A stretch of 64,000 nt of DNA, from contig NZ_JAHXBG010000007.1 of NCBI RefSeq assembly GCF_020103725.1, positions 124,001 through 188,000 on the forward strand. Reading direction: 5' to 3'. The translations under genes were made by a program, and so were the position numbers. This DNA is from Hyalangium gracile. Lineage in GTDB: Bacteria > Myxococcota > Myxococcia > Myxococcales > Myxococcaceae. A model generated the notes under the pieces. It had not been told where the DNA came from, ran no database searches, and worked only from the letters and a program-made list of their open reading frames with translations. How positions within the stretch are numbered: the first letter of the stretch is position 1; each line of letters starts with the position of its first letter. Below are positions 1 to 64,000 of this stretch, one piece after another.

Positions 1-443
1 CAGTCGATCGTCGCCGTGGTCCCCCACACCTTCCGCTTCTGCCCGGGCTTCCGGGAGAGCGCCGCCGAGAGGCCCTGGAGGACCTTCATCCCTTCCTCGC
101 CGATCGCCGTCTCACAGCCGAGCAGCCGTACGTCCGCCGTGTCCGCGAGGAACTCGCCCAGGTTGATGAGGTGGCTCCACGTCGACTCGTCCGGAGTGAC
201 GATCTCCTGCCCCTTGTCTCCGAGCGTGAGCGTCCCGGGGCTTCCGTGTCCGAAGAGATCCAACCGCTGCAGTCGCGCGCCTGCTCGATCCACCACGTCC
301 TTCACGATCGAGTCGAGCCACTCGGGGTCCTGGCAGCGTGTGAACCGCCGGCGCTTCGGATCGCCCGGGCCGTTCACCTGAAACACCGCGGGCTCGAGCT
401 CCGGATCCAGCTCTCTGGGATAGGAGAAGACTGTCAGCTGCAT
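1..443 (-). CDS. Partial hypothetical protein, DUF4347-like; C-terminus lies outside the window
   Basis: The first 147 residues are visible and the gene runs off the left edge. The ATG at 443 follows an AGGAGGG ribosome site 8 bases upstream that overlaps the end of the preceding gene, so the two are probably co-transcribed and coupled. The pattern LFGHGSPGTLTLG (about residues 63-75) followed by LLGCETA (about 108-114) resembles the His-Gly and Gly-Cys pair of DUF4347/caspase-like folds, which suggests a C80- or clan-CD-like hydrolase fold. That is inference: no signal peptide or second domain is visible. Function unknown. Confidence 0.6.
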   Translation of the reverse strand, partial: MQLTVFSYPRELDPELEPAVFQVNGPGDPKRRRFTRCQDPEWLDSIVKDVVDRAGARLQRLDLFGHGSPGTLTLGDKGQEIVTPDESTWSHLINLGEFLADTADVRLLGCETAIGEEGMKVLQGLSAALSRKPGQKRKVWGTTATID

Positions 444-455
444 GGCCGTGCCCTC

Positions 456-929
456 CTACTTGTCCATCTCTTGCAGGGCCGCCACCGAGCGCAGGAGATC
501 CGAGACGGAGCGGAGGATGTCATTGCGAGCATCCGTCCGGGCCTGCTGCATCTTGTCCGCGCCGAACGGCCACTTGCCGGGCCCCTCCGAATAGTTCGCG
601 TAGAGGGTGACCCTGGGCTCCATGTACTCCTTCGAGAGGAGGAGGAAGCCATACTGGTTCTTCTGCGCGTGCACGGCCGTGGAGGGGACACCGGGCCAGA
701 CGTGCTGGGTATTGGTGAGGTCGACCTCCAACCCGGTGACCGGGGTGGTGGGCGCAATCCCTCCCGCCAGATCGAAGATGAACCTCCTTGGATCGGGGTC
801 GATGACCCGGACCTTGTAGGCGTGGTACCCGGGGATGGCCCCCAGAAGGGGCATCCACCAGTGTTTCAGCGCCTCGGGGGTGCTTTGAGGCAAGGCAGTA
901 GACTCACCATAGTATGGTGTACCGGGCAT
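456..929 (-). CDS. Hypothetical 157-aa protein in an operon with a sigma-54 activator
   Basis: I do not recognise this protein. The chosen ATG at 929 has AAGGAGAG 5 bases upstream. An alternative ATG at 959 would overlap the upstream regulator's stop codon (TGATG) and add MSTRSPKEST. The protein is soluble, with no signal peptide, Trp-rich near the N-terminus (KHWWMPLL, about residues 22-29), and ends in a likely amphipathic helix (residues 125-157, RTDARNDILRSVSDLL). It lies between the sigma-54 activator and the partial DUF4347-like gene, 12 bases upstream of the latter. Co-transcription is likely, the function is not known. Confidence 0.75.
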   Translation of the reverse strand: MPGTPYYGESTALPQSTPEALKHWWMPLLGAIPGYHAYKVRVIDPDPRRFIFDLAGGIAPTTPVTGLEVDLTNTQHVWPGVPSTAVHAQKNQYGFLLLSKEYMEPRVTLYANYSEGPGKWPFGADKMQQARTDARNDILRSVSDLLRSVAALQEMDK

Positions 930-958
930 CGTGCTCTCCTTGGGACTACGGGTGGACA

Positions 959-2467
959 TCAACCGCCAGCGGACTGGGGATCTCGCGACAGGCCGAATGC
1001 CTTCATCAGGTTGTAGACGTGCTGCCGGGTGAGATCGAGCCGCTGCGCCACATCCGCCACGCACCAGTCGGTGGCATCCAGCTCTCGGCGCAGCAGATCT
1101 CTCTGGAACAGGCGCGTGGCCTCGTGGAAGGAGAGGGGGCCCGTGGCATGGGGCCCTGCCTCCTCGAACACGTGGCGCGGCTCCACGAACGAGGCCGCCT
1201 CCGCGCTCGCGTGGATGAGCGCGGCCTCCAGCTTGTGGCGGAGCTGCCTCACGTTGCCGGGCCAGTCCGCCGCCTCGCATGCGGCGAGGCAGGCGGGTGA
1301 GGCGCGCAGGCGCGGCAGTCCGTTCTCGTCCGACAGGCGCTCCAGCAGCGCCTCGACCAGGGGGCCCACGTCCTCGCGGCGCTCGGCGAGCGGCGGGATG
1401 CGCACCGTCAGGACGTTGATGCGGAAGAAGAGGTCCTCCCGGAAGCGGCGCTCGCGCATCTGCTGCTCGAGGTTCGCGTTCGTCGCGGTGATGAGCCGGA
1501 TGTTCGCCTTGGAAGGCTTCGGGCTGGCCAGGGGGAAGTACTGCCGCGACTGCAGCAGTTGCAGCAGCTTGGCCTGGGCGGCCAGGGGAATCTCGGCGAT
1601 CTCATCCAGGAAGAGCGTGCCGCCCTCGGCGGCCTCCACCTTGCCCACCGTGCGCCGTGCCCCGGGGAAGGCGCCCGGCTTGGCGCCGAACAGCTCGCTC
1701 TCGAAGAGGCCCTCTGGAATGGCCGCGCAGTTGAGCTCCACGAAGGGGCCCGCCCGGCGCTTGCTGTTGGCGTGCAGCGCCTGCGCCAGCTGCGTCTTCC
1801 CCGTCCCCGACGGGCCGCTGATCATCACCGTCACATCCAGCGGGGCCGCCACCGCGAGCTGGGCAAAGACATTCGCCAGCGCCGTGCTCCGTCCGATGAT
1901 GCCCTCGAGCTGGAAGCGCTGGCGGAAGGGACGGGTCGGATCCTCCGCGTCCAGCTCCTGGCGGACCAGGGCCCGCTCGGCGGCGGTCCCCAGGTAGCGC
2001 GCCACCGACTCCGTGAAGGCCACCAGCTCCTGCGAGAAGGGCCCCGCGCCGCGCCTGCCTTCCAGATAGAGCACGCCCGGCAGCCGGCCCGAGAGCGGAA
2101 CGCAGAGCACGGCCTCCAGCCGCTGTCCCTTGACGCTGGGAGAGCTGGAGAAGCGCGCATCCAGGAGCGCGTGCGGCGTGTGGATCGTCTTTCCCGCCGC
2201 GATCGCGGAAGTCACGATTCCTCGGGACGTGAGCGCCCGGATCTCCTCGCGATCCGCGTCCGAGCAGCCGTGGAAGAGCGCCCACTCCCTGCGCCCCGCG
2301 GACGCTTCTCCATACAGCTCCAGGCCGGCGCGCTGCGCGTCCGCCAGCTCGACCAGGCCCGCCAGCACGTCCTGCAGCGGTTGGAGCGGGTCCGGGGCAT
2401 CCAGGACACGGAGCACCGCGAGGTAGAGGTCTCGCTCGCGGGCGACACGTGCCTCGGGAGTGGCCAT
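959..2467 (-). CDS. Sigma-54-dependent transcriptional activator with GAF sensor domain
   Basis: This is an enhancer-binding protein of the NtrC class, about 502 residues. A GAF-like sensor occupies about residues 20-175. The AAA+ domain has Walker A GPSGTGKT (about 217-224), Walker B GGTLFLDEI (about 281-289) and a C-terminal Fis-type helix-turn-helix (VADVAQRLDLTRQHVYNL, about 470-490). The sigma-54 contact loop, normally GAFTGA, reads GAFPGA at about 261-266, which is unusual. The start ATG at 2467 was chosen because MATPEARVARERDLY is the usual beginning of this family; ATG 2479 is the alternative and neither has a strong ribosome site. It heads a three-gene operon and is divergent from the gene at 2782. 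Confidence 0.88.
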   Translation of the reverse strand: MATPEARVARERDLYLAVLRVLDAPDPLQPLQDVLAGLVELADAQRAGLELYGEASAGRREWALFHGCSDADREEIRALTSRGIVTSAIAAGKTIHTPHALLDARFSSSPSVKGQRLEAVLCVPLSGRLPGVLYLEGRRGAGPFSQELVAFTESVARYLGTAAERALVRQELDAEDPTRPFRQRFQLEGIIGRSTALANVFAQLAVAAPLDVTVMISGPSGTGKTQLAQALHANSKRRAGPFVELNCAAIPEGLFESELFGAKPGAFPGARRTVGKVEAAEGGTLFLDEIAEIPLAAQAKLLQLLQSRQYFPLASPKPSKANIRLITATNANLEQQMRERRFREDLFFRINVLTVRIPPLAERREDVGPLVEALLERLSDENGLPRLRASPACLAACEAADWPGNVRQLRHKLEAALIHASAEAASFVEPRHVFEEAGPHATGPLSFHEATRLFQRDLLRRELDATDWCVADVAQRLDLTRQHVYNLMKAFGLSRDPQSAGG

Positions 2468-2781
2468 GTCGTTCAACATAGCACCCGTCGGGAGCACGGC
2501 AACGCTGATGAGCCAGAGGTAGCGCATTCGCTCACGTCGCATTTGCACGGCGTGAGCCAACGCTTGCGACAGAGGCAAGCCTGGAAGGGAGCCCGGGGTC
2601 CGCGTCAATTCGATTGGACACCCGGCGAGGCGCGTGTCCACCGGCGTGGACATGCGCCCGTCCCGCTCGGGCCAGCCATCGAGGCACAGGGACTCGAGGC
2701 ACAGGGATTGCTCGGCACGGGGGGAACACTCGATCTGAGTTCCTCATTCACAGACGAGTGCCCTTCAGCCCGGAGGAATCC
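2468..2781. promoter_or_regulatory. Divergent intergenic region with repeats
   Basis: This 314-base stretch separates the sigma-54 activator from the divergent gene at 2782 and carries no gene. It holds a 7-base inverted repeat (TGGACAC / GTGTCCA, 2616-2641), a second short dyad just after it (TCCAC-CGGC-GTGGA), and two tandem copies of a 15-base unit starting TCGAGGCACAGGGA (2679-2708). A sequence GGCACG-GGGG-GAACA near 2714 resembles a -24/-12 promoter but lacks the invariant GC at -12. These are candidate operator sites; which protein binds them is unknown. Confidence 0.4.
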
Positions 2782-4239
2782 ATGTCACGTCCCAGCAAAG
2801 TCGCCCCTCTTCGTCGCGCCGTTGCTCCAGCCGCTCATCCCGCGGCGGAAGAGAGCCCTTCCATCTTCTCCCCTGCCAGCGGTGCACACCACCTGGCCGC
2901 GCTCACCGAGGATGCCCGCGAGGCCGCGCTGGAGGGCAACCCAGGACCGGCCGAGCCCTCCGACTACCGTGGGCTGCTCGGACGTCTGGTCGCGGCGCGT
3001 GACTCGCTGCCTCCCATGTACCGCGAGTCCTTCTACGAGCCCTTCGTGAGCATGCTGGAGACGATGGGGCCGGTGGGGTTCGAGCAGGTGCTGCGACAGG
3101 ATCCGCACCGGCAGGGGGGCGCGGCGCTCCTCTTCGACGTGGCTCACGCCATCCTGCAGAACGCGGAGGGGTACGAGCGCGTCGCGACGGATGCCTTCCA
3201 GGAGGTGGTCAGCGATCTCTACGATGGGTTCCTCAGCGCCGGGGATCGCCGCGGCGTGGAGCCTCCGGACCTCGGCGTCCTGCCTCCCCTGGTGAAGTGG
3301 GGCAATCCTGACTTTGGTCCCTACACCTGGCCCGTGGATGTCACCTCGGGGGTGTTCGGGCTGAAGGCGGCGGTGGTCAGTCTTCCGCCGGCGAACGCGC
3401 ATCGGGGACTGCTGGCCTGGTCCGCGCTCCCTCACGAGACGGCGGGGCACGACATCCTCCACGCGGATACCGGGCTGGCGCCCGAGCTCTCCGCCGCGGT
3501 GTATGAGCGGCTGAAGCGCGACAACCTCGGGTCGCTCGCCGACTACTGGGCCGAGCGCATCGACGAGACCGCCTCGGACGTGCTCGGCATCCTCAACATG
3601 GGGCCCACCGCCGGCATCGGCCTGGTCGGCTACTTCCGCGGGCTGAACGCGGCCTGGGGCGGGGGGGCTCGGCTGCGCAGTGAGGGCCCAGCGGGCGATT
3701 CCCATCCCGCGGACGTGCTGCGGGGCTATCTCGCGATGGCAACGGTCGAGCAGCTCCAGTTCTCGAGGAAGGTCGAATGGGCCCGGTTCATCGAGCGGGA
3801 GGTGGACGCGGATCGGACCGACATCGTGCTGGCCGGCTCTCGCGTGGGGGCCGAGGCCGCGAAGGTGTCCGCGGCGGCCGTCGCGGAGGTCATCGTCCAC
3901 CACCGCGCCGCCGCGCTGGAGGGCCATGCGCTGGGGCAGATCCAGAACTGGCGCGATGCGGACGAGGAGCGGGTCATCGAGCTCGGTCAGCGGTTGCTGT
4001 CCGGCTCCGTGGAGCTGCCCGGTGCGATGGTCGAGGGCACCTATGCCGCGCACCTCGTCGCTGCCGCGGTGATGGCCTGCCTGACTCCGAGAGCGGTGGT
4101 CCGCCAGGTTCACGCGCGCATGCTCCGCCAGCTCAAGCAGATGCATGACGCCAACCCCGCGTGGGGCCCCCTGTTCGTCAGGTACCGCGGGAACATCGTC
4201 CCGCACCGCGCCTACCGTTCCTCGCGCGGCTCGGTGTGA
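2782..4239 (+). CDS. Putative HExxxH metalloprotein, unknown function
   Basis: 485 residues from the ATG at 2782, which has CGGAGGAA 6 bases upstream; longer in-frame extensions lack one. There is no signal peptide or membrane segment. The motif LPHETAGHDILH (about residues 218-229) contains HETAGH, i.e. HExxGH, the zinc-binding form known from M49 dipeptidyl peptidase III rather than the common HExxH. About 45 residues later comes ERIDETASDVLG, whose acidic residues could supply further metal ligands. The rest is helical, with repeated Ala/Glu-rich stretches. Metallopeptidase activity is inferred only from the motif, and the family is not one I can name. Confidence 0.7.
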   Translation: MSRPSKVAPLRRAVAPAAHPAAEESPSIFSPASGAHHLAALTEDAREAALEGNPGPAEPSDYRGLLGRLVAARDSLPPMYRESFYEPFVSMLETMGPVGFEQVLRQDPHRQGGAALLFDVAHAILQNAEGYERVATDAFQEVVSDLYDGFLSAGDRRGVEPPDLGVLPPLVKWGNPDFGPYTWPVDVTSGVFGLKAAVVSLPPANAHRGLLAWSALPHETAGHDILHADTGLAPELSAAVYERLKRDNLGSLADYWAERIDETASDVLGILNMGPTAGIGLVGYFRGLNAAWGGGARLRSEGPAGDSHPADVLRGYLAMATVEQLQFSRKVEWARFIEREVDADRTDIVLAGSRVGAEAAKVSAAAVAEVIVHHRAAALEGHALGQIQNWRDADEERVIELGQRLLSGSVELPGAMVEGTYAAHLVAAAVMACLTPRAVVRQVHARMLRQLKQMHDANPAWGPLFVRYRGNIVPHRAYRSSRGSV

Positions 4240-4303
4240 GCCGGGCTGGCTAGGACTCGGGAGTGCGCAGGCCCCGGCCGTATCTTCTGGGCCGAGAGCA
4301 GCT

Positions 4304-5803
4304 TCAGTAGTACTCCTGCCACTTCACTCCGGAGACGAGGCCCTTGCCGAAGCTGGGCCCGGGGACGGCGCTCTTCAGCCAGCAGGTGGCCCGGTTCGCG
4401 TTGTTCGGCGGGACGTAGGTCCAGGCGCGGCAGCGGTTGTCGCGGGCGCACTCGGCCTGGCAGTACTCGGGCGTCGGGTGGTCATACTGGAAGCTGAGGT
4501 AGTCGGAGCCCCCGCGGTTGGTGTCCATCTCCAGGCCGCGGCGCGCTCCCGAGGAGATGCCGGGGCGGTTGTTGACGGGCATGGGCGTCTGGTTCTTGAG
4601 CCAGCACACGTTCGGCGTGCTCGTGGTGTTGACGGCGAAGGCGCGGCACTGCCAGTCCTGCGCGCAGTACGCCATGCACTCGGAGGTGTTGTTCACGTTG
4701 AAGCTCTTGTAGTCCCCGCCGGGCCGATCGACGCTCGCCTCGGCCGTGGAGTAGGGGCGCTTGGGGCTGAGCCCCGAGACGACGCCGGGAAGCGGCTGGA
4801 AGTCGCCCACCGTGTCCTTGAGGAAGCAGTGGCCGTTGCCGTCCCAGAACCCCGGCTTCACCAGCGTGTAGGCCCGGCAGCGGACGTCGTTGATGCACTC
4901 CTGACGGCAGCGAGAGGCCGTGGCGTCCGCCTGCGCCAGGATGAGGGTGCGGTAGTTGTTGCCCGGGCGGTCCAGGTCCTCCTCGAACTCACCGCTCCAG
5001 GCGTGCATGAGCCCTTCGATCTGCAGCTTGGCCCACGTGGCGTCGGCATCCACGTCGAACCACCCGCCGCGGAAGAGATCCCACGCGTAGCCGCTCTGGA
5101 TGCCCCAGATGGCGCCATTGGCGCCCACGGAGCCGTAGGTGGCGGGGCCGCCGGAGTCTCCCGGGCAGGTGACGTTGCTGGTGGTGCCCGTGAAGGAGTA
5201 GTAGCGCTTGCTCCACGTGCCCGCCTCCGTCGAGCGGTCCGTGCAGCCATAGCCGAAGCGGGTGGAGTACGTGCTCGCCGTCGGGAGCAGTCCGCTGATG
5301 GCCGCGGGGCGCGCCACCGTCGAGGGTACCGGCGTGGCCAGCCGCATCAGCGCCATGTCCGCGCTGTAGCCGCTCGGGGCCTTGGCGTCGAAGCGATGGG
5401 AGAAGCTGTGGATGCTGTCGATGGGGATGACCGGAATCCCGGCGATCTGGAAGTAGTCGAAGCGGCCGTCCATGTACGAGCGGACGGCGGTGTCCTGGTA
5501 GTCGTACTCGTTGAGGCAGTGGGCGGCGGTGAGGATGTAGCGGGGCGCGATGAGCGTCGCCGTGCAGCCGTTATAGGTCCCATCCGGGTTGGGACGGACG
5601 AACAAGCCGATCTCCGGCCGAAGGGACGTCACCGTCCCCCCTACCAGCGGCGCGCCGAGCGTGGAGGGCGCCTCGGGGGGCGGCTCCAGGGCGGGCTCGC
5701 TCTCGAGCTCCGTGCCACCGCAGCCCACGGCGAGCATCGCGGTGAGGGTGGTGGCCAGCAGGGAGAAGGCACGGCGGTACGGCGAGGTCAGCGAGCGTTT
5801 CAT
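4304..5803 (-). CDS. Trypsin-like serine protease lipoprotein with three PAN/apple domains
   Basis: 499 residues. The start ATG at 5803 follows GAGGCGAC. A lipoprotein signal with lipobox LAVGC spans about residues 1-28. The S1 protease domain has the full triad: H95 in LTAAHC, D149 in SADMAL and S217 in CPGDSGGPA. Three Cys-rich PAN/apple-like repeats follow (about 295-365, 370-435, 436-499), each with the pattern RPG..Y..f...C...C..d..CRA(W/F)...CWLK. These modules usually bind protein or carbohydrate. The protein is probably surface-anchored and tethers the protease to a target. It is transcribed alone and converges with the gene at 2782. Confidence 0.93.
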   Translation of the reverse strand: MKRSLTSPYRRAFSLLATTLTAMLAVGCGGTELESEPALEPPPEAPSTLGAPLVGGTVTSLRPEIGLFVRPNPDGTYNGCTATLIAPRYILTAAHCLNEYDYQDTAVRSYMDGRFDYFQIAGIPVIPIDSIHSFSHRFDAKAPSGYSADMALMRLATPVPSTVARPAAISGLLPTASTYSTRFGYGCTDRSTEAGTWSKRYYSFTGTTSNVTCPGDSGGPATYGSVGANGAIWGIQSGYAWDLFRGGWFDVDADATWAKLQIEGLMHAWSGEFEEDLDRPGNNYRTLILAQADATASRCRQECINDVRCRAYTLVKPGFWDGNGHCFLKDTVGDFQPLPGVVSGLSPKRPYSTAEASVDRPGGDYKSFNVNNTSECMAYCAQDWQCRAFAVNTTSTPNVCWLKNQTPMPVNNRPGISSGARRGLEMDTNRGGSDYLSFQYDHPTPEYCQAECARDNRCRAWTYVPPNNANRATCWLKSAVPGPSFGKGLVSGVKWQEYY

Positions 5804-5990
5804 GTCGCCTCGGTGGGCAGGAGGTGGGTGGACACACCTCGGGCCTGCCCGCGACGGCGGCTCCTGGTGGGAGCGGAGCAGTCGCGGGGTGTCCCGCTTC
5901 AGGCCATGGGGTGTGAGGACTGGCCGTGCTGCTCGCCAGTCACCCTGAAGACGGGACCCGCCGGATTTCTTTTGAGGGGGATTTTCGGCG

Positions 5991-6623
5991 CTATTCCCAG
6001 GACACGTCGTACTCGCTGTCGAGCGTCCCCAGGGAGCGGGAGCGCACCTGGGGGTTGCGCGCGTGCGAGGCCTGCAGCACCGCCAGGAGGACGCCCTCGG
6101 TGTGGGCCAGCGGCATGAAGTCGTGCTTGAAGGTGACCACGGCGCTCTTCTCGCCCTTGGCGACCACCGTCCGCTCACCGAAGCTCGACGCGGCGCGGTA
6201 GGCCGAGGGGATGTTGGCCAGCATCTTCTGCGGCTCGCCGCCCGACAGCAGCATCAGCGTCTTGCCCGCCATGGAGTCCAGGAAGTCCCGCACGGTGGCC
6301 GCCCCCAGGTGGCGGGCCGTCGCATCCGGGCTGCCGAACTGGGGCGAGAGGACCTGGGAGGCGGCCACCAGCACCCGCACGAAGTCCGCGGTGGGGTAGC
6401 TGGAGAAGCTGACGAAGCTGCGCTCGAACCGCTTGTCGCCCAGCAGCTGGAAGCACTCCTTGAGGGCCGCGTCGCCCCCATGGTGCCTCACCACCGCCAG
6501 CACGCCGTTGATGAACAACCCGCGCACCGTGTCCGAGGGAGTGGGCAGCGTGAGGTACCGCGCATAGGCGGACGGCCGCTCCGCGGCACCTGAGGACGTT
6601 CCGGGGGGCTTCGACGAACTCAT
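5991..6623 (-). CDS. DUF2378 (TIGR02265) family protein, myxobacteria-specific
   Basis: 210 residues from ATG 6623, with AAGGAG about 12 bases upstream. The sequence matches the DUF2378 family found almost only in Myxococcota: TVRGLFINGVLAVV near residue 33, then SFSSYPTADFVRVLVAAS, and MLANIPSAYRAASSFGERTVV in the middle. Family members are about 190-220 aa and have no known biochemical role. It is a single gene, upstream of and parallel to the PAN-domain protease but separated by 187 bases. No membrane segment or signal peptide is visible. Confidence 0.88.
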   Translation of the reverse strand: MSSSKPPGTSSGAAERPSAYARYLTLPTPSDTVRGLFINGVLAVVRHHGGDAALKECFQLLGDKRFERSFVSFSSYPTADFVRVLVAASQVLSPQFGSPDATARHLGAATVRDFLDSMAGKTLMLLSGGEPQKMLANIPSAYRAASSFGERTVVAKGEKSAVVTFKHDFMPLAHTEGVLLAVLQASHARNPQVRSRSLGTLDSEYDVSWE

Positions 6624-6772
6624 GAAGGGCAGGGCTCCTTTGAGACAGAGTATATGCGCCCGCTTCCCCGGAGGAGCCCCGGTTGCCTGCTCGGCTTCCT
6701 CGGAGGGGGCTCCAGAGCCTCCGGCCCGCTTCGGAGGAGGGCCCTGGAGCAGGGGCCGCGTGGAATGTGGGC

Positions 6773-6907
6773 ATGATGCCTCTGCCGCCGCTCCTTGTCT
6801 TGTTCGTTGGCGCTGCCCCGGCGGAGCTCCCACCGGTGCTGAAGGCGGACGCCTCGCTGCTGGAGGGCCTGAAGCTGGACGTGGCGAAGCCCCCCGCGAA
6901 GCGCTGA
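6773..6907 (+). CDS. Possible small secreted peptide, 44 aa
   Basis: A short reading frame with two adjacent ATG codons (6773, 6776) encodes a hydrophobic start (PLPPLLVLFVGAAPAELPP) followed by a charged tail ending KPPAKR. The N-terminus looks like a signal peptide with an AxA-like site. It lies between the DUF2378 gene and the acetyltransferase, in an otherwise empty 326-base gap. No good ribosome site is visible, so this could be chance in GC-rich DNA. Confidence 0.3.
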   Translation: MMPLPPLLVLFVGAAPAELPPVLKADASLLEGLKLDVAKPPAKR

Positions 6908-6949
6908 GCGGCCGCGTCAGCGCCGCGCCTTTCCGGTAGAACTCCCTGC

Positions 6950-7585
6950 ATGAGCCTGCCCTCCACGCCCCTCTCGACCACCCCCTACCTCATCCGCACC
7001 GCGCGGCTCGTCGTGCGCTGCATGCAGCCGGAGGACGCTGCGCGCCGGAAGGAGGCGGTGGACTCCAGCGGCGCACACCTGGATGAGCTGTTTCCGCTCA
7101 AGGAAGGGCCCCTGTCGCTGGAGGTCCATGCCGCGCACCTCCGCAGGTTCCGGGGAAGCTTCGATCTGGACCAGGATCGCGGCTACGGAGCCTTCGAGCC
7201 GGACACGGGACGGATGCTGGGGGAGACCGGGCTGCTCAAGCGGGCCGGTATCGGCGCGCTCGAGCTCTCCTACTGGTTCCGCGGTGGCGCGGTCGGCAAG
7301 GGGCTGGCCACGGAGATGGCCTCGGCGATGGTAAAGACCGCCTTCGAGTTCGACAAGGTGAAGCGCCTGGATGTGTACTGCCTGCCGGAGAACGAGCGGA
7401 GCGCGGCGATGGCGCGCCGGCTGGGGTTCACGTTCGAGGGCAGGCTGCGCGACCGGCAGCTGGCGCCGCACCACGAGCGGGCGGATCTGCTCTGCTTCAC
7501 CCTGCTGGACTCCGAGTATCCGCGCACCCCGGCGAGCCAGCTTCCCTTCGAGGCCTTCGACTTCCTGGGACGGCGGCTCGGCTGA
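6950..7585 (+). CDS. GNAT-family N-acetyltransferase, RimJ/RimL-like
   Basis: 211 residues, the usual length for the family. The pattern follows ribosomal-protein-type acetyltransferases: TARLVVRCMQPEDA at the start, LGETGLLKRAGIGALELSYWF in the middle (beta-4/beta-5 region), the acetyl-CoA loop GGAVGKGLATEMASAM (about residues 107-122), then VYCLPENERSAAMARRLGFTFEG. It probably transfers acetyl from acetyl-CoA to an amino group; the substrate cannot be told. The ATG at 6950 is poorly supported by a ribosome site but matches the family start. Monocistronic. Confidence 0.88.
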   Translation: MSLPSTPLSTTPYLIRTARLVVRCMQPEDAARRKEAVDSSGAHLDELFPLKEGPLSLEVHAAHLRRFRGSFDLDQDRGYGAFEPDTGRMLGETGLLKRAGIGALELSYWFRGGAVGKGLATEMASAMVKTAFEFDKVKRLDVYCLPENERSAAMARRLGFTFEGRLRDRQLAPHHERADLLCFTLLDSEYPRTPASQLPFEAFDFLGRRLG

Positions 7586-7765
7586 GCGCCCGCGGCTCCC
7601 AGTTTCGCGCGGAGGACCTTCGGCCGCCACACTCGCGTGCGAGCTCGTCCTGAGCCTCATCCTGGGCGCGGCGCAGGCCGCTTGCGGCGGCACGGAGGCT
7701 GACCTACGCGAAGCCTCCCGACGCGCGGTAGTCTCCTCCTCCCGTCGGGGAGAGGACTCAGACGC

Positions 7766-8488
7766 ATGGTAGCGGTGGTGTTGGTGGCATGGGCGCTGGC
7801 GGTGGCTCCGGAGGCAGGAGCACCCGCCGGCACCTTCGTACCGAAGACGATCGAGCTGCACGGCAGGACGTGGCGCTATTCGGTGTATCTGCCTCCCGGC
7901 CATCAGCCAGGGCAGGAACTGCCGGTCATCCTCGCGCTGCACGGCGCGGGCGCGCGTGGCACGGACGGGCTGAGGCCCCAGATTCAGGGGGTGGTCACCG
8001 CCGCCCAGGCCTTCCCTGAGCGCTACCGCGCCGTGCTCGTGCTGCCGCACTGTCCGCCGGACCAGAGCTGGAGCGGAGACGTCGCGGACGTCGCCCTGGC
8101 CGCGCTCGAGCGCACGCTCCAGGAGTATGGAGGGGACCGGCGCCGGCTCTACCTGGTGGGCCAGTCCCTGGGAGCGCGAGGAGCGGTCGACATCGCGACG
8201 CTCCATCCCCACCAGTTCGCGGCCGTGGTGGCCGTGGCCGGGAGGCACCTGGCGCCCGAGCAGGCGGCTCGGAGGCTGAAGAGCATGCCCCTCTGGGCGT
8301 GGCACGGAGACGCCGACGCGGAGGTCCCCGTGGCGCGGAGCCGGGCCCTGGTGGAGGCCCTCAGGGCCGCCGGGAGCCAGGGGGTGCGCTACACGGAGCT
8401 GCCCGGCCGCGGGCACTACATCTTCGACACCGCGTTTCGCGATGAGGAGCTGAGCCGCTGGCTCTTCGCGCAGCGGCGGGAGGGGTGA
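7766..8488 (+). CDS. Secreted esterase, PHB-depolymerase/feruloyl-esterase-like alpha/beta hydrolase
   Basis: 240 residues. An N-terminal hydrophobic signal (VAVVLVAWALAVAPEAGA) precedes an alpha/beta-hydrolase domain. Visible features are the oxyanion motif HGAG (about residue 59), nucleophile elbow GQSLG with the catalytic Ser at about 135, acid in WHGDADAEV (about 175) and catalytic His in GRGHYIF (about 215). This order is typical of the dienelactone/PHB-depolymerase-like carboxylesterases. The protein is probably exported and hydrolyses an ester; the substrate is unknown. GGGGAGAGG lies about 12-15 bases upstream of the ATG. A terminator-like hairpin follows the stop codon. Confidence 0.87.
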   Translation: MVAVVLVAWALAVAPEAGAPAGTFVPKTIELHGRTWRYSVYLPPGHQPGQELPVILALHGAGARGTDGLRPQIQGVVTAAQAFPERYRAVLVLPHCPPDQSWSGDVADVALAALERTLQEYGGDRRRLYLVGQSLGARGAVDIATLHPHQFAAVVAVAGRHLAPEQAARRLKSMPLWAWHGDADAEVPVARSRALVEALRAAGSQGVRYTELPGRGHYIFDTAFRDEELSRWLFAQRREG

Positions 8489-8499
8489 GGCAGCCCCGT

Positions 8500-8521
8500 G
8501 GCCCCTGGCCTGGAAGGGGCC
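8500..8521 (+). terminator. Hairpin after the esterase gene
   Basis: A 7-base perfect stem (GGCCCCT / AGGGGCC) with an 8-base loop begins 12 bases after the esterase stop codon. There is a C-run rather than a T-run after it, so intrinsic termination is likely only with help. Confidence 0.45.
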
Positions 8522-8588
8522 CCCCCTTGGCAGAGTGTGCTCCGCGCGACGAAGATCACCCGCTCGTGACACCTCTGATGGAGAAGGA

Positions 8589-10706
8589 ATGATCCAGGAC
8601 CCGGCGGGCCTCCTCCGACGCATCCCCGAGCTGAAGCCTCTCTGCGAGGACCCCGGGGTACGTGTCGCGGTGGAGCGGGGAGATCCGTTCCGGCTCTACC
8701 GGGCCCTGCGCTGGGCGCGGTGGCTGGGGCGCCTGCGCTCCCACCGGGAGCTGATCGACTCGCTGCTGGCCCAGCGGCGCCTCTTCGTGCGGCCCATCAA
8801 GAGCAACCCATGGCTGGGGACGGTGAATGGCTTCGGCGCCACGCTGCTCGGCAGCGCGGAGCCGGACAGCCATGACGGCACGCACATCGCCACCCACTAC
8901 GTCGTCGCGCTCTTCGCCATCCCGCTGCTGCCCCTGGGCGCCTACGTGGTGCGCCCCGCCGAGGGCGGCAACATGATGAGCCGCGGGTGGTCCCTGTTCG
9001 CGCGCGTGCCGCTGGGCCTGCTGCCCTGGCTGTATAGCCGGACCCTGGCGCTCGGGGTGATGGCCCTGGTGGTGCTGGGCGCGGCAAGGTCCTTCCATGC
9101 CTCGCGCAACCAGGACGTGCGCCTCATCAACGGCTTTCCGAAGCCCCTGAACGTGGAGCTGGCGGGTCGCACCCAGCGCGTGCCTGCCCGTGGGATGATC
9201 ATCCTCCCGGCCGTCCCCGTGGGGCGCCAGCAGGGGCGCGCGGTGACCGACGACGGCATCGAGGTGGACGCGCTGGAACTCGAGGTGAGCTCGGGCCTGG
9301 AGGTGTTCGCCTGGAACATCGCCGGGGCTGCCCCGGTCTACCGGGAGACCGTCGCCTATGGCCCCCGGTCGAGCGCGCCGGAGCCACCAGACAAGCCCGA
9401 GATCGACTGCGGCCGCAAGGTCATCAGCCTGCGCAGCGTGGACTACGCCTTCCGGGAGCCTCCCGCCTCGATGCAGCTCTCGAAGGCCGACGGCCGCATC
9501 ACCCGGACCCGTATCGACGTCGCTCCTCAGGAGGAGGGCTCCAATCCTCTGTGCCTGGTCGTGCTCCTCGAGGAGAACCGGACCGCCGAGGCGGCGGCGT
9601 TCCTCGAGGTGTCCGCCCGCATGTCGGGCTGGGAGCCAGAAGCGACGGCCCGCGCGCTCCGCATCGTGCTGATGACGGATCCGGGCGCGGCGCTCCGGAT
9701 GGGACGCGCGGCCATCCAGTCCCGCCCGGAGGAGGTGGAGCTGCACCGGCTCTACCAATGGGTGGCCGAGCGGACGGGGCAGCAGGAGGCGCTGGTGGAA
9801 GAGTATCGGGCGCGTGCCGAGGCACAGCCGGACTCCGCCACCGCTCAGTACCTCCATGCTCGGCTGATGCCCTGGCGTGAGGGAGCCCGCGCGATGGAGC
9901 AGCTCGCCCAGCGATTTCCGACGGATCGGTATGTCCTCAGGTCCGTCACCTACAATCGCTGGCTCGCCGGCGACTGGAGAGGGACGTTGGAGGCCTGGGA
10001 GCGGCTGCGGAGTCTGGACGCCTCGGATGCCTCCGGGCTGGTCGAGGCGGAGGCCACGGCGCTCGTGGCGCTGGGGCGCCGGGGCGAGGCGCTCGCGCTG
10101 CTCAAGAAGCTCTTCGAGGAGGCAGGCCCGATGAATCGGTCGAGGACCGCCGAGCTCTACGCCCGCGTTGCCCGCACCGAGAAGGGCGTGGCGCCGGATG
10201 AGCTCATCGCGGCGCTGGAGGGTGGCGGCTCGGAGGAAGGCTCGAAGCAGTGGTTGCTTCGCTCCCGGGCGGAGCTGCCGACCCAGGGGGCGCCGGATTG
10301 GCCTGGCCTGCGCCTCATGTCCGCGGTGGGCCGGGATCCCCAGGCGGTCGTGGAACTGGCCGCGCGGTTGGAGTCTCCCGACCTCCAGCAGCTGAGCGAT
10401 GCGGGCTGGGCGCTGGCTTATGGGGAGGCGGTGCGCACCGGCGCGACGGCCTCGGAGAAGGTGCTGGCTCAGGCGTATGTGGTGGACGATGCCAGCCTGG
10501 AGCTCTTCCGCCGCTTCGTGCGGGGAGAGGCGGTCTCGCTCCAGGATGCGGAGCTGGAGCCGGAGCTGCGGGCCGCGGCCTGCTTCGTGCGCTCACGCAA
10601 CAAGGCGCTCCCCGCCGAAGAGCGGCGGCGGCTCTTGGAGCAGGCCCGCAAGGAGGATTGGTTCCACGGTTCCGTCAGCGAGGCCATTGCGTCATGGGCA
10701 CCGTGA
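8589..10706 (+). CDS. Membrane protein with TPR-like C-terminal half, partner of the M48 protease
   Basis: 705 residues from ATG 8589, preceded by GAGAAGGA. The N-terminal part (about residues 100-185) has two hydrophobic segments (YVVALFAIPLLPLGAYVV and LALGVMALVVLGAA). Next comes a beta-rich domain of about 120 residues, then an Ala/Leu/Arg-rich helical half (about 330-705) whose repeats (RALRIVLMTDPGAALRMGRAAI, AEATALVALGRRGEALALL) look like degenerate TPRs. The stop codon overlaps the start of the M48 protease gene by 13 bases, so the two are translated together. A scaffold or substrate-recruiting role for the protease is inferred from this linkage only. Confidence 0.75.
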   Translation: MIQDPAGLLRRIPELKPLCEDPGVRVAVERGDPFRLYRALRWARWLGRLRSHRELIDSLLAQRRLFVRPIKSNPWLGTVNGFGATLLGSAEPDSHDGTHIATHYVVALFAIPLLPLGAYVVRPAEGGNMMSRGWSLFARVPLGLLPWLYSRTLALGVMALVVLGAARSFHASRNQDVRLINGFPKPLNVELAGRTQRVPARGMIILPAVPVGRQQGRAVTDDGIEVDALELEVSSGLEVFAWNIAGAAPVYRETVAYGPRSSAPEPPDKPEIDCGRKVISLRSVDYAFREPPASMQLSKADGRITRTRIDVAPQEEGSNPLCLVVLLEENRTAEAAAFLEVSARMSGWEPEATARALRIVLMTDPGAALRMGRAAIQSRPEEVELHRLYQWVAERTGQQEALVEEYRARAEAQPDSATAQYLHARLMPWREGARAMEQLAQRFPTDRYVLRSVTYNRWLAGDWRGTLEAWERLRSLDASDASGLVEAEATALVALGRRGEALALLKKLFEEAGPMNRSRTAELYARVARTEKGVAPDELIAALEGGGSEEGSKQWLLRSRAELPTQGAPDWPGLRLMSAVGRDPQAVVELAARLESPDLQQLSDAGWALAYGEAVRTGATASEKVLAQAYVVDDASLELFRRFVRGEAVSLQDAELEPELRAAACFVRSRNKALPAEERRRLLEQARKEDWFHGSVSEAIASWAP

Positions 10707-12154
10707 GTCAGCGAAGCCCCGCTCGTCGCGCGCTCCTGGCCCTCATCCTGTGGGCGGGCTTCTGGGTGCTGGGGGCGGGGGTGATCGCCGCGCTGGCCTG
10801 GGTGCCGGTCGCCGAGAGCCTCTACGCCGGTGGAATCGGCTGGGCCGGCGTCTTCTCCGCCGCCGGCGCGCTCACCGTGCTGTGGGCGCTGCGGCCGCGC
10901 TGGTCCTTCCGCAGGCGGAAGGAGGACATCGAGACGCTGTCGCAGGAGCGCTTCCCCGCGCTGGCCGCCCTGGTGGAGGACGTGGCCCGCCAGGTGGGCA
11001 CGCGCGTGCCTCGCAAGGTGTACCTGGCGGACCAGGCCACCGCTTTCATCACCATCCAGCGGCGCTGGTGGGGGCTGCGGCGAGAGGCCATCGTCGGAGT
11101 GGGCTTCCCGCTGTTCGCTCTCCTCTCGCGCGAGGAGCTGGCGTCGGTGCTCGCGCACGAGTTCGGCCACCACGTGGGGGGAGACCTGGCGCTGGGCCCC
11201 TGGGTGTACCGCACCCGCTCCGCCATCGCCTCGGCCGTGGAGAGCCTGGAGGACTCGGCCTTCTTCCTGGACGTGCCCTTCCGCCTCTATGGCCAGCTGT
11301 TCCTCCGGGTGTCGGGGGCGGTGTCTCGCCAGCAGGAGCTGGCCGCGGATGCGCTGGCGGCTAGGACTTGCGGCCCCGAGGCGACCGCTCGGGCCCTGCA
11401 CAAGGTGCACCTGCTGGCGCCCCTGTGGGGCGCCTACCTGGGGCACGACGTCATCCCCATCATCGAGAAGGGCGTGCGCATCCCGATTCTGGAGGGGTTC
11501 CGCTCCTTCCTCGCGGAGAAGACCCTGCGCTCGGAGATCTCCCAGGACGTCGAGGAGGAGCTCCGCCGTCCGCCCTCGCCCTGGGACTCGCACCCGCCGT
11601 TCGAGGAGCGGCTGCACTCGCTGGGGCATGAGGGCCCGCGCGAGGGTGCGCCCCTGCCGTTGACGGAGCTGAAGGCGGGAGGCTGCCTCGAGCTGCTCGG
11701 CGGCGAGGCGAGCGCGGAGGAAGTGTTCTACGAGCAGAAGACCCGAGGGGCGCTGGTCTCCCTGAAGTGGGAGGAGCTCGGCGAGAAGATCGTCCTGCCG
11801 GAGATTGCCCGGCACCTCACGGGCGGGGCGCTGGATCCGCGCCGGACGCCGCTCGGCTCGCTGCCGGAGCTGCTGCGCGAGGGGGATCGGCTCTGGGATC
11901 GGGTGCGGCCCGCGGGGCTCTCCATCCTCTCGCCCGAGGCGAAGCGCCAGCATGCCCGGCAGGTGCTGGTGCATTGGATGGCCGCGGTGCTCGTCGAGCG
12001 CGGCTTCGAGCCGGAGCTCCGCCCGGGAATGAACCTGAGGGTGCAGCGGGAGGGGCACTTCGTGGAGCCGGCCGCCATCGTGGACTGGCTGGTGAAGGGC
12101 GTGTGGTCCGAGGAGCAGTACCGCACCTGGAGCAACCTGATCGAGCAGCTCTGA
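10694..12154 (+). CDS. Membrane-bound M48-family zinc metalloprotease
   Basis: 486 residues. Two N-terminal membrane segments (about 12-38 and 45-65) precede the peptidase domain. The zinc motif HEFGHH lies at about residues 155-160 and the third ligand in QQELAADALA (about 215-224), the standard HtpX/Ste24 arrangement. Helical cytoplasmic or periplasmic extension follows to the C-terminus. Such proteases degrade or mature membrane proteins. The start ATG at 10694 lies inside the end of the upstream TPR-protein gene, a 13-base overlap. A terminator-like hairpin directly follows the stop codon. Confidence 0.9.
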   Translation: MGTVSQRSPARRALLALILWAGFWVLGAGVIAALAWVPVAESLYAGGIGWAGVFSAAGALTVLWALRPRWSFRRRKEDIETLSQERFPALAALVEDVARQVGTRVPRKVYLADQATAFITIQRRWWGLRREAIVGVGFPLFALLSREELASVLAHEFGHHVGGDLALGPWVYRTRSAIASAVESLEDSAFFLDVPFRLYGQLFLRVSGAVSRQQELAADALAARTCGPEATARALHKVHLLAPLWGAYLGHDVIPIIEKGVRIPILEGFRSFLAEKTLRSEISQDVEEELRRPPSPWDSHPPFEERLHSLGHEGPREGAPLPLTELKAGGCLELLGGEASAEEVFYEQKTRGALVSLKWEELGEKIVLPEIARHLTGGALDPRRTPLGSLPELLREGDRLWDRVRPAGLSILSPEAKRQHARQVLVHWMAAVLVERGFEPELRPGMNLRVQREGHFVEPAAIVDWLVKGVWSEEQYRTWSNLIEQL

Positions 12155-12170
12155 GCCGCCCGGGAGCGGC
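12155..12170. terminator. Hairpin between convergent genes
   Basis: A GCCGC/GCGGC stem with a 6-base loop sits in the 27-base gap between the M48 protease gene and the oppositely oriented 85-aa gene. It could serve both directions; there is no T-run. Confidence 0.35.
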
Positions 12171-12181
12171 ATCACCTCCGC

Positions 12182-12439
12182 TCACTCCAGGATGGGCGAG
12201 CCCTCCTCCGGCTCCTGGATGGGGGCGCGGAAGCAGACGCGAGCCTCCCCACAGGCATGGGGGTGCACCAGATCGTCGTCGGGCCCCACGCTCTCGCCGG
12301 TCGCGACGCACCAGAACGTCGCCGTCGAGACGAAGCCCGTGTCCCACGCCACCGCCGCGTCATACCGGACGCCCGGCTCTCCCCGCGAACGCACCCGCCG
12401 GCAGACGCACGGCGGTTTCTGCTCGGTGCTCGAGTCCAT
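12182..12439 (-). CDS. Small Cys-containing hypothetical protein, last gene of the Mo-hydroxylase operon
   Basis: 85 residues, starting 8 bases after the stop of the FAD-subunit gene, so it is very likely the last gene of the molybdenum hydroxylase operon. It has five cysteines (PPCVCRR near residue 11, FWCVA near 44, HACGEARVC near 62-69) and an acidic tail. The Cys and His spacing (CxC, then HPHACxxxxxC) could bind metal, but I do not recognise the family. Its position suggests a maturation or accessory role for the oxidoreductase, which is inference. Confidence 0.62.
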   Translation of the reverse strand: MDSSTEQKPPCVCRRVRSRGEPGVRYDAAVAWDTGFVSTATFWCVATGESVGPDDDLVHPHACGEARVCFRAPIQEPEEGSPILE

Positions 12440-12447
12440 GCGCGCCC

Positions 12448-13437
12448 TCAGGCCGCTGCGGCGGCCAGCACCGTCCTGCGGACCACGGTCTCGAGGATGG
12501 GGACCTTGTAGGCGTTCTTCGACAGTGGGGTGGCTCCTTGGACGGCCGCCTGCGCCACCTGCCGCGCGAGCCCCTCATCGAGCCTCTTTCCCACCAGGAG
12601 CTTCTCCGCCTCCGTCGCGCGCCGAGGCGTGGGCGCCACCCAGCCCATGGCGATCGCCGCCTGGCGGATGACCTGGCCGTCCATCTGCAACACCACGGCG
12701 ACATCGCAGATGGGCCAGTCGTAGCTCTCCCGCTCGCCCTGCTTGTGGTACGCCGCCTTCGTTCCCGCCGCCGGCGCAGGGATGCGCACCCGCGTCAACA
12801 GCTCGTTCGGCGCGATGACCGTGTCGCTCGGGCGCTTCGCGTCCGGCGGCAGCAGGAAGTCGGACAGGGGCACCACCCGCGACTTGCCTCCGGGGCCGCT
12901 CAGCTCCACCGAGGCGCCATAGGCCACCAGGGCCGTCGCGGGCGTGGAGGCGTGCACCATCACCGTGCGCTGGTTGTCGAAGATGGCGTGATACTGGTTC
13001 TGCCCCGAGCGGACCCGCGCCACATCGTCACCCCCGGCCTGGTGGAAGTGATCGTAGCGGAAGTACCAGCAGCGGGGCCGCTGGAGCAGGTTGCCGCCCA
13101 GCGTGGCGGCATTGCGGACCTGGGGCGTGGCGGCATGCTCCGCCGCATCCGCCAGCGCCACGAAGCGACGGCGCACCTCCGGCTCGCGCGACAGCCGGGC
13201 CAGCGTCACCAGGGCGCCCAGCTCCATGCCCTGCCGGGCGTCGAAGCGCACCCCGTCCAGGCCCTTGATGGTCTTGAGGTTGACCACCCGGTGGGGGGCC
13301 ACCACGCCCCCCTTCATCAAGTCCAACAGGTCCATCCCGCCGGCCTTGGCGAGGACAGGCTTCTGCGCGCTGCCTTCCCCCAGCAGCGTGACGGCCTGCT
13401 CCACGGATTCAGCGTCCACCCATTCGAAGCTCTGCAT
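12448..13437 (-). CDS. FAD-binding subunit of xanthine-dehydrogenase-family oxidoreductase
   Basis: 329 residues, the usual size of the medium (CoxM/PaoB-type) subunit. The start (AVTLLGEG...VLAKAGGMDLLDLMKGG) and the FAD-binding motif ATLGGNLLQRPRCWYFR (about 110-126) are typical. Unlike PaoB of E. coli, the loop after GGNL has a single Cys and so appears to lack the extra 4Fe-4S cluster of that enzyme. It passes electrons between FAD and the 2Fe-2S subunit. The gene follows the Mo-subunit gene by 17 bases; in most relatives the FAD gene comes before the Mo gene. Confidence 0.92.
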   Translation of the reverse strand: MQSFEWVDAESVEQAVTLLGEGSAQKPVLAKAGGMDLLDLMKGGVVAPHRVVNLKTIKGLDGVRFDARQGMELGALVTLARLSREPEVRRRFVALADAAEHAATPQVRNAATLGGNLLQRPRCWYFRYDHFHQAGGDDVARVRSGQNQYHAIFDNQRTVMVHASTPATALVAYGASVELSGPGGKSRVVPLSDFLLPPDAKRPSDTVIAPNELLTRVRIPAPAAGTKAAYHKQGERESYDWPICDVAVVLQMDGQVIRQAAIAMGWVAPTPRRATEAEKLLVGKRLDEGLARQVAQAAVQGATPLSKNAYKVPILETVVRRTVLAAAAA

Positions 13438-13454
13438 GAATCCTCCGGTGCGGC

Positions 13455-15935
13455 TCAGGTTCTCAGCGCCGCGAGCACGTTCGCGGGCGTCATGGGAAGC
13501 GTGCGGATGCGCTTGCCCGTCGCGTTGTAGAAGGCATTGGCCACCGCCGCCGCCGTCGCCACGTTGGCGGGCTCGGCCACTCCGCGCGCGTCCGTGGAGG
13601 ACTGCGCCCCGAGCTGCTCGAGCAGGATGACCTCGATGCGCGGCACCTCGCGCGAGCCGACGATCTTGTACTGATCGACGTTGGCGTTGAGCTGGTGGCC
13701 GCTCGCGGCGTCCAGGTGCCGCTCCTCGTAGAGGGCGTAGCTCACGCCTTGAATCACCCCGCCGTAGATCTGGCTCTCGGTGAGCTTGGGGTTGATGGGG
13801 CGCCCGCAGTCATGCACGGCGACCATGCGCTCCACCTTGACGATGCCCGTCTCCGTGTCGACCGCCACCTCGGCGAACTGCACGCCCCCAATCCCATGCC
13901 GGCTGATGCTCATGTCGGGGGTTGCCGCCGCGAACCCCTCGTAGTCGTCCCGGCGCTCGGCCCGATGGGAGATCTCCTCGAACCCGGCCTTCTTGACGGC
14001 CTCGCGGAAGGGCAGGGCCGACGCAGGCTTGCCCTTCACCATCACCTTGCCGTCGACGAAGACGATGTCGTCCGCGTTCGCCTGGAAGTGGGGGGCCAGC
14101 CGCGCGGCGATGTCCCGGACGCAGCGGTACGCGGCATTCCGGGCGGCGGGTGTGAGGGAGCTGGTGACGCGGCTACCGCCGGAGGCAGGCCCCATCGGGT
14201 AGCGGGAGTCTCCGACGTAGGCGCCGATCTGCTCCGGGCGCAGGCCGAACTCCTCGGCCACCACCTGCGCCAGGATGGTGCGCGTCCCCGTGCCGATGTC
14301 CTGCGTGCTGCTGAAGGCCTCGACAGAGCCGTCATCCGTCACGCGGACTTCACACGCGGTGTTCCGGTGGACCAGGTAGAGCCACTGGGACTGGGCGACC
14401 CCCATGCCTCGCTTGATGGGACCCTTGTCCGAGCCAGCGGGCCGCCGCTTGCTCCAGCCGAACCGGTCGGCTCCCACCTTGCGCTCATAGGCGCGAGCCA
14501 CGCAGTCATCCGTCCCGGAGACGTCGATCTTGCTCCGGAGGACGAGCGGATCCATGCCGATCCGCTCCGCCACCTCGTCGATGGCCTGCTCCAGGGCGAA
14601 GATGCCCTGGACCTGACCGGGCCCCCGGAACGCGGCGCAGGGCCCGGCGTTGGTGAAGACGTCGTGCTGCTCCACGCGCACGTTCGGGCAGGCGTAGAGC
14701 GTGGAGTGGCAGAAGCCGACCCCGGCGCCGCCCGCCACGCCTCCGCTGCCGAAGGACTGGAGCTGGATGGCCGTGAGGGAGCCATCCCGCTTCGCGCCCA
14801 CCTTGAGCCGCTGGATGCTGTTCGGACGGTTGCCGCCCGACACGTGCTCTTCCCGGCGATCCAGCACCATCCGCACCGGCAGCCGCGCCTTGCGCGACAG
14901 GTGGATGGCGAGCAGCCCGAAGTTGCCAATCCCGTACTTCGCGCCGAAGCCGCCACCGGTGAAGTCACTGAGGACGCGAACCTTGTTCTTCGGCAGATCG
15001 AAGTGCTCGGCCGCTTCTTCCCGGACGCTCGCGACGTGCTGCGTGGAGGCGTAGAGCGTCAGCCCGTCCTCCTTCCAATCCGCGACGAGCCCGTGCGGCT
15101 CCATGGGGACGTGGGTCTGCACCTGGGTGCGGAACTCCGCCTCGACCACCACCTCGGCCTCGCGAAACCCCTGCTCGACGTCTCCGCGTGGGCCCACGCC
15201 GCGTGGCTTCGTGTCGGGACCTCGGACGTTGCCTCTCTGGGGGAGGCCTGGGGGAGCTCCGCCTCCGCCCGCGGTCGCCGGCTGCTCGGTGGGGCCGGGG
15301 AAGACGCGAGGCGCGTTCTCCTTCATGGCCTCCTCGAGCTCGGTGACGTGGGGTAGGGGCTCGTACTCCACTTTGATGAGCTTCAGCGCCGCCTCGGCGG
15401 CGCGAGGGTTCTCGGCGGCCACCGCCGCGATGGGCTGGCCCGCGTAGCGGATGGTCGGGTAGCGCTGGCTCTGCTCCGCCTTCGGGTCGCGCAGCTTCGC
15501 GGTCGCCAGCAGGCGCTCCATGACGTGAACGGCGCGGACGCCTGGGTAGCGCTCGGCCGCGGAGGTGTCGATGGACTTGATGCGCGCGTGGGGCAGCGGC
15601 GAGACGAGCCACTTGCCCCAGAGCATCCCGGGGAGCTGGATGTCGAAGGTATAGCGGGCCTTGCCGGTGACCTTCTCGATTCCATCCAGGCGCGAGATGG
15701 GCTTGCCGATGGACTTGAGCTTCGCGTTCTCGGGCAGGGGCGGTGGCTCGTCCAGCGGCACCCGCCGGGTGACCTCCTTCAGCCCGTCCCCGACAATCCC
15801 TTGCAGGATGGCTTGCTGCCGGGCGGGCCCCGGGTTCGGAGGTGGAGGCGGCTTGGGGCCTCCGGCCTGCTCCTTCTGTCCGTCGGAGGGCTTGTTGGAA
15901 GCGCGGCTATCCGTGGTGTCCTTGACGCCTTGCAT
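13455..15935 (-). CDS. Molybdopterin-binding catalytic subunit of xanthine-dehydrogenase-family oxidoreductase
   Basis: 826 residues. After a Pro-rich start (about 1-55) comes the conserved SIGKPISRLDGIEKVTGKARYT. Later motifs are GGGFGAKYG (molybdopterin binding, about 330), AFRGPGQVQG (about 425) and, near the end, GVAEPANVATAAAVANA, where the Glu is the expected catalytic base of the family. The enzyme should hydroxylate aldehydes or N-heterocycles using water. Its ATG overlaps the stop codon of the 2Fe-2S gene (TGATG at 15937-15933), so translation is coupled. A periplasmic location is likely because the 2Fe-2S partner has a Tat signal. Confidence 0.93.
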   Translation of the reverse strand: MQGVKDTTDSRASNKPSDGQKEQAGGPKPPPPPNPGPARQQAILQGIVGDGLKEVTRRVPLDEPPPLPENAKLKSIGKPISRLDGIEKVTGKARYTFDIQLPGMLWGKWLVSPLPHARIKSIDTSAAERYPGVRAVHVMERLLATAKLRDPKAEQSQRYPTIRYAGQPIAAVAAENPRAAEAALKLIKVEYEPLPHVTELEEAMKENAPRVFPGPTEQPATAGGGGAPPGLPQRGNVRGPDTKPRGVGPRGDVEQGFREAEVVVEAEFRTQVQTHVPMEPHGLVADWKEDGLTLYASTQHVASVREEAAEHFDLPKNKVRVLSDFTGGGFGAKYGIGNFGLLAIHLSRKARLPVRMVLDRREEHVSGGNRPNSIQRLKVGAKRDGSLTAIQLQSFGSGGVAGGAGVGFCHSTLYACPNVRVEQHDVFTNAGPCAAFRGPGQVQGIFALEQAIDEVAERIGMDPLVLRSKIDVSGTDDCVARAYERKVGADRFGWSKRRPAGSDKGPIKRGMGVAQSQWLYLVHRNTACEVRVTDDGSVEAFSSTQDIGTGTRTILAQVVAEEFGLRPEQIGAYVGDSRYPMGPASGGSRVTSSLTPAARNAAYRCVRDIAARLAPHFQANADDIVFVDGKVMVKGKPASALPFREAVKKAGFEEISHRAERRDDYEGFAAATPDMSISRHGIGGVQFAEVAVDTETGIVKVERMVAVHDCGRPINPKLTESQIYGGVIQGVSYALYEERHLDAASGHQLNANVDQYKIVGSREVPRIEVILLEQLGAQSSTDARGVAEPANVATAAAVANAFYNATGKRIRTLPMTPANVLAALRT

Positions 15936-16579
15936 CAGCTCTTCCCCTTGATCTTTCCGCCTGCCTGGGCCGCCGCCAGGGTCGCCTTGAAGACGTTGGG
16001 ATAGGTGCCGCACCGGCACAGGTGGCCGCTGACGGCCTGCTTCACGTCATCGAGCGTGCACTTCGGGTTGCGCTCGACCAGCGCGGCGCAGCTCATCACC
16101 ATGCCGGGCGTGCAGAAGCCGCACTGCAGCGCATCGTTCTCCACGAAGGCGCGCTGGACGGGGTGGAGCTCGTCGCCCTGGGCGAGCCCCTCGATGGTGG
16201 TGACCTTGCGGCCCCGGGCGTCGAAGGCCAGCGTCATGCAGCTGGCGGCGACTTCGCCGTCGAGCCACACCGTGCAGGCCGAGCAGGCGCCACGGTCGCA
16301 GCCGATCTTCGTCCCCGTCATGCCGAGGTTGTTGCGGAGGACTTCGGCCAGCGTGGTGGCGGGGTCCACCTGGACGGCGACGGGGCGCCCGTTGATGGAG
16401 AGGGACAGCGAGGCGGGCTCGGGGCCCTGGACCGCCGGAGAGGCGGCCGCCGCCGCTTCCGCGACGGACTGGGACAGCGTGGCGGTCAGCGCCGAGGCAC
16501 CCGCGCCGGTGAAGAAGGCGCGGCGGCTGAGCTTGGGAAGCAGGGGCTTGGAATCGGAGTCATCATCGGGTGGGGCCAA
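15935..16579 (-). CDS. 2Fe-2S subunit of xanthine-dehydrogenase-family oxidoreductase, Tat-exported
   Basis: 214 residues. A twin-arginine signal (SRRAFFTGAGASAL, about 18-31) is followed by a 2Fe-2S ferredoxin domain with CDRGACSACTV and a later Cys (about 115-135), then the second cluster motifs CGFCTPGM and LCRCGTYPN. The PaoA (YagT)-type subunit carries such a signal and exports the whole enzyme. There is no in-frame ATG: the best start is TTG at 16579, 8 bases after AGGAGCG. It heads the operon 2Fe-2S, Mo, FAD, 85-aa protein. Confidence 0.93.
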   Translation of the reverse strand: MAPPDDDSDSKPLLPKLSRRAFFTGAGASALTATLSQSVAEAAAAASPAVQGPEPASLSLSINGRPVAVQVDPATTLAEVLRNNLGMTGTKIGCDRGACSACTVWLDGEVAASCMTLAFDARGRKVTTIEGLAQGDELHPVQRAFVENDALQCGFCTPGMVMSCAALVERNPKCTLDDVKQAVSGHLCRCGTYPNVFKATLAAAQAGGKIKGKS

Positions 16580-16649
16580 ATGTCGAACGCTCCTCTCGCG
16601 GATGAAGGTACCGGAGCCGCAGCTGAGAAGCCCAGACAGAGTGTGAAGC

Positions 16650-17000
16650 CTGTGTCACCAGCTTCGATTGGTGAACAAAGGCTCAATGCGTTCTCCCAGC
16701 TCTTCAACAGCTGGGCGGCTTCGAATGCAGCGAGCCCCTCTCCCCTCAGCGCCATCTCTGCGTCAGCAGCGCTGCGAGCGCATCTCCAGCGGACCGCAAT
16801 CTCCGGAACGCAGCGATGTACCGCTCGGCGTGCTCGTCTCCGTAGCTATCTTCCTCCCGGAAGGTCGCTCCCTTCTGGATGTTCTCCATGGCCTGCACCC
16901 CGAACTGACGTTGCGCCTCGAAAGACTGTGTACTCAAGCGTGGAAGAGGACGGCTCGGTCGTGTTCTCCAGCCCGCCCCTCGTGTGGAGCCTGCGCGCAT
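16650..17000 (-). pseudogene. Decayed toxin C-terminus plus DUF2019 immunity remnant
   Basis: This stretch has no intact gene, but on the minus strand it reads LHTR, then LSTQSFEAQRQFGVQAMENIQKG, closely matching the C-terminus of the intact toxin at 18361-19665 (LSTQSYEAQRKFGLLAMENVQKG). Directly after it comes DEHAERYIAAFRRLRSAGDALAALL, then, in another frame, RGEGLAAFEAAQLLKSWE, which match the middle and end of the DUF2019 immunity proteins. The segments are broken by deletions and frame changes, so this is a dead toxin/immunity pair. Confidence 0.72.
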
Positions 17001-17068
17001 CCACACGAAGGGAGGAAGGGCCGGGAGTCTGGCCAGGTGTTCGTGACGAAGTCCTGTCCAGAGCAGCC

Positions 17069-17740
17069 CTACGCCGCGGAGCGGACGGTGGTGAGGCCGT
17101 CCATCAGCGCCTCGGTCAGCAGCTCCAGATCATCCAGGAGCACGTCCTTGACGGTGACGTACGTCTTTTCGTCGATGACGCGCATGTTGAAGCGCGTGTG
17201 AGAGGTCTCCTCCGGGAAGCGGAAGGTGATGCTGTCACGCAGGGTCTGGATGCGCGCCAGCACCTCTTCCGGCAGGCTCGGCTGAGTCTTGGGGCGCTTG
17301 TGCCGCGTGGCCTCCTTCAGCTCCTCCACCGTGCACTCGGAGAAGGGCTTCTGCTCGAGCGTCCCGTCCGCCTTCGGTACGTCGATGAGGGTGGGACCGG
17401 GATCGTCCGCCGAGAGCTTGAGGCTGGCCGCCTTGCCGTAGGTGATCAGCGCGTACAGGTGGTACACGCTGTGGCGCGCCGCGGCCTGTTCGCTGAAGGC
17501 CCGCGCCACGGTGCCGCACGTGCTGAGCACCGACTGGGAGATCTCCTTCACCTCCTTGCTGAAGAACTCCTGGGCGTTCTTGAACCCGCCCATGGCCGCC
17601 ATCTTCTTGTCCACGACGAGGTTGTAGTACTGGCCGATGCGATAGTGATTCTTGTTCACGTCCGTCCCAAGCTGGCGCAGCGTGTCGCGCACCTGGGTGA
17701 GAGTCACGTCGGTGATGCTCTTGTCTTGTTTCGCTTCCAT
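17069..17740 (-). CDS. Conserved-looking hypothetical protein, 223 aa
   Basis: I do not recognise this protein. It starts at ATG 17740 with GGCGGA upstream and is soluble, with no signal peptide. The first half (VRDTLRQLGTDVNKNHYRIGQYY, then FKNAQEFFSKEVKEISQSVL) looks helical and suggests a DNA-binding or coiled region; the middle has the unusual run KRPKTQPSLPEEV (about residues 150-162). Codon use looks like neighbouring genes. It sits inside the toxin/immunity locus, between the intact pair and the decayed pair, with a 28-base palindrome about 190 bases upstream. Confidence 0.72.
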   Translation of the reverse strand: MEAKQDKSITDVTLTQVRDTLRQLGTDVNKNHYRIGQYYNLVVDKKMAAMGGFKNAQEFFSKEVKEISQSVLSTCGTVARAFSEQAAARHSVYHLYALITYGKAASLKLSADDPGPTLIDVPKADGTLEQKPFSECTVEELKEATRHKRPKTQPSLPEEVLARIQTLRDSITFRFPEETSHTRFNMRVIDEKTYVTVKDVLLDDLELLTEALMDGLTTVRSAA

Positions 17741-17927
17741 GGTTCCGCCGTTCACTTCGAAGGGTTGATGCCGCCAGCACCAGCGCACCATCTGCTGCCG
17801 CCAGCGACGGATGGGCCACTTGCAGCACGCGGGCCAAGGACTGTGCCCTCTGAGAACGGGGGGCTTCGAGGGAGAGGAGTCCGGTTTCGTGGACGGACCG
17901 TCTCATTGCGGAGACTGGGTCGCTTCA

Positions 17928-17955
17928 GGTCACTTTGGGATATCCCAAAGTGACC
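17928..17955. promoter_or_regulatory. Perfect 28-bp palindrome
   Basis: The half site GGTCACTTTGGGAT is followed at once by its exact reverse complement, with no spacer. It lies 56 bases after the stop of the immunity gene and 188 bases before the start of the 223-aa gene, both on the minus strand. It could be an operator for the 223-aa gene. A terminator is less likely because there would be no loop and no T-run. Confidence 0.6.
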
Positions 17956-18010
17956 CATGGGCGGCTGAGGACGTGGGGCCAGCGCACTCCCCATTGGAAG
18001 CCGGAGGTAT

Positions 18011-18361
18011 CTACGCCGGGTCCAGGGCCCAGGTGCCTTCCTCCCACCGAAGCAAGGCCTGCGCCGCTTTGAATGGAACCAGCCCCTCGCCCTTGGCAGC
18101 TTCCTCCAAGACCGCCTTGGCCTCTGCCGTTCGATGGCGGAGCAGTACTGCGGCAGCCGCTACCCGGACGTCCATACGGGGATGCGTGAACAGTGCCGCT
18201 AGTGCATCTCGTCCCGCATCGCCATGCTCTCGGAGCTTGTCGAACGCGGCGCCGTATTTCCGGGCATGCTTGTTCCCGGTCCTGGCATCTCCCCGCCAGA
18301 TGGCATCGGTCTGGGCGGCGACGTTCTCAGCGAACTGCGCCACGAGCTCCTCCAGCCTCAT
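18011..18361 (-). CDS. DUF2019 immunity protein, partner of the adjacent toxin
   Basis: 116 residues of HEAT-like helices matching DUF2019, a family predicted to be immunity proteins of polymorphic toxin systems: LEELVAQFAENVAAQTDAI at the start, GNKHARKYGAAFDKLREHGD, DVRVAAAAVLLRH, and the end FKAAQALLRWEEG. The ATG at 18361 overlaps the toxin stop codon (TGATG); a GTG one codon earlier is the alternative. Coupling of toxin and immunity in this way is normal for such pairs. It should bind and block the toxin's C-terminal nuclease domain. A second copy, about 89% identical by my count, is at 19954-20304. Confidence 0.87.
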   Translation of the reverse strand: MRLEELVAQFAENVAAQTDAIWRGDARTGNKHARKYGAAFDKLREHGDAGRDALAALFTHPRMDVRVAAAAVLLRHRTAEAKAVLEEAAKGEGLVPFKAAQALLRWEEGTWALDPA

Positions 18362-19665
18362 CACCAGATCCCTTTCTGGACGTTCTCCATGGCGAGCAAT
18401 CCGAACTTGCGCTGAGCCTCATACGACTGCGTACTCAACCACTGACGCACGGTCAGGCTCTTTGAGCCGGTAAGATCCCATTGGATGGACGAATAGAACG
18501 CGCTAACGCGAGTGTGTAGCCCTTTCTCCAGGGGGATGACGTTCCGGGTGTTGTGGAGGGCATGAGGACCGAAGCGCGCCACGTTGCCTGGAGTCTGTTC
18601 GACGATGTGGTGCCACTGCTTGCCCTCGCCTGCTGAGCCCAGAGCGCTTCTGAGGCCACTGAAAGAGCCCCAGGATCTGACTCCAGCAGGAGGGCTGCCG
18701 GCTGAGGAGTCTCCGCCACCCAGGCTCTGGGCGGCCATGGCGACGGCGGTAGCTGGCAGGGAGATGACGATGGTGGTGCCGACGACGGCTACCGCGCGCA
18801 CCTGTCCGACGTTTGCCAGGTGGAGCCCCATTCGTGAGGCACTCAGTGCCGCCGTCTCGGAGAAGCCAGGGAGCATCGGCAGCCGGGAGGCCAGCAGTGC
18901 GGCGCCCCCGGTCATGCCCTGGCTCACCACCACCGTGACCGCGAGGACGAGGACACGTGCCACGTTGGGGCCGATCCGGCTCGCGAAGCGCTGGCCTGCC
19001 TGTTCCAGCTCCTCGGCAGTGGTGGCTTTGTCGGTGGCGCGCTTGAGCTTCCGGCTTGCGTCCACAACGGCGAAGAACGTCTCGACGCCCAGGGAGAGCA
19101 GCAGGAGGGCGGAGACGATGGCAGCGGCCTTGGTGAACACCGGCTCGGGGTTGGCGGCCATGACGGCCCAGGTAATGAGGCCGGTGGCGATGACGGTGTA
19201 GAAGAGCTGGGGTGCCAGGGTGTCCTCCACGGCCCCGGCGATGCTCTCGCGCATGGGCTCGAGCGATAGGCCCAGGGCGATTCCCAGCTTGTCCCACGGG
19301 CCCAGGCCCATGACGTCATCGAGCAGAGAGAGGCAGTCTTCCCTGTGCTGGCCGGGCTTGCAGAGGCCGCCGAAGCCCTTGCTCATCAATCGCTGCCAGC
19401 GAGAGTCCACCTCGTCGCCAGGGTAGGAGGCCCGCACCAGCCAGCCCTGGTGGGGGGAGCGCAAGGCCAAGGGCATGTGCAGCACCCACTGCGTCAGAGC
19501 GTGCTCGAAGGCGGCTGCGCTCAAGTTCACGGCTGGGGCCGAGGAGAGCTGCCGATACTCCAAAGGCTCATCCCCACCTGTGTCCAGGCGCACCACGCGC
19601 GAGGTGCCGCACGCGGTGGACAGCGCTAGCAGGAGGACGAAGACGCGCAAGAAACGAGGAGGCAT
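18361..19665 (-). CDS. SitA-type lipoprotein polymorphic toxin with C-terminal HNH-like nuclease domain
   Basis: 434 residues from ATG 19665 with GGAGGG upstream. A lipoprotein signal with a Cys at about 19 (LALSTACGTS) is followed by a variable region with several hydrophobic segments (about 150-170, 175-200, 240-265, 290-315). The C-terminal 90 residues carry WHHIVEQ (W351-H352-H353), RFGPHALHNTRNVIPL and HTRVSAFY, the WHH/HNH treble-clef nuclease pattern. In Myxococcus, SitA lipoproteins with such tails are passed to neighbours by outer-membrane exchange and kill cells lacking the immunity protein. Family assignment rests on the lipoprotein start, size, toxin tail and DUF2019 partner. Confidence 0.82.
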   Translation of the reverse strand: MPPRFLRVFVLLLALSTACGTSRVVRLDTGGDEPLEYRQLSSAPAVNLSAAAFEHALTQWVLHMPLALRSPHQGWLVRASYPGDEVDSRWQRLMSKGFGGLCKPGQHREDCLSLLDDVMGLGPWDKLGIALGLSLEPMRESIAGAVEDTLAPQLFYTVIATGLITWAVMAANPEPVFTKAAAIVSALLLLSLGVETFFAVVDASRKLKRATDKATTAEELEQAGQRFASRIGPNVARVLVLAVTVVVSQGMTGGAALLASRLPMLPGFSETAALSASRMGLHLANVGQVRAVAVVGTTIVISLPATAVAMAAQSLGGGDSSAGSPPAGVRSWGSFSGLRSALGSAGEGKQWHHIVEQTPGNVARFGPHALHNTRNVIPLEKGLHTRVSAFYSSIQWDLTGSKSLTVRQWLSTQSYEAQRKFGLLAMENVQKGIW

Positions 19666-19805
19666 GGGGGCCCTCCAGAACGAGGGGGCCTTCAGCCTAC
19701 GCGAACTCGTTATCCGCCAGCCGTTGCGCTAGAGACCGCGTCCCGGATCGAACTCTGGACGCATGAGGACGTTGGGCCTCCCAAGCCCTGCCAGAGGCTT
19801 GACCA

Positions 19806-19905
19806 CCTGAAACGGGCTGAGGGCCCGAATCCGCCTCCGCGTCGTGTCCGGCCTCCTGCCGGGCGAACCTTGTGCGTACTGGTCTGCTTGTCGTACCAGT
19901 TGGGG
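19806..19905 (-). repeat. Dispersed 100-bp repeat, copy 1
   Basis: About 100 bases on the minus strand match 37211-37310 on the plus strand, nearly identical in the first 30 bases (CCCAACTGGTAYGACAAGCA onward) and roughly three-quarters identical overall by eye. In one frame both read PNWYDKQTS, then RPA.GR...G...ARF, so the repeat may once have been coding. It lies in the 288-base gap upstream of the toxin gene. Confidence 0.6.
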
Positions 19906-19953
19906 AGCGGTTCGCTCATGGGCCGCCTCCATGGTCAGGCAGTTCCCCGGGCT

Positions 19954-20304
19954 CTACGCCGGGTCAAGGGCCCAGGTGCCTTCCTCCCACCGCAGCAAGG
20001 CTTGCTGCGCCTCGAAGGGGACCATGCCCTCGCCCTTGGCGGCTTCTTGCAGGACCGCCTTGGCCTCCGCCGTGCGATGGCGGAGCAGGAATGCTGCCGC
20101 AGCGACCCGGACATCCATGCGCGGGTGTTTCAGAAGAACAGCCAGTGCATCTCGCCCTGCATCGCCCTGGGCCCGGAGCTTGTCGAACGCGGCACCGCAC
20201 TTCCGGGCATGCTTGTTTCCGGTCCTGGCGTCTCCCCTCCAGATGGCATCGGTCTGGGCAGCGACGTTCTCTGCGAATTGTTCGACGAGTTCCTCCAGCT
20301 TCAT
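19954..20304 (-). CDS. Orphan DUF2019 immunity protein
   Basis: 116 residues, differing from the immunity protein at 18011-18361 at about 13 positions by my count (for example A8E, Y36C, V to F near 70). The ATG at 20304 overlaps a stop codon (ATGA) that ends a short in-frame toxin tail, KNLSKGIWS, just upstream, so its own toxin has been lost. An orphan immunity gene can still protect against kin carrying the matching toxin. It is divergent from the kinase gene at 20473. Confidence 0.83.
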   Translation of the reverse strand: MKLEELVEQFAENVAAQTDAIWRGDARTGNKHARKCGAAFDKLRAQGDAGRDALAVLLKHPRMDVRVAAAAFLLRHRTAEAKAVLQEAAKGEGMVPFEAQQALLRWEEGTWALDPA

Positions 20305-20350
20305 GACCAGATCCCCTTCGAGAGGTTCTTCAAGTCCGACGCGAGCATCG
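20301..20350 (-). pseudogene. Tail of a lost toxin gene
   Basis: Directly upstream of the orphan immunity gene the minus strand reads MLASDLKNLSKGIWS and a stop that overlaps the immunity ATG. The intact toxin ends AMENVQKGIW in the same place. No toxin body is found further upstream; instead the kinase promoter begins within about 100 bases. Confidence 0.55.
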
Positions 20351-20411
20351 ACCGGCTCCGGCAAGGTGCTCACTCGTCTCGAAGACATATCGGAACGCGC
20401 GCACAGCTGGC

Positions 20412-20434
20412 GACCCATGAGGTAGGGTAGGGCG
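20412..20434 (+). promoter_or_regulatory. Conserved promoter core upstream of the first kinase
   Basis: A 23-base block beginning GACCCATGAGGTAGGG is identical to 59290-59312 upstream of the paralogous kinase. It ends 38 bases before the ATG here and 40 bases there, and the flanking bases differ. TAGGGT inside it could act as a -10 box. Confidence 0.5.
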
Positions 20435-20472
20435 GGGGCGGAGGTGAGCGCCTCAAGCCAGGGAGAAGCGCC

Positions 20473-21972
20473 ATGGGGAAGAAGCGCCCCGAGCTGGAGG
20501 TGGACCCGCTCTTCCTGCCCGTGGGAACACGGGTGGGGCCGTGGCGGGTGCAAGGCTGGAGAGGTCGAGGCGCCTACGGCACCCTCTACCGCGTGGAGCG
20601 GGTGGGCCAGCAAGCAGCTGGCTCGTTCGCGCTCAAGCTGGCCACCCATGCTCGGGATGAACGCTTCGAGCGCGAGGCCTGGCTGCTGTCTCGCATCCAG
20701 AGCCCTTACGTGCCACGGCTTCACGAACAGGGCGTATGGGCACACCCCAGCGGAGCCTTTCCGTACGTGGTGATGGGCTGGGTGGAGGGCGAGTCGCTGT
20801 ACGAGTGGGCCGAGAGGCGCAACCCGACGTGGCGTCAGGCGGCGAGGCTGTTGGCCCAGGTGGCGCGGGCGCTGGAGGCCACGCATGCGGTGGGGGGCCT
20901 GCACCGGGATGTGAAGGGTGAAAACGTCCTGGTGCGGCCCGCGGATGGGCGGGCCTTCCTCACGGACTTTGGTGCGGGGCACTACCGAGGTGCGGCCACG
21001 CTCACCACGAAGTTGCTGCCTCCAGGCACGCCCGCCTACCGCAGCCCCGAGGCGCGGGGCTTTCTCCGCGTCTTCCTGCGCCACCCCACCGCGCACTATC
21101 CGGCGAGCACGTGTGATGACTTGTTCGCCCTGGGAGTCATGGCCCACCGGCTGGTGACGGACGAGTACCCGCCGTCCACCCATCCCGAGGAGAGCGGCTC
21201 CGAGGTGTGGAGCGCGAGTGGGTCAGGGCCGCGTCCGCCGCGCGAGCTCAACCCGCGCGTCAGCCCCGCGCTGGACGCGCTCATCCTGAGGTTGCTGGCC
21301 ATCGCCCCCGAGGAGCGATTTGGGGGCAGAGCGGGGGAGGCCGCAGAGGCGCTGGAGCTGGTGGCGGAGAGTGCGGAGGCGGAGGCGGCGGGCCCGCTGT
21401 TCTCCTGGGGGAATGGGCACCTCCCACGCTGGCGGGCTCCCGAGAGTGTGCGGCGAGCCGAGGCACTGGACGCCGCTGCGAGGGAGCAGGCGCTTCGCGA
21501 GGAGGAGGCGCGGAGTGGCGCCAGGGCTCACCGTGAACAGGCTCCGCCATGGGCTTGGGGACCGGTATGGGGAGTGGAGATGGCGGTAGCCCTTCTGGGG
21601 TTGCTGCTCGCGGGGGGCTCCGGGGCCTGGCTGTACCGCGGGCAGGAGCTGGCCGGGACCGCTTCAACCCGTGCGGCCCCGAGGGGAGAGCGTGTGGCAG
21701 TGGCCGACAGCGTGATACCCGCCGCGACGCTCGCCCCCATGCTCAGTCACGACATGCCATCGGTCATCGGGTTGCCGCTGCCCGAGAAGCCCTTTCCCGG
21801 TCAGCGCACGCCTCCGTGCAACAGGCATGGTGAGGTGGAGCTTCGTGGCGGGTGCTGGTACCTGCTGGGCAACGCCCCTGCGCCGTGCAAGGAGGACGCG
21901 TACGACTGGAAGGGAGCTTGTTACCTCCCTTCTTATCCTCCCCGGCGCCCGTCTGCGTCGCAGCTCCCGTGA
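20473..21972 (+). CDS. Membrane Ser/Thr protein kinase, copy 1
   Basis: 499 residues; ATG 20473 follows GGGAGAAG. The N-terminal kinase domain has the Gly loop GRGAYG (about 35-40), K55 in FALKLA, HRDVKGENVL (H144-D146), TDFGAG (D165) and an APE-like RSPEARG. A short Glu/Arg-rich linker leads to one membrane segment (about 369-390). The outside part (about 95 residues) has conserved cysteines in PPCNRHGEVELRGGCWY and APCKEDAYDWKGACYLP, so it should form a small disulfide-bonded sensor. The closest relative is the kinase at 59353, nearly identical over the kinase domain and the Cys domain. Substrate and signal are unknown. Confidence 0.93.
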   Translation: MGKKRPELEVDPLFLPVGTRVGPWRVQGWRGRGAYGTLYRVERVGQQAAGSFALKLATHARDERFEREAWLLSRIQSPYVPRLHEQGVWAHPSGAFPYVVMGWVEGESLYEWAERRNPTWRQAARLLAQVARALEATHAVGGLHRDVKGENVLVRPADGRAFLTDFGAGHYRGAATLTTKLLPPGTPAYRSPEARGFLRVFLRHPTAHYPASTCDDLFALGVMAHRLVTDEYPPSTHPEESGSEVWSASGSGPRPPRELNPRVSPALDALILRLLAIAPEERFGGRAGEAAEALELVAESAEAEAAGPLFSWGNGHLPRWRAPESVRRAEALDAAAREQALREEEARSGARAHREQAPPWAWGPVWGVEMAVALLGLLLAGGSGAWLYRGQELAGTASTRAAPRGERVAVADSVIPAATLAPMLSHDMPSVIGLPLPEKPFPGQRTPPCNRHGEVELRGGCWYLLGNAPAPCKEDAYDWKGACYLPSYPPRRPSASQLP

Positions 21973-22047
21973 TGCTCCGCCGCGAGAGCCTGGCGCCTCC
22001 GCTCCGGTAGGCCCGCCGTCCGCGCAAGGCGCTCCAGCGCAGGTGCT

Positions 22048-22257
22048 CTACCTGGAGCCAGCGAAGGCCTTGCCACGAGCCGCGAGGGCCTTCTCGAGAA
22101 TGCCTATCGCCTTCGGCCCCACTCCGTGGAGCTCGCCCAGCTCTGCCTTGCTCAGTCGGGCCACCTGGCTCAACCGCGTGATGCCGATGTTTGCCAGGGC
22201 TCGGGTCGCTGGCTTGCCGATACTGGGGAGGCTGTCCTCGGTCTCTGGGTTCGGCAT
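22048..22257 (-). CDS. Small helix-hairpin-helix DNA-binding protein
   Basis: 69 residues from ATG 22257, which follows AAAGGAATGAC. The sequence (LPSIGKPATRALANIGITRLSQVARLSKAELGELHGVGPKAIGILEKAL) has two HhH-like turns, IGKPATRAL and HGVGPKAI, as in the C-terminal domain of RNA polymerase alpha and of Pol beta-type proteins. It probably binds DNA without sequence specificity. The gene is short, alone, and converges with the kinase gene at 20473. Confidence 0.78.
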   Translation of the reverse strand: MPNPETEDSLPSIGKPATRALANIGITRLSQVARLSKAELGELHGVGPKAIGILEKALAARGKAFAGSR

Positions 22258-22439
22258 GTCATTCCTTTCCTGACTGTTCCGCGTGAGCTTCGAGGCCTTG
22301 CCGCACCTGATGCAAGCGGCGGTGCTCAGCCTGCCACCGGGTGTTGCCTCGCAGCTGGAGACGCTCGTCGAGGCGCTCTCCGCCGTGGATGGGGCGGGAG
22401 ACGTCCCCACCGCCCTCCAGGATCGCTCGCGCCGGAGGA

Positions 22440-25400
22440 CTAGACTCCTTGCCGCTGGAGCACCCCGGCGCCGATATCCCCGGCGAGATCGATCACCACC
22501 TTGGCCGCCAGGCTGAAGCCCTCCGTGCTTTCCACGACGTCATTCAGGCGGAGGAACTGCATCATGTTGGGCAGGGGCGCCAGGACGGCGGCACCGATAT
22601 CCGCGCCATTGGCCGTCGGCGGATCATCCGAGGTCCCGATGACGGCCCCGTTGAGCCCGACGGCGAACATGCCCGCCCCCCAGATCGTGAGGAACATCTT
22701 GCCCGCCGTATCGATGGACTCCGCCACCTGCTTGTCGTCAGGGGAGCGCAGCAGGTAGCCATTGAGCCCGAGCGGTACCCACCCCATGAACCAGTTGACG
22801 AGGGAGAACACCTGGGCCGTCGTGAAGCCGGAGAAGTCGAAGCTCAGGATGTTGCCCGTGGGCCAGGAGAGCACCTGCATGGCGAGGTTGACCACCAGGT
22901 CGAACACCCCCAGGACCACCGTGCTGGTGCTCGCCTTCTCGAGCATCTGCGCCGAATCGTTCGACGAGGAGATGTCGAGCGCCGCGTCGACCAGCCCCTG
23001 GATGACGGAGATGATCTCGACGAGGCTCGCGCGCAGGTTCCCCTCCAGGGAGAAGCCCTGGAACGCCAGGGGCGCCGCCAGCGTGGCCTGCTGCGGCGCC
23101 TGGAAGCTCGTGCCGAGGATCTGCTGCGTGGTGGCGTCGTCGAAGGGCGGTGTCTGACTGTTGGCCAGCTTGAAGAGGATTGTCAGCGGGAAGGCCAGCA
23201 CCAGGCTCGCCAGCCCGAGGGCCGTCATCGGCTCGCCCGAGCTGGAGATGACGTTGTTCCACAGCCAGGTGATGATGGGGATGTCCGGCAGCGTCTGGGT
23301 CAGCATCTCCCAGATGGCATCCACCCCGTTGGAGAAGATGTCCAGCAGCGCCGTGACGAGGTCGTCGAGGAGCTCGAGGAAGAGGTCCACTACCGCCTTC
23401 GCCGCGCTGAGCAGGTCGGCGACGCCGAGCGTGGGCAGGCTGCTCGGATCACTGGAGACCTGCTTGACGAAGTCCATGAGCGAGGAGATCGCCGTCTTGA
23501 AGCTCGTGACGACGTCGGAGCTGCTGACGACATCCCAGAGGCCGCTCAGCAGATCGTCCGAGAGGCTCCCCCCGCTCAGCGCGCTCGTGATGCCCGCAGG
23601 CAGGTTCTCCGACACCTTCGAGGTGAGCCAGCTGTTCTGCGCGGAGCTGCTCCCCGTCGGTTGCGCCGAGGTGGTGAGGGCACCGCCGGAGCTTGCCTGC
23701 GAGGGATCCGAGGGGTTGATGGTCGCCGCGATGGACTGGCCCGAGAAGCGGGAGATGGCGCTGTCGAATGCCGCGTCCACCTTGTCCTGGATGCCGGTGA
23801 ACGCCTTCTGCACGGCGGGCAGCACCTCCTGCTGAAGCACCCAGGTGATGGCCGGCTGCACCTGCAGGATGAAGTGCTCGAGCACCTGCTTCGTGTTCCA
23901 GATGTCCTCCCAGGAGAAGAGATCCTTCAGCCAGTCCACGGCCTTCTGGATGTCGGCGCCCAGGACGGTGAAGAACGCGTGGACGGCCGAGACGGCATCC
24001 TCCACGCCATTGACGACGAGATCGGCCAGCTGGACGACCTGCTCTCCCACGCTGACCCAGAAGGTGGCGACGCTGTCGGCCGCGCTCACCACCCACTGGA
24101 CGACGCTCATGGCCCCCGTCTTGAGGGCATTCCAGACGTCTCCGAAGAAGTCCCCGATGTCGGACCAGACGCTGTCGAGCGAGGCCGACGCGGAGAGGCG
24201 GGCGCGATAGGCCTTGAGCTCGGCGGTGGACTGGAACGTCGTGAGGCGGGGGTTCTTCGGGTCGCGCAGGTCGGCCGCGAAGCCCACGGCGCGCGGTCCC
24301 TCCCGCAGGGCGGAGGCGCTGCTCCCGGTGACGGTCGGCATCGTCATGACGGTTTGAATGGCCGAGACCACGGAGTCCACCGTGGCCTGGGGCACCGAGC
24401 TCGAGACGAGGGGCTGCCCATCCACCTGGGCGTTGACGAGCACGTCCGTGCTCAGCGGGCTGAGGGCGGCGGAGCCCGTGTTGAGGGAGGCCGTTCCGCG
24501 CAGGAAGTCATGCAGGTACTGGTGCGGGGTGACCGTCACCGACAGCGACCTGCCGGGGGCCGTCACCGTGAAGATGGGCGCGCTCAACCCCGTGGCGGGG
24601 TACGAGAAGGTGATCTTCCCCTGGGCATCGGCCGTCAGCGTGGCGGCCTGGGTTGGCGCCGGCCCGACGAAGGAGGTCACCCCCTGCGCCTGGATGGCCA
24701 CCTCCACGGCGGCGGTGAGCGTCACCTGGGCGCCCGGCATCATATTGCCGTTGGTGTCCGTGAGGCTCAGCTCCGTGCGGTAGCGCACCAGCTCGAGTGG
24801 GGTATCCGGAGTCGGGGACAGGATGAGGTTGCGCGTCCACTGCTGCGTGGTGGCGTCCTGGGTCAACACGTGCAGCGTCTGATCGACGCCGATGGCGAAC
24901 AGCGTGGCGTCGTCCTGGATGTCGGGCGGCGTGGACAGGAACGAGACGTTGACATCCAGGGGGAAGAAGGTGGCCCAGTCCGGCGTCCCGGAGGCTGACC
25001 AGTCCACCTGATTGAGGACCCACATCGTCCCTTGCGGATCCACGCCGAAGAAGCGGATCAGCGTGTCACTGCCGACCAGCCCCACTCCCTGCTCCACCGT
25101 CGCGCCCGTGACGGAGGTGCGCGTGAAGGAGCCCTGCGCCCCCGGCATGGGGAAGGTGGCGAACCACAGGGCGCTCTGAGTGTCCGAGTACAGGGCCGTC
25201 ACGGTGGTGCCCGTCAGGTTGATGTAGTGGATGCGCGAGACGCCGCTCTCGGTCACGTCCACGGGGGTCCACGTGGCGGGGTCCAGGAAGGACTGGAAGA
25301 AGACGGTGAGGCGCTTGCTGCTGACGACGGCCAGCACGTAGATGCCGGAGTCCTGGGCGATGGCCGGCAGGAGCTGCGCGCCGCTCAGCGACCCCTTGAA

Positions 25401-25877
25401 GAAGTCCTGTGTGTCGGGCGAGGAGCCGGGGACGAAGACGAGCAGGTCTCCACCAGCGGAGGCGCCCATCACGTTCAGCGCTCCCCCGCCCGTGTTCACC
25501 GCCGCCAGGTTGTTGGCCAGGGTGAGCTCCTCGGGGGTGGACCAGACGCCATCCTGGAGGACGGAGTGGAGCGTCTGGGTCGTGTTCCGGTAGTACGCGT
25601 GCGCCAGGTTGTCCGAGTGGACTCCGGCGGCGACCTCCTGGACGCCAGTTCCATTGGGCATCGGGGTCAGCTTCCAGCCCGAGGCCGAGCTGCTGTCCGG
25701 GGTGATGTGGGTGAGCCCCACGTCCGGCAGGATGGCGAGCGCGGTCGCCGTGCCATCTGGCAGGACGAGCGTCGCCAGCGGGTTGGCGACAGTGCCATCC
25801 ACGAGGATGTTGTTGGCCAGCAGGTAGTCGGTGCTCAGGCGGCTGTCGGCCGTTACGGCGGCGAGCGTGGCAGTCAT
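22440..25877 (-). CDS. Very large protein of unknown function: N-terminal propeller-like, Ig-like, then helical
   Basis: 1145 residues from ATG 25877 (GAGGGGG upstream). No signal peptide is visible. About residues 1-330 contain repeated short Ser/Thr/Trp motifs (GWKLTPMPNGTG, ATWTPVDVTESGV, QQWTRNLIL) that suggest a beta-propeller. Residues 340-430 look like an Ig-like domain (LSLTDTNGNMMPGAQVTLTA). The remaining 650 residues are helical and amphipathic to hydrophobic, with the repeated form GDxxxxVWNALKTG, LFSWEDIWNTKQVLEHF, TWLWNNVISS. The architecture could fit a secreted or injected effector, but I cannot assign a family. It is divergent from the AsmA-like operon. Confidence 0.7.
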   Translation of the reverse strand: MTATLAAVTADSRLSTDYLLANNILVDGTVANPLATLVLPDGTATALAILPDVGLTHITPDSSSASGWKLTPMPNGTGVQEVAAGVHSDNLAHAYYRNTTQTLHSVLQDGVWSTPEELTLANNLAAVNTGGGALNVMGASAGGDLLVFVPGSSPDTQDFFKGSLSGAQLLPAIAQDSGIYVLAVVSSKRLTVFFQSFLDPATWTPVDVTESGVSRIHYINLTGTTVTALYSDTQSALWFATFPMPGAQGSFTRTSVTGATVEQGVGLVGSDTLIRFFGVDPQGTMWVLNQVDWSASGTPDWATFFPLDVNVSFLSTPPDIQDDATLFAIGVDQTLHVLTQDATTQQWTRNLILSPTPDTPLELVRYRTELSLTDTNGNMMPGAQVTLTAAVEVAIQAQGVTSFVGPAPTQAATLTADAQGKITFSYPATGLSAPIFTVTAPGRSLSVTVTPHQYLHDFLRGTASLNTGSAALSPLSTDVLVNAQVDGQPLVSSSVPQATVDSVVSAIQTVMTMPTVTGSSASALREGPRAVGFAADLRDPKNPRLTTFQSTAELKAYRARLSASASLDSVWSDIGDFFGDVWNALKTGAMSVVQWVVSAADSVATFWVSVGEQVVQLADLVVNGVEDAVSAVHAFFTVLGADIQKAVDWLKDLFSWEDIWNTKQVLEHFILQVQPAITWVLQQEVLPAVQKAFTGIQDKVDAAFDSAISRFSGQSIAATINPSDPSQASSGGALTTSAQPTGSSSAQNSWLTSKVSENLPAGITSALSGGSLSDDLLSGLWDVVSSSDVVTSFKTAISSLMDFVKQVSSDPSSLPTLGVADLLSAAKAVVDLFLELLDDLVTALLDIFSNGVDAIWEMLTQTLPDIPIITWLWNNVISSSGEPMTALGLASLVLAFPLTILFKLANSQTPPFDDATTQQILGTSFQAPQQATLAAPLAFQGFSLEGNLRASLVEIISVIQGLVDAALDISSSNDSAQMLEKASTSTVVLGVFDLVVNLAMQVLSWPTGNILSFDFSGFTTAQVFSLVNWFMGWVPLGLNGYLLRSPDDKQVAESIDTAGKMFLTIWGAGMFAVGLNGAVIGTSDDPPTANGADIGAAVLAPLPNMMQFLRLNDVVESTEGFSLAAKVVIDLAGDIGAGVLQRQGV

Positions 25878-25890
25878 GGCGGGGCCCCCT

Positions 25891-25914
25891 CGAGCCCACC
25901 AGCATGTGGGCTCG
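25891..25914 (-). promoter_or_regulatory. Perfect hairpin in the 5' leader of the 1145-aa gene
   Basis: Arms CGAGCCCAC and GTGGGCTCG with a 6-base loop lie 14-37 bases upstream of the ATG at 25877, just before the ribosome site. It could be an operator or a leader RNA hairpin that limits translation. This is structure seen in sequence only. Confidence 0.4.
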
Positions 25915-26051
25915 TCACGGTTTGACACAGATTACATGCAATCACGTTGTCATCAGTGGAAGAGTGCGCCGCTCGTGGCCGGCCCCGCGATTGAAACCGG
26001 ATTCCGTCGCATGGTAGGACCGTCGGGACCGCCCGCTCCCGACCGCACACC

Positions 26052-29000
26052 ATGGATTCCCCCGGAGCTGGACGATCTCGCAGGCGGTTGGTTCGAATCA
26101 CCGCGGGCGTGCTCCTGGTCCCCGTGGCGCTCCTCGTGCTGGTGTGGGGCGCGGCGGTCATCGCCCTGCACAACCTCGGTCGCCCCTGGCTGAAACAGCG
26201 CATCGTCTCCGAGGTGGAGGCGGCCACGGGCATCCAGCTGGACTACCAGGAGGCCCGGGTCGCCGTGCTCTCGGGGCTGCGGCTGGAAGGGCTCGTGGTG
26301 CATACCCCGGCGCCGTTTCGAAGCGCCGCGCCCGAACTGCTGCGCGTCGGCTCGCTGGAGGTGCAGTGGTCGCTCGGCGCTCTCCTGAGCAAGCAGCCAA
26401 GGGTGGAGCGGGTGTCGGTGCGGGAGGTGGCCCTCGCCCTGGTCGCCGACGATGCAGGGCCGACGTCCCTCACGGGACTGACGGGGCCGGAAGCGCCGGA
26501 GCCTCAGCCTGTCGAAGCGCCGCTCGGAGCCTCCCGGCAGCTCGCGACCTTCCTGGCCTCCGCGCCGCCCTTCGGGCAGGTCGAGGTGTCCGGCGTGTCG
26601 TTGACCTATGTCCGCGTCCGGAGCGCTGAAGTCGTCGAGCGCTGGTCCTTGCGTGGGCTCGCGGCCACGGTCGAGGCGAAGCGGCACGATGATGGATGGA
26701 GAATCTCCGCGAGCATCGGCCAGCCGGGTACGCCGCTTCCCCTGGAGCTGAGCCGGGAAGGCGCGGCCATTCCGGCGGCCCAGGCCGGGCTGGAGCTGGC
26801 CCTCTCCGCGGAGGCAGGGGCATCGGCTGCGCATGCGCGGGTGGACCTGGACGTCTCGCGACAGACGTTCGATCCACGGTTCACCGCTCGCACCCTGCTG
26901 CACGGCGCGGCCGCAGCGAAGTTCGATGGCGAGAAGCGGCACATCACCCTCGAGCTGGACCGCACCCGGGTGACCGACAGCGCCGAGCTGCAAGCCCAGA
27001 TAGTGCTTCCGGATGCGGCGGAGGTTCCTCCCGTCGTGACGAAGGCCTCGGCGGAGCTGGATCTCGGACGGCTGCTGCAGCTGCTCCCCGCCGACATGCG
27101 GCCCTTCTCCATCGAGCGAGGCAAGGTGCGGCTGGAAGCCCAGGCGCTCACGCTCAGCGCCATGCCGCGGCTGGGCGCCCAGGGCCGGCTCGGGCTGGAC
27201 GCCGATGTCGCGGCGCTCCAGCGGATTCAAGGCGCTCTTCGGGTGGCACTCGGGAGTGGACGCGTCTCCTGGGTGGCGACCCCGGACTCCCAGCAGGGAC
27301 TGGCCGCTCGGCTCACCTTCGCGCTCCAGGGGCTCGACGTCAGGGGGCCCACCACGCTTCGTGTCCCCCAGGCCTCCGGAGAGCTGAAGGGGCAGCAGCT
27401 GCGGCCAGCGCTCTCCTCGCCCATCCAGGTGGCCGGGGATGTGTCTCTGTCCGGAGTGGTGGAGGCGTTGGACGTCCATGCCTCCGGCATTCATGCGACA
27501 GCGGAGCGCCTGGGGTTTCAGCTCAAGGCGCCCCTGGCGGGAGAGCCGCCCTTCGCCCTGAGCGCGGATGTGCCCGTGGGGGCGCTCCAGGTGGTGATGG
27601 CGGATGGCCGAGAGGTGCTGAAGGGCCCCGTGCGCGTGAAGCTCGATGCGTCGGAGACATTCCCCCGGTGGGATGAGCCGAAGCTCAGTCGGGGGCGCGC
27701 CCGTCTGGAGCTCGACGTGGGAACGATGCACGCGTCGCTGGATGCCAACAAAGGGAACGACGCCGTGGCGTACACCCTGGCCGTCGAGACTCCGGACCTC
27801 GCGGTGGCGCGGCCCTTCCTCCCCGAGTCGGTCGCCGCGCGCATCCCCTGGAAGCAGCTGGCCGTGAGCCTGGCCTCCACGGGCAAGCTGGCGTCGCTCT
27901 TCTCCCCCTCGCCACGGCTGGAGCACCGGACGGAGCTGCGCCTGCAGCGGCCGGGATGGGACGACGTGTCGGCCAGCAACGTCGCCGTCGTGGTGAGCTC
28001 GAAGGGAGATGCCTGGCGGCATACGGGCGACGTGGACCTTCGAGTCGAAGGGCTGCGCGCCGGTGAGAAGGACGTGGGGGCTCAGCACCAGACGCTGGCG
28101 CTGGACCTCGACCGTGGAAAGCCGTCGCTGCGGGTGGTGCTCGCCAGCCACGCAGGGCTGAAGGTCGCTCTCGACGCCGCGCTGGCGTTCGACCGGAAAG
28201 CCAGCGCGCTGCGCGTGGATGTGAAGGGCGACCTTCCGCCCGACGGTGCCGTGTTGCCTCTCCTGGCCAGGGCGCAGGTGCCCGGGGAGCTGGACCTCCC
28301 GCGGCTCGGGCTGGGCGTCGAGCTGCATGGCACGCTGCTCGGTGTCATCACGGACATCACCGCGGATGGAGCCGTGCGGCTGGCCTCGGAGCCGCTTCGG
28401 ACCGCCGGCTTCGAGGGGACGGCGGTGGTGGATGCGAGCGGCATCCGCTGGAGGCAGGAGGCCTTGTTCATCAACCTGCCCAAGCTGCACTGGCAGGTCG
28501 ATTCGCACGTCGATGGGCCACGGCGAACCGTCCGCAGCGTGGTGACGGCCGAGAAGCTCGGTGTGGGCCTGGACGATCGCCGGCTGTCCTTCGCCGACCT
28601 GTCCAGCGACACCACCGCCACCTTCTCCGAGAAGTGGGAAGCGGACGACATCGAGCTGAAGCAGACCGTGAAGGTCCGCTCCCTCGAGCAGAAGCCGGCG
28701 CTGCCCTATCCGGTGCAGGACCTGGAAGGCTCGTTCTCCGCTCGCTGGAAGCCCCATGGCGTCATCCACGTCCCGGATCTGCACCTGGCCAACGCGGGCA
28801 CCAGCACCCGGCTGAGAGCCGAAGGCCGGCTCGACCTCAGCGACCACCGGCGCCGCCTGGCCGTCCGAGGCGAGCTGGAGCAGGACCTGTCCAGGCTCGC
28901 GCAGCCCGGCGTCATCGAGAGCAGCGGCAAGGTCTCGGTCGACTTCCGGGTGGCCTCGCCCGATCTGGTGGTCTTCCGGACCCTCTCCAACCTGCTCCTC

Positions 29001-29738
29001 CATGATGTGAACCTGCGGCTGCCCGAGTCGGGGATCGCCATCGAGGCGCTCGACGGCAACGTGCCGCTGACCGAGAACGTGGAGCTCACCGAAGGCGGGG
29101 TGCGGCTGCTGAGCGACATCGAAGTGAACCCGTACGCGATGCTGCGCTTCGCCGACCAGCACCCCTTGCTCTCTCGCAGTGGATTCATGTCGGTGAGCCG
29201 CATCACCACGCCGTACATCTCGATCGCGCCCCTGGCCGGCAACCTGTCCATCAACCAGAACGTGTTCTCCATGAGCCAGCTGGAGATGGGCGTCCGGGGT
29301 GGGCGCATCACCGGGCAGTGCGTGCTGGATTGGCAGGGACGTCACTCCACCCTGGAGGCGCACGTGCGGGCGACCGGTGTGAAGTCGTCCCGGGGCGAGC
29401 CCTTCGACGGCAACGCCGCCGTGGTCATCTCCGGCAAGGATCGCAGCGTCAACGGGCGCGCGGAGATCCTGCGCATCGGCAACCGACACCTGCTCGATCT
29501 GCTCGAGCTCGAGGATCCGCACCACGCCGATCCCGCCACCAACCGCGTCCGCTACGCGCTGCGGGTGGGCTACCCGGAGAACGTGCGGGTGAGCTTCAAC
29601 CACGGCTTCGGCAGCCTGCGCATCACCATGGGAGGCATGGCCCGGCTGCTCAGCGTCGACGAGATCCGGGGCATCCCCATGGGCCCCATTATCGACCGCG
29701 TCATCAGCTCCTTGCCCCCCCTGGAGGCCACGCCATGA
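26052..29738 (+). CDS. AsmA/TamB-like inner-membrane-anchored protein, first gene of an envelope operon
   Basis: 1228 residues. A positively charged start (GRSRRRLVRI) and one membrane segment (about 16-38) anchor it, with the rest in the periplasm. The next residues, IVSEVEAATGIQLDYQEARVAVLSGLRLEGL, are the usual AsmA-type opening. The remainder is beta-strand-rich repeats (AELDLGRLLQLLP, RVELDVGTMHASLD), as in AsmA, TamB and YdbH, which form long lipid-carrying grooves. The ending, MGGMARLLSVDEIRGIPMGP, is distinctive. Its stop overlaps the lipoprotein start (ATGA). E. coli ydbH is likewise followed by a DUF1318 gene (ydbL), which supports a phospholipid-transport role by analogy. Confidence 0.85.
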   Translation: MDSPGAGRSRRRLVRITAGVLLVPVALLVLVWGAAVIALHNLGRPWLKQRIVSEVEAATGIQLDYQEARVAVLSGLRLEGLVVHTPAPFRSAAPELLRVGSLEVQWSLGALLSKQPRVERVSVREVALALVADDAGPTSLTGLTGPEAPEPQPVEAPLGASRQLATFLASAPPFGQVEVSGVSLTYVRVRSAEVVERWSLRGLAATVEAKRHDDGWRISASIGQPGTPLPLELSREGAAIPAAQAGLELALSAEAGASAAHARVDLDVSRQTFDPRFTARTLLHGAAAAKFDGEKRHITLELDRTRVTDSAELQAQIVLPDAAEVPPVVTKASAELDLGRLLQLLPADMRPFSIERGKVRLEAQALTLSAMPRLGAQGRLGLDADVAALQRIQGALRVALGSGRVSWVATPDSQQGLAARLTFALQGLDVRGPTTLRVPQASGELKGQQLRPALSSPIQVAGDVSLSGVVEALDVHASGIHATAERLGFQLKAPLAGEPPFALSADVPVGALQVVMADGREVLKGPVRVKLDASETFPRWDEPKLSRGRARLELDVGTMHASLDANKGNDAVAYTLAVETPDLAVARPFLPESVAARIPWKQLAVSLASTGKLASLFSPSPRLEHRTELRLQRPGWDDVSASNVAVVVSSKGDAWRHTGDVDLRVEGLRAGEKDVGAQHQTLALDLDRGKPSLRVVLASHAGLKVALDAALAFDRKASALRVDVKGDLPPDGAVLPLLARAQVPGELDLPRLGLGVELHGTLLGVITDITADGAVRLASEPLRTAGFEGTAVVDASGIRWRQEALFINLPKLHWQVDSHVDGPRRTVRSVVTAEKLGVGLDDRRLSFADLSSDTTATFSEKWEADDIELKQTVKVRSLEQKPALPYPVQDLEGSFSARWKPHGVIHVPDLHLANAGTSTRLRAEGRLDLSDHRRRLAVRGELEQDLSRLAQPGVIESSGKVSVDFRVASPDLVVFRTLSNLLLHDVNLRLPESGIAIEALDGNVPLTENVELTEGGVRLLSDIEVNPYAMLRFADQHPLLSRSGFMSVSRITTPYISIAPLAGNLSINQNVFSMSQLEMGVRGGRITGQCVLDWQGRHSTLEAHVRATGVKSSRGEPFDGNAAVVISGKDRSVNGRAEILRIGNRHLLDLLELEDPHHADPATNRVRYALRVGYPENVRVSFNHGFGSLRITMGGMARLLSVDEIRGIPMGPIIDRVISSLPPLEATP

Positions 29739-30274
29739 AACACCCCGGGTTGCTGCTGCTCGCCGCCCTCGTCTCCGCCGGGTGCATCCGCGCCCCGGAG
29801 ATCGTCATGGTCGATCGCGCGACGGCGCTCGAGGAGCAGGCCGCCGGCTCGTTCAAGGACGTGGAGCAGCGGCTCGCTCGCGCGGCCATGAGCCCGACGC
29901 CGGTGCCGTTCACGCCCAACCAATTGGAGGAGCTGGGCCTGCAGCCCACGGCGCTGGTCGAGAACATGGGCAAGACCCAGGCGGACCGCGTCGACGAGCT
30001 GCTGCGGCGCCACTGCGTGGGCGAGGGGAGGGACGGGCTGCTGGTGGACACCCGGCGCCGCTGCCAGGCTGGGCGCCTGACGGCCGATGACGTCGCCCTG
30101 ATGGAGCGGGTGAACCGGGCCCGGCTGCAGCTGTGGCAGTGGATGCGGACGGTCCGCCCCCATGTGCCCGAGGAGTCGCTGCGCCGCGGCTGGCAGCAGG
30201 TCCACGCGGAAGGGGTGGTGTGCGGCGGCTGGGTGGAGGCCGAGGACGGCACCTGGGGAGAGAAGAAGTGCTGA
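29735..30274 (+). CDS. DUF1318 (YdbL-like) lipoprotein
   Basis: 179 residues with lipobox SAGC at about 15-18. The conserved stretch starts at CVGEGRDGLLVDTRRRC (about 90-106) and continues DVALMERVNRARLQLWQWM, then GWVEAEDGTWGEKKC at the end. This matches the DUF1318 pattern (GxVGExxDGYL, NxxRxxLY, GxWxxK) of YdbL, the small partner of the AsmA-like YdbH in Proteobacteria. Its ATG overlaps the upstream stop by 4 bases and its stop is overlapped by the next gene, so all three are coupled. The role is probably as a partner or chaperone of the AsmA-like protein. Confidence 0.78.
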   Translation: MKHPGLLLLAALVSAGCIRAPEIVMVDRATALEEQAAGSFKDVEQRLARAAMSPTPVPFTPNQLEELGLQPTALVENMGKTQADRVDELLRRHCVGEGRDGLLVDTRRRCQAGRLTADDVALMERVNRARLQLWQWMRTVRPHVPEESLRRGWQQVHAEGVVCGGWVEAEDGTWGEKKC

Positions 30275-33200
30275 CGCCCGGTGGACGATTCCTGCTGGCC
30301 CTGGCGGTGCTCGTCGCGGGCGCCACCTGGGCGCAGGACGATGAGAACGACGGAGGCCTGCGCACGCCCTCGCGGCTCACCGTGGGCGTGGGGGACCAGT
30401 TCCTGGGGCAGCTGGAGCCCGGCGGGAACCGGCTGATCTTCGTCTCCAACCGCAACATCGCGACGGAGATCTACGCCCAGGAGCTAGAGGGGGGCCGCGA
30501 GCGCCGCCTCTTCGACGAGGGCGCCGACGTGACGTGGCCGCGCGTCAGTCCCGACGGCAAGCACCTGCTCTACATCTCGTTCCGGGACCAGGCCAGCGGC
30601 CAGCTGTGTGTGCGGGAACTGCCGGCCGCGGAGGTCCGCCGCTGCCTCGAGGAGGAGACCAGCGCGCTGCAGGCGGAATGGATCGATGCCTCGCACATCG
30701 CGCTGGTGAGCCGCGCGACCATCCAGGGCGACCTGCACCTGTCGCGGGTCACGGTGGGGCCCACGCTGTCCGTGCGCCCGCTGCTCGATCGCAACCTGAC
30801 CAGCCCCACCCTCTCACCCGATGGGCGCTGGCTGGTGTACGTCCCGGTCGAGCGCTCCGTGCGGCAGGTGGGCCCTGGCTTCGCGGCTCGCGCTTCGTCC
30901 CACCTGGAGGCCCTTCGCCTGGATCGCCCCGGCGCCGCCCCCATCCCGCTGGAGCTCGATCTTCCGGGGCAGACCGGACAGCCTGTGTTCTCGCGTGATG
31001 GGCGCTTCCTGTACGTGGTGCAGTTCTTCACCGACTCCAACGCGGACGGGGTGATCGACGCTGGCGACCGAGGGGTGCTGTTCCGGGTGCCCTTCGCGGC
31101 CGAGCGCGAGGATGCGCCCGAGCGGGCCGCCGCCTCCAGTCCGGAGCAGCTCACCAGTGAGTCGTGGAACTGCGAGTACCCGGCGCCCACGGCCGAGTCC
31201 CTCATCGCGACGTGCTCGCGCGCTCAGTCGCTGGATGTGTACCAGCTGCCGCTGGATGGCCAGGTTCCCAGCCACTGGGATGTGGCTCGCCTCAACGAGG
31301 AGCTGAACATGGTCGGCCGGCGCGCGGACCTGCTCCTGCTCTATCGCCACCGCCTGCTGCGCGAGGAGCGCCCGAAGATCCGCCGGCTGCTGATGATGCG
31401 ACTGAGCCGGATGCACCTGGCCTTCGAGGACTTCGACGCGGCGGAGTTCTACGCCCGTCACATGGGCAGGGTGGATGATCCCGCCACCGCCGGACTGTCG
31501 GAGCCGCTGCGGATCCTCATCGAGCACCGGCGCGCGATGAAGGAGCGCGAGAACGGGCGCATGGTGGACGAGCTGAGCGTCGCCGAGCGGCAGCGCATGG
31601 CCGCGCTGGAGCCCGCCACGGCTCCCAGCCCGCCCTCCGCCGTCTTCCAACACGTGGTGCGCAGCGAGCTGGCGGACGACGCAGGCGACTTCACGCTGGC
31701 GCGTCAGGAACTGGAGGCGGCCCAGGTGACCGACACCACTCCGCGCGGGGTGCTGGAGGCCTGGTTCGAGCGAGCGGACGCGCTGTACCGCAAGCTCGAG
31801 GACCGCAACGCCCTGGTCGAGGCCGCCCGCCGGCTCTCCACGAACAAGGTCTTCCCGGCCGACGACCAGCTCGACTTCGCTCGCGCCGCCGTCCGCGCGC
31901 TCTACCGGGGGCGCCCCTATGCGGAGGCGGATGCCGCCATGGCCCAGGAGCTCGCCTCGGCACCCGCCGGCTCGGCCTATGCGTTCGCCCTGGAGATGGG
32001 CCGGCACGTCAACGCGGTGCACGAGGAGCGTCCCCCGCGTCCCGTCCGGGATGCCCTCATCGCTTTCTACCGCCGGCAGGAGGAGCCCCTCCGCCGTCGC
32101 GCGCTGGTGCAGGACGCCGTCGAGCGAGCGGCGGGCCTCGGAGCCGACGGCGTGCTGGAGGCGCTGGCGACGGTCTACGTGGACGACACTCCGCCCGGCA
32201 CCGAGGAGCGTCGCCGGGCCGAGCGGCTGTTCCGCCGCGCGATGACGGGGCGCGGCTACCGCCGGCTCGGCAGGCAGCGCCTGGAAGAGGCCCGGGCCGA
32301 CTTCGATACCGTGACGCAGCGGACAGGCTCCCTGGAGAGCGCGGTCGAGTCCATGAACCTGCGGCTGCTGGCCGGCGTCAGCCCCGAGGTGGTGCGGAAG
32401 GAAGTCACCACCACCTCGCCGAAGATGGCCCAGCCGCTCGCGCACTTCGTGAAGGCCTACGTCCTGGCGCGCCAGCTGCCCTCGCTGGATGACCGCGCCC
32501 ACGCCGAGGCGGTGGCGGCGGCCGTGAAGGAGCTTCGCGCCGGGTGGAAGGACCTCAAGAATCAGCGCGCGGCACATGCCCTCTACGGCGCCATCCACCA
32601 CGAGGACTTCCTCCGCCGCCGCGAGCCCGCCGCCGCCGAGCGCGCCAACCGGCACTACATGATTGCCCTGGACCTGGTGCGCAACAACCTCCGCTACCGG
32701 GCGATGCTGCTCGGCGCGCTGGGGCTGCTGCACACCCAGGTGGGCAACTTCCACATCGCCCTGGGCTACCTGGATCAGCGGGACAAGCTGCCCTACGTGG
32801 ACAACGCGGCGGGGCTGGCGGTGTCCCTGGCTCGCGCCCGGGCGCTCCTGCACGTCGGCCGCGAGAAGGAGGCGGCGCAGGCGGCGGATCAGTCCCTGGC
32901 CATGGTGGAGGCCTCACCAAAGCTGGCCGGGTTCGTCACCCCGGCGTTGGATCGCGCGGCGCTCTACAACCTCGCCGCGGGCCAGTTCGAGCGTGCGCTG
33001 GCGCTCTATGAGCGCGAGCTGCCCGCCGTGGAAGCGGGCACCGGCGACACGGAGGGGCTGCGCAACCGGCTGGTGGTGCGCCTGGCTCGCTGCGCCGCGG
33101 CGCTGGGGGCAGGGCAGCCCCAGCGGGCGCTGGAGGACCTGGCCGTCGTGGAGCGCGAGCTGAGCACTCCCGCCGTGCGGGACTCGCTGCGCTGGGCCCA

Positions 33201-33861
33201 CTCCACCCCCGAGCACGTTCAGCGCTCCTATCGCATCATCGCCGCCGGCCTGCGCGCCAATGCGGAGGCCCGGCTCGGGCACCTGGACGCCGCCGCCCGG
33301 GCGCTCGAGCAGCGGCGCGCCTTGTTCCTGGAGCGGTTCGACGAGTTGGAGCGCGACGAGGACCTCGGCGCGGTGATGCTGGCGGAGATGCGGCTGGCCG
33401 AGAACGCCGTGGACCGCCAGGACTCGGCGCAGGCGGCCCGCTGGTTGGGCAAGGCCCTCGCGCACGCCGACGCCCTGGTCGAGCGCACCCACGCCCCGGT
33501 GGATGCCGGTCAGCTGGATGTGCTCTGGTTCGCGGCGCAGCTGCACTCGGGGGGGAACACGCAGATGCCGTTCGACGTGCCCAAGCGCTTGGGCCAGGCC
33601 CACCGCTCCCTCCTGGACCAGAGCCATCCGTCCTGGCGTTCCTATCGGGCGTGGTTCGAGATCTACCTGGCGCTCGGCGCGAGCCCGCCGGCGGAGGTCC
33701 GGGACGCCCTGCTGCTGCCCGCACGGCCCCCGGTCGACAAGGTGTATGTGTTCGACGTCAACCGCGCGCTCGAGCGGCCCGAGACCCTGGATGACGGCGG
33801 GGACCTGGCGACGGGGGTGGGCACGCCGAAGGACATCGAAGTCATCCGCTTCGAACGGTGA
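30268..33861 (+). CDS. PD40 beta-propeller and TPR protein, third gene of the AsmA operon
   Basis: 1197 residues. The start is GTG 30268, overlapping the lipoprotein gene by 7 bases and preceded by GGGGAGAGAA. A Sec signal peptide (FLLALAVLVAGATWAQ) is followed by a TolB-like propeller to about residue 330 (repeats of the type VSPDGKHLLYISF, LSPDGRWLVYV, FSRDGRFLYVV), then TPR repeats to about 1100 (ALGLLHTQVGNFHIALGYLDQ, AALYNLAAGQFERALALYER). The protein is likely periplasmic or surface-exposed and works with the two proteins above. Its last 20 bases overlap the end of the convergent SMP-30 gene. Confidence 0.85.
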   Translation: MLTPGGRFLLALAVLVAGATWAQDDENDGGLRTPSRLTVGVGDQFLGQLEPGGNRLIFVSNRNIATEIYAQELEGGRERRLFDEGADVTWPRVSPDGKHLLYISFRDQASGQLCVRELPAAEVRRCLEEETSALQAEWIDASHIALVSRATIQGDLHLSRVTVGPTLSVRPLLDRNLTSPTLSPDGRWLVYVPVERSVRQVGPGFAARASSHLEALRLDRPGAAPIPLELDLPGQTGQPVFSRDGRFLYVVQFFTDSNADGVIDAGDRGVLFRVPFAAEREDAPERAAASSPEQLTSESWNCEYPAPTAESLIATCSRAQSLDVYQLPLDGQVPSHWDVARLNEELNMVGRRADLLLLYRHRLLREERPKIRRLLMMRLSRMHLAFEDFDAAEFYARHMGRVDDPATAGLSEPLRILIEHRRAMKERENGRMVDELSVAERQRMAALEPATAPSPPSAVFQHVVRSELADDAGDFTLARQELEAAQVTDTTPRGVLEAWFERADALYRKLEDRNALVEAARRLSTNKVFPADDQLDFARAAVRALYRGRPYAEADAAMAQELASAPAGSAYAFALEMGRHVNAVHEERPPRPVRDALIAFYRRQEEPLRRRALVQDAVERAAGLGADGVLEALATVYVDDTPPGTEERRRAERLFRRAMTGRGYRRLGRQRLEEARADFDTVTQRTGSLESAVESMNLRLLAGVSPEVVRKEVTTTSPKMAQPLAHFVKAYVLARQLPSLDDRAHAEAVAAAVKELRAGWKDLKNQRAAHALYGAIHHEDFLRRREPAAAERANRHYMIALDLVRNNLRYRAMLLGALGLLHTQVGNFHIALGYLDQRDKLPYVDNAAGLAVSLARARALLHVGREKEAAQAADQSLAMVEASPKLAGFVTPALDRAALYNLAAGQFERALALYERELPAVEAGTGDTEGLRNRLVVRLARCAAALGAGQPQRALEDLAVVERELSTPAVRDSLRWAHSTPEHVQRSYRIIAAGLRANAEARLGHLDAAARALEQRRALFLERFDELERDEDLGAVMLAEMRLAENAVDRQDSAQAARWLGKALAHADALVERTHAPVDAGQLDVLWFAAQLHSGGNTQMPFDVPKRLGQAHRSLLDQSHPSWRSYRAWFEIYLALGASPPAEVRDALLLPARPPVDKVYVFDVNRALERPETLDDGGDLATGVGTPKDIEVIRFER

Positions 33862-34807
33862 CCCAGAACTCGCCAGGCTCCTTGGCCTCCTGCCCGCGAA
33901 GGAGCCGCTCGCGAAGCCGCGCCTCGGTGAGCCAGATGCGGCCGTCCTTCGCGACGGTGAGGTTGACGGGAGACTCGAGGCCCGAGGCGAGCACCTCCAG
34001 CTTCTTCGGGCCGGGGGATGGCCCGAGGACGTCGATGCGCAGCAGCCGTCCGTCTCCGCTGTCCACCGCGCCCTCCAGCACCAGCAGCCGCCCGTCGGGA
34101 GCGAAGCGCATCCCATCCGGGTTCTCCAGCCGGCGCGGCAGCTCCACCTCCGTCACCGTGGGTGGGGCTCCGCTCCCGAGCCGGATGAGGAAGAGGCGCC
34201 CGGGGCCGAAGGTGTTGATGGCCAGCGTCCTGCCATCCTTCGCCAGCGCGATGCCCGCCGGCCCCACGTTGGCCATTCCCGTCCCCTGGGCCTGGAAGCG
34301 CGTGTCGGACACGAGTGTCTCCAGCCGCTCGCCTCCGGGGCGCAGGTACAGGACGGACGCCCGCGAGCTGTCCGTCACGTACACGCCGCCGTCTGGCGCG
34401 ACGGCGATGTCATTGCCCATGCCGCCTTCCGGGACGACGACGAGCCGCGACACCTTGCCGGTGCGGACCTCCAGCGCGAAGAGCCTCGGCGGCCGCCGGC
34501 CCAGCGAGCCATCCGGGCGCAGCAGGCCCATGACGTCGGGAGACGTCCCCCACAGCAGCCCGCGCGGCGCATCCAGCCGAAGGCTCGTCACCGAGAACAC
34601 CTCGTCGGAGCCCGGGAACAGCTCCTGCCACGCTCCACCCGGCTTCCGCTGGAGGACGCGTCCGCTCGACACCGAGCCGACGAAGAGCGTTCCGTCCTCC
34701 GCGTGGGCGATGCCGTTGGGGTACGTGAAGCCCTCTGGAAGGGGTATGCGTGGAGCCGTGGCGAGCAGGCTCGCGCTCAGGAGGGCAAGGCAGCACAGAG
34801 GACTCAT
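33842..34807 (-). CDS. SMP-30/gluconolactonase-like secreted beta-propeller
   Basis: 321 residues from ATG 34807 (AAGGACG upstream). A short signal peptide (LCCLALLSASLLATA) precedes an SMP-30/strictosidine-synthase-like six-bladed propeller: YPNGIAHAEDGTLFVGSV, GNDIAVAPDGGVYVTDSS and NPDGMRFAPDGRLLVLEG show the usual repeat. Family members are Ca2+-dependent lactonases. The conserved Glu, Asn and Asp ligand positions cannot be assigned with certainty from sequence alone. The gene is divergent from a LysR regulator, whose binding box lies between them. Confidence 0.85.
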   Translation of the reverse strand: MSPLCCLALLSASLLATAPRIPLPEGFTYPNGIAHAEDGTLFVGSVSSGRVLQRKPGGAWQELFPGSDEVFSVTSLRLDAPRGLLWGTSPDVMGLLRPDGSLGRRPPRLFALEVRTGKVSRLVVVPEGGMGNDIAVAPDGGVYVTDSSRASVLYLRPGGERLETLVSDTRFQAQGTGMANVGPAGIALAKDGRTLAINTFGPGRLFLIRLGSGAPPTVTEVELPRRLENPDGMRFAPDGRLLVLEGAVDSGDGRLLRIDVLGPSPGPKKLEVLASGLESPVNLTVAKDGRIWLTEARLRERLLRGQEAKEPGEFWVTVRSG

Positions 34808-34901
34808 GAGGGCACGTCCTTCGAGGCGGGAGGGGGGCGGCGCAGGACCCGAGTACCTCACGCTTCGCCCGGCATCATCGGGGATGGGCGCACTAGACTC
34901 G

Positions 34902-34914
34902 TGCACCGCGTGCA
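34902..34914. promoter_or_regulatory. LysR-type T-N11-A box in the divergent promoter region
   Basis: TGCAC-CGC-GTGCA is a T-N11-A dyad with perfect 5-base arms, the classical LysR recognition form. It sits 20 bases before the LysR start codon and 95 bases before the SMP-30 start. TAGACT (34894-34899) may be the -10 box for the LysR gene, so LysR binding here would repress its own gene. Confidence 0.65.
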
Positions 34915-34933
34915 ACAGTCGCGGGAGGGCGGC

Positions 34934-35890
34934 ATGCAGCGTGCGGCGATGCGGGACCGGCTCGAGGAGATGCTCAGCTTCGTGGCGGTGGCTCGGGCCC
35001 TGAGCTTCGCGGACGCGGCGCGGGAGCTGGGCATCAGCTCCTCGACGCTGAGCCGGCGCATCTCCCGGCTGGAGGGGGCGCTGGGCACCGCGCTGCTGCG
35101 ACGCACCACCCGCACCGTCTCGCTGACGGAGGCCGGCACGCTGTACCTGGAGCGCTGCCTGGATGTGCTCGCCCGCGTCGAGGACGCCGAGGCCCTCGTC
35201 TCCGGGCTGGCGGGCGAGCCGAGGGGCCGGCTGCGCGTGTCCGTCCCCAACCTCTTCGGACAGCTTCAGATCGCCCCGGTGCTGCCGGACTTCCTGCGGC
35301 GCCATCCCCGCATCGCGCTGGAAGTCTCCTTCATGGATCGCTACGTGGATCTCATCCAGGAGCGCTTCGACGTCGCCATCCGCATCGGCGCCCTGGAGGA
35401 CTCCAGTCTCGTGGTGCGCCGGCTCGCCTCCAACCGGCGCATCCTCTGCGCTTCCCCGCGCTACCTCCAGGGCCGCCGGCCGCTCTCGAGGCCCGAGGAG
35501 CTCACCCAGCACTCCTGCCTCCACTTCAGCTTCCTGACGGAGGGCCCCACGTGGACCCTGCTGCGAGGGGAGGAGCGCGTGACGGTGCGGGTGCGCCCGA
35601 CGCTGAGCGCGGACAATGCCGAGGCGCTGCGGCTGGCGGCGGTGGAGGGCAGCGGCATCACCGTGCTGGCTACGTTCCTCGCGGGAGAGGACTTGCGGGC
35701 CGGGCGGCTCGTCCGCGTCCTCGAGGGCTGGTCCATCCCCGACACCGGCATCTTCGCGGTGCATCCACCGGGACGCCTGGTGCCCTCGAAGGTCCAGGCC
35801 TTCGTCTCCTTCCTGAGGGAGCGGCTCGAAGGCACGCCTCCCTGGGAGCGGGAGGTGCTCTCCGCGCCTGGGATTCGTCTAAGAAAATGA
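34934..35890 (+). CDS. LysR-family transcriptional regulator
   Basis: 318 residues from ATG 34934, with GGGAGGGCGG upstream. The N-terminal winged helix-turn-helix (FVAVARALSFADAARELGISSSTLSRRISRLEGALG, about 15-50) is typical of the CrgA/AaeR-type subgroup of LysR proteins. The effector domain follows (GRLRVSVPNLFGQLQIAPVLPDFLRRHP from about 90; FDVAIRIG, HSCLHFSF later). It most likely controls the divergent SMP-30 gene. Confidence 0.92.
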   Translation: MQRAAMRDRLEEMLSFVAVARALSFADAARELGISSSTLSRRISRLEGALGTALLRRTTRTVSLTEAGTLYLERCLDVLARVEDAEALVSGLAGEPRGRLRVSVPNLFGQLQIAPVLPDFLRRHPRIALEVSFMDRYVDLIQERFDVAIRIGALEDSSLVVRRLASNRRILCASPRYLQGRRPLSRPEELTQHSCLHFSFLTEGPTWTLLRGEERVTVRVRPTLSADNAEALRLAAVEGSGITVLATFLAGEDLRAGRLVRVLEGWSIPDTGIFAVHPPGRLVPSKVQAFVSFLRERLEGTPPWEREVLSAPGIRLRK

Positions 35891-36031
35891 GAATCTTTCG
35901 TGTCTGTTTCTGAGAGTGGAGGTGGTTGAGAGAAAACGAATGTGGTCGGCGAAACGACTTCTGCCTTCCTTCGATAATCAAATTAAAGCGCCTGAGCCTC
36001 TCACCAGGTGCCACACATAGGGGAATCCAGA

Positions 36032-36901
36032 ATGAGCGTTTCCGGAACGTCGCGGTCTTCTAGCAGCAGGTCGAGCGGTTCCTCGCGGTCCTCGAGCAGC
36101 TCCAGCTCGTCGCGCACCGGAACGAGCTCACGCTCAGGAACGACTTCGCGCACGGGAACGACTTCGCGGACCAGCACCCGCGCTACCGGCCACTCCAACC
36201 GCAGCAGCTTCACCCCCGCCAGCCGTAACCAGCCGGGAGCGACGGGCTCGCTGCGCAACGGGATGAGCGGTCAGTCGGTGCGCCAGCTCCAGGACAGCCT
36301 GCGCGCCGCGGGTTTCGATCCGGGCGCCAGCGACGGCAAGTTCGGCCCGCGCACCGAGCGCGCGGTGCGGGACTACCAGCGCTCGAAGGGCCTGCAGGTG
36401 GACGGCATCGCCGGTCGCCGCACGATGGGCGCGCTCGGCGGCGCCAGCGACTTCTCCGGCTCTCAGCCCAACGCCGCCAACGGCACCGCGCGCCTCAACG
36501 GGGTGCCCAACGGCCCCGGCATGACCACCGGCAGCATCACGGTGAACGGCCGCACGTACCAGTTCAACTCCGGCTCGGGCTCGCGCTACTCCGTGCCGCC
36601 GGGCGAATACCGGGTGATGGCGCACCGCCAGAACCGCAGCGATGCCGGCTTCGTGCGGGACGGCGTCGGCTACAGCTTCGCCCTGGAGGATGCGAACCGC
36701 CGCCGCGGCTCTGACTCGATGTATGACGCGCGCGCGGGCCGCGACCGCACGGCGCTGCGCATCCACCCGGATGGTGGCGCGACCGGCACCGCGGGCTGCA
36801 TCGGCATCGTCGGAGACGCGGCGACCCAGCGGCAGTTCCGCGCCGACATGAACGCGGAGCTCGCCCGTAACGGCGGCACGTACACGCTCAACGTGCGGTG
36901 A
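36032..36901 (+). CDS. Peptidoglycan-binding protein with L,D-transpeptidase-like C-terminal domain
   Basis: 289 residues; ATG 36032 follows GGGGAAT. The first 65 residues are almost only Ser, Arg, Thr and Gly (no signal peptide), then a PGB_1 domain (GQSVRQLQDSLRAAGFDPG..DGKFGPRTERAVRDYQRSKGL, about 78-125). The C-terminus has IHPDGGATGTAGCIGI (about 245-260), the H-x(10)-GC motif of the Tlde1/DUF2778-like L,D-transpeptidase fold. Tlde1-type proteins act as cell-wall-attacking effectors, but a housekeeping wall enzyme is also possible. Low-complexity N-terminus without a signal suggests non-Sec export or intracellular use. A GATAAT at about 35974 could be its -10 box. Confidence 0.78.
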   Translation: MSVSGTSRSSSSRSSGSSRSSSSSSSSRTGTSSRSGTTSRTGTTSRTSTRATGHSNRSSFTPASRNQPGATGSLRNGMSGQSVRQLQDSLRAAGFDPGASDGKFGPRTERAVRDYQRSKGLQVDGIAGRRTMGALGGASDFSGSQPNAANGTARLNGVPNGPGMTTGSITVNGRTYQFNSGSGSRYSVPPGEYRVMAHRQNRSDAGFVRDGVGYSFALEDANRRRGSDSMYDARAGRDRTALRIHPDGGATGTAGCIGIVGDAATQRQFRADMNAELARNGGTYTLNVR

Positions 36902-36934
36902 TTCCCGCGAGCTGGCCGCGCGGCGCGATGGCTC

Positions 36935-36962
36935 GGCCCGGGAGCGTCCTGCTCCCAGGGCC
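36935..36962 (+). terminator. Hairpin after the peptidoglycan-binding gene
   Basis: GGCCCGGGAGC and GCTCCCAGGGCC pair with one bulge around a 5-base loop, 34 bases after the stop codon at 36901. No T-run follows. Confidence 0.45.
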
Positions 36963-37418
36963 GTGTGAAGGGGCGCTGCAGCTGGCCGGTCGCAGGCCTT
37001 GGTGATGACTCGGGGAGGCGCTCACATCACTTCGTGGCGCCGACCTGGGACACCGGGAGCAGGAAGGGGTGGGTGTACTCGAGCCCGCGGACGGTCGTCG
37101 TGCGCCTGTCCTTGCCGGAGTTGCTCGTCACCCGCGCCGCAGCATGGTGCTCACTGAATCGTTCCGAAGAAGCTCCCGCGCCCTGGAGGCGCCCTGTGCG
37201 CGGACCGGTACCCAACTGGTATGACAAGCAGACCAGTTCGCACAGTTTGCGACCGGCAGCAGGGCGCAATGGCCGCGGGGTCGGACTCGGGCTTTGTGCC
37301 CGTTTCACAGTGTGAGCCGGGGAGGTCGCGACTGAGCTCGCTGCCTGCCCCGTCGCCGGGACGTGCCAGGCGGGATGCCACCCGGTCCGTGCTCCGGGTG
37401 GCACCCACGGCCTCCGCG
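36963..37418. other. Intergenic region with a repeat and a possible gene remnant
   Basis: About 456 bases without an intact gene. On the minus strand at 37027-37140 a coding-like tail ends RTTTVRGLEYTHPFLLPVSQ with a stop, which may be the end of a lost gene. The repeat at 37211-37310 fills the middle. Nothing else is recognisable. Confidence 0.4.
37211..37310 (+). repeat. Dispersed 100-bp repeat, copy 2
   Basis: Same unit as 19806-19905, here on the plus strand and at the end of a non-coding gap. Shared reading: PNWYDKQTS ... RPA.GR.gRG.G.g..ARF. Two separated copies in 64 kb suggest a mobile or recombining origin. Confidence 0.6.
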
Positions 37419-40400
37419 TCAGTACAGCTCGACGGTGGCGAGAGAGGTGTTGGCCGGATACTCGCCGCCCACCACCAGCACCCTGCCGCCAGGCAGCAGC
37501 GTCGCCGTATGCCAGCGCCGGGCCTGGGCCAGCGAGCCCGTCGCGGTCGAGGTGTTCGTGACCGGGTTGTACAGCTCGGCGCTGGAGTGCCAGGTGGTGG
37601 TGTTGCTCCCGCCGCCCGCGATGAGCACCAGGCCGCTGGGCAGCACCGTCGCCGACTGCAGATAGCGGGCCTGCACCATCGTGCCGCCAACGGACCAGAC
37701 GCCCGTGGCCGGGTCACGCTGCTGGGTCGTGTTGTAGAAGGCGGTCCCGTTGGTGCCGCCCAGCACGAACACCTTGCCATCAGGCAGCAAGGCCGCCGCG
37801 TGAGCGTAGCGGGTCAGCATGGTCACGGCCGTCCAGGTCCCCGTGGCCGGGTTGTACAGCTCGGCGGTGTTCGGCAGCGTGGTGGTGCCATTGGTCCCTC
37901 CCGCCACGAGCACCTTGCCATCCGGCAGCAAGGTCGCCGTGTGGTAGTAGCGGGCCTTGGCCAGCGAGCCGGTGGCGGTCCAGGTGCCGGTCGCCGGGGT
38001 GTAGAGCTGCGCCGTGGCCAGGGCCCCGCTGGCGCCGGAGCCGCCGACGAGCAGCACCCGGCCGTCCTGCAGCAGGGTGGCCGTGTGGAGGTGGCGGGGC
38101 CCGACGAAGGCGCCGGTCGCGGACCAGGCGTTGGTGGCCGGGTCATACACCTGGGCGCTGTTGAGCCGGGCCGAGCCAGTCGACAGGCCCCCCGCGAGGA
38201 GCACCTTGCCAGTGGGGAGCAGTGTCGCCGTGTGGTAGGCGCGCGCCTGAGTGAAGGCGCCGGTGGCCATCCAGGCGTTGGTGGCCGGGTCATACACCTC
38301 GCCGCTGGTGAGGTAGACGGTCGCGTTCAGTCCGCCCGCCACGAGCACCTTGCCGTTGGCCAGCAGCGTCGCCGTGTGAGCGCGGCGGGGCTCGAGCATC
38401 GACGTCGCGGACGTCCAGGAGCCCACGCCCGTGCCATACAGCTCGGAGCTGGAGAGCAGGTCCGGGGCGTGAGTGCCGCCCGTCGCGAGCACCCGGCCAT
38501 CCGCCAGCAGCGTGGCCGTATGGGCGGAGCGCCCCTGCGCGAGCGACTTCGTCACGCTCCAGGTGCCAGCGGCCGGATCATACTCCTCGACGCTGGCCTG
38601 GAAGGCGCCCGAGACGTTGTCGGCTCCACCGGCCACCTGCACCTTGCCGCTGGGCAGCAGCGTCGCCGTGTGGAGCTCACGGCGCTCGTTCATCGCGCCG
38701 GTGACGCTCCACGCGCCCGTGGCCGGATCATACAGCTCGGCCATGGCCATGGAGCTGCCGCTGCTGCCGTTGCCGCCCGCCACGAGCACCTTGCCGTTGG
38801 GCAGCAGCGTCGCCGTGTGGTCGCGGCGGGCCAGCAGGAGGGGACCGGTGGTGGACCAGACGCCGGTGGCCGGATCGTACAGCTCGGCCTGGTTCAGAGG
38901 GCTGGTGGAGGCCCCTCCCACCACGAGCACCTTGCCATTGCTCAGCACGGTGGCCGTGTGGCCGGAGCGCGCGTGGGAGAGCGCGCCGGTGGCCGCCCAG
39001 GTACCGGTGGCCGGGTTGTACAGCTCGGCGCTGGCCAGCGCGCCGCTGGGGCCGGTTCCGCCCGTCACCAGCACCTTGCCATTGGTCAGCACCGTGGCCA
39101 CATGGCCCTGGCGCGCCTGGAGGAGCGCACCGGTGGCCGCCCAGGTGCCGGTGGAAGGCGTGTAGAGCTCCGCGTGCGTCATGGCGCCGCTGGCGCCGGC
39201 CCCGCCCGCCACGAGCACCTTGCCCGTGCTCAGCATCGTCGCCGTGTGGTGGGAGCGCGCCTGGATGAGGGTGCCCGTCGCGGTCCAGGCGCCGGTGGCC
39301 GGATCATACGTCTCGGCATGGTTGAGGAGTCCGCTGGTGCCGATGCCACCCGCCACGAACACCTTGCCCCCGGGCAGCAGCGTCGCCGTGTGGCCCTCCC
39401 TCGCCTTGAGGAGCGGTGCCCCCTGGCTCCAGAGCTGGCTGCCGCACTGGCTCGCGGCGACCACCTGCCAGCCGCCCGAGGTGCACTGGTACACGCGCTG
39501 ATCCGTGCCGCACATGGTGGAGCCGCACGTGGTGCGGCTCGGGTCCACCGCGATGCCGCCCAGGGCGACGCCCCCCGCGCACTGGCAGCTCGTGTCGTTG
39601 CCACACTGGCCCCCGAGCGACTGCCAGTCGCCCAGGGTGGGGTTGCACTCGTAGTTCTGCTTGTCCGCCCCGCACACGTGGGCGTAGGGGTAGCGCTCGT
39701 TCTTGGTGACGCCGCTGCCATCCCACCAGACGCCGTTCGAGCAGGACCAGCCCTCCATCACGTCTTCGATCTGCGGCGCCAGCCTCCACACCTCGCCGAA
39801 CCAGGTCGCCGCGCCATTGCCACCGGCAATCAGCCAGAAGATGTTCCGATCGGGTCCAGTGAAGACGGGGCCTCCGCCGTCACCGCCACAGGCCGAGCCA
39901 GTGATGGGGGTATAGGAGTCGCGAAGGTTCTCCCAGATGAGGCTGTCGATCTCGATGGAGACGGAGCCCTTCTTCAGGTCCGAGGCGGAGATGGCACAGC
40001 TCGCGGTGTCGCGTCCCCCATGGCCGATGATGGTGGCCGGGGTGCCCAGGGGCGGCATGGCGCCGGAGTAGAGGTTCATCGGTGACGCCAGCTGCGAGGG
40101 AATGGGGCGCACCAGCTGGGCGACGGCGATATTGTCCTTCAAGCCGGTGCTGTCGTTCTCCGCGGCCGAGCCGACGAAGGAGCGGATGCGCTTGACCTGG
40201 TAGTACTCGGCCGAGGTGCCGCACGTCTCCCCGTAGGAGTTGATCCGGAAGGAGTAGGGCGTCGAGCCGTCCTCATCCGTCACGAAGCCGACGCAGCCCG
40301 CGTTGGTGAGGATCATGTCCGGAGCGATCAGCTCCGCGGTGCACTTCATGTAGCCGTTGGTGATGACCCCGACTTCGGGGTGGCTACAGATGATGTTGCC

Positions 40401-40553
40401 GTTGAGCAGCGAGTCGCTCGTGGTCGCGAGCTCCTGGGCCTCTGGGGACTCGGCCGTGTCGCCCGCGGGTCCACAGGCCGTGCCTTGGAGGACCGCGACA
40501 CCTAGCAGCACCGCGGTGGTTACTTCCGCCCACATCACCCTGAACTTCCTCAT
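37419..40553 (-). CDS. Lipoprotein with a dead trypsin-like domain and 14 kelch repeats
   Basis: 1044 residues from ATG 40553 (GGGGA upstream; ATG 40562 is the alternative). The lipobox is LQGTAC. The S1-like domain (about 45-275) has lost its catalytic residues: LTNAGC replaces LTNAHC (His to Gly) and GDGGGP replaces GDSGGP (Ser to Gly), while an Asp in DNIAV remains. Two Cys-rich modules follow (about 275-390). Then come 14 kelch-type repeats of about 48 residues (pattern R..HTATLL.(D/N)GKVLVAGG...AELYDPATG.W), the last cut short at the stop. It is probably a surface binding protein, not a protease. Confidence 0.92.
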   Translation of the reverse strand: MRKFRVMWAEVTTAVLLGVAVLQGTACGPAGDTAESPEAQELATTSDSLLNGNIICSHPEVGVITNGYMKCTAELIAPDMILTNAGCVGFVTDEDGSTPYSFRINSYGETCGTSAEYYQVKRIRSFVGSAAENDSTGLKDNIAVAQLVRPIPSQLASPMNLYSGAMPPLGTPATIIGHGGRDTASCAISASDLKKGSVSIEIDSLIWENLRDSYTPITGSACGGDGGGPVFTGPDRNIFWLIAGGNGAATWFGEVWRLAPQIEDVMEGWSCSNGVWWDGSGVTKNERYPYAHVCGADKQNYECNPTLGDWQSLGGQCGNDTSCQCAGGVALGGIAVDPSRTTCGSTMCGTDQRVYQCTSGGWQVVAASQCGSQLWSQGAPLLKAREGHTATLLPGGKVFVAGGIGTSGLLNHAETYDPATGAWTATGTLIQARSHHTATMLSTGKVLVAGGAGASGAMTHAELYTPSTGTWAATGALLQARQGHVATVLTNGKVLVTGGTGPSGALASAELYNPATGTWAATGALSHARSGHTATVLSNGKVLVVGGASTSPLNQAELYDPATGVWSTTGPLLLARRDHTATLLPNGKVLVAGGNGSSGSSMAMAELYDPATGAWSVTGAMNERRELHTATLLPSGKVQVAGGADNVSGAFQASVEEYDPAAGTWSVTKSLAQGRSAHTATLLADGRVLATGGTHAPDLLSSSELYGTGVGSWTSATSMLEPRRAHTATLLANGKVLVAGGLNATVYLTSGEVYDPATNAWMATGAFTQARAYHTATLLPTGKVLLAGGLSTGSARLNSAQVYDPATNAWSATGAFVGPRHLHTATLLQDGRVLLVGGSGASGALATAQLYTPATGTWTATGSLAKARYYHTATLLPDGKVLVAGGTNGTTTLPNTAELYNPATGTWTAVTMLTRYAHAAALLPDGKVFVLGGTNGTAFYNTTQQRDPATGVWSVGGTMVQARYLQSATVLPSGLVLIAGGGSNTTTWHSSAELYNPVTNTSTATGSLAQARRWHTATLLPGGRVLVVGGEYPANTSLATVELY

Positions 40554-40653
40554 GCCTGTCATCCCCGACGTGAAAGGCTCCAGGAACGTTTCCTGGGAGC
40601 CGTCAGGGAAGACACAAAATCCCGGCGAACAGTCGCATCGGGAATTTCTGGGC

Positions 40654-41577
40654 CTAGCGGAGCGCTCGGGTCAGGGTGATGGCGAGCTGGCTGCGCACCA
40701 GCTCGAGGATCTGGTTCAGCTCGTGGGCGTCCACGGTCAGCCGGGAGTGCAGCTCGCGCTGGGTGGTGTGCATCAGCTGGTGCCGCGCTCGCGACAGCCA
40801 GCGCGCGATGGTGGCACGGTGCACCTGGTACATCTCCCCCAGCCGATCCAGGCTCAGCCCGCTCACGAAGTGCAGGCGCAGCAGGTTGAGCTCCTGCTCG
40901 GTGAGCGTGGCGAGCGCGGCGCGGAAGGACTGCTGGAACGCCTCGCGGTACTGGCTCTTGAGCAGGGACAGCTCCGGCCCGGGCTCCTGCGCCGACAGCC
41001 CCGTCGCCAGCCGCTCGTCCAGGGGCACCTCGTGAGCGATGGCGCGGCGGTGGTTGAGGGCCAGCCTCAGCGCCACCGCGCGCACCCAGCTCGACAGCGA
41101 GCCGGTGCCCGCGTAGGTGGCGATCCTCGGGGCGCTCCCGTCCTGGCGCAGGAAGAGGCGCTCTCGCACGGCCTGGTGCGCCTCGTCGATGAAGCCCGGC
41201 GACGGATCCACCCGCTTCAGGGCCGATCTCAGGTCGGCGCCGAAGCGCTGGTCGAACTCGGCCAGCGCCACCGGGTGGCCCGTGGCGCACCCCAGGGTGA
41301 GCGCGAGCTCCTCGGCATGCACCGCCTGCAGCGTCTCGAGCTGCTCGCCGCCTGGAGGCACCTGGCGCAGCAGCGCCCTCAGGAAGTCCTCGTCCGGCAC
41401 CTCGAAGGTGGCCCGGGAGCGGGCGCTCGCCTCGAAGTGCGCGTGGAGCAGCGGCCCGAGCCTGGCGTCCGTCTCCAGCACGCGCGCGGCCTGCGCCGGC
41501 AGCAGCCCCAGGGCCCTGGCATGGAGCTGCTCCGGAGAGGGGCATTGCTCGGCGGAGGAGTCAGGGGGCGACGCCAT
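40654..41577 (-). CDS. ECF-like RNA polymerase sigma factor, next to a TPR kinase
   Basis: 307 residues. The N-terminal 130 residues are not part of any standard sigma factor. Region 2 is at about 150-215 (DEAHQAVRERLFL, then GSLSSWVRAVALRLALNHRRA) and region 4 at about 240-290 (LATLTEQELNLLRLHFVSGLSLDRLGEMYQVHRATIARWLSRARHQL). The start at ATG 41577 (MASPPDSS) has no clear ribosome site. It is 76 bases downstream of the kinase gene on the same strand. Kinase-linked ECF factors are known in which phosphorylation of region 2 is needed for activity; that would fit here but is inference. Confidence 0.8.
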   Translation of the reverse strand: MASPPDSSAEQCPSPEQLHARALGLLPAQAARVLETDARLGPLLHAHFEASARSRATFEVPDEDFLRALLRQVPPGGEQLETLQAVHAEELALTLGCATGHPVALAEFDQRFGADLRSALKRVDPSPGFIDEAHQAVRERLFLRQDGSAPRIATYAGTGSLSSWVRAVALRLALNHRRAIAHEVPLDERLATGLSAQEPGPELSLLKSQYREAFQQSFRAALATLTEQELNLLRLHFVSGLSLDRLGEMYQVHRATIARWLSRARHQLMHTTQRELHSRLTVDAHELNQILELVRSQLAITLTRALR

Positions 41578-41653
41578 GGACGAAGCACAGGCTAGCACCG
41601 GGCACCCACAGGGAGGGATGTGCGCTTGCGTGCCCCGGGTGTCGGCAGCCCGC

Positions 41654-44600
41654 TCACGGCGGCGCAGGGTGGGTGGCGAGCCAGCCATCGATCTCGGCGC
41701 GCACGGCTTTCTCCGCCTGCTCGCGCAGCTCCAGCACCTGCTGCCGCGCGAGCTTGCGCCCCGAGCCGCCTTCCTCCCACTGCACCTGCGCCAGGAGCAC
41801 CTTCGCCTTCAGCCGCTCCTGGTCTTTCTCGGGGCGACCCTCGAAGAGCGTCAGTGCACGGCCAAGCAGGGTGCGCGCCTGCGCGAGCCGGCCGAGCAGC
41901 AGCTGCGTGTGGCCGATGTCGGTCCAGCAGGTGCCCTGGTAGGGGTGATCCGCGGGGAGAGAGGCCGCGATGATGTCACACGCCTGCTGGAGGTGCTCCA
42001 GCGCCTGGGGGAGCTGGCCCTGCTTGCGGAGCGTCACGCCCAGCACGTACAGCGTCACCCCTACCTCCAGGTGGCGCGGCCCCAGCATCGCGGTGCGGAT
42101 GGAGAGCGCCTCGCGGCCGGCCTCTATGGCCTCGGGATAGCGTCCCGCCTCCACGTATGCGTCCGCCTGGTTCGTCAGGAGCAGGGCGAGCGTATCGGAC
42201 TGGCGCCCCTTGACTTCGCGCTGGAGGGCCACGGCGCGCTGGTAGGCGGCGATCGCGGCCTCGTGCTCGCCCTGGGACGACAGCAGGAGGGCCAGGTTGC
42301 CCAGGGTCAGGCTGTAGGTCGACGAGTGCTCTCCCAGCACGCGGCCATAGACGTCCAGCGCCCGCTCGTAGGCGGCGCGAGCCTCGGGGTAGCGCTTGCG
42401 GTGGCGCTCAATCACGGCGAGCGTGGCCTGGATCTTGGCGAACTCCACGGAGTCGGTCTTCCACAGGCGCTCCGTCATGACCAGGGAGCGCTGAAGCGCC
42501 TCATGGGCCTCTTCCGCGCGGCCCTCGGCCTGGATGAGCGAGAGGGCCAGGTTGTGCAGCGCCCCGGCGAGCTCGGGCGAGTCCTGGCCCAGCGCCTTCT
42601 CCAGGAGCTGGACCCGCTCCTGATCCAGCGCGAGCGACTCGGCCCAGTGCCCTTCCCCGTACGCCAGGCCCGCGCGCGCTCCCATCAGCATCGCCGAGAG
42701 GATCAGCTCCTGGCGGCCGAGCCGCTCGAGCCCTGCCTGAGCGTGCTCCACGCAGCGGTGCGCCTCGGCGAACTCCGTCTGGTAGGTGCCTTCGAGCAGC
42801 GCCAGGGTCGTCCAGGCCTCCACGGCGGCCGCGTCCTCGCGCCCCGCCTCCGCCCGGAGCACGGCTCGGCGCAGCAGCTCCCGGGCCTTCGGGTACTGCT
42901 CGGCCTGGACCCGGAGATCTCCCTCCAGCAACAGGGCCTCGGCCTGCACGGGCCGGTAGGGCAGCGCCTCCGCGGTCCGGGTCAGCGCCTCGGCGCTCGC
43001 CAGCGCCTCCTGCACCCGGCCCAGCTGGCCCTGCGTCTTCACCTTCGCCATCTGCTCGCGCAGGGCGAGCACCTGCTGGCGGACCGCCGCATCCTCCGGC
43101 AGCCCCGGGGCGCCCAGCAGCGCCTCCGCGTCGGCGCACTTGCGCAGCGGGGGCAGCGCCAGCGCGGCGTCCACCGCCTTGCCCGCGGAGGTGGCGTCGG
43201 CCTGCTCCAGCTGGTGCGCCAGCGCCGTCACACGCTGCAGCGCGCGATCCAGGCACAGCATGCGTCGCCCGAGCAGCTCATCGGACTGCTCTCCGCGCAC
43301 GCGGGTGGCCTCGCAGGCCTCGCGGTGCATGGAGGCCCAGTCCGCCGTATAGGTGTCCATGCGCTGGGCGAGCGCCTCCCAGATGGACTCCGCCGTCGGG
43401 GCCTTGCTGGCCAGCAGCCCGAGGCGAACGCCCTCCCGGGCCGAGCTTCCCCACACCTCCAGGACGCGCGCGCGGCCTCCGGTGCACAGCTCCGCCGGGC
43501 GCTCGGCTCGCCACACCGCCACGCCCGGCAGCGCCACGCAGAGCGCTCCTACGGCCAGCAGCGCCAGGACACGGCGGCGGCGGCGCGCCGGGTGGGACTC
43601 CAGCGCGTCCAGCAGCGCCTCCATCGAGGGGTGACGTGCCGCGGGCTCCTTCTGGAGTCCTCGGAGGAGCGCCGCGTGGATCGAGGCCGGCACGCCCTGG
43701 CGCCTGGCGGGAGCGGCGCCCACGCGCCCGATGATTACTCCCTGGGCGAGCGCCGCGGGGGTGGTGCCGGCAAACGGTGGCTCGCCGTAGAGGGCCTCCC
43801 AGAGCGCCACGCAGAAGCTGAACTGATCCGTCCAGGGGCCCGTCGCCGCGCCGAGCCACTGCTCGGGCGCCATGTAGCGTGGGGTGCCGGCCTGGGCTCC
43901 GGTGAGGCTCGTGCCGTGGAGGCCCGGGGGCTGCCGTGGCGCGGACTCGCTCGGGGCCGAGGCCTCCTGGGGGCTCGGGGGCGTGCCCGGCATGGGCTGC
44001 GCGGCGCGGGCGAGGCCGAAGTCGGTGACGCGCACCTTGCCGTCGCGTCCGACGAGCACGTTGTCCGGCTTGAAGTCCCGGTGCACCAGGCCCACCGCGT
44101 GGGCCGCGGCCAGCCCCCGGCCCGCCTCGGTGAAGCAGTGCACCACCTGCCGCCAGGTGCGAGGCTCGGCGGTCAGCCAGGCCCCCAGGGTCTGGCCGTC
44201 CACCAGCTCCATGGCCACGAACACCTGCCCCGCGGCGGTGCCCACGTCGTACACGGTGACGACGTTGGGGTGGGACAGGCGAGCCATCGCGCGGGCCTCG
44301 CGCTGGAGCCGCTGCCCCTCGGGGGAGGAGTCGCCGTGAGAGACATGCGGGGCCAGCAGCTTGAGCGCGAGCTTGCGGTCGAGCTCCGGATCATACGCCG
44401 CGTACACCACGCCCATGCCACCCGCGCCGATGCGATCGAGCACGAGGTAGCGCCCCACGGCGGTGCCACGCGACAGCACGGGCGGAGGCAGCTCGGGCCG
44501 TGCCCCGGGGGTGGCCAGTCCGGGGCGCGATCCTCCGGCGAGCGCTGACACCACCTCGAAGCACATGCTGCACCGGGCCAGGTGCGCGTCCAGGGCCTCT

Positions 44601-44692
44601 CGCTGCCTGGGCTGCAGGGTGCCCTCGACGAGGCCTACCAGCACCTCTTCGGAGGGACAGGCCGCGAGCTCTGAGGGCGAGGGAGGCTGCAT
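41654..44692 (-). CDS. Ser/Thr protein kinase with zinc-finger-like N-terminus and TPR repeats
   Basis: 1012 residues from ATG 44692 (ATG 44716 is possible). An HxxxCxxC motif (HLARCSMC, about 45-52), as in anti-sigma zinc fingers, precedes the kinase domain: GAGGMG loop, K in LALKLL, HRDFKPDNVL, VTDFGLARA, RYMAPEQ. A membrane segment (about 360-380) separates it from the TPR-rich second half (about 500-1000; ALGNLALLLSSQGEHEAAIAAYQRAV). Together with the sigma factor 76 bases downstream this forms a kinase/sigma signalling pair. It is divergent from the DUF3592 gene. Confidence 0.92.
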   Translation of the reverse strand: MQPPSPSELAACPSEEVLVGLVEGTLQPRQREALDAHLARCSMCFEVVSALAGGSRPGLATPGARPELPPPVLSRGTAVGRYLVLDRIGAGGMGVVYAAYDPELDRKLALKLLAPHVSHGDSSPEGQRLQREARAMARLSHPNVVTVYDVGTAAGQVFVAMELVDGQTLGAWLTAEPRTWRQVVHCFTEAGRGLAAAHAVGLVHRDFKPDNVLVGRDGKVRVTDFGLARAAQPMPGTPPSPQEASAPSESAPRQPPGLHGTSLTGAQAGTPRYMAPEQWLGAATGPWTDQFSFCVALWEALYGEPPFAGTTPAALAQGVIIGRVGAAPARRQGVPASIHAALLRGLQKEPAARHPSMEALLDALESHPARRRRRVLALLAVGALCVALPGVAVWRAERPAELCTGGRARVLEVWGSSAREGVRLGLLASKAPTAESIWEALAQRMDTYTADWASMHREACEATRVRGEQSDELLGRRMLCLDRALQRVTALAHQLEQADATSAGKAVDAALALPPLRKCADAEALLGAPGLPEDAAVRQQVLALREQMAKVKTQGQLGRVQEALASAEALTRTAEALPYRPVQAEALLLEGDLRVQAEQYPKARELLRRAVLRAEAGREDAAAVEAWTTLALLEGTYQTEFAEAHRCVEHAQAGLERLGRQELILSAMLMGARAGLAYGEGHWAESLALDQERVQLLEKALGQDSPELAGALHNLALSLIQAEGRAEEAHEALQRSLVMTERLWKTDSVEFAKIQATLAVIERHRKRYPEARAAYERALDVYGRVLGEHSSTYSLTLGNLALLLSSQGEHEAAIAAYQRAVALQREVKGRQSDTLALLLTNQADAYVEAGRYPEAIEAGREALSIRTAMLGPRHLEVGVTLYVLGVTLRKQGQLPQALEHLQQACDIIAASLPADHPYQGTCWTDIGHTQLLLGRLAQARTLLGRALTLFEGRPEKDQERLKAKVLLAQVQWEEGGSGRKLARQQVLELREQAEKAVRAEIDGWLATHPAPP

Positions 44693-44757
44693 GGAAGGCA
44701 CCGAAGTTTCCCCCATGAGCCGTGGGGCGGACAAGCCGCTGAGGTAGGCTCCCGCGC

Positions 44758-45384
44758 ATGGCGAAGTCAGAGTCAAATCCCACGCTGACGGGGGGCATCC
44801 TGACCATCGTCTTCTTCGTCTTCCTCGTCATCTTCGTCGACTCGGCCTGGGTGCTGGGACAGCACCTCTGGCTGAAGGCCTTCGGAGCGCAGGCCGAGGG
44901 CCGGGTGATCGGCGCTGATTCCTTCCGGAAGAAGGATCGCAAGGGCAAGGCGTACAAGGTCTCCGTCTACAGGTACGCCTTCGAGGACGCCCAGGGGTAC
45001 ACCCACGAGGGCGTGACGGGACAGAAGTCCTTCTTGTTCGGCGACAGGCGCTCGGTCTCCGCGTGGGAGCCGGGGACCTACGCGAGCGCGCCCCGGGTGA
45101 CCGTGCTCTACCTGCCTGGCAACCCGCGGCTCTCCTGGGTCCCCGCGTACGAGCGGGAGCTGGGCGGCAGCATCTTCCTCACCGTCCTCCTGCTCTTCTT
45201 CCTGACACTGACGGGCGGGGGGGCGCTCGCCATCCTGAGGAAGGACCTCCTCGCGACAGCGAGCAGCAATCCGGGGAAGGCAGGGGGCGCCGTGCCCCCG
45301 CCCCACGCTCCCCAGGGTGCCTCCGCATCGCGGTCCTCCCCGGGGAAGAAGAAGAAGAAGGGCGGGAAGCGAAGGAGGAAGTGA
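44758..45384 (+). CDS. DUF3592-like membrane protein
   Basis: 208 residues. Two membrane segments (about 12-32 and 140-158) frame an extracytoplasmic beta-domain containing GRVIGADSFRKKDRKGKAYKV and PGTYASAPRVTVLYLPGNP, as in DUF3592. The C-terminal 25 residues are almost all Ser, Gly, Lys and Arg. Function unknown. It starts about 40-65 bases from the divergent kinase gene and overlaps nothing. Confidence 0.75.
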   Translation: MAKSESNPTLTGGILTIVFFVFLVIFVDSAWVLGQHLWLKAFGAQAEGRVIGADSFRKKDRKGKAYKVSVYRYAFEDAQGYTHEGVTGQKSFLFGDRRSVSAWEPGTYASAPRVTVLYLPGNPRLSWVPAYERELGGSIFLTVLLLFFLTLTGGGALAILRKDLLATASSNPGKAGGAVPPPHAPQGASASRSSPGKKKKKGGKRRRK

Positions 45385-45391
45385 GGTGGGC

Positions 45392-47077
45392 TCAGCGCAT
45401 GTCGTAGACGTACTGGTAGTAGCGCGTGCCGCTCACGTTGAAGATCGCGTCGAGGTTCGTGGCGTCGTGGAGGGCCCCATTGTAGTGCACGCGCAGCTTC
45501 CTCCCCTGGTTGAACTGGTCGACGCTCATCAACCAGACGTACATCTTTCCGTTCAAGAAGCGAGCGACCATGAAGGTGCCGTAGTGGGCGGCGCCGCTGC
45601 GGAAGACAGGGAGCATCTTGCCGCCGGCGTACGGCCCGAGCTCCTGGATCCTCCCGAAGTGGGAGTGCTCGTGGCCTGAGTAGATCGCCGACACCGGATA
45701 AGCCGCGAGGATGTCCTTGAACTCGGCATTGCCCGCGTCCGTGTCGAAGTCATGCAGGTTCAGGATGATCTTCTTCCCCCGGCTGGTCGCCAGCGTCAGA
45801 TCGAACCGCAGCCAGCTCAGGGCGGACCGGATCGTGAAGTAGTCCCTTCGCGCCTCGCTGAAGTTCCAGCCGTCCCAGGTCCTCGCATAGGACGGGTGGT
45901 TGTTGAGCTGGACGAAGTGGACGTCGCCCACATCCCACGAGTACGCGAGGCTCCCGCTATGGTCCCTGCGGTACGACGGGAACTCGTAGTAGTCGTCGCT
46001 CTCGGAGTAGTCGAACAGGAAGGTGCCGTACGTGCGGACCTGCTCCTTCAAGTGCCACACCATCGTCGAGTTGCAGTGGTTCTCGGAACAGTCATCCACG
46101 TAGTTGTCGTAGTCGTGGTTGCCCAGCCCCGCGTACAGGTTCATGTCCAGCCCGCGCTCGTAGATGGAGACGTAGTCGCCCAGGTCCGTGTCCTTGTCGC
46201 CGGTCTCGGTGAGATCTCCGTTGACGACCACGCCCGCCACCTTCGAGTCACCGAGGTGGGCCTTCACCGCGTTGAGGGCGATGACCAGATTGGAGTTGTA
46301 GTACCTGGCGAGCTCCTCCTCGGACATCGAGCCAAACATATGGGTCTCCTGGGCGCAGAGCTGCGCGGGGACGTCATAGTCGTCGCAGAGCTTCCAGCTG
46401 AACTGCGGGTCCGACGCGAAGAGCATGTAGAAGTCATTCGTCGAGAGGTCGCCCCAGGAGAAGGCGGAGATCTTGTCGTTGAAGAGGCCTCCCAGGGAGG
46501 GAACGTCCTGGTAGTAGGTCCTGCTCAGCCCCGTACGGTCGCTGTGCTCGAAGGCCCGGAGCCTCATGCCCTTGGGGATGCGGAACGATGAGTACTCATC
46601 GTTCAGGAACGAGCCAGTGCCGCCACAGAAGATCGACGCCGTGCCGGCGTAGTTGCTGTCCGTGAACGCGGTGAAGCAGTACGAGAGGCTCCCATGGCTC
46701 GTGCGGAGCGTGAAGTCTCCGGTCTGATCGAAGCCGGCGGTCGCCGCGACCACCTGATACTTGCCCGGGCCGAGAAGGAGCGTGAGGCGGCTGTTGGTGC
46801 CATCTCCGCTGTCATTGTCGTTGCCCAGGATGACGCCTCCCGCCGCGTCCAGCACCCAGAGGAAGGGGTCGACGCTGGGAGACTCCAGATCGACGGTGAC
46901 GAGCGCCGTCTGCGAGAGCGTGAGCGTGAACCGAGGGTTGTTGAGCCAGAAGAACGGGCCCCCCGAGACGGTCCAGGCACTGCTCTTCGTCGCGGCCCAG
47001 GCGCCATCCACGGAAGACACCAGACCGATCATCAACGCCAGTCCGAAGGAGAGGCGGGGCAAGGCAGTACCGCGCAT
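45392..47077 (-). CDS. Secreted metallophosphoesterase with a beta/gamma-crystallin-like domain
   Basis: 561 residues. A Sec signal (ALMIGLVSSVDGAWA) is followed by a PPC-like beta-domain (about 30-130), then a beta/gamma-crystallin-like repeat (about 130-205; YCFTAFTDSNYAGTAS, FEHSDRTGLSRTYYQD). The calcineurin-like phosphatase domain starts at ASDPQFSW (about 225) and has VVNGDLTETGD, GLGNHDYDN, NLHDFDTD and YSGHEHSHFG, all the metal ligands expected. It should cleave a phosphomonoester or diester outside the cell. Monocistronic, convergent with the DUF3592 gene. Confidence 0.9.
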   Translation of the reverse strand: MRGTALPRLSFGLALMIGLVSSVDGAWAATKSSAWTVSGGPFFWLNNPRFTLTLSQTALVTVDLESPSVDPFLWVLDAAGGVILGNDNDSGDGTNSRLTLLLGPGKYQVVAATAGFDQTGDFTLRTSHGSLSYCFTAFTDSNYAGTASIFCGGTGSFLNDEYSSFRIPKGMRLRAFEHSDRTGLSRTYYQDVPSLGGLFNDKISAFSWGDLSTNDFYMLFASDPQFSWKLCDDYDVPAQLCAQETHMFGSMSEEELARYYNSNLVIALNAVKAHLGDSKVAGVVVNGDLTETGDKDTDLGDYVSIYERGLDMNLYAGLGNHDYDNYVDDCSENHCNSTMVWHLKEQVRTYGTFLFDYSESDDYYEFPSYRRDHSGSLAYSWDVGDVHFVQLNNHPSYARTWDGWNFSEARRDYFTIRSALSWLRFDLTLATSRGKKIILNLHDFDTDAGNAEFKDILAAYPVSAIYSGHEHSHFGRIQELGPYAGGKMLPVFRSGAAHYGTFMVARFLNGKMYVWLMSVDQFNQGRKLRVHYNGALHDATNLDAIFNVSGTRYYQYVYDMR

Positions 47078-47216
47078 CGAGCAACTCCTGAGCGAGAGGG
47101 AAGCCGCCGGGCCTCGTGGCCGGCGGGCGCCGGAGCATCTCTCTTCAGGTCCTCGATGTCACCAGTTGTTCTGGTATTGCTAGATAAGCGGCGATGTCTG
47201 GGCCCGGCGGCGCACC

Positions 47217-47993
47217 TCAATACCGGCCGCGCAGCCGCTCCCGGGCTGGGAGGATCTCCAGACACGTGGTCCACCAGCCCGTGAGGATCGTCTCCACGAA
47301 CTCCTCCGGGAGGCGCTCCTCGCGCATCTCGCGGACGAGCTGGTGGAAGTCGTACGCCACGGGGATGAGCTCCACCGGCTCGGGCTTGCGCGTGTCGAGC
47401 AGCGCGTACCAGACGTGCGTGGCGCCGTCGTTGGCGGGCCGGCCCAGGGCTCCCACGTTCACCACCCGCCGCCCCGAGCGCAGCCGCCGCTGCCAGTGCA
47501 GCCCGGTGTGGGTGCACAGCAGCACGTCCGCCCCTGCCTGCTCGAGCAGCCGCTCCAGGAAGGGGTCGGGCGTGGTGCTCTCCCAGAGGAACTCGTTCTG
47601 CTGCCGGGGCGAGCCGTGCACCATCACCAGCCGGGTGCCCTCGGCGTCCACCGAGAGGCGCTCGGGCAGCCCCGCCAGCCAGGGCCGGTGCACCGAGGAC
47701 GTCTTCTCCTGGGTGTACGCGTAGCTGATGCGCGCGAAGTGGTTGTCTCGCGGATCCGTGTAGCCGCAGCCGCAGTCTTCCAGCCCCAGGCCGATGGAGT
47801 GATCGTAGTTGCCCTGCACCGTGGGCATGCCGCTGGCGCGCAGCAGCTCGAGCGAGCGGTCCGGGTGCGGGCCGAAGCCGCCCACGTCGCCCAGGCAGTA
47901 GAGCGCGTCCACGCCTCGGGCCCGCGCGTCCGCCATGGCCGCCGCCAGGGCCAGGTGGTTGTTGTAGATGCCGCCGAAGAAGGCCGCGCGCAT
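47217..47993 (-). CDS. Metallophosphoesterase-fold protein with degenerate metal sites
   Basis: 258 residues, the normal size of the small phosphodiesterase family. Usual motifs SDIHGN, GD, GNHD and GHTH appear here as FGGIYNNH (about 6-13), CLGDVGGFGPHP, GNYDHS, MVHGSP and CTHTGLHW. The first motif has lost both metal-binding Asp and His. The last has lost the second His. It may be a pseudoenzyme or bind one metal. It starts 15 bases after the radical SAM gene and is likely transcribed with it and the upstream symporter. Confidence 0.82.
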   Translation of the reverse strand: MRAAFFGGIYNNHLALAAAMADARARGVDALYCLGDVGGFGPHPDRSLELLRASGMPTVQGNYDHSIGLGLEDCGCGYTDPRDNHFARISYAYTQEKTSSVHRPWLAGLPERLSVDAEGTRLVMVHGSPRQQNEFLWESTTPDPFLERLLEQAGADVLLCTHTGLHWQRRLRSGRRVVNVGALGRPANDGATHVWYALLDTRKPEPVELIPVAYDFHQLVREMREERLPEEFVETILTGWWTTCLEILPARERLRGRY

Positions 47994-48008
47994 GGGTGTC
48001 TCCGCCTC

Positions 48009-48899
48009 TCAGGTGTTGCAGCGCAGGCCGTCGAGCACGCACGTGCGGCACGCGTCCCACTTCAAGGAAATGTCCCGGGTGGCCTGTCCCACGCTGTCTC
48101 CGAGCCTCGCGTCCGGCTTCTCGATGAGGATGGGGCAGGTGAACACCCCCTGCGCCGTGACGATGCGGCTGGAGGCGCACAGCAGCGAGGACTCCACCGA
48201 CGCCGCCAGCGCGTGCGCGCCCCAGGCCTCCTCGGGCTCGTACCCGTGCGTGCGTCGCACCTCGCGCCCCAGGCGCAGCAGGGGCAGGAACTTCACCCGG
48301 GGCTGGCGGATGCCCAGTCCTCGGACGAACTCGAGGAAGGCCTGGCGCGCGGCGTTTCCCTCCAGCCCCGTCTCGTGCTCCACCACCGTCACCACCGGGG
48401 ACAGCCCCGCCGCTCCGAGCCGGCGCAAGCAGGAGACGACGCGCTCGAAGGTGCCGCGCCCGCGCACCGGATCATTCTGGGCGGCCGTCATGCCATCCAG
48501 GCTCACGCGCAAGTCCAGCGAGTAGCGCGCGGTGCGGAACCGCTCGGCGAGCCACTCCACCCGGGCGTCGTCCAGCAGCAGGCCGTTGGTGATGATCGTC
48601 AGCGGGGCCAGCGCCAGCGCCCGGTCCACGAGCGCCTGAATCTCGGGATGGAGGAAGGGCTCGCCGCCGGTGAAGTAGACCTCGCGCATGCCCAGCCGGG
48701 TGCCCTCGGCCAGCGCCTCCTCGCAGGCGGCCAGGGTCATCATCGGCACCTGGTCCGCCTTGGGGCCGCAGCTGATGAAGCAGTGCTGGCAGGCGATGTT
48801 GCACAGCGTGCCGGTGACCTGGAGCCACAGCGTGTCCAGCCAGCGGAAGCGCACCGTGGGGGCCGGGGCCAGGGGACGCGGCGTGTCGGTCGTGAGCAT
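48009..48899 (-). CDS. Radical SAM protein with SPASM/twitch-like C-terminal cysteines
   Basis: 296 residues. The 4Fe-4S/SAM motif is CNIACQHC (about 33-40); GGEPFLHPE and TNGLLLDD follow as usual. A second Cys group near the C-terminus (LLCASS, VFTCPIL, CRTCVLDGLRC) has the spacing of SPASM or twitch domains, which hold additional Fe-S clusters and occur in peptide- and sugar-modifying enzymes. Substrate unknown. It lies between the sodium symporter and the phosphoesterase-like protein and should be part of one operon. Confidence 0.88.
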   Translation of the reverse strand: MLTTDTPRPLAPAPTVRFRWLDTLWLQVTGTLCNIACQHCFISCGPKADQVPMMTLAACEEALAEGTRLGMREVYFTGGEPFLHPEIQALVDRALALAPLTIITNGLLLDDARVEWLAERFRTARYSLDLRVSLDGMTAAQNDPVRGRGTFERVVSCLRRLGAAGLSPVVTVVEHETGLEGNAARQAFLEFVRGLGIRQPRVKFLPLLRLGREVRRTHGYEPEEAWGAHALAASVESSLLCASSRIVTAQGVFTCPILIEKPDARLGDSVGQATRDISLKWDACRTCVLDGLRCNT

Positions 48900-48936
48900 G
48901 GAGAAGTAACTCCCGAGGGTGGGACGAGATGCCCGC

Positions 48937-50370
48937 TCAGCCCGGCGGCGCGCGGTGGGACACAGCGGCGTGCCATGCGACGCCCAGCCCGTAGCCTACG
49001 CCGCTCAGCACCAGCCCGTACACGTTGGCGCCGAGCAGGGCCCGGTAGGCGCCATCTCCCAGCGTGAGCAGCTCCGGCCAGGCGGCGGTGTTCGCCCAGA
49101 CCCCCACCACGAGCCCCGGGAGGAAGGAGAGGACGAAGGCGGCGGGAGCGGGCCGGTGCCAGCGCCACAGCAGGAAGGGGAAGGTGAACCCGAGCACCAT
49201 GGTGCCGCTGATGGTGGTGGCCTTGAGCACGTCCGCCGTGGCGAACAGGGGCAGGTTGCCCACCACGGCGAAGAGCACCATGGCAGCTCGGCCGAGCCTC
49301 AAGCCGCCGTCCTCGCGAGCCCGCCGGGCCAGCGGCTCGAGCAGGCCGCGGAAGCCGGAGGGGTGGGCGCCTCCCTCGCCGGCGAGGTCCACCGAGACGT
49401 GCCGGGCAATCGCCGCGAAGGCCGAGTCCAGCACCGCCCCCGCCGAGTTCATCATCAGCAGGGAGATGATGAGCAGGGCGCCCGTGTCGAGCGCCCGGGC
49501 CACGCGCATGGGCGCGTCCCCCGCGCCGGACAGCCCCGCCAGCTTCGCGTGCACGCCGATGAAGCTGTAGAGCACGATGAAGAGGGCGCCCAGCAGCCCC
49601 GCGAGCAGGTAGGCGGTGAGCATCCGCCGGGGCGGGGTGACGAAGGCCCGGTCGGTGAGGACCGGATCATGGAAGGGGTAGCTGGCCACCTGCAGCAGGG
49701 CGACGAGGAGCAGATCCAGCCCGCCACCCAGCGACCAGGTGCTGGTGGAGAGCAGCGGGCCCGGGCCGTGGGCGGGCAGGATGAAGCCCAGCACCGCGGC
49801 GAGTAGCGCCACGGCCAGGGCCAGCTGGAGCCGGTCGGTGAGGATGGAGCCGCGCAGGCCTCCGCGCAGGCTGTAGAGCAGCACGGCCAGGGTGAAGGCG
49901 AACGCGGCGGCGTAGTAGGGCAGGGTGCCCGCGGTGCCGAAGTAGCTGGCCACCACGGCGGTGTTGCTCCACACCTCGTTGAAGAGGCGCACCAGGATGG
50001 TCAGCGAGAAGAGCACCGCGGCGGGAGTGCCGAAGCGCGCCACGAGGAAGGGGACCAGGCCCTCGTGCCCGGCTCGGCGGATGGTGAACAGGAGCAGGCC
50101 AGCCACGGGGATGGAGAGGTACCAGGTGGCGTAGGCCATGCCACCCAGGAGGCCGAAGCGCTCGCCCAGGTTGGCCGCGTTGGTGATGCTCTTGGCGAAG
50201 ATCCACGTCACGAGCACGCTGCCGGTGAGCAGCGCCGTGGAGGGAGCAGCCCCGCCGGGCGCCTGGGCCCAGAAGAAGCTGCGCGCGGTGTGGGCGCGCG
50301 GCACCAGCAGCAGCAGCAGGGCGCCGTAGCCCGCGAGGACGAACCAGCCGAGGGAGGAAGTCACCGACAC
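48937..50370 (-). CDS. Sodium:solute symporter family (SSS) transporter
   Basis: About 477 residues from a GTG at 50370; other in-frame starts (GTG 50388 or TTG 50442) are possible. At least 12 hydrophobic segments are visible. The SSS family pattern appears in the motif around KSITNAANLGERFGLLGGMAYATWYLSIPVAG and in RLFNEVWSNTAVVASYFG. A hairpin 78 bases upstream separates this gene from the Cys-rich lipoprotein gene, so it probably starts its own operon with the radical SAM and phosphoesterase genes. The transported solute is unknown. Confidence 0.82.
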   Translation of the reverse strand: MSVTSSLGWFVLAGYGALLLLLVPRAHTARSFFWAQAPGGAAPSTALLTGSVLVTWIFAKSITNAANLGERFGLLGGMAYATWYLSIPVAGLLLFTIRRAGHEGLVPFLVARFGTPAAVLFSLTILVRLFNEVWSNTAVVASYFGTAGTLPYYAAAFAFTLAVLLYSLRGGLRGSILTDRLQLALAVALLAAVLGFILPAHGPGPLLSTSTWSLGGGLDLLLVALLQVASYPFHDPVLTDRAFVTPPRRMLTAYLLAGLLGALFIVLYSFIGVHAKLAGLSGAGDAPMRVARALDTGALLIISLLMMNSAGAVLDSAFAAIARHVSVDLAGEGGAHPSGFRGLLEPLARRAREDGGLRLGRAAMVLFAVVGNLPLFATADVLKATTISGTMVLGFTFPFLLWRWHRPAPAAFVLSFLPGLVVGVWANTAAWPELLTLGDGAYRALLGANVYGLVLSGVGYGLGVAWHAAVSHRAPPG

Positions 50371-50447
50371 TGGGAGTCCATCTAGCACGTGCGGCAGGGC
50401 GCTGGGCTGCCCCGAGCACGGGAGGTTCTCCCCTTGACGCAATGAGG

Positions 50448-50483
50448 TGACGGCCCCGCGAGCCTGTCGTCGCGGGGCCGTCA
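50448..50483 (-). terminator. Strong hairpin after the Cys-rich lipoprotein gene
   Basis: Two perfect 14-base arms (TGACGGCCCCGCGA and its complement) around an 8-base loop lie 20 bases after the stop codon of the gene ending at 50503. There is no T-run. It separates the two minus-strand transcription units and rules out starts of the symporter upstream of it. Confidence 0.65.
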
Positions 50484-50502
50484 GTGCTCGCTCAGCTCGC
50501 GC

Positions 50503-51249
50503 TCACTGGCACGCGCCAGGGGTGATGGTGCACGTGAGGGAGCAGTAGCCCTGGACGCACGCCTGCGCGTCCGCATCCGAGAAGGCGTGCACCGTCACCG
50601 TGCTCCCCGGATCAATCGCGGACTTGGAGCAGAAGTTGTAGGTGTTGCCCACGTTCGGGAACTGCGTCGGGGACTTGAGCTCGACGTAGCCCGAGAGGCC
50701 GAGCTGTTGCACCACTCCCTGGGCGCAGGTGGTCGCCTCCGCGGCGCTGTTCGCCATCACCGCGATGGGCTCGATGGCGCACCGGGTGGTCAAGTCCAGC
50801 ATCCCGACGAAGAACTGGGTCGAGCCGTTGCACTGAGAGGTGTTGGACGTGATGCACGTCTTGTTGTTCCCGTTGCACGTGAGGCCCGGCGCGCAGACGT
50901 TGCTGCTGCAGCACTGCTTGTTGAGCTGGCCACACGTCGAGGAGCAGACGTCGGCGGAGTTGGGCTTCGGATCGCACGTCAGCCCTCCCTGACAGGTGTT
51001 GTCGAATCCGCAGCACACCTCGCCCGAGCCGCCGCAGGGCAGGCACGTGCCCTGGACGCACCGCGTCCCGGAAGTGCACATGCCAGGCCAGCTGGGGCAC
51101 GCGCCGCCCTCCTCGCCCGGGGACTTCCCGATGAGCGGGCAGGCGCCCGGCTCGGGGTAGGGCACCTGTGGATCACAGTGCCCCTGGCAGTCGTTGCAGC
51201 CGGCAATGACAGCCGCCATCGCCAGCGCGATGAAGAATCGGTTCATCAT
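50503..51249 (-). CDS. Cys-rich lipoprotein, 248 aa
   Basis: Start ATG 51249 (AAAGGATT about 8 bases upstream; ATG 51246 is equivalent). Lipobox AVIAGC lies at about 13-18. Residues 18-145 contain about 20 cysteines in patterns such as CGGSGEVCCG, CQGGLTCDP, CSSTCGQLNKQCCSS, resembling EGF-like or dickkopf-like knottins. The last 100 residues (STQFFVGMLDLTTRC to the end) form a different, Cys-poorer domain. Probably a surface protein of unknown role. It follows the HAF-repeat gene by 33 bases and should be co-transcribed. Confidence 0.8.
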   Translation of the reverse strand: MMNRFFIALAMAAVIAGCNDCQGHCDPQVPYPEPGACPLIGKSPGEEGGACPSWPGMCTSGTRCVQGTCLPCGGSGEVCCGFDNTCQGGLTCDPKPNSADVCSSTCGQLNKQCCSSNVCAPGLTCNGNNKTCITSNTSQCNGSTQFFVGMLDLTTRCAIEPIAVMANSAAEATTCAQGVVQQLGLSGYVELKSPTQFPNVGNTYNFCSKSAIDPGSTVTVHAFSDADAQACVQGYCSLTCTITPGACQ

Positions 51250-51282
51250 GATGGAATCCTTTTTCGTGGGAGACGGGGACAA

Positions 51283-53061
51283 TCACAGGCCGACGACGAA
51301 GAGCTCTTCCTTGCCGTCCACCGTGCCCTTGATGACGATCTGCTTGTCGTTGGTGACCTTGAGCGCCTCGGTCACCACCAGGCCTTCCCGAGGATCCGCC
51401 AGCCGGTTGAGATCGATGAGGCCGTCCTTGGGCGTCCAGAGGAAGCCTACGGACGTCCTGCCGTTGGAGGCCGTGCCGACGATCCAGCCCAGGTCGTTGA
51501 TGGAGGTGGCCCAGGAGCGCGGGTAGCCCGACAGCTCCCCCAGCCGCTGCACGTTCCGCGAGGCGTCGATCCGCACCGCCGTGCGCAGGCCCTCCACATC
51601 CTCGCTGTGTCCCGCCATGACACCGAACTGGTTGACGGAGACCGGCACGGTGGTGGCCCCGGTGGCCATCGCGGGGAGCTCCACCACGCGGCCCTCTCGG
51701 AAGGCGAACCCCTGCTTGCTAGAGGACGTGCCCTTCACGCCCACCACATGCCCTGCCTCGCTCATCGCCAGGGCCTGGCTCCAGGTGGCGTCGATGGGCA
51801 GATCCGTGAGCCGGCTGCCGTCGTGCATGGCCGCCACCATCCCGCGCTCCGTCGTCAGGCGGTTGCCGAGCACCATGCCGTGGGCATTGATGGCCACGGG
51901 CGAGAAGCTGCCCAGCATCACCGCCTGGGTATCGAGCGCCTCGAAGTTCGCCTTGAACGCCTGCGTCGCCCCGCTCTGGGTGGTGAGCGTCCCCGTCATC
52001 CACCCCGTCGTCGACAGGGACACCGGGGACACGCTGGCCGCCCCGAAGTGCTGCTTCAGGTCCACGAGCTTCGTGGGGGTGAAGTAGACCGCCTTCTCGG
52101 AGACCTGGGCGATGCCCAGCCGCCCCTCGGTCAGATCGATGTAGCGGGTGCACCGGATGCACCCCGCCAGGATGTCGGGCACGTAGAGGATCTTGTCCCA
52201 GGGGTGGCGCTTGCCCTCCGACTCGGAGTCCGGGCTGACGTGGATGATCCGCTGCATCACCGCGCCGTTGGTGGCCGCCTTCACCGTGATGTAGCCGGTG
52301 AAGTTCGGCTTGAGCGTCGCGGTCACGGTGGCCATCGACTTGCCCTGGGGGATGACCACGTTCGGAGGCAGCTGGAGGTAGCCAGGGGCCGAGCTGGTGA
52401 GGCTGACCTTCGTGCCGCCCAGGGGCGCCACCGAGCTCACCCCGGCGCCGATGGTGAGCAGCTGGTTGGTCGTCTTGGCGTACACCTCGCTCGGAGCACC
52501 CAGGCTCGAGAGGTTGGGCCGGGGGATTCCCGCCAGGGCCCGGAGCTGCTTGACGGTGACCTGCCGGGTCCACCCGATGCCCAGCATGCCCGAGCCCTCG
52601 ACGGTGACGTGCGTGCCAGCAGCGACGTACAGAGTCGCGTTGCGGGAGCAGGGGTTCACCGAGCACAGCGCCTGCTGGAAGCCGCTCAGGGGCTGGGCCT
52701 TCACCACCAGCTGCCCGTAGGCGCGCTCCAGCGAGTTGGTGCCGTCGATGTCGACGGGCGGGTTGAAGGTCTTGTTGAACGTCCAGGTGATGTAGTCGCC
52801 GTTGACCGAGGCGGTGGCGTGGATGAGCTGGTTGTCATTGACGCCGAAGTCCGACAGCCGGACATCCAGCGCCAGGTTCCCTGCGGGCTTGGGGATGTCG
52901 TAGCCGAGGGCGCTGTACTGCTCGCCGTCGAGCTCCACGACGAGGTTGTTGAGGAACAGGTTCTGCCCTGCCTGGACATCGGCGACGACGCCCGCCCAGG
53001 CCGCGTGGGCCACCAGGCCCACGAGAGCGCACCAGCCCCTCACACAGGACACGAATCGCAT
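51283..53061 (-). CDS. Secreted HAF-repeat protein
   Basis: 592 residues with a Sec signal (CALVGLVAHAAWA). The first 300 residues are beta-rich (NNLVVELDGEQYSALG, TVEGSGMLGIGWTRQVTVKQL). The last 270 contain HAF-type repeats, for example SINDLGWIVGTASNGRTSVGFLWT and SVNQFGVMAGHSEDVEGLRTAV, which form a propeller-like structure of unknown function. It is the first gene of a likely two-gene operon with the Cys-rich lipoprotein. Confidence 0.82.
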   Translation of the reverse strand: MRFVSCVRGWCALVGLVAHAAWAGVVADVQAGQNLFLNNLVVELDGEQYSALGYDIPKPAGNLALDVRLSDFGVNDNQLIHATASVNGDYITWTFNKTFNPPVDIDGTNSLERAYGQLVVKAQPLSGFQQALCSVNPCSRNATLYVAAGTHVTVEGSGMLGIGWTRQVTVKQLRALAGIPRPNLSSLGAPSEVYAKTTNQLLTIGAGVSSVAPLGGTKVSLTSSAPGYLQLPPNVVIPQGKSMATVTATLKPNFTGYITVKAATNGAVMQRIIHVSPDSESEGKRHPWDKILYVPDILAGCIRCTRYIDLTEGRLGIAQVSEKAVYFTPTKLVDLKQHFGAASVSPVSLSTTGWMTGTLTTQSGATQAFKANFEALDTQAVMLGSFSPVAINAHGMVLGNRLTTERGMVAAMHDGSRLTDLPIDATWSQALAMSEAGHVVGVKGTSSSKQGFAFREGRVVELPAMATGATTVPVSVNQFGVMAGHSEDVEGLRTAVRIDASRNVQRLGELSGYPRSWATSINDLGWIVGTASNGRTSVGFLWTPKDGLIDLNRLADPREGLVVTEALKVTNDKQIVIKGTVDGKEELFVVGL

Positions 53062-53163
53062 GCGTGTACTCCTTGGGTGAGAGTTCTGGGGTATGAACGA
53101 AATCCCCGGAAAATCTTCCCGAGCCGCAGCGAAAAAAATGTCTGGGAGGGCCGGGCCCTCGAA

Positions 53164-54465
53164 CTACAGCCGCACGAGCAGCTCGCGGAGGATGGAGAAG
53201 CCCTGGCGGAAGTCCTCCAGCCGGGCCTGCTCGTTGGGCGCGTGGTAGTACGCCATCTCCCCGAAGCCGGTGATCTGCACGTCGCAGCCCTGGCGCTGCA
53301 AGTCCCTCACGAGCGGCAGCGAGCCGGTGAGCGAGAAGGGCGTGGGGGCCGCGCCGCGCACCTGCTCAATGGCCTCCTTCAGCGCCTGGAGCCCCGGCGA
53401 GTCCAGCCGGCAGGCGATGCCCTCCGTCCCGCTGCCCTGGAAGCGGAACGCCAGCGTGCCGCGCTTGCCGGCCGCCGTGCGGGTGCGCGGGAAGCCAGGA
53501 ATGGCCTCGTCGCGCTCCAGCCGGGCGTCCAGCTCGAGCATGAAGTCCGTTACCGCGCGCTGCATCTCCTTCAAGTCGTGGAAGGGCGTGAGGCGCACGT
53601 CGCCGCGCAGCGTGACGTCGGACGGAATCTTCGTCTCCTTCGTGTTGGGCGCCTCCACCACCGTGGCCTTGAGGCTGGAGGAGGAGAGGAAGCCCCACCG
53701 CTTCTCGTCCTCCGTGGGAGGGAAGCGCTCGCGGAAGAAGCGCGCCAGCTCCAGCGACGCGGCCATGCCCAGCTCCAGCGCGTTGACGCAGTTCTGCGGC
53801 ATGCCCGAGTGTCCACCCACGCCCGTCACCTTCAGCTCCCACAGGGCGATGCCACCGGTGCCCAGCGTGGGGCCGAAGTTGGCGCTGTCCAGCCAGTACA
53901 CCGGCTGGCCCACCAGCTCCTTCAGCCGTCCCTGCTCGGCCACGTAGCCCAGGCCCAGGCCGGGCAGGCCCGTGGACTCCTCGTTGGAGATGAGCACCAC
54001 CTTCAGCGTGCGGCGCGGGCGCTCACCGCGCTCGGCGAGCTGCGCCAGCAGGTCCGTCAGCACCGCCACGTGGCCCAGGCAGTCCGTGACGCCGCGCCCG
54101 TAGAGGATGCCGCCGGGCCCCTCCCACAGCGCGAAGGGGCTGTGCTCCCAGCCCTCGCCCTTCTCGTCCGCGGGCACGACGTCGAAGTGCGCGCCCACGA
54201 AGCCCAGCGCCCCGGCACCGGCGTCCTGGCCCCGCACGGTGAGCACCAGGCAGGGGCGGGCCTCGTTGCCGGCGGCCGCCAGGGACTCGGCCTGGATGAA
54301 GCCGCTCTGGATGTGGGGCGCCAGCGTGTCCAGCACCACCTGGGCGGCCAGCCGCTCCTCGGGCACCAGCCCCGCGCCAGGGTTGTTCTGCAGCCTCGGC
54401 GTCAGGGCGATGAGACGCCGGAGCACATCCAGGAAGCGGTCCTCACGAAGGGCGAGTGCATTCAT
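53164..54465 (-). CDS. M20-family metallopeptidase (ArgE/DapE-like)
   Basis: 433 residues, the usual length. Zinc-ligand motifs are GAHFDVVPADE (about 90-100), GRGVTDCLG (the bridging Asp, about 120-128), LISNEESTGLPG (catalytic Glu, about 155-166) and YYHAPNEQ near the end (His ligand). It hydrolyses an N-acyl or peptide bond of an amino-acid derivative; the substrate cannot be predicted. The start ATG at 54465 fits the family. Cytoplasmic, no signal peptide. Confidence 0.93.
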   Translation of the reverse strand: MNALALREDRFLDVLRRLIALTPRLQNNPGAGLVPEERLAAQVVLDTLAPHIQSGFIQAESLAAAGNEARPCLVLTVRGQDAGAGALGFVGAHFDVVPADEKGEGWEHSPFALWEGPGGILYGRGVTDCLGHVAVLTDLLAQLAERGERPRRTLKVVLISNEESTGLPGLGLGYVAEQGRLKELVGQPVYWLDSANFGPTLGTGGIALWELKVTGVGGHSGMPQNCVNALELGMAASLELARFFRERFPPTEDEKRWGFLSSSSLKATVVEAPNTKETKIPSDVTLRGDVRLTPFHDLKEMQRAVTDFMLELDARLERDEAIPGFPRTRTAAGKRGTLAFRFQGSGTEGIACRLDSPGLQALKEAIEQVRGAAPTPFSLTGSLPLVRDLQRQGCDVQITGFGEMAYYHAPNEQARLEDFRQGFSILRELLVRL

Positions 54466-54526
54466 GGGGGCGGATTGGAGCCGAGCCCCCGGCGGAAGTC
54501 ACCGGAAACCCTTGGAAGGGCGGGCG

Positions 54527-54610
54527 AACACCCGCGTCCGCATGGCGACCCTGCCCGCGAATGGACCGACGGGTGGCTACTTCCACCAGGAGCAGCCCCT
54601 GCCCTGGTAG
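54527..54610 (+). pseudogene. Remnant of a short-chain dehydrogenase C-terminus
   Basis: The plus strand reads ANTRVRMATLPANGPTGGYF, then HQEQPLPW and stop. The form ATLP.(D/N)GPTGG(F/Y)F...P.PW is the standard end of many short-chain dehydrogenases. No start, Rossmann motif or catalytic Tyr-x-x-x-Lys is present upstream in this 172-base gap, so only a tail is left. Confidence 0.5.
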
Positions 54611-54637
54611 GAGCCGCCCCGTCAGTCCAGGCGCTGG

Positions 54638-55489
54638 CTACTCCGCGAGCGTCCCGAGCTTCTGGGGGGTGGCCAGCGTCAGCTTCTCGGTGCGCAGCGG
54701 GAGCGCATCGTCACGCAGATTGAGCGGCTCGTGCATGATGGCGCCCGGGATCCGGTCGGGGAAGCGGTTCGGATTCGGGGCCAGCTGGGTGCCCGGCTTG
54801 CCGTGGCGAGCCAGGTCGCGGTCGGCCGCGTCGAGCTTGCGCTCCAGCGAGCCTTCCTTGTTCAGGGGCTTCTTGTCGAAGAGGGTGTCGAGCTTGTCGC
54901 CGCCGAGGGAGGGGCCGCGGGCCTCGGAGATGTCGGCCTGCTTGCCGAGCAGCTTGGAGGCCTCGGAGTTGGTGATGTTGCCGTTGGAGATGCCCTCGGC
55001 CAGCGTGTCGATCTGACCGGCCTGGCGGGAACCGTCCTCCTCCTTCAGACGGATGCCCAGGTCCGGGATGCCCTTCTCGCCGGCTTCCGAGATGTTCATG
55101 CCGGCCAGGGTCTGCATCAGGTTGAGCTTGCGGCGCTCATCGAGGCTGAGCTTGCCGTCGGCCACGGCGCTCCGGGTGGCATCGGAGATGCCCTGCTGCT
55201 CGGTGAGCAGCTTCTGGGACTCGCCGGCGGAGATGGTGCCGTTGCGCACGCCATCGGCGATCTGGTTCAGCTGGTTGCTCTGGGTGGCGTCCACGCCGCG
55301 CTCGCCCAGGGGGCGCTTGTCGGAGAAGGAGTCGATGAGGGAGTGGCCGGCGAGCTTCTTCTCGGCGAGGGGCTTGGTGAAGATGGCCGCCTCGAGGCCC
55401 TTGGCGGGCACGGCCTCGGCGGTGGGCTGGGAGGCGGGGGTCGTCGGGGCCGGGGGAACGAGGTTCAGGGCGGGGTTGGCAATGCGCAT
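54638..55489 (-). CDS. Hypothetical protein with internal helical repeats, sigma-54 controlled
   Basis: 283 residues from ATG 55489 after CAGGAGCC. No signal peptide. The N-terminus is Pro/Ala-rich (LNLVPPAPTTPASQPTAEAV). Two similar repeats of about 50 residues follow (NQLNQIADGVRNGTISAGE... and GQIDTLAEGISNGNITNSE...), with an EF-hand-like loop ADGKLSLDERR between them. I do not know its function. It has the same kind of start and the same promoter architecture as the gene at 55825-56940, so both should be expressed together. Confidence 0.78.
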   Translation of the reverse strand: MRIANPALNLVPPAPTTPASQPTAEAVPAKGLEAAIFTKPLAEKKLAGHSLIDSFSDKRPLGERGVDATQSNQLNQIADGVRNGTISAGESQKLLTEQQGISDATRSAVADGKLSLDERRKLNLMQTLAGMNISEAGEKGIPDLGIRLKEEDGSRQAGQIDTLAEGISNGNITNSEASKLLGKQADISEARGPSLGGDKLDTLFDKKPLNKEGSLERKLDAADRDLARHGKPGTQLAPNPNRFPDRIPGAIMHEPLNLRDDALPLRTEKLTLATPQKLGTLAE

Positions 55490-55546
55490 GACGAGGCTCC
55501 TGGGAGAGACCGACGGGAGGGGTCGGTGAGTACGGGCAGTCTCCAC

Positions 55547-55562
55547 TGCACCCGGTGTGCCA
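55547..55562 (-). promoter_or_regulatory. Sigma-54 (-24/-12) promoter of the 283-aa gene
   Basis: On the minus strand TGGCACACCGGGTGCA has GG and GC separated by 10 bases, the invariant elements of sigma-54 promoters (consensus TGGCACG-N4-TTGCA). It lies about 60 bases upstream of the start codon. Confidence 0.8.
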
Positions 55563-55674
55563 CCAGATGCAGCAGGGGCGCCGGGCGGCTGTGCTCCAGT
55601 CGTTTCCAGCAGTTATGCGCTCACCCTCGCCAGGCGGCGGAGCGCGGGTGACGGCGCTCACCGGGCTGCCCTGG

Positions 55675-55706
55675 TGACGGCAGTCATTCTCTGATGACAG
55701 CCGTCA
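55675..55706. promoter_or_regulatory. Tandem TGAC-N4-GTCA enhancer sites, pair 1
   Basis: Two palindromes, TGACGGCAGTCA (55675-55686) and TGACAGCCGTCA (55695-55706), with centres exactly 20 bp apart. They are about 125-155 bp upstream of the -12 element, the typical position for a sigma-54 activator. A third, imperfect copy TGACGGCGCTCA lies at 55649-55660. Between 55490 and 55824 nothing else is recognised. Confidence 0.75.
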
Positions 55707-55824
55707 CCGCCAGCACCTGGGAGCGGTGCGCAGGCGCGGTGTGAGCTGAACTCCCGCAATAGCTCGGGGGCTGCGGAGCCCTCTACGAGCTCACGCAGCC
55801 CCCGTGGACATCATCGTTGCCGCC

Positions 55825-56940
55825 TTACTTCTTGCCGGCGCCCATCACGGTCGACAGCTTCAGCTCCTCGGGGCTCAAGCCCCACTGCACGATCGACAGG
55901 CCGCCCGCGGTCTGCTTTCCGCTGTGGGTGGCCGCCAGCTCATGAGGCTCGAACTTCTGCAGGGCCCACGACCCATTCTGCTGCTTGACGTACATCTCGA
56001 GCGGCCTGGTGGGGTCGACCGCGCTGGACGGGAACGGCTGATGGGTCCGCAGGTGCTGCTGGACCGCGTTGGTTCCCCCGACGATCTCGTTGCCGTTGCG
56101 CAGCGAGCCCGGGCGCAGGCCCCCGGCCTGTTCGATCTGCTCCAGCCGGCCCTGCTTGCTCGTGTCGGTGGCCAGCGTGTAGCGCCGCTGCGCGTCCATC
56201 TGGCTCTCGAGCCCGGTCCGCTGTGTCTTCAGCGTGTCGAGCTGCTGCTTCTGGGGGTTCTGGGCCTCCCACTGCTTGATCATGGGGCCCAGCTCCTTCC
56301 TCGGCACGCCCTGAGCCACCAGCTGCTGGGTGTACGCCTGGCGCTGGCTCTTCAGCGCCGTCTCCGCCGTGCTGATCTGCGAGGTGAGCTGCTGATGATG
56401 GGTGGTGAGCTGCTGCCACTGCTGGGGTTTGGCGCCCACGGGCATCTTGTTGTCGCCCCCCGTGAACTCGGAGAAGTAACCCTTCGACTTCAGCTGGTCG
56501 AAGTTCTCATTTCCAAGGTTCTTCCTCCAGTCGGCCTCGTTCCAGCCGGCCTTGTCGCCCTTCTGCAGCGTCTGCTTCTGCTCAGGGGTGAGGTTCAGAT
56601 TGGGGGGGGTGGCGTCCAGCTTGGTGGGGCGCGCGTACGAGTAGTCGATCAGGTGGACGAGGCCCTGGTTGCGCCCGGCGCCGTTGGTGTTCCATTGGTT
56701 GAGCGCCGCCTGCTCCTGGGCCTTCCGGTCGAAGTGGCTGTTCAGGTGCGAGTAGTTGCCCTGGAGCTTCCCGGGCTGAGGCGTCCGGACCGACTGCGTC
56801 GGGACCTGCTGCGTGACGTTCGGCAGCTGTGGGGTGGTCGGGGAGCGGGGCGAGGGAGGGGCGCTGCGGGGCGGGGTGCCCGTGGGCCGGGGCATCGACA
56901 ACGAAGGCAGCGAGTTCGAGCGGAGGGGACGCATCTTCAT
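55825..56940 (-). CDS. Hypothetical protein with Pro-rich start and long coiled region, sigma-54 controlled
   Basis: 371 residues from ATG 56940 after CAGGAGCC. A Pro/Arg/Ser-rich N-terminus of about 55 residues (PTGTPPRSAPPSPRSPTTP) has no signal peptide. A region rich in Gln, with a likely coiled coil (about 185-270; LTTHHQQLTSQISTAETALKSQ, QQLDTLKTQRTGLESQ), follows. The C-terminus (GNEIVGGTNAVQQHLRTHQPF, WALQKFEPHELAATHSG) resembles no family known to me. Same promoter form as the 283-aa gene. Confidence 0.78.
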   Translation of the reverse strand: MKMRPLRSNSLPSLSMPRPTGTPPRSAPPSPRSPTTPQLPNVTQQVPTQSVRTPQPGKLQGNYSHLNSHFDRKAQEQAALNQWNTNGAGRNQGLVHLIDYSYARPTKLDATPPNLNLTPEQKQTLQKGDKAGWNEADWRKNLGNENFDQLKSKGYFSEFTGGDNKMPVGAKPQQWQQLTTHHQQLTSQISTAETALKSQRQAYTQQLVAQGVPRKELGPMIKQWEAQNPQKQQLDTLKTQRTGLESQMDAQRRYTLATDTSKQGRLEQIEQAGGLRPGSLRNGNEIVGGTNAVQQHLRTHQPFPSSAVDPTRPLEMYVKQQNGSWALQKFEPHELAATHSGKQTAGGLSIVQWGLSPEELKLSTVMGAGKK

Positions 56941-56977
56941 GGGCGGGCTCCTGAGGGCCTGAGGTGTCCGCCTGTAG

Positions 56978-56993
56978 AGCATCGCTCGTGCCA
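56978..56993 (-). promoter_or_regulatory. Sigma-54 (-24/-12) promoter of the 371-aa gene
   Basis: On the minus strand TGGCACGAGCGATGCT has GG and GC separated by 10 bases and matches the consensus TGGCACG perfectly in the -24 half. The start codon is about 38 bases downstream. Confidence 0.82.
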
Positions 56994-57080
56994 ACCCCTG
57001 CGTGTCTTACAGTGTCACGCAAATCCATGGATTTCGGGTGCTTGCATGATTCGCCGACGGGCCCGGGCTGGCTCGCACGG

Positions 57081-57112
57081 TGACTGCGGTCATCAACTGG
57101 TGACGGCGGTCA
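57081..57112. promoter_or_regulatory. Tandem TGAC-N4-GTCA enhancer sites, pair 2
   Basis: Palindromes TGACTGCGGTCA (57081-57092) and TGACGGCGGTCA (57101-57112) have centres exactly 20 bp apart, as in pair 1, and lie about 100-130 bp upstream of the -12 element of the 371-aa gene. Confidence 0.75.
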
Positions 57113-57216
57113 TCAGGCCCCGAGCGGCGCGAACAGCGTCACGCCCCAGCGGGACTGCACTCCGCGTCTTCACCGTTGCCATGCACGAGGTGCTCGAGGT
57201 GCCTTTGAAGGCCCCG

Positions 57217-57963
57217 TCAGCCCTGCTGCTGCGAGAGCTGGTAGGTGTTTCCCAGCTCGTCCTGGACGATCGTCGCGACGCCGTCGATGGCGGTGACGAG
57301 GAGCTGCTGGGAGAGCTGGCGCGTGCGGTAGGTCCACCCTTGCGGCGGAGACAGCCGCGAGCCCAGGTCCGCCAGGGCGTCCTGGCTCAGGTGGCCGAGC
57401 TGCACGCTGAAGGACTGCATGACGAAGATCCGGCCCTCGGGGTCCACCAGCTCGTGGACCGGCTTTCCCGGCTGGAACACATAGGTGGTGTTGCGGGCCA
57501 CCGTGCGCGTGGCGTAGGGCGAGCCCATGCGCAGGCCCTCCGAGAGCGGAATGCGCAGCTGCCCGGCCTTGCGCATCTCGATGCCCCCGAAGCTCTTGCT
57601 CTCCGTATCCAGAAAGGCGCTGTGGGTGAACGCGTCGATCATCCAGTATCGAGGCCCGTTCAGGATGACGGCCGAGGCCTGGAACTCCTGCTGGAGCTGC
57701 TTCGAGTCCAGGCGCTGCCAGGCCTCCTCCGGGCAGTCGTTGAGCAGGTAGGTGTTGTAGACGTCGACGCGAAGCCCGAGGCCCTCCTGGTATGCCAGCA
57801 GCACCTCGCAGTACCTCGCGCCTCGAACGTCCTGGGACTGCTGAGGGGGCGGAGCCTCCGGGCTCTGCGCGGGCTCCGGAGCATTGGCGCAGGCACAGCA
57901 GAGCAGCAGCGGGAGCAGCCAGAGTCGCAGGGGAATCAGGGGCAGTCCGTACGTCGTCTTCAT
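57217..57963 (-). CDS. Hypothetical lipoprotein, 248 aa
   Basis: Start ATG 57963 follows GAGGACCCC. The N-terminus (LRLWLLPLLLCCACANAPEP) is a lipoprotein signal with Cys near 24. After a Pro-rich linker (APPPQQSQDV) comes a beta-rich domain: YNTYLLNDCPEEAWQRLD, GPRYWMIDAFTHSAFLDTESKSFGG and TYVFQPGKPVHELVDPEGRIFVMQSFS. The last part resembles small cupin-like or lipocalin-like outer-membrane domains, without certainty. No operon partners; transcribed alone. Confidence 0.72.
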   Translation of the reverse strand: MKTTYGLPLIPLRLWLLPLLLCCACANAPEPAQSPEAPPPQQSQDVRGARYCEVLLAYQEGLGLRVDVYNTYLLNDCPEEAWQRLDSKQLQQEFQASAVILNGPRYWMIDAFTHSAFLDTESKSFGGIEMRKAGQLRIPLSEGLRMGSPYATRTVARNTTYVFQPGKPVHELVDPEGRIFVMQSFSVQLGHLSQDALADLGSRLSPPQGWTYRTRQLSQQLLVTAIDGVATIVQDELGNTYQLSQQQG

Positions 57964-58390
57964 GGGGTCCTCGCGGTGGGGGAGGCGCTCGTTCGCCTCG
58001 ATGCGGTGGACGCACGCCGCGCGGGATGTGAAGCGACGCTGGCTCCGGCTGGCCGGCGGGCGGTAGCGGAGTCGTGATGGAAAGTCGACGCCTACGCCGG
58101 AGCTCATGCAGCTCGGGGGATGGCGCCTGGCCCCAGGTCCCGCTGGCCGAGCGTGGGCAGCACCGGGTGTGGATCTGATCCTGAGCGTTGGACAAAGTCG
58201 AGAGGATCTGGTGATGAGCGAATCGCCAGAAGCGGTCTCTTCAACGGGGGATGGTGCACGCTCGTTGCTCCCGGATGAGGTGCGGTGAAGAGTAGGGCGT
58301 CAGGGGATCAACTCGCAATTCACCGGCCCCCGCCCCATCCCGTTTCGTCCCGCCTGGTTCCTCTCTAGCGGGTCGCATCGAACCCGAGGC
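57964..58390. other. Intergenic region with a toxin-tail scar
   Basis: 427 bases without an intact gene. The only recognisable parts are the scar at 58188-58214 and a 24-codon reading frame after it (ATG 58214, ending at 58288). Nothing else is seen. Confidence 0.4.
58188..58214 (+). pseudogene. Toxin-tail/immunity-start scar
   Basis: The plus strand reads ALDKVERIW and a stop overlapping an ATG (TGATG), matching AMENVQKGIW-stop-ATG of the intact toxin/immunity junction at 18361. The nucleotide match GGATCTGGTGATGAG is exact over 15 bases. No toxin body or DUF2019 sequence is left around it. Confidence 0.4.
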
Positions 58391-59017
58391 TCATGTGTCG
58401 GCCTTGGCGAAATGAGCGATCTGGTCGGCGTGGGCCTTCACGAACGCGGGCCGCGCCGTCGCGCGCTTCAGGTAGTCACGCGTCGCGGGATGCGCCGCGA
58501 GCCCTTCGAAGCGATCGACGAGGCGCAGCACGTCCGCCATGAGGATGTCGGCGACGGAGAAGGAGCCCGCGAGCCACTCGCGCTTCGCGACCACCGGCTC
58601 GAGGCGATCGAGGCGCAGCTTCAGGAAGTCGTCGAAGCGCTTCTCGCTCTGCCCCGAGAACTTGAAGAGGGACCACGGGAGGCTCGCCATCTCGACGGAG
58701 TTGAGCGCGGCGAAGATCCACTCGATCACCTCCGCGCGCCCCGTCGGATCGCGAGGCATCAGCGCCTCGCTCCGCTCGCCGAGGTGCAGCAGGATCGCGC
58801 CGCTCTCGAAGATCGAGATATCGCCGTCCTTCAGCCACGGCACCTGTCCGAACGGCTGGTGCGCAAGGTGCTCGGGGCCGCGTTCCTTGAACGACACGCT
58901 CTCGACGCGATACGGGAGCTTCGCCTCCTCCAAGGCCCAGCGCACGCGGATGTCCCGCACGAACCCGCGCGGCGGCGGAGGAACCCAATCGTAGGTGGTG
59001 AGAACGAGATCGCCCAT
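58391..59017 (-). CDS. Glutathione S-transferase family protein
   Basis: 208 residues, typical GST length. The thioredoxin-like N-terminal domain ends in QPFGQVPWLKDGDISIFESGAILLHLGE (about 54-81), where the cis-Pro (VPW) and the glutathione-binding ES pair are present. The C-terminal helical domain has FSVADILMADVLRL (about 150-165). It probably conjugates or reduces electrophiles with glutathione. Its codon use matches the host. Confidence 0.93.
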   Translation of the reverse strand: MGDLVLTTYDWVPPPPRGFVRDIRVRWALEEAKLPYRVESVSFKERGPEHLAHQPFGQVPWLKDGDISIFESGAILLHLGERSEALMPRDPTGRAEVIEWIFAALNSVEMASLPWSLFKFSGQSEKRFDDFLKLRLDRLEPVVAKREWLAGSFSVADILMADVLRLVDRFEGLAAHPATRDYLKRATARPAFVKAHADQIAHFAKADT

Positions 59018-59117
59018 GCGTCGCGTCTACCAGCCCTGATCGACGCTTGCCAGCGCCGCCGCCGCGATCGTCAATCGTCGTTGTCGACGCTGAACACGAC
59101 GACGCGGTCCGGGCTCG

Positions 59118-59228
59118 ACGAAACATTGCGGGGTGGAGGACCTGCGCGAGGCACTGGGGCATCTGCGCGCGGCCTCCGCCAGCAAGCCCGTCCCCGTCGA
59201 GGATGTGTCGCTCGTGCCAGCGGCATGA
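59118..59228 (+). pseudogene. Possible tail of a tyrosine integrase
   Basis: Plus-strand reading: STKHCGVEDLREALGHL, RAASASKPVPVEDVSLV and stop at 59228. The form 'VEDLREAL.HL' is common at the very end of phage-type integrases, after the catalytic Tyr. Nothing upstream is intact in this 335-base gap, so only a tail remains. The assignment is weak. Confidence 0.35.
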
Positions 59229-59289
59229 ACGGTGGCACCGTCTTCCGGCTGGGGCGGGATGCTGTGCCACTCGTCGTGTTCATCCTGGG

Positions 59290-59312
59290 GACCCATGAGG
59301 TAGGGTAGGGCG
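59290..59312 (+). promoter_or_regulatory. Conserved promoter core upstream of the second kinase
   Basis: Same 23 bases (beginning GACCCATGAGGTAGGG) as at 20412-20434, 40 bases before the ATG of the kinase at 59353. Flanking sequence is not conserved, so the block has been kept by selection or by gene conversion. Confidence 0.5.
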
Positions 59313-59352
59313 AGCGGTCGGAGGAGGCTGTCCCGTACTTCGGAGAGCACTC

Positions 59353-60852
59353 ATGGGGAAGAAGCGACCCAAGCAGGAAGTGGATCCACTCTTCCTGCCA
59401 GTGGGGATGCGGGTGGGGGAGTGGCGGGTGCAAGGGTGGAGAGGCCGGGGCGCCTACGGCACGCTCTACCGAGTGGAGCGGGTGGGGCAGGAGGCAGCTG
59501 GCTCGTTTGCGCTCAAGCTGGCCACCCATCCTCGGGATGAGCGCTTCGAACGCGAGGCCTGGCTGCTGTCGCGCATCCAGAGCCCCCATGTGCCCCGGTT
59601 CCTGGGGCAGGGTGTGTGGGAGCACGCCTGTGGAGCCTTCCCGTACGTGGTGATGGACTGGGTGGAGGGAGAGACGCTGTACGAGTGGGCCGAGAGGCGC
59701 AACCCGACGTGGCGCCAGGCGGCGAGGCTGCTGGCGCAGGTGGCACGGGCGCTGGAGGCCACGCATGCGGTGGGAGGACTGCACCGGGATGTAAAGGGTG
59801 AAAACGTGCTGGTGAGGCCCGCGGATGGGCGGGCCTTTCTGACAGACTTCGGTGCGGGGCACTACCGAGGTGCGGCCACGCTCACAACGAAGTTGCTGCC
59901 TCCGGGCACGCCCGCCTACCGCAGCCCCGAGGCGCGGGGCTTTCTGCGCGTGTTCCTGCGCCACCCGACGGCGCACTATCCGGCGAGCGCGTGTGATGAC
60001 TTGTTCGCGCTGGGAGTCATGGCCTACCGACTGGTGACGGACGAGTACCCGCCGTCCACACGCCCCGAGGAGAGCGGCTCCGAGGTGTGGAGTGCGAACG
60101 GGCCGGGACCGCGCCCACCGCGCGAGCTCAACCCGCGAGTGCCCCTTGAGCTGGATGCGGTCATCCAGCGACTGCTTGCCATCGCCCCGGAGGAGCGTTT
60201 TGGAGGCAGGGCGAGGGATGCCGCCGAGGCGCTGGAGCAGGTGGCGGAGAGTGCGGAGGCTGAGGCGGAGGGCCCGTTGTTCTTCTGGGGGGATGAGCAA
60301 CGCCCGCGCCTGCGTGCTCCCGGGAGTGTGCGGCGGGCTGAGCTGCAGGACGCCTCTGCGAGGGAGAGAGCGCTGCGCGGAGCGGGTGCGCGGAGTGAAG
60401 CGGAGGCCCACCGGGAGCAGGCTGCGCCGCAGCGCTGGGAACCGGTATGGGGAGTGGAGATGGCGGTGGCTCTGCTGGGACTATTGCTCGCGGCGCTATC
60501 CGTGGCGTTGCTGTACCGTGGGCAGGGACTGGCCGGGATGGCTTCAGCGATAGTGTCACCGAAGGGAGAGCGCGTGGCGGTAGGCGATAGCATCACTCCC
60601 TCTGCGACGCTCGCCCCCATGCGCAGTCACGAACTGCCATCGGCGATCGGGCTGGCGCTGCCCGAGAAGCCCTTTCCCGGTCAGCGTACGCCTCCGTGCA
60701 CCCGGTATGGCGAGGTGGAGATCCGTGGCGGTTGCTGGTACCGCCTGGGTGATGCCCCAGCGCCGTGCAAGGAGGACGCGTACGACTGGAGGGGAGCCTG
60801 TTACCTGCCGTCGTATCCACCTCGGCGCCCGTCTGCGTCCGGGACTCCGTGA
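59353..60852 (+). CDS. Membrane Ser/Thr protein kinase, copy 2
   Basis: 499 residues, exactly the length of copy 1 at 20473. Kinase motifs GRGAYG, FALKLA, HRDVKGENVL, TDFGAG and RSPEARG are all identical in form. Differences cluster in the linker (about 310-370) and the membrane segment; the extracellular Cys domain (TPPCTRYGEVEIRGGCWYRL, DYDWRGACYLP-like ending) is again conserved. The pair probably arose by duplication and may sense the same or related signals. Confidence 0.93.
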   Translation: MGKKRPKQEVDPLFLPVGMRVGEWRVQGWRGRGAYGTLYRVERVGQEAAGSFALKLATHPRDERFEREAWLLSRIQSPHVPRFLGQGVWEHACGAFPYVVMDWVEGETLYEWAERRNPTWRQAARLLAQVARALEATHAVGGLHRDVKGENVLVRPADGRAFLTDFGAGHYRGAATLTTKLLPPGTPAYRSPEARGFLRVFLRHPTAHYPASACDDLFALGVMAYRLVTDEYPPSTRPEESGSEVWSANGPGPRPPRELNPRVPLELDAVIQRLLAIAPEERFGGRARDAAEALEQVAESAEAEAEGPLFFWGDEQRPRLRAPGSVRRAELQDASARERALRGAGARSEAEAHREQAAPQRWEPVWGVEMAVALLGLLLAALSVALLYRGQGLAGMASAIVSPKGERVAVGDSITPSATLAPMRSHELPSAIGLALPEKPFPGQRTPPCTRYGEVEIRGGCWYRLGDAPAPCKEDAYDWRGACYLPSYPPRRPSASGTP

Positions 60853-60872
60853 TGCTTCGTCGCAAGGGCGTA

Positions 60873-60890
60873 CAGGGGCATGAACCCCTG
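60873..60890 (+). terminator. Hairpin after the second kinase
   Basis: CAGGGG / CCCCTG around a 6-base loop, 20 bases after the stop codon. No T-run follows. Confidence 0.35.
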
Positions 60891-60940
60891 GGCGATAGGC
60901 CCTAAAACCGCAGAAGCACACTCCTTTCGTCGTTCCTTAA

Positions 60941-61018
60941 GAGGTCCTAACAAAAGTCAGGTTTGAGGGTTCCGTCCCCTCGGGAGAGGGCTCCAGTCCT
61001 TACTTTTGTTAGGCGCTC
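60941..61018. repeat. Small inverted-repeat element of 78 bp
   Basis: Perfect 12-base inverted repeats CCTAACAAAAGT (60946-60957) and ACTTTTGTTAGG (61002-61013), extended to 17 bases with two mismatches (GAG..CCTAACAAAAGT). It could be a MITE end pair or a solo element. The region 60853-61453 has no gene, only this and the next element. Confidence 0.5.
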
Positions 61019-61166
61019 TAAACTAAACTGGGTACTTCGGGTCCTCGGAGAAGCCCCTGGCAGTCCCGCCTGCTTCCCAGCGCTCCCTCCACTCTTGGAG
61101 ACGTCGTTGACGGCGTCAGGAGAGCACTGTAGCTGTAGCCAAGGCATGGGTTCCTCCTATCGCGGG

Positions 61167-61295
61167 GGTGTGGTTCTCATCCTGAGCACGCTCCGAGGAA
61201 CCGCCAGGGGTCGGCATGGGCGACCTTTGAAAATTCAGCTACTTGCGAGCCTGCGTAGCCTCTGCGGAGGTTCTGCTCAGGATGAGATCCACACC
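61167..61295. mobile_element. MITE: 129 bp with 22-bp terminal inverted repeats and 10-bp target duplication
   Basis: The left end GGTGTGGTTCTCATCCTGAG... (61167-61188) and the right end (61274-61295) are reverse complements at 21 of 22 bases. Both sides are flanked by the direct repeat CTATCGCGGG (61157-61166 and 61296-61305). It has no coding capacity, so a transposase elsewhere must have moved it; a 10-base duplication fits IS4-family enzymes. Confidence 0.82.
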
Positions 61296-61453
61296 CTATC
61301 GCGGGCATGATGGCTCCATGGCGCGATGCAGGTTACTCGGATCTTGACTTGGGAGATAGGTGGCCTTGCCTGGGATACGAATCTTTGTACTGCTCATCAA
61401 TAGCTGCCCAGCTGGCCGCGCCGGATGCGAGTCTATTAGCGAATACACTGAGG

Positions 61454-62890
61454 TCAGGCTTTACTCGCCGATCTCTTTGGCATTCCGTTGATGTAGACGA
61501 TCTCGGATGAGGGTTGCTTCTCCTGTATTGCGCGCGCGCGAATGTTGTCGAGCGTTTCGATCTTCTTACCCTCGTCGCCCACCTCTAGCACGACGTACGT
61601 TGCTGAAAGCGTCTTTTCGCCTTTCTTGTACAATTCGAGTTGCTTGGTGTAGCCCTGCACGAGTTTCACATTAGAAGAAAGTTTGATTTCAACAAGGTGC
61701 CGTAGGGTGCTGCCTTTTGAGAACTTGAAGTCCACGGCACCTTGACCGGTCTCGGTCTCAGGATTGATGTCTAGATCGTTGGCTTCGCAGTAGGCGAGGG
61801 CGATGGCGAAGAACATCCGCTGAGCAGCCTTCTCTGGACGCCGCTTCCTATGGTGCCAGAGTTCGCGCCAGAGATCACGGTTTTCGATCAAATGCGTGAA
61901 CTGATCGATGATCTTATCGACGACTGTCTTCATCGACTTGGCGTCATGGACCTTGGGTTTCTCGATCGCTAGCGGCTCTCGGGCGGTCAACTCCTCAATG
62001 CCTCTCTTCCAGAAGAGCAACCCGTCTGGATCGGAGTGCACGTCGTAACCGACCTTCGGGATAGAATGGATACTCGCGAGGTAAGCCTCGAAATTCGCTT
62101 TGCTGGCGAGCATCTCTTCGCGAAGCTTGTCCTTATCTTTTTGACGGACAGCATCGGCCCAGAGTGCCGCAACCTTCTTGTTGACGTTGCTTCGGAGTGC
62201 TTCGCTGATGGCGATGGCGTGCTGGATTCCATCCCAGTCCTTCGCAATTGGCAGGGCACGAAGGATGTCTTGCGGAACGAGAATGATTGGGCTGTCTGGA
62301 TCGTAGGGGTTCGGAATCAGATTCCCTTTGGACGACCCCACCTTCATCTCCTTCGTCGGAATGCCTAACGTCTTGGCAACGCCCTCGTTCAGTTTGACGA
62401 GTGCGGGCATGATCACGTTCGTAGTCATGTCACTGATCAGGTCGGGACCGATCTCCTTCTCGAACAGGGACATCGCAACGAACAAATCTGGATCGGTGAC
62501 GCCGAGGTTCACAATTGCTTTTGCCGTCTCCAGCAACTGTGCCGTCTTCTTGCGCCCAAACGCCGAGCCAGCGGTTGACACGGCGCCGTAACCAAGGCAG
62601 GTGCCCCGAATTTCGGGAAATCGGAGCAGATTTGTGGCGGTTTTCCAATAGGTGTCGCCCATGCTCTTGGATTCATGCAGAAACTTGATGACCAGTTTGA
62701 AACGCTGCTCGTAGGCCTCTTTCGCGTCTTTGCTAATCGTCGGATTCGAGCTTGCTGCGAGAAGCAAAGGGTCGATGAACAGTGGTGTATCGACGTTCAA
62801 ACTCGGCTCGAAGAGCCCAAGCGGGGCCCATATATTCGGCTTAACGTTGAAGTGCTTCGTGAAGAGCACGGGTTTCGGCAACTTGGCCAC
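61454..62890 (-). CDS. Unknown protein with C-terminal PD-(D/E)xK-type nuclease motif, candidate defence gene
   Basis: 478 residues. The start is GTG 62890 with GGGGGG upstream. The N-terminal 350 residues have no recognised domain but carry strongly patterned blocks (NVDTPLFIDPLLL, TCLGYGAVSTAGSAFG, DPDLFVAMSLFEKEIGPD, ISDMTTNVIMPAL, ILVPQDILRALPIA). The C-terminus has GAVDFKF (D387) and LVEIKLSS (E401-x-K403), the D-x13-ExK core of restriction-endonuclease-like nucleases. GC content is visibly lower than in its neighbours, and two small mobile elements lie beside it, which points to horizontal transfer. Known relatives are, as far as I recall, uncharacterised proteins of genomic islands. 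Confidence 0.75.
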   Translation of the reverse strand: MAKLPKPVLFTKHFNVKPNIWAPLGLFEPSLNVDTPLFIDPLLLAASSNPTISKDAKEAYEQRFKLVIKFLHESKSMGDTYWKTATNLLRFPEIRGTCLGYGAVSTAGSAFGRKKTAQLLETAKAIVNLGVTDPDLFVAMSLFEKEIGPDLISDMTTNVIMPALVKLNEGVAKTLGIPTKEMKVGSSKGNLIPNPYDPDSPIILVPQDILRALPIAKDWDGIQHAIAISEALRSNVNKKVAALWADAVRQKDKDKLREEMLASKANFEAYLASIHSIPKVGYDVHSDPDGLLFWKRGIEELTAREPLAIEKPKVHDAKSMKTVVDKIIDQFTHLIENRDLWRELWHHRKRRPEKAAQRMFFAIALAYCEANDLDINPETETGQGAVDFKFSKGSTLRHLVEIKLSSNVKLVQGYTKQLELYKKGEKTLSATYVVLEVGDEGKKIETLDNIRARAIQEKQPSSEIVYINGMPKRSASKA

Positions 62891-62930
62891 GGTTCCCCCC
62901 AGCAGACTCGGGTGTTCTCAATCTTATAGA

Positions 62931-62936
62931 ATTATA
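62931..62936 (-). promoter_or_regulatory. -10 box of the nuclease gene
   Basis: A perfect TATAAT on the minus strand, 41-46 bases upstream of the GTG at 62890, in a run unusually AT-rich for this genome. No good -35 box is seen 17 bases upstream. Confidence 0.45.
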
Positions 62937-63229
62937 TACTGGCAGGCGTGCCCGTTGAGGAGGAGGAAGAGAAGCCAGAAAGAGAGGCAACTCGCAACTG
63001 AGTGCGCGGCGACCAAGCGCGCAACGCTAGAGATGTACATAGTCCATGCAGGCCTCAGAATCTTTGGAGGCACCTTGGGGACGAGGAGCGCGTCGAAAAA
63101 GCACCCGAGAAGTTGTGAAAGCGAAGGGCTTGGAATCTTTGAGGTTTTTCTCTCGATTCGGGGCTCGTCTCTTGACGAAGATTACGGAACTTGAACCCAA
63201 AGCCCAGAGGTAGCGGCGGTCTGTGACTT
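62937..63229. other. Intergenic region without a recognisable gene
   Basis: Nearly 300 bases of mixed base composition between the nuclease gene promoter and the oxidoreductase gene. No gene, repeat or RNA was recognised. Confidence 0.4.
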
Positions 63230-64000
63230 TCAGCGTTCCGAGGTCATGAGTGACACCACTTCCTCCGCGCAGCCCCAGGACAGGGTGACGCCCGCGCCGC
63301 CGTGGCCGTAGTTGTGGATGACCTGGCGCTCTCCCACGCGCTCTTCCTCGAGGCGCACTGTGGGGCGTCCGGGTCTCAGGCCCACCTTGTGCTCCAGGAC
63401 CTGGAAGTGCGCTCCAGCAGGCAGCAGTCGCCGGCAACGCGCGAGGATCTCCTGCGCCTTTGCTGAGTCGGGCACTAGCGACGCGTTCTCGCCCTCGGCC
63501 GTCCCTCCCAGGATGCAGTCGGCGGAGCGGGGGATGACGTAGGCAATCCCTCGCTCCTCGCTCTCATCGAAGAAGAAGCGCGACACGGGCGGCGGAGCCA
63601 CTCGCAGCACTTCGCCTCGAATCGGGAACAGCGAGTCGTCTCCCACCAGCGTGCGCGCCCCCAGGCCCGTGCAGTTCACGACCACCGGAGACTCCCGCCA
63701 CGCCTCATCCAACGAGCGCACCTCGCGCTGCAGCAGCCGGCCTCCCAGCTCCCGGAACCGCGCCATGAGGAACGGCAGGTAGCGCGGCATCTCGATGATG
63801 GGCGCCTCGAACGAGTAGCCGTGCGAGTACCCCGGCACCATCTCCTCCGCGGTGGTCGCACGCAGGCTCGGCACGCAGGGCGCCCACCAGGGCTCGGGCG
63901 GCGCCTCGGTGAACAGCTCAACCCCTCGCACCACCTGGATGCCCGCCTCGGGGTTCGCCGACAGCTCGCGCAGCACTTCGAAGGTGCGCCGCGCCCAGCC
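63230..64000 (-). CDS. FAD-dependent D-amino-acid-oxidase-like protein, partial
   Basis: The C-terminal 256 residues are visible; the reading frame is open to the window end and the N-terminal FAD motif lies beyond it. The conserved parts are VVNCTGLGARTLVGD (about 100-115 of the visible part), PIRGEVLRV, YVIPRSADCILGGTAEG and the C-terminal HNYGHGGAGVTLSWGCAEEV, all characteristic of D-amino-acid oxidases (DAO family), where the last one contacts FAD. It probably oxidises a D-amino acid to an imino acid with release of H2O2. Confidence 0.9.
   Translation of the reverse strand, partial: GWARRTFEVLRELSANPEAGIQVVRGVELFTEAPPEPWWAPCVPSLRATTAEEMVPGYSHGYSFEAPIIEMPRYLPFLMARFRELGGRLLQREVRSLDEAWRESPVVVNCTGLGARTLVGDDSLFPIRGEVLRVAPPPVSRFFFDESEERGIAYVIPRSADCILGGTAEGENASLVPDSAKAQEILARCRRLLPAGAHFQVLEHKVGLRPGRPTVRLEEERVGERQVIHNYGHGGAGVTLSWGCAEEVVSLMTSER

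What the first reader, a model, noticed from the sequence alone, without database searches (positions are those of the whole stretch)
54638..57112. Two unknown genes share -24/-12 promoters and tandem TGAC-N4-GTCA enhancers at fixed 20-bp spacing
Seen directly: both genes have GG-N10-GC promoter cores (55547-55562 and 56978-56993) and, upstream, two TGACN4GTCA palindromes with centres exactly 20 bp apart (55675-55706 and 57081-57112). Known: sigma-54 promoters need an activator bound about 80-150 bp upstream, usually at paired dyads. Inference: one NtrC-type activator controls both, and the pair are secreted or developmental proteins. The identical spacing in two otherwise unrelated sequences makes chance very unlikely.
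Basis: partly seen in the sequence, partly recalled or inferred. Interest (0 to 1): 0.82.

Follow-up and report, generated by a model that had tools for sequence, protein, structure and literature searches.

The report
Sigma-54 switch for predator effector genes
Two unknown genes in a predatory myxobacterium carry the same paired DNA switch, which recurs across related predators in front of genes that look like injected effectors, so the switch offers a way to list effectors of their prey-killing machinery that nobody has yet identified.

Summary
Both minus-strand genes have strong -24/-12 promoters and a tandem TGACN4GTCA pair with centres 20 bp apart. In the whole 11.7-Mb genome these are the only two such places (<=1 mismatch; reversed control 0). 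In 96 Myxococcaceae genomes the element occurs in 44 (control 0). Most sites (96 of 114) face a good sigma-54 promoter within 250 bp, at helically phased distances. The full operator is two TGGTGAC-N4-GTCACCA palindromes. The likely activator is an FHA-domain (not NtrC receiver-type) enhancer-binding protein whose HTH carries IDRVYLRKLL; paralogues with IDRFYLRKLL sit beside TGGCRAC versions of the same architecture. Several lie in islands of kinase, activator and effector-like genes. The regulon encodes unrelated proteins, mostly without Sec signals, whose N-termini largely fit the Pseudomonas type III rule; some carry effector-type domains (XopG/HopH metallopeptidase, calpain, transglycosylase). 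Export by the needleless T3SS* is inference (about 0.45). Genes 1 and 2 themselves have no known domain, and each misses one part of the type III rule.

The parts
54638..55489 (-). Gene 1: 283 aa (MRIANPALNLV...), about 60 disordered N-terminal residues, then two similar helical repeats; no Pfam or PDB relative
   Evidence: orthologue in G041 (57%) and diverged paralogues; 15 of 96 genomes have a match
55547..55563 (-). Sigma-54 (-24/-12) core of gene 1, GTGGCACACCGGGTGCA
   Evidence: score 15/17; same core in the G041 orthologue
55649..55660 (-). Imperfect third dyad TGACGGCGCTCA, 26 bp from the next dyad
   Evidence: read directly; significance unknown
55672..55709 (-). Operator 1: tandem TGAC-N4-GTCA dyads (55675-55686, 55695-55706), 111 bp before the promoter core
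55825..56940 (-). Gene 2: 371 aa (MKMRPLRSNSLPSL...), disordered S/P/R-rich first ~70 residues, coiled-coil middle; no known domain
   Evidence: 78% orthologue only in G041
56978..56994 (-). Sigma-54 (-24/-12) core of gene 2, TTGGCACGAGCGATGCT
   Evidence: score 16/17; conserved in G041
57078..57115 (-). Operator 2: tandem dyads (57081-57092, 57101-57112), 86 bp before the promoter core

Best explanation
The two palindrome pairs are enhancer operators for a dimeric FHA-domain sigma-54 activator. The full site is TGGTGAC-N4-GTCACCA-N2-TGGTGAC-N4-GTCACCA: two dyads two helical turns apart, placed on a fixed face of the helix upstream of a -24/-12 promoter. In this genome the activator acts in trans; the candidates with the right recognition helix (IDRVYLRKLL) are encoded on contigs C4 and C2. 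By the island layout, a Ser/Thr kinase next to the activator probably signals to the FHA domain. The regulon encodes diverse, mostly non-Sec proteins with type III-like N-termini, best read as effectors exported during predation. Shown by sequence: operators, promoters, phasing, association with FHA-activators, N-terminal bias, effector-type domains in some members. Inferred: binding, the kinase link, export, and the needleless T3SS* as the route (about 0.45 on its own).
For: Rarity and control; confinement to 6 genera of Myxococcaceae, none of the 99 genomes outside the family. Of 114 sites, 96 have a sigma-54 score >=14.5 within 250 bp, against 56 of 705 random windows. Gap modes at about 54, 66, 76, 87, 99, 110, 123 bp; Rayleigh R=0.73, n=93; after de-duplication to 26 gene groups R about 0.74, p about 7e-7. 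FHA-activators lie beside operators. Recognition-helix match: IDRVYLRKLL with TGGTGAC/TGATGAC in 13 loci, IDRFYLRKLL with TGGCRAC in 5 of 5. The own genome has only 4 activators with a closely similar HTH (>=82% identity), none on contig C7. N-terminal type III rule met by 60/82 against 85/720 background, p=5e-32 (rule from PMC3338616). Domains: XopG/HopH-M91, SLT, calpain C2, thermolysin, pectate-lyase-like, C39/C70-like. T3SS export genes in 94 of 96 genomes.
Against: No binding or expression data. Each window gene misses one part of the three-part type III rule (gene 1 has too little serine; gene 2 has K-M-R at positions 2-4). By independent protein cluster only 9 of 23 pass the rule in the majority (2.7 expected). 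The T3SS clusters scanned carry no tandem operator and no such activator. A few regulon members have ordinary Sec signals (alpha-lytic protease group). The F/V recognition correlation may be a single evolutionary change. SctV is almost universal in the family, so its co-occurrence says nothing.
Confidence: 0.72

Rival explanations
1. Same sigma-54/FHA-activator regulon, but the products are not type III substrates: they are delivered by another route (type VI, Kil/Tad pilus) or stay inside the cell, e.g. as starvation or spore proteins.
For: The operator is absent from the T3SS clusters scanned. Some members have Sec signals or LysM/MshEN domains. M. xanthus T3SS* lacks needle and secretin (PMC10433427).
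Against: The N-terminal pattern fits type III substrates specifically. XopG/HopH (M91) is a type III effector family. The G038 genome encodes a protein of the same N-terminal style inside its T3SS cluster beside sctV.
Confidence: 0.4
2. The dyads are sites of an FNR/CRP-type regulator such as HcpR (consensus TTGACN4GTCAA), not of a sigma-54 activator.
For: The core TGACN4GTCA is the same (PMC1274295).
Against: The conserved flank is GG(T/C)GAC, not TTGAC. The 20-bp pairing, sigma-54 cores and helical phasing do not fit an FNR site. No redox genes downstream. FHA-activators lie beside the sites.
Confidence: 0.04
3. Chance or local duplication: the two pairs arose by copying one upstream region and carry no function.
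For: The two sites are only 1.4 kb apart.
Against: Genes and flanks are unrelated. Both operators are kept in G041, where the genes are unlinked. The same element recurs before unrelated genes in 44 genomes with zero control hits.
Confidence: 0.01

Closest known systems
FHA-domain sigma-54 enhancer-binding proteins of Myxococcus xanthus (Jelsbak et al. 2005, PMC549468; cited, text not held)
   Same: FHA + sigma-54 AAA+ + Fis HTH architecture
   Different: Known through development mutants; the operator, the effector-like regulon and the island layout described here were not found in the papers searched
Nla28 and its regulon (PMC7910581, PMC9765219)
   Same: Tandem operators upstream of sigma-54 promoters in a myxobacterium
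   Different: Half site CT(C/G)CG(C/G)AG, different sequence and targets
Needleless T3SS*/Kil predation machinery of M. xanthus (PMC10433427, PMC12075869)
   Same: Possible export route; SctV genes present in these genomes
   Different: Its effectors are reported as unknown; nothing here proves these are them
Hrp-type regulation of type III effectors in plant pathogens (HrpR/S, sigma-54, HrpL)
   Same: Sigma-54 activators upstream of effector expression; XopG/HopH-type effector
   Different: There sigma-54 acts through HrpL (PMC5263251 abstract; HrpR/S from general knowledge); here the sigma-54 promoter lies directly at each effector-like gene

Membership tests
Sigma-54-dependent promoter with upstream activator site | TGGCAC-N5-TTGC-type core with GG-N10-GC | tested here: met
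   scores 15 and 16 of 17; conserved in G041
Sigma-54-dependent promoter with upstream activator site | Paired activator dyads about 80-150 bp upstream, on a fixed helix face | tested here: met
   pair centres 129 and 104 bp from the -24 GG; phasing across genomes
Sigma-54-dependent promoter with upstream activator site | Transcription depends on RpoN and a specific activator | not testable with these tools
   needs expression data
FHA-type enhancer-binding protein as activator | FHA + Sigma54_activat + HTH_8 in the candidate | tested here: met
   L257:7749-9125, FHA 2.8e-12, Sigma54_activat 1.7e-64, HTH_8 7.4e-4, the HTH just under its cut-off
FHA-type enhancer-binding protein as activator | Binds the window operators | tested here: inconclusive
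   recognition-helix/operator correlation only
Type III effectors (regulon as a set) | Serine-rich N-terminus, aliphatic/Pro at 3-4, no acid in first 12 | tested here: met
   60/82 against 85/720, Sec-signal and cytosolic members left out beforehand; by cluster 9 of 23
Type III effectors (gene 1 and gene 2 themselves) | All three N-terminal features | tested here: not met
   gene 1: Ile3, no acid, but 2 Ser in 50; gene 2: Ser-rich, no acid, but M3/R4 (sequences, rule)
Type III effectors | T3SS-dependent export | not testable with these tools
   needs secretion assay
HcpR/FNR regulon | TTGACN4GTCAA site | tested here: not met
   flank is GG[T/C]GAC in nearly all sites

The most novel reading that the evidence does not exclude
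A family of FHA-domain sigma-54 activators, each with a slightly altered tandem operator (TGGTGAC, TGGCRAC, TGGTAAC), runs dedicated kinase-activator-effector islands in predatory myxobacteria, and the operator marks the still unknown substrates of the needleless T3SS* used to lyse prey.
Probability: 0.4. Interest if true: 0.9.

Novelty: new variant of a known kind. Interest (0 to 1): 0.78.

Why it matters
Effectors of the myxobacterial prey-killing T3SS*/Kil machinery are described as unknown up to 2025 (PMC10433427, PMC12075869). A DNA motif that picks out about two dozen unrelated families of effector-like genes turns that question into a short candidate list. It also gives a natural set of paralogous FHA-activators with matched operators, which makes their DNA-recognition rule and the kinase-to-FHA signal directly testable.

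Tried and rejected
FNR/HcpR site: flank does not fit. Nla28 site: different half site. T3SS clusters as direct targets: no tandem operator (<=3 mismatches) in the seven cluster loci scanned, and no such activator in the cluster stretches. Pfam, PDB and single-sequence AlphaFold gave no fold for gene 1 or gene 2; the low-confidence models were not searched further. M91 genes found by protein rather than by motif: all 20 with enough upstream DNA have a sigma-54 core scoring >=14, but only 3 (L280, L298, L301) have the TGGTGAC tandem and one (L281) a TGGTAAC version, so this operator is one of several. The Jelsbak 2005 paper is not held.

Full report
OBSERVATION. The window is contig C7:124001-188000 of an 11.7-Mb genome of the family Myxococcaceae (family inferred from named relatives). 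The two minus-strand genes start at ATG 55489 (283 aa) and ATG 56940 (371 aa). Their -24/-12 cores score 15 and 16 of 17 and are among only eight such windows in 64 kb. The tandem pair with up to one mismatch exists only at these two places in the genome, and the reversed control pattern at none.

IT IS A FAMILY-WIDE ELEMENT. Of 96 genomes of the family, 44 carry the pair and none carries the control. A longer form (<=2 mismatches) is found in 28 of 195 genomes of the phylum, all in six genera of the family, control zero. Scoring 114 distinct sites, 96 have a sigma-54 score of at least 14.5 within 250 bp downstream; 56 of 705 random windows do. The distance from dyad to promoter falls into modes near 54, 66, 76, 87, 99, 110 and 123 bp. 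This is a period of about 11 bp (R=0.73, n=93), and it survives reduction to one site per gene group (26 groups, R about 0.74, p about 7e-7). The window's gaps, 111 and 86, sit in two of these modes. The averaged site is TGGTGAC-N4-GTCACCA twice, with a two-base linker.

CONSERVATION OF THE TWO GENES. In G041, the one relative found to have close orthologues of both genes, they lie on different contigs, yet each keeps its operator and sigma-54 core at 111 and 86 bp. This excludes simple local duplication. The relaxed search of the own genome adds a thaumatin-like gene on C2 and a gene-1 paralogue on C9, each preceded by the same architecture.

THE ACTIVATOR. Beside several operators lies a gene for an FHA-domain sigma-54 activator, often next to a Ser/Thr kinase, in the example scanned one with TPR repeats. 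Activators whose recognition helix reads IDRVYLRKLL are near TGGTGAC or TGATGAC operators in 13 loci. Those reading IDRFYLRKLL are next to TGGCRAC operators in 5 of 5. The five are orthologues, so this may be one event. The own genome has four activators with a closely similar HTH, on C2, C4, C9 and C1 and none on C7. The V-type ones on C4 and C2 are the best candidates, acting in trans. The C4 island holds kinase, activator, an SLT transglycosylase, a thaumatin-like protein and a C39-like peptidase. A Myxococcus island (L272) holds kinase, activator, a C39-like peptidase and an M91 (XopG/HopH-type) gene with sigma-54 core and tandem operator.

THE REGULON. About 97 downstream genes fall into 23 sequence clusters. 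Domains include Peptidase_M91 ('Effector protein'; NCBIfam XopG/HopH), SLT, calpain C2, thermolysin, pectate-lyase-like beta-helix and thaumatin/Asp f 4-like. Hydrophobic N-terminal stretches are rare (3/92 against 132/724), and Ser, Asn, Ile, Pro and Thr are enriched. The Pseudomonas syringae type III rule (PMC3338616) is met by 60 of 82 against 85 of 720 background proteins; the Sec-signal and cytosolic members had been left out first. By cluster the excess is smaller (9 of 23, 2.7 expected). The same paper shows that the rule is not strictly required for secretion.

EXPORT ROUTE. T3SS export genes (SctV) are in 94 of 96 genomes, usually two copies. The scanned T3SS clusters carry neither the operator nor this activator, but one encodes a 521-aa protein of the same N-terminal style beside sctV. 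T3SS* effectors are reported as unknown (PMC10433427, PMC12075869). I put export by T3SS* at about 0.45.

LIMITS. No binding, expression or secretion data exist here. Gene 1 and gene 2 have no recognisable domain or confident fold, and each misses one part of the N-terminal rule.

Noticed in passing
L280 (BNCN01000009.1): A record titled Comamonas sp. KCTC 72670 encodes a Myxococcus-type M91 gene with sigma-54 core and tandem operator; the record is probably mislabelled or contaminated.
   Followed up: no
L179:14579-16144: A 521-aa protein of near-identical repeats with an N-terminus like the regulon proteins (TRINQPSPAV...RDGF) lies beside sctV in a T3SS cluster, without a sigma-54 core.
   Followed up: partly
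L257:7749-9125: The N-terminal domain of the FHA-activator matches the T3SS SctD cytoplasmic domain model (PF16697, 2.3e-25) better than the FHA model (2.8e-12).
   Followed up: no
L281 upstream of 10001; L271 near 12942: TGGTAAC version of the tandem operator with the same 20-bp architecture upstream of sigma-54 cores.
   Followed up: partly
regulon proteins, residues 25-95: A D-[GSA]-F motif after the disordered N-terminus in 41 of 92 regulon proteins against 34 of 724 background proteins.
   Followed up: partly
window 59353-60852: A Ser/Thr kinase gene on the + strand near the two genes; no evidence links it to them.
   Followed up: no

Follow-up and report, generated by a model that had tools for sequence, protein, structure and literature searches.

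The window that we analyzed, 64,000 nucleotides of the Hyalangium gracile genome, contains a gene that is probably a horizontally acquired, stand-alone defence module, in which a single protein combines a sensor with a nuclease and which is carried by mobile elements. Its relatives are carried by plasmids, prophages and satellites, next to genes known to act against viruses, which suggested that it is probably a one-gene defence system. The sequence-only reading of the same DNA had proposed the open reading frame listed in Table 1, and this ORF was confirmed: it has 478 codons, and tblastn alignments of many relatives start at its residue 1. The nuclease gene is present in a single copy in this genome.

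The protein matched phrog_30194 (PHROGs v4) over its full length (1–477 on 1–476 of 478, E 6e-139) and belongs to the same family, to which PHROGs assigns no function. No Pfam family was found at E ≤ 10, and the sequence search against solved structures returned chance matches only. CFA/I fimbrial rows in the latter search cover ~37 residues and were disbelieved. A profile search of the N-terminal region, suggested as a check in the sequence-only reading, detected the PADLOC family PDC-M36A (residues 29–217 on profile 26–217 of 457, E 2.2e-9). The description "no known function" was therefore slightly too strong: it holds for phrog_30194, but the N-terminal part is already a PADLOC candidate.

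Table 1. Coordinates in the window of the gene, its domains and the surrounding features.
Feature	Position	Strand	Basis or remark
CDS, phrog_30194 family protein, 478 aa, GTG start	61454..62890	-	N-terminal domain + C-terminal PD-(D/E)xK nuclease
Proposed sensor/regulator, N-terminal domain, residues 1-212	62255..62890	-	model, conservation, PDC-M36A match
Middle/linker, residues 213-314	61949..62254	-	216-233 and 235-247 pLDDT < 50
C-terminal PD-(D/E)xK nuclease domain, residues 315-478, conserved SAS(K) tail	61457..61948	-	
Catalytic motif D387-x13-E401-x-K403	61682..61732	-	sequence + conservation
TATAAT, -10-like box, 41 nt before start codon, no consensus -35	62931..62936	-	
Inverted repeat, 25-nt arms 84% complementary	60937..61022	.	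single copy in genome
Inverted repeat, 23-nt arms 96% complementary	61166..61296	.	single copy in genome
Flank homologous to nearest congener (G002)	63059..63229	.	homology stops at 63059
Decayed tRNA 3'-end copy	63173..63198	-	by eye, same position as intact 3'-end copy in G002

The catalytic residues D387, E401 and K403 are placed as the sequence-only reading had claimed. They were kept in 97%, 98% and 100% of 106 aligned proteins (window protein included), so that the pattern is not due to chance. E353 (97%), Q357 (93%), E378 (98%), Q417 (96%) and Y421 (95%) were also conserved in this alignment. With D387, E401, K403, E353 and E378, the protein shows the PD-(D/E)xK sequence signature, D-(x)n-(D/E)-x-K plus an upstream E. 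A near-invariant S-A-S-K C-terminus was observed in the type-A members (residues 475–478 of the window protein, 61457–61468, minus strand), in which SAS was conserved at 92–96% (106 sequences).

The full protein was modelled by AlphaFold2 with pLDDT 86.2 and pTM 0.82 (77 family sequences as input). When residues ~312–476 of the model were compared by VIA, BstYI was matched with Z 8.9 (rmsd 3.5, 136 residues aligned), and OkrAI and BamHI with Z 8.6 and 8.4 (136–147 residues); McrC, SduA and others scored lower. These Z values near 8–9, obtained with a predicted structure, are modest. No PDB structure was matched at E ≤ 0.001 by Foldseek alone, and a viral structure library yielded a best E value of 3.2e-3, its rows including restriction-like and Mrr-like ones. 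The motif, its conservation and the predicted fold identify residues ~312–476 as a PD-(D/E)xK restriction-endonuclease-like domain, and we infer that this C-terminal domain would cleave DNA in a metal-dependent manner.

Nuclease residues were lost in three relatives (L006, L008 and L011). In L006 (7989–9797, plus strand) and L008 (7941–10028, plus strand), a degraded nuclease site is accompanied by an extra C-terminal extension, and these two proteins are possibly inactive or repurposed. L012, on an Acinetobacter plasmid, is a truncated member without the nuclease. The nucleases were assigned to types by profile classification, and 120 distinct proteins of at least 400 aa comprised 94 of type A1, 15 of type A2 and 11 of type B; the nuclease of the window protein is of type A1.

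The N-terminal domain contains ten near-invariant residues, five of them acidic (D34, D40, P41, E93, G100, G108, D150, S153, D154 and P206). All of them except D40 were identical across 31 A1, 14 A2 and 11 B sequences, and D40 was identical in the same set except in two B sequences. Residues 1–212 modelled alone reached an AlphaFold2 pLDDT of 90.3. Fold searches with this domain gave a best E of 1.4 by Foldseek and a best Z of 3.6 over 81 residues by VIA; such a missing match is no proof of a new fold.

The same N-terminal domain was joined to different nucleases across the relatives. The A1 and A2 nuclease profiles are homologous (hhalign E 5.9e-22), whereas no similarity was detected between the A1 and B profiles (hhalign E 0.51). 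The profile of 69 type-A1 N-termini nevertheless matched every B member tested, with E from 4e-16 to 4e-24 (12 loci, with L003 and L154 being the same gene). Weak HSDR_N and Mrr Pfam matches were found in one scanned B member.

Exchange was also observed from the opposite side. A scan with the nuclease only yielded 21 viral loci, of which 18 had the N-terminal domain, one was a fragment (L211) and two had another N-terminus. These two, L195 (3047–4501, plus strand) and L201 (3041–4471, plus strand), join a type-A nuclease to a different, mutually related N-terminal region of ~300 residues. Their identity to each other was 36% over 455 columns, nuclease included, and their 39–42% identity to the window protein was confined to the nuclease. 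No PADLOC match was obtained for this second N-terminal region, and a single-sequence scan for its relatives returned only its source contig. L201 lies directly behind a gene that looks by eye like an integrase.

Taken together, these profile comparisons indicate that the protein is modular: the N-terminal domain occurs with two sequence-unrelated nucleases, and the nuclease occurs with two N-termini. A constant front combined with changing nucleases suggests that the front half serves as the recognition part or switch, and a nuclease that stays the same while the front differs points to the same division between sensor and nuclease. From this modularity, it is fair to suppose, as the sequence-only reading did, that the N-terminal blocks may sense an invader.

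The base composition of the gene differs from that of its surroundings, as had been claimed. Its GC content is 0.539, versus a mean of 0.697 (sd 0.025) and a minimum of 0.623 across 586 slices of equal length from window positions 1–60000, and its GC3 is 0.69, versus 0.78 and 0.87 in its two neighbours. The low-GC tract extends over ~60800–63200. The consensus -10 box that had been taken as a further sign of foreign origin is present, but a sigma-70 two-hexamer scan of 60850–63260 found no promoter-like site (mean of 1.1 in shuffles), so the promoter argument is weak.

On the upstream side, homology with the nearest congener (G002) extends from 64000 to 63059, where it stops, indicating that the foreign segment starts at or below 63059. 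The gene at 63230–64000, an FAD oxidase by eye, was kept in 7/7 genomes of the genus. In G002 the next gene in the slot beside the oxidase is TIR-like (L137, 241–1080, minus strand), a label based on reading and a weak PADLOC row, and in another congener (G006) it is VgrG by eye. The TIR-like gene of G002 would be another likely defence gene at this position. The cargo of the slot thus differs between strains, and the slot is perhaps an old site of integration. The decayed tRNA 3' end in this flank is only suggestive of an old attachment-site scar, and neither ARAGORN nor Rfam detected a tRNA at the junction. Since the intact version of this tRNA 3' end in the same genome is found ~114 kb further along the contig, the site may not be the attachment site of this element itself.

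On the downstream side, both inverted repeats sit between a kinase-like gene and the nuclease gene. The sequence-only reading had invoked flanking small mobile elements, and this part of it was rejected, because no further copy of 60860–61450 exists in the whole genome. Two kinase-like genes (by eye) in the window, at 20473–21972 and 59353–60852 (plus strand), are 85% identical and 39 kb apart, and more copies with 62–70% identity occur elsewhere in the genome. By eye, neither of the two genes adjoining the nuclease gene looks like a defence gene.

Relatives of the protein are widespread but patchy. A scan of 84,980 species genomes (one genome per species) returned 559 candidate stretches, 479 of which encode a relative; the best 80 of these 479 were kept as loci. 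The relatives were found in Pseudomonadota, Bacteroidota, Planctomycetota, Chloroflexota, Verrucomicrobiota, Cyanobacteriota, Campylobacterota and other phyla. Only 2/195 genomes of the window's own phylum hold a relative, the second (G134) being of type B, and the gene is absent from all six other genomes of the genus. In an even draw of 398 genomes from the phylum of G202, the N-terminal domain was present in 16, counting G202 itself, which was the centre of the draw and had been picked for holding the gene. A quick tree of 78 proteins requires 14 changes of phylum label versus a minimum of 8, and the starred branches force at least 7 changes for Pseudomonadota; these counts are consistent with transfer, with the proviso that bins can be contaminated. 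The window protein forms a long branch on this tree, and its exact place is unsure. Horizontal acquisition of the gene is supported, and the earlier description as a recently acquired nuclease agrees with its composition, its absence from six congeners, the patchy cross-phylum spread and the carriage of relatives on plasmids, prophages and satellites.

Fifteen plasmid records contain relatives, and nine of them were typed as conjugative. When the family alignment was used for scanning, 21 viral contigs with relatives were found, whereas the scan of viral contigs with the single window protein was empty; in cultured phage records, tblastn gave no match for the whole protein or for the nuclease. 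Ten neighbours on the viral contigs were compared with PHROGs, and the matches included integrase, repressor, primase, terminase, head, tape-measure and Psu. In 4/21 viral contigs (L095, L097, L098 and L104), an integrase gene immediately precedes the gene, which is followed by a Psu-like gene (27% match to Psu in L095 and L098). According to PMC9122126, the psu–int stretch of P4-like satellites is a reservoir of antiviral systems, and the integrase–gene–psu order in these four contigs identifies their slot with that hotspot.

Known defence genes were found when neighbours of the relatives were checked. Among nine neighbours scanned with PADLOC, which were chosen by hand from the loci and are not a random sample, 7/9 were matched. 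L011 has PtuA of Septu as a divergent, adjacent gene (E 5e-187), and the Rhodobacter relative L004 has Dsr1 (E 2e-78) and a type IV restriction enzyme (E 2e-110). UzuA of Uzume (E 6e-59) and an NsnA/PD-T4-2-like protein were matched at L154, SIR2 at L113 (E 3e-9) and a type IIG-like enzyme at L006, while two neighbours in L007 had no PADLOC match. L154 is the locus in G134, the second genome of the same family, where the type-B relative (7321–8757, plus strand) sits between the UzuA-like and NsnA/PD-T4-2-like genes (4902–5708 and 9222–11000, both minus strand).

The wider neighbourhood was sampled at 39 qualifying loci of the 80, and the scan took in 148 proteins encoded close to the gene at 37 of these loci. 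Pfam was applied to the near set only, and the commonest families were Phage_integrase (5), ResIII (4), HTH_3 (4) and Mrr_cat (4). Some near neighbours are metabolic (ThiC, aconitase and citrate synthase, 1/148 each), but the outcome that the sequence-only reading had named as speaking against defence, homologues confined largely to core genomes next to such genes, was not observed. With PADLOC, 309 families were matched in the 148 near proteins versus 242 in 142 far proteins located 5–7 kb away (142/148, leaving out two from L054, two from L085, one from L024 and one from L076). Because the near and far sets are both rich in defence matches, no enrichment among the neighbours is claimed.

The neighbour clusters contained no constant partner gene. 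The largest cluster, from 17 loci, apparently consists of integrases (partly by eye). A same-strand gene within 50 bp was found upstream in 11/71 and downstream in 11/71 of the loci having neighbours on both sides. Methyltransferases occur near some loci, but not as a constant cognate neighbour. The proposal of a single-gene defence system holds in that the gene is solitary and without a constant partner, while its defence part is supported by association with a mobile and antiviral context.

Based on these results, we propose how the module may work. When a phage enters, the conserved acidic residues of the N-terminal domain would bind a signal derived from the invader, and the signal-bound domain would release the nuclease. 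The freed nuclease would then degrade the DNA of the phage, and perhaps that of the host, so that infection would be stopped. A partner gene would not be needed, judging from the absence of a constant neighbour. Its pairing with different nucleases among the relatives makes the N-terminal domain the likeliest place for infection to be recognised and the nuclease to be controlled. More tentatively, and with less than an even chance of being right, it could be an infection sensor of an unrecognised kind, or an enzyme making or binding a signal, that is built on the five acidic residues and perhaps has a new fold. It would combine with different effectors just as the nuclease would with other sensors, and the two would represent a new class of immune system with exchangeable parts.

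Direct restriction of modified DNA is the main rival, although we consider it unlikely. The protein would then be a solitary restriction enzyme of type IV-like character, whose N-terminal domain reads DNA modification or sequence and whose nuclease cuts without an infection switch. The resemblance of the nuclease to type II enzymes of the BamHI/BstYI group fits this explanation, as does the lack of a constant methyltransferase neighbour, which is expected of modification-dependent enzymes, and type IV and type I/IIG restriction genes are among the neighbours. However, the Pfam search found no known modified-base reader in the N-terminal half, and the domain swaps in both directions fit a general switch at least as well. 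It is rather improbable that the gene serves the maintenance or exclusion functions of its mobile element, barring competing plasmids, satellites and transposons or helping its own element to persist: carriage on conjugative plasmids and satellites and the integrase neighbours would suit such a role, but a constant linked antitoxin-like partner is missing and the gene sits where known antiviral systems are carried. That the protein is a chromosomal nuclease of DNA repair or recombination whose gene moves incidentally is very improbable, since the gene is absent from six other genus genomes and from most genomes sampled and its tree crosses phyla, even though PD-(D/E)xK folds are also known in repair enzymes (EndoMS, VIA Z 6.4).

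If the gene is indeed a sensor–nuclease defence module, a widespread family (479 related stretches) would provide immunity through one gene whose sensing domain is uncharacterised. Some members lie in the P4-like satellite slot that, according to PMC9122126, yielded validated systems. The swaps, in which the front occurs with two nucleases and the nuclease with two fronts, would in that case tell the sensing half from the cutting half.

Several known systems share parts of this architecture. Shedu (SduA) likewise defends with one protein, in which a PD-(D/E)xK nuclease forms the C-terminal part and the N-terminus varies. The SduA structure 8ps5 matched the window nuclease with VIA Z 6.0 over 124 residues, and no Shedu profile in Pfam or PADLOC matched the window protein at E ≤ 10. 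Can2, Card1 and Cdn1 are two-domain ligand-gated nucleases whose ligands come from the CRISPR polymerase. Can2 matched the window nuclease with VIA Z 7.8 (135 residues aligned), but the window N-terminus matches no family profile of the cyclic-oligoadenylate kind. For EruA, a NACHT anti-phage protein (NCBIfam NF058535), residues 312–423 showed a weak match to the C-terminal part (E 0.0082, 14.3 bits). This score falls well short of the 1000 bits set as the curated cut-off, and the window protein gave no NACHT match; EruA is a lead only.

The closest likeness in the N-terminal half is to PDC-M36A (PADLOC v2, PDLC04597/PDLC04598), which has this region in common with the family and matches distant relatives with E up to 3e-45. 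Its best match is a type-B member, whose nuclease is unrelated in sequence to the type-A nuclease of the window protein, and the window protein did not match the C-terminal part of the profile. As judged from these alignments, the nuclease of the type-A clade is outside the coverage of the PDC-M36A profile, which matches the front part only. In PMC12988326, PDCs are described as putative candidates from guilt-by-embedding that are mostly unvalidated. In the open-licence literature, we found no phage or cleavage experiment on any member, and no naming paper for PDC-M36, phrog_30194 or six member accessions. Since PDC-M36A covers only the front part and no naming paper was found, we file the protein as a variant of modular single-protein sensor–nuclease defence and claim no proven membership in any named system.
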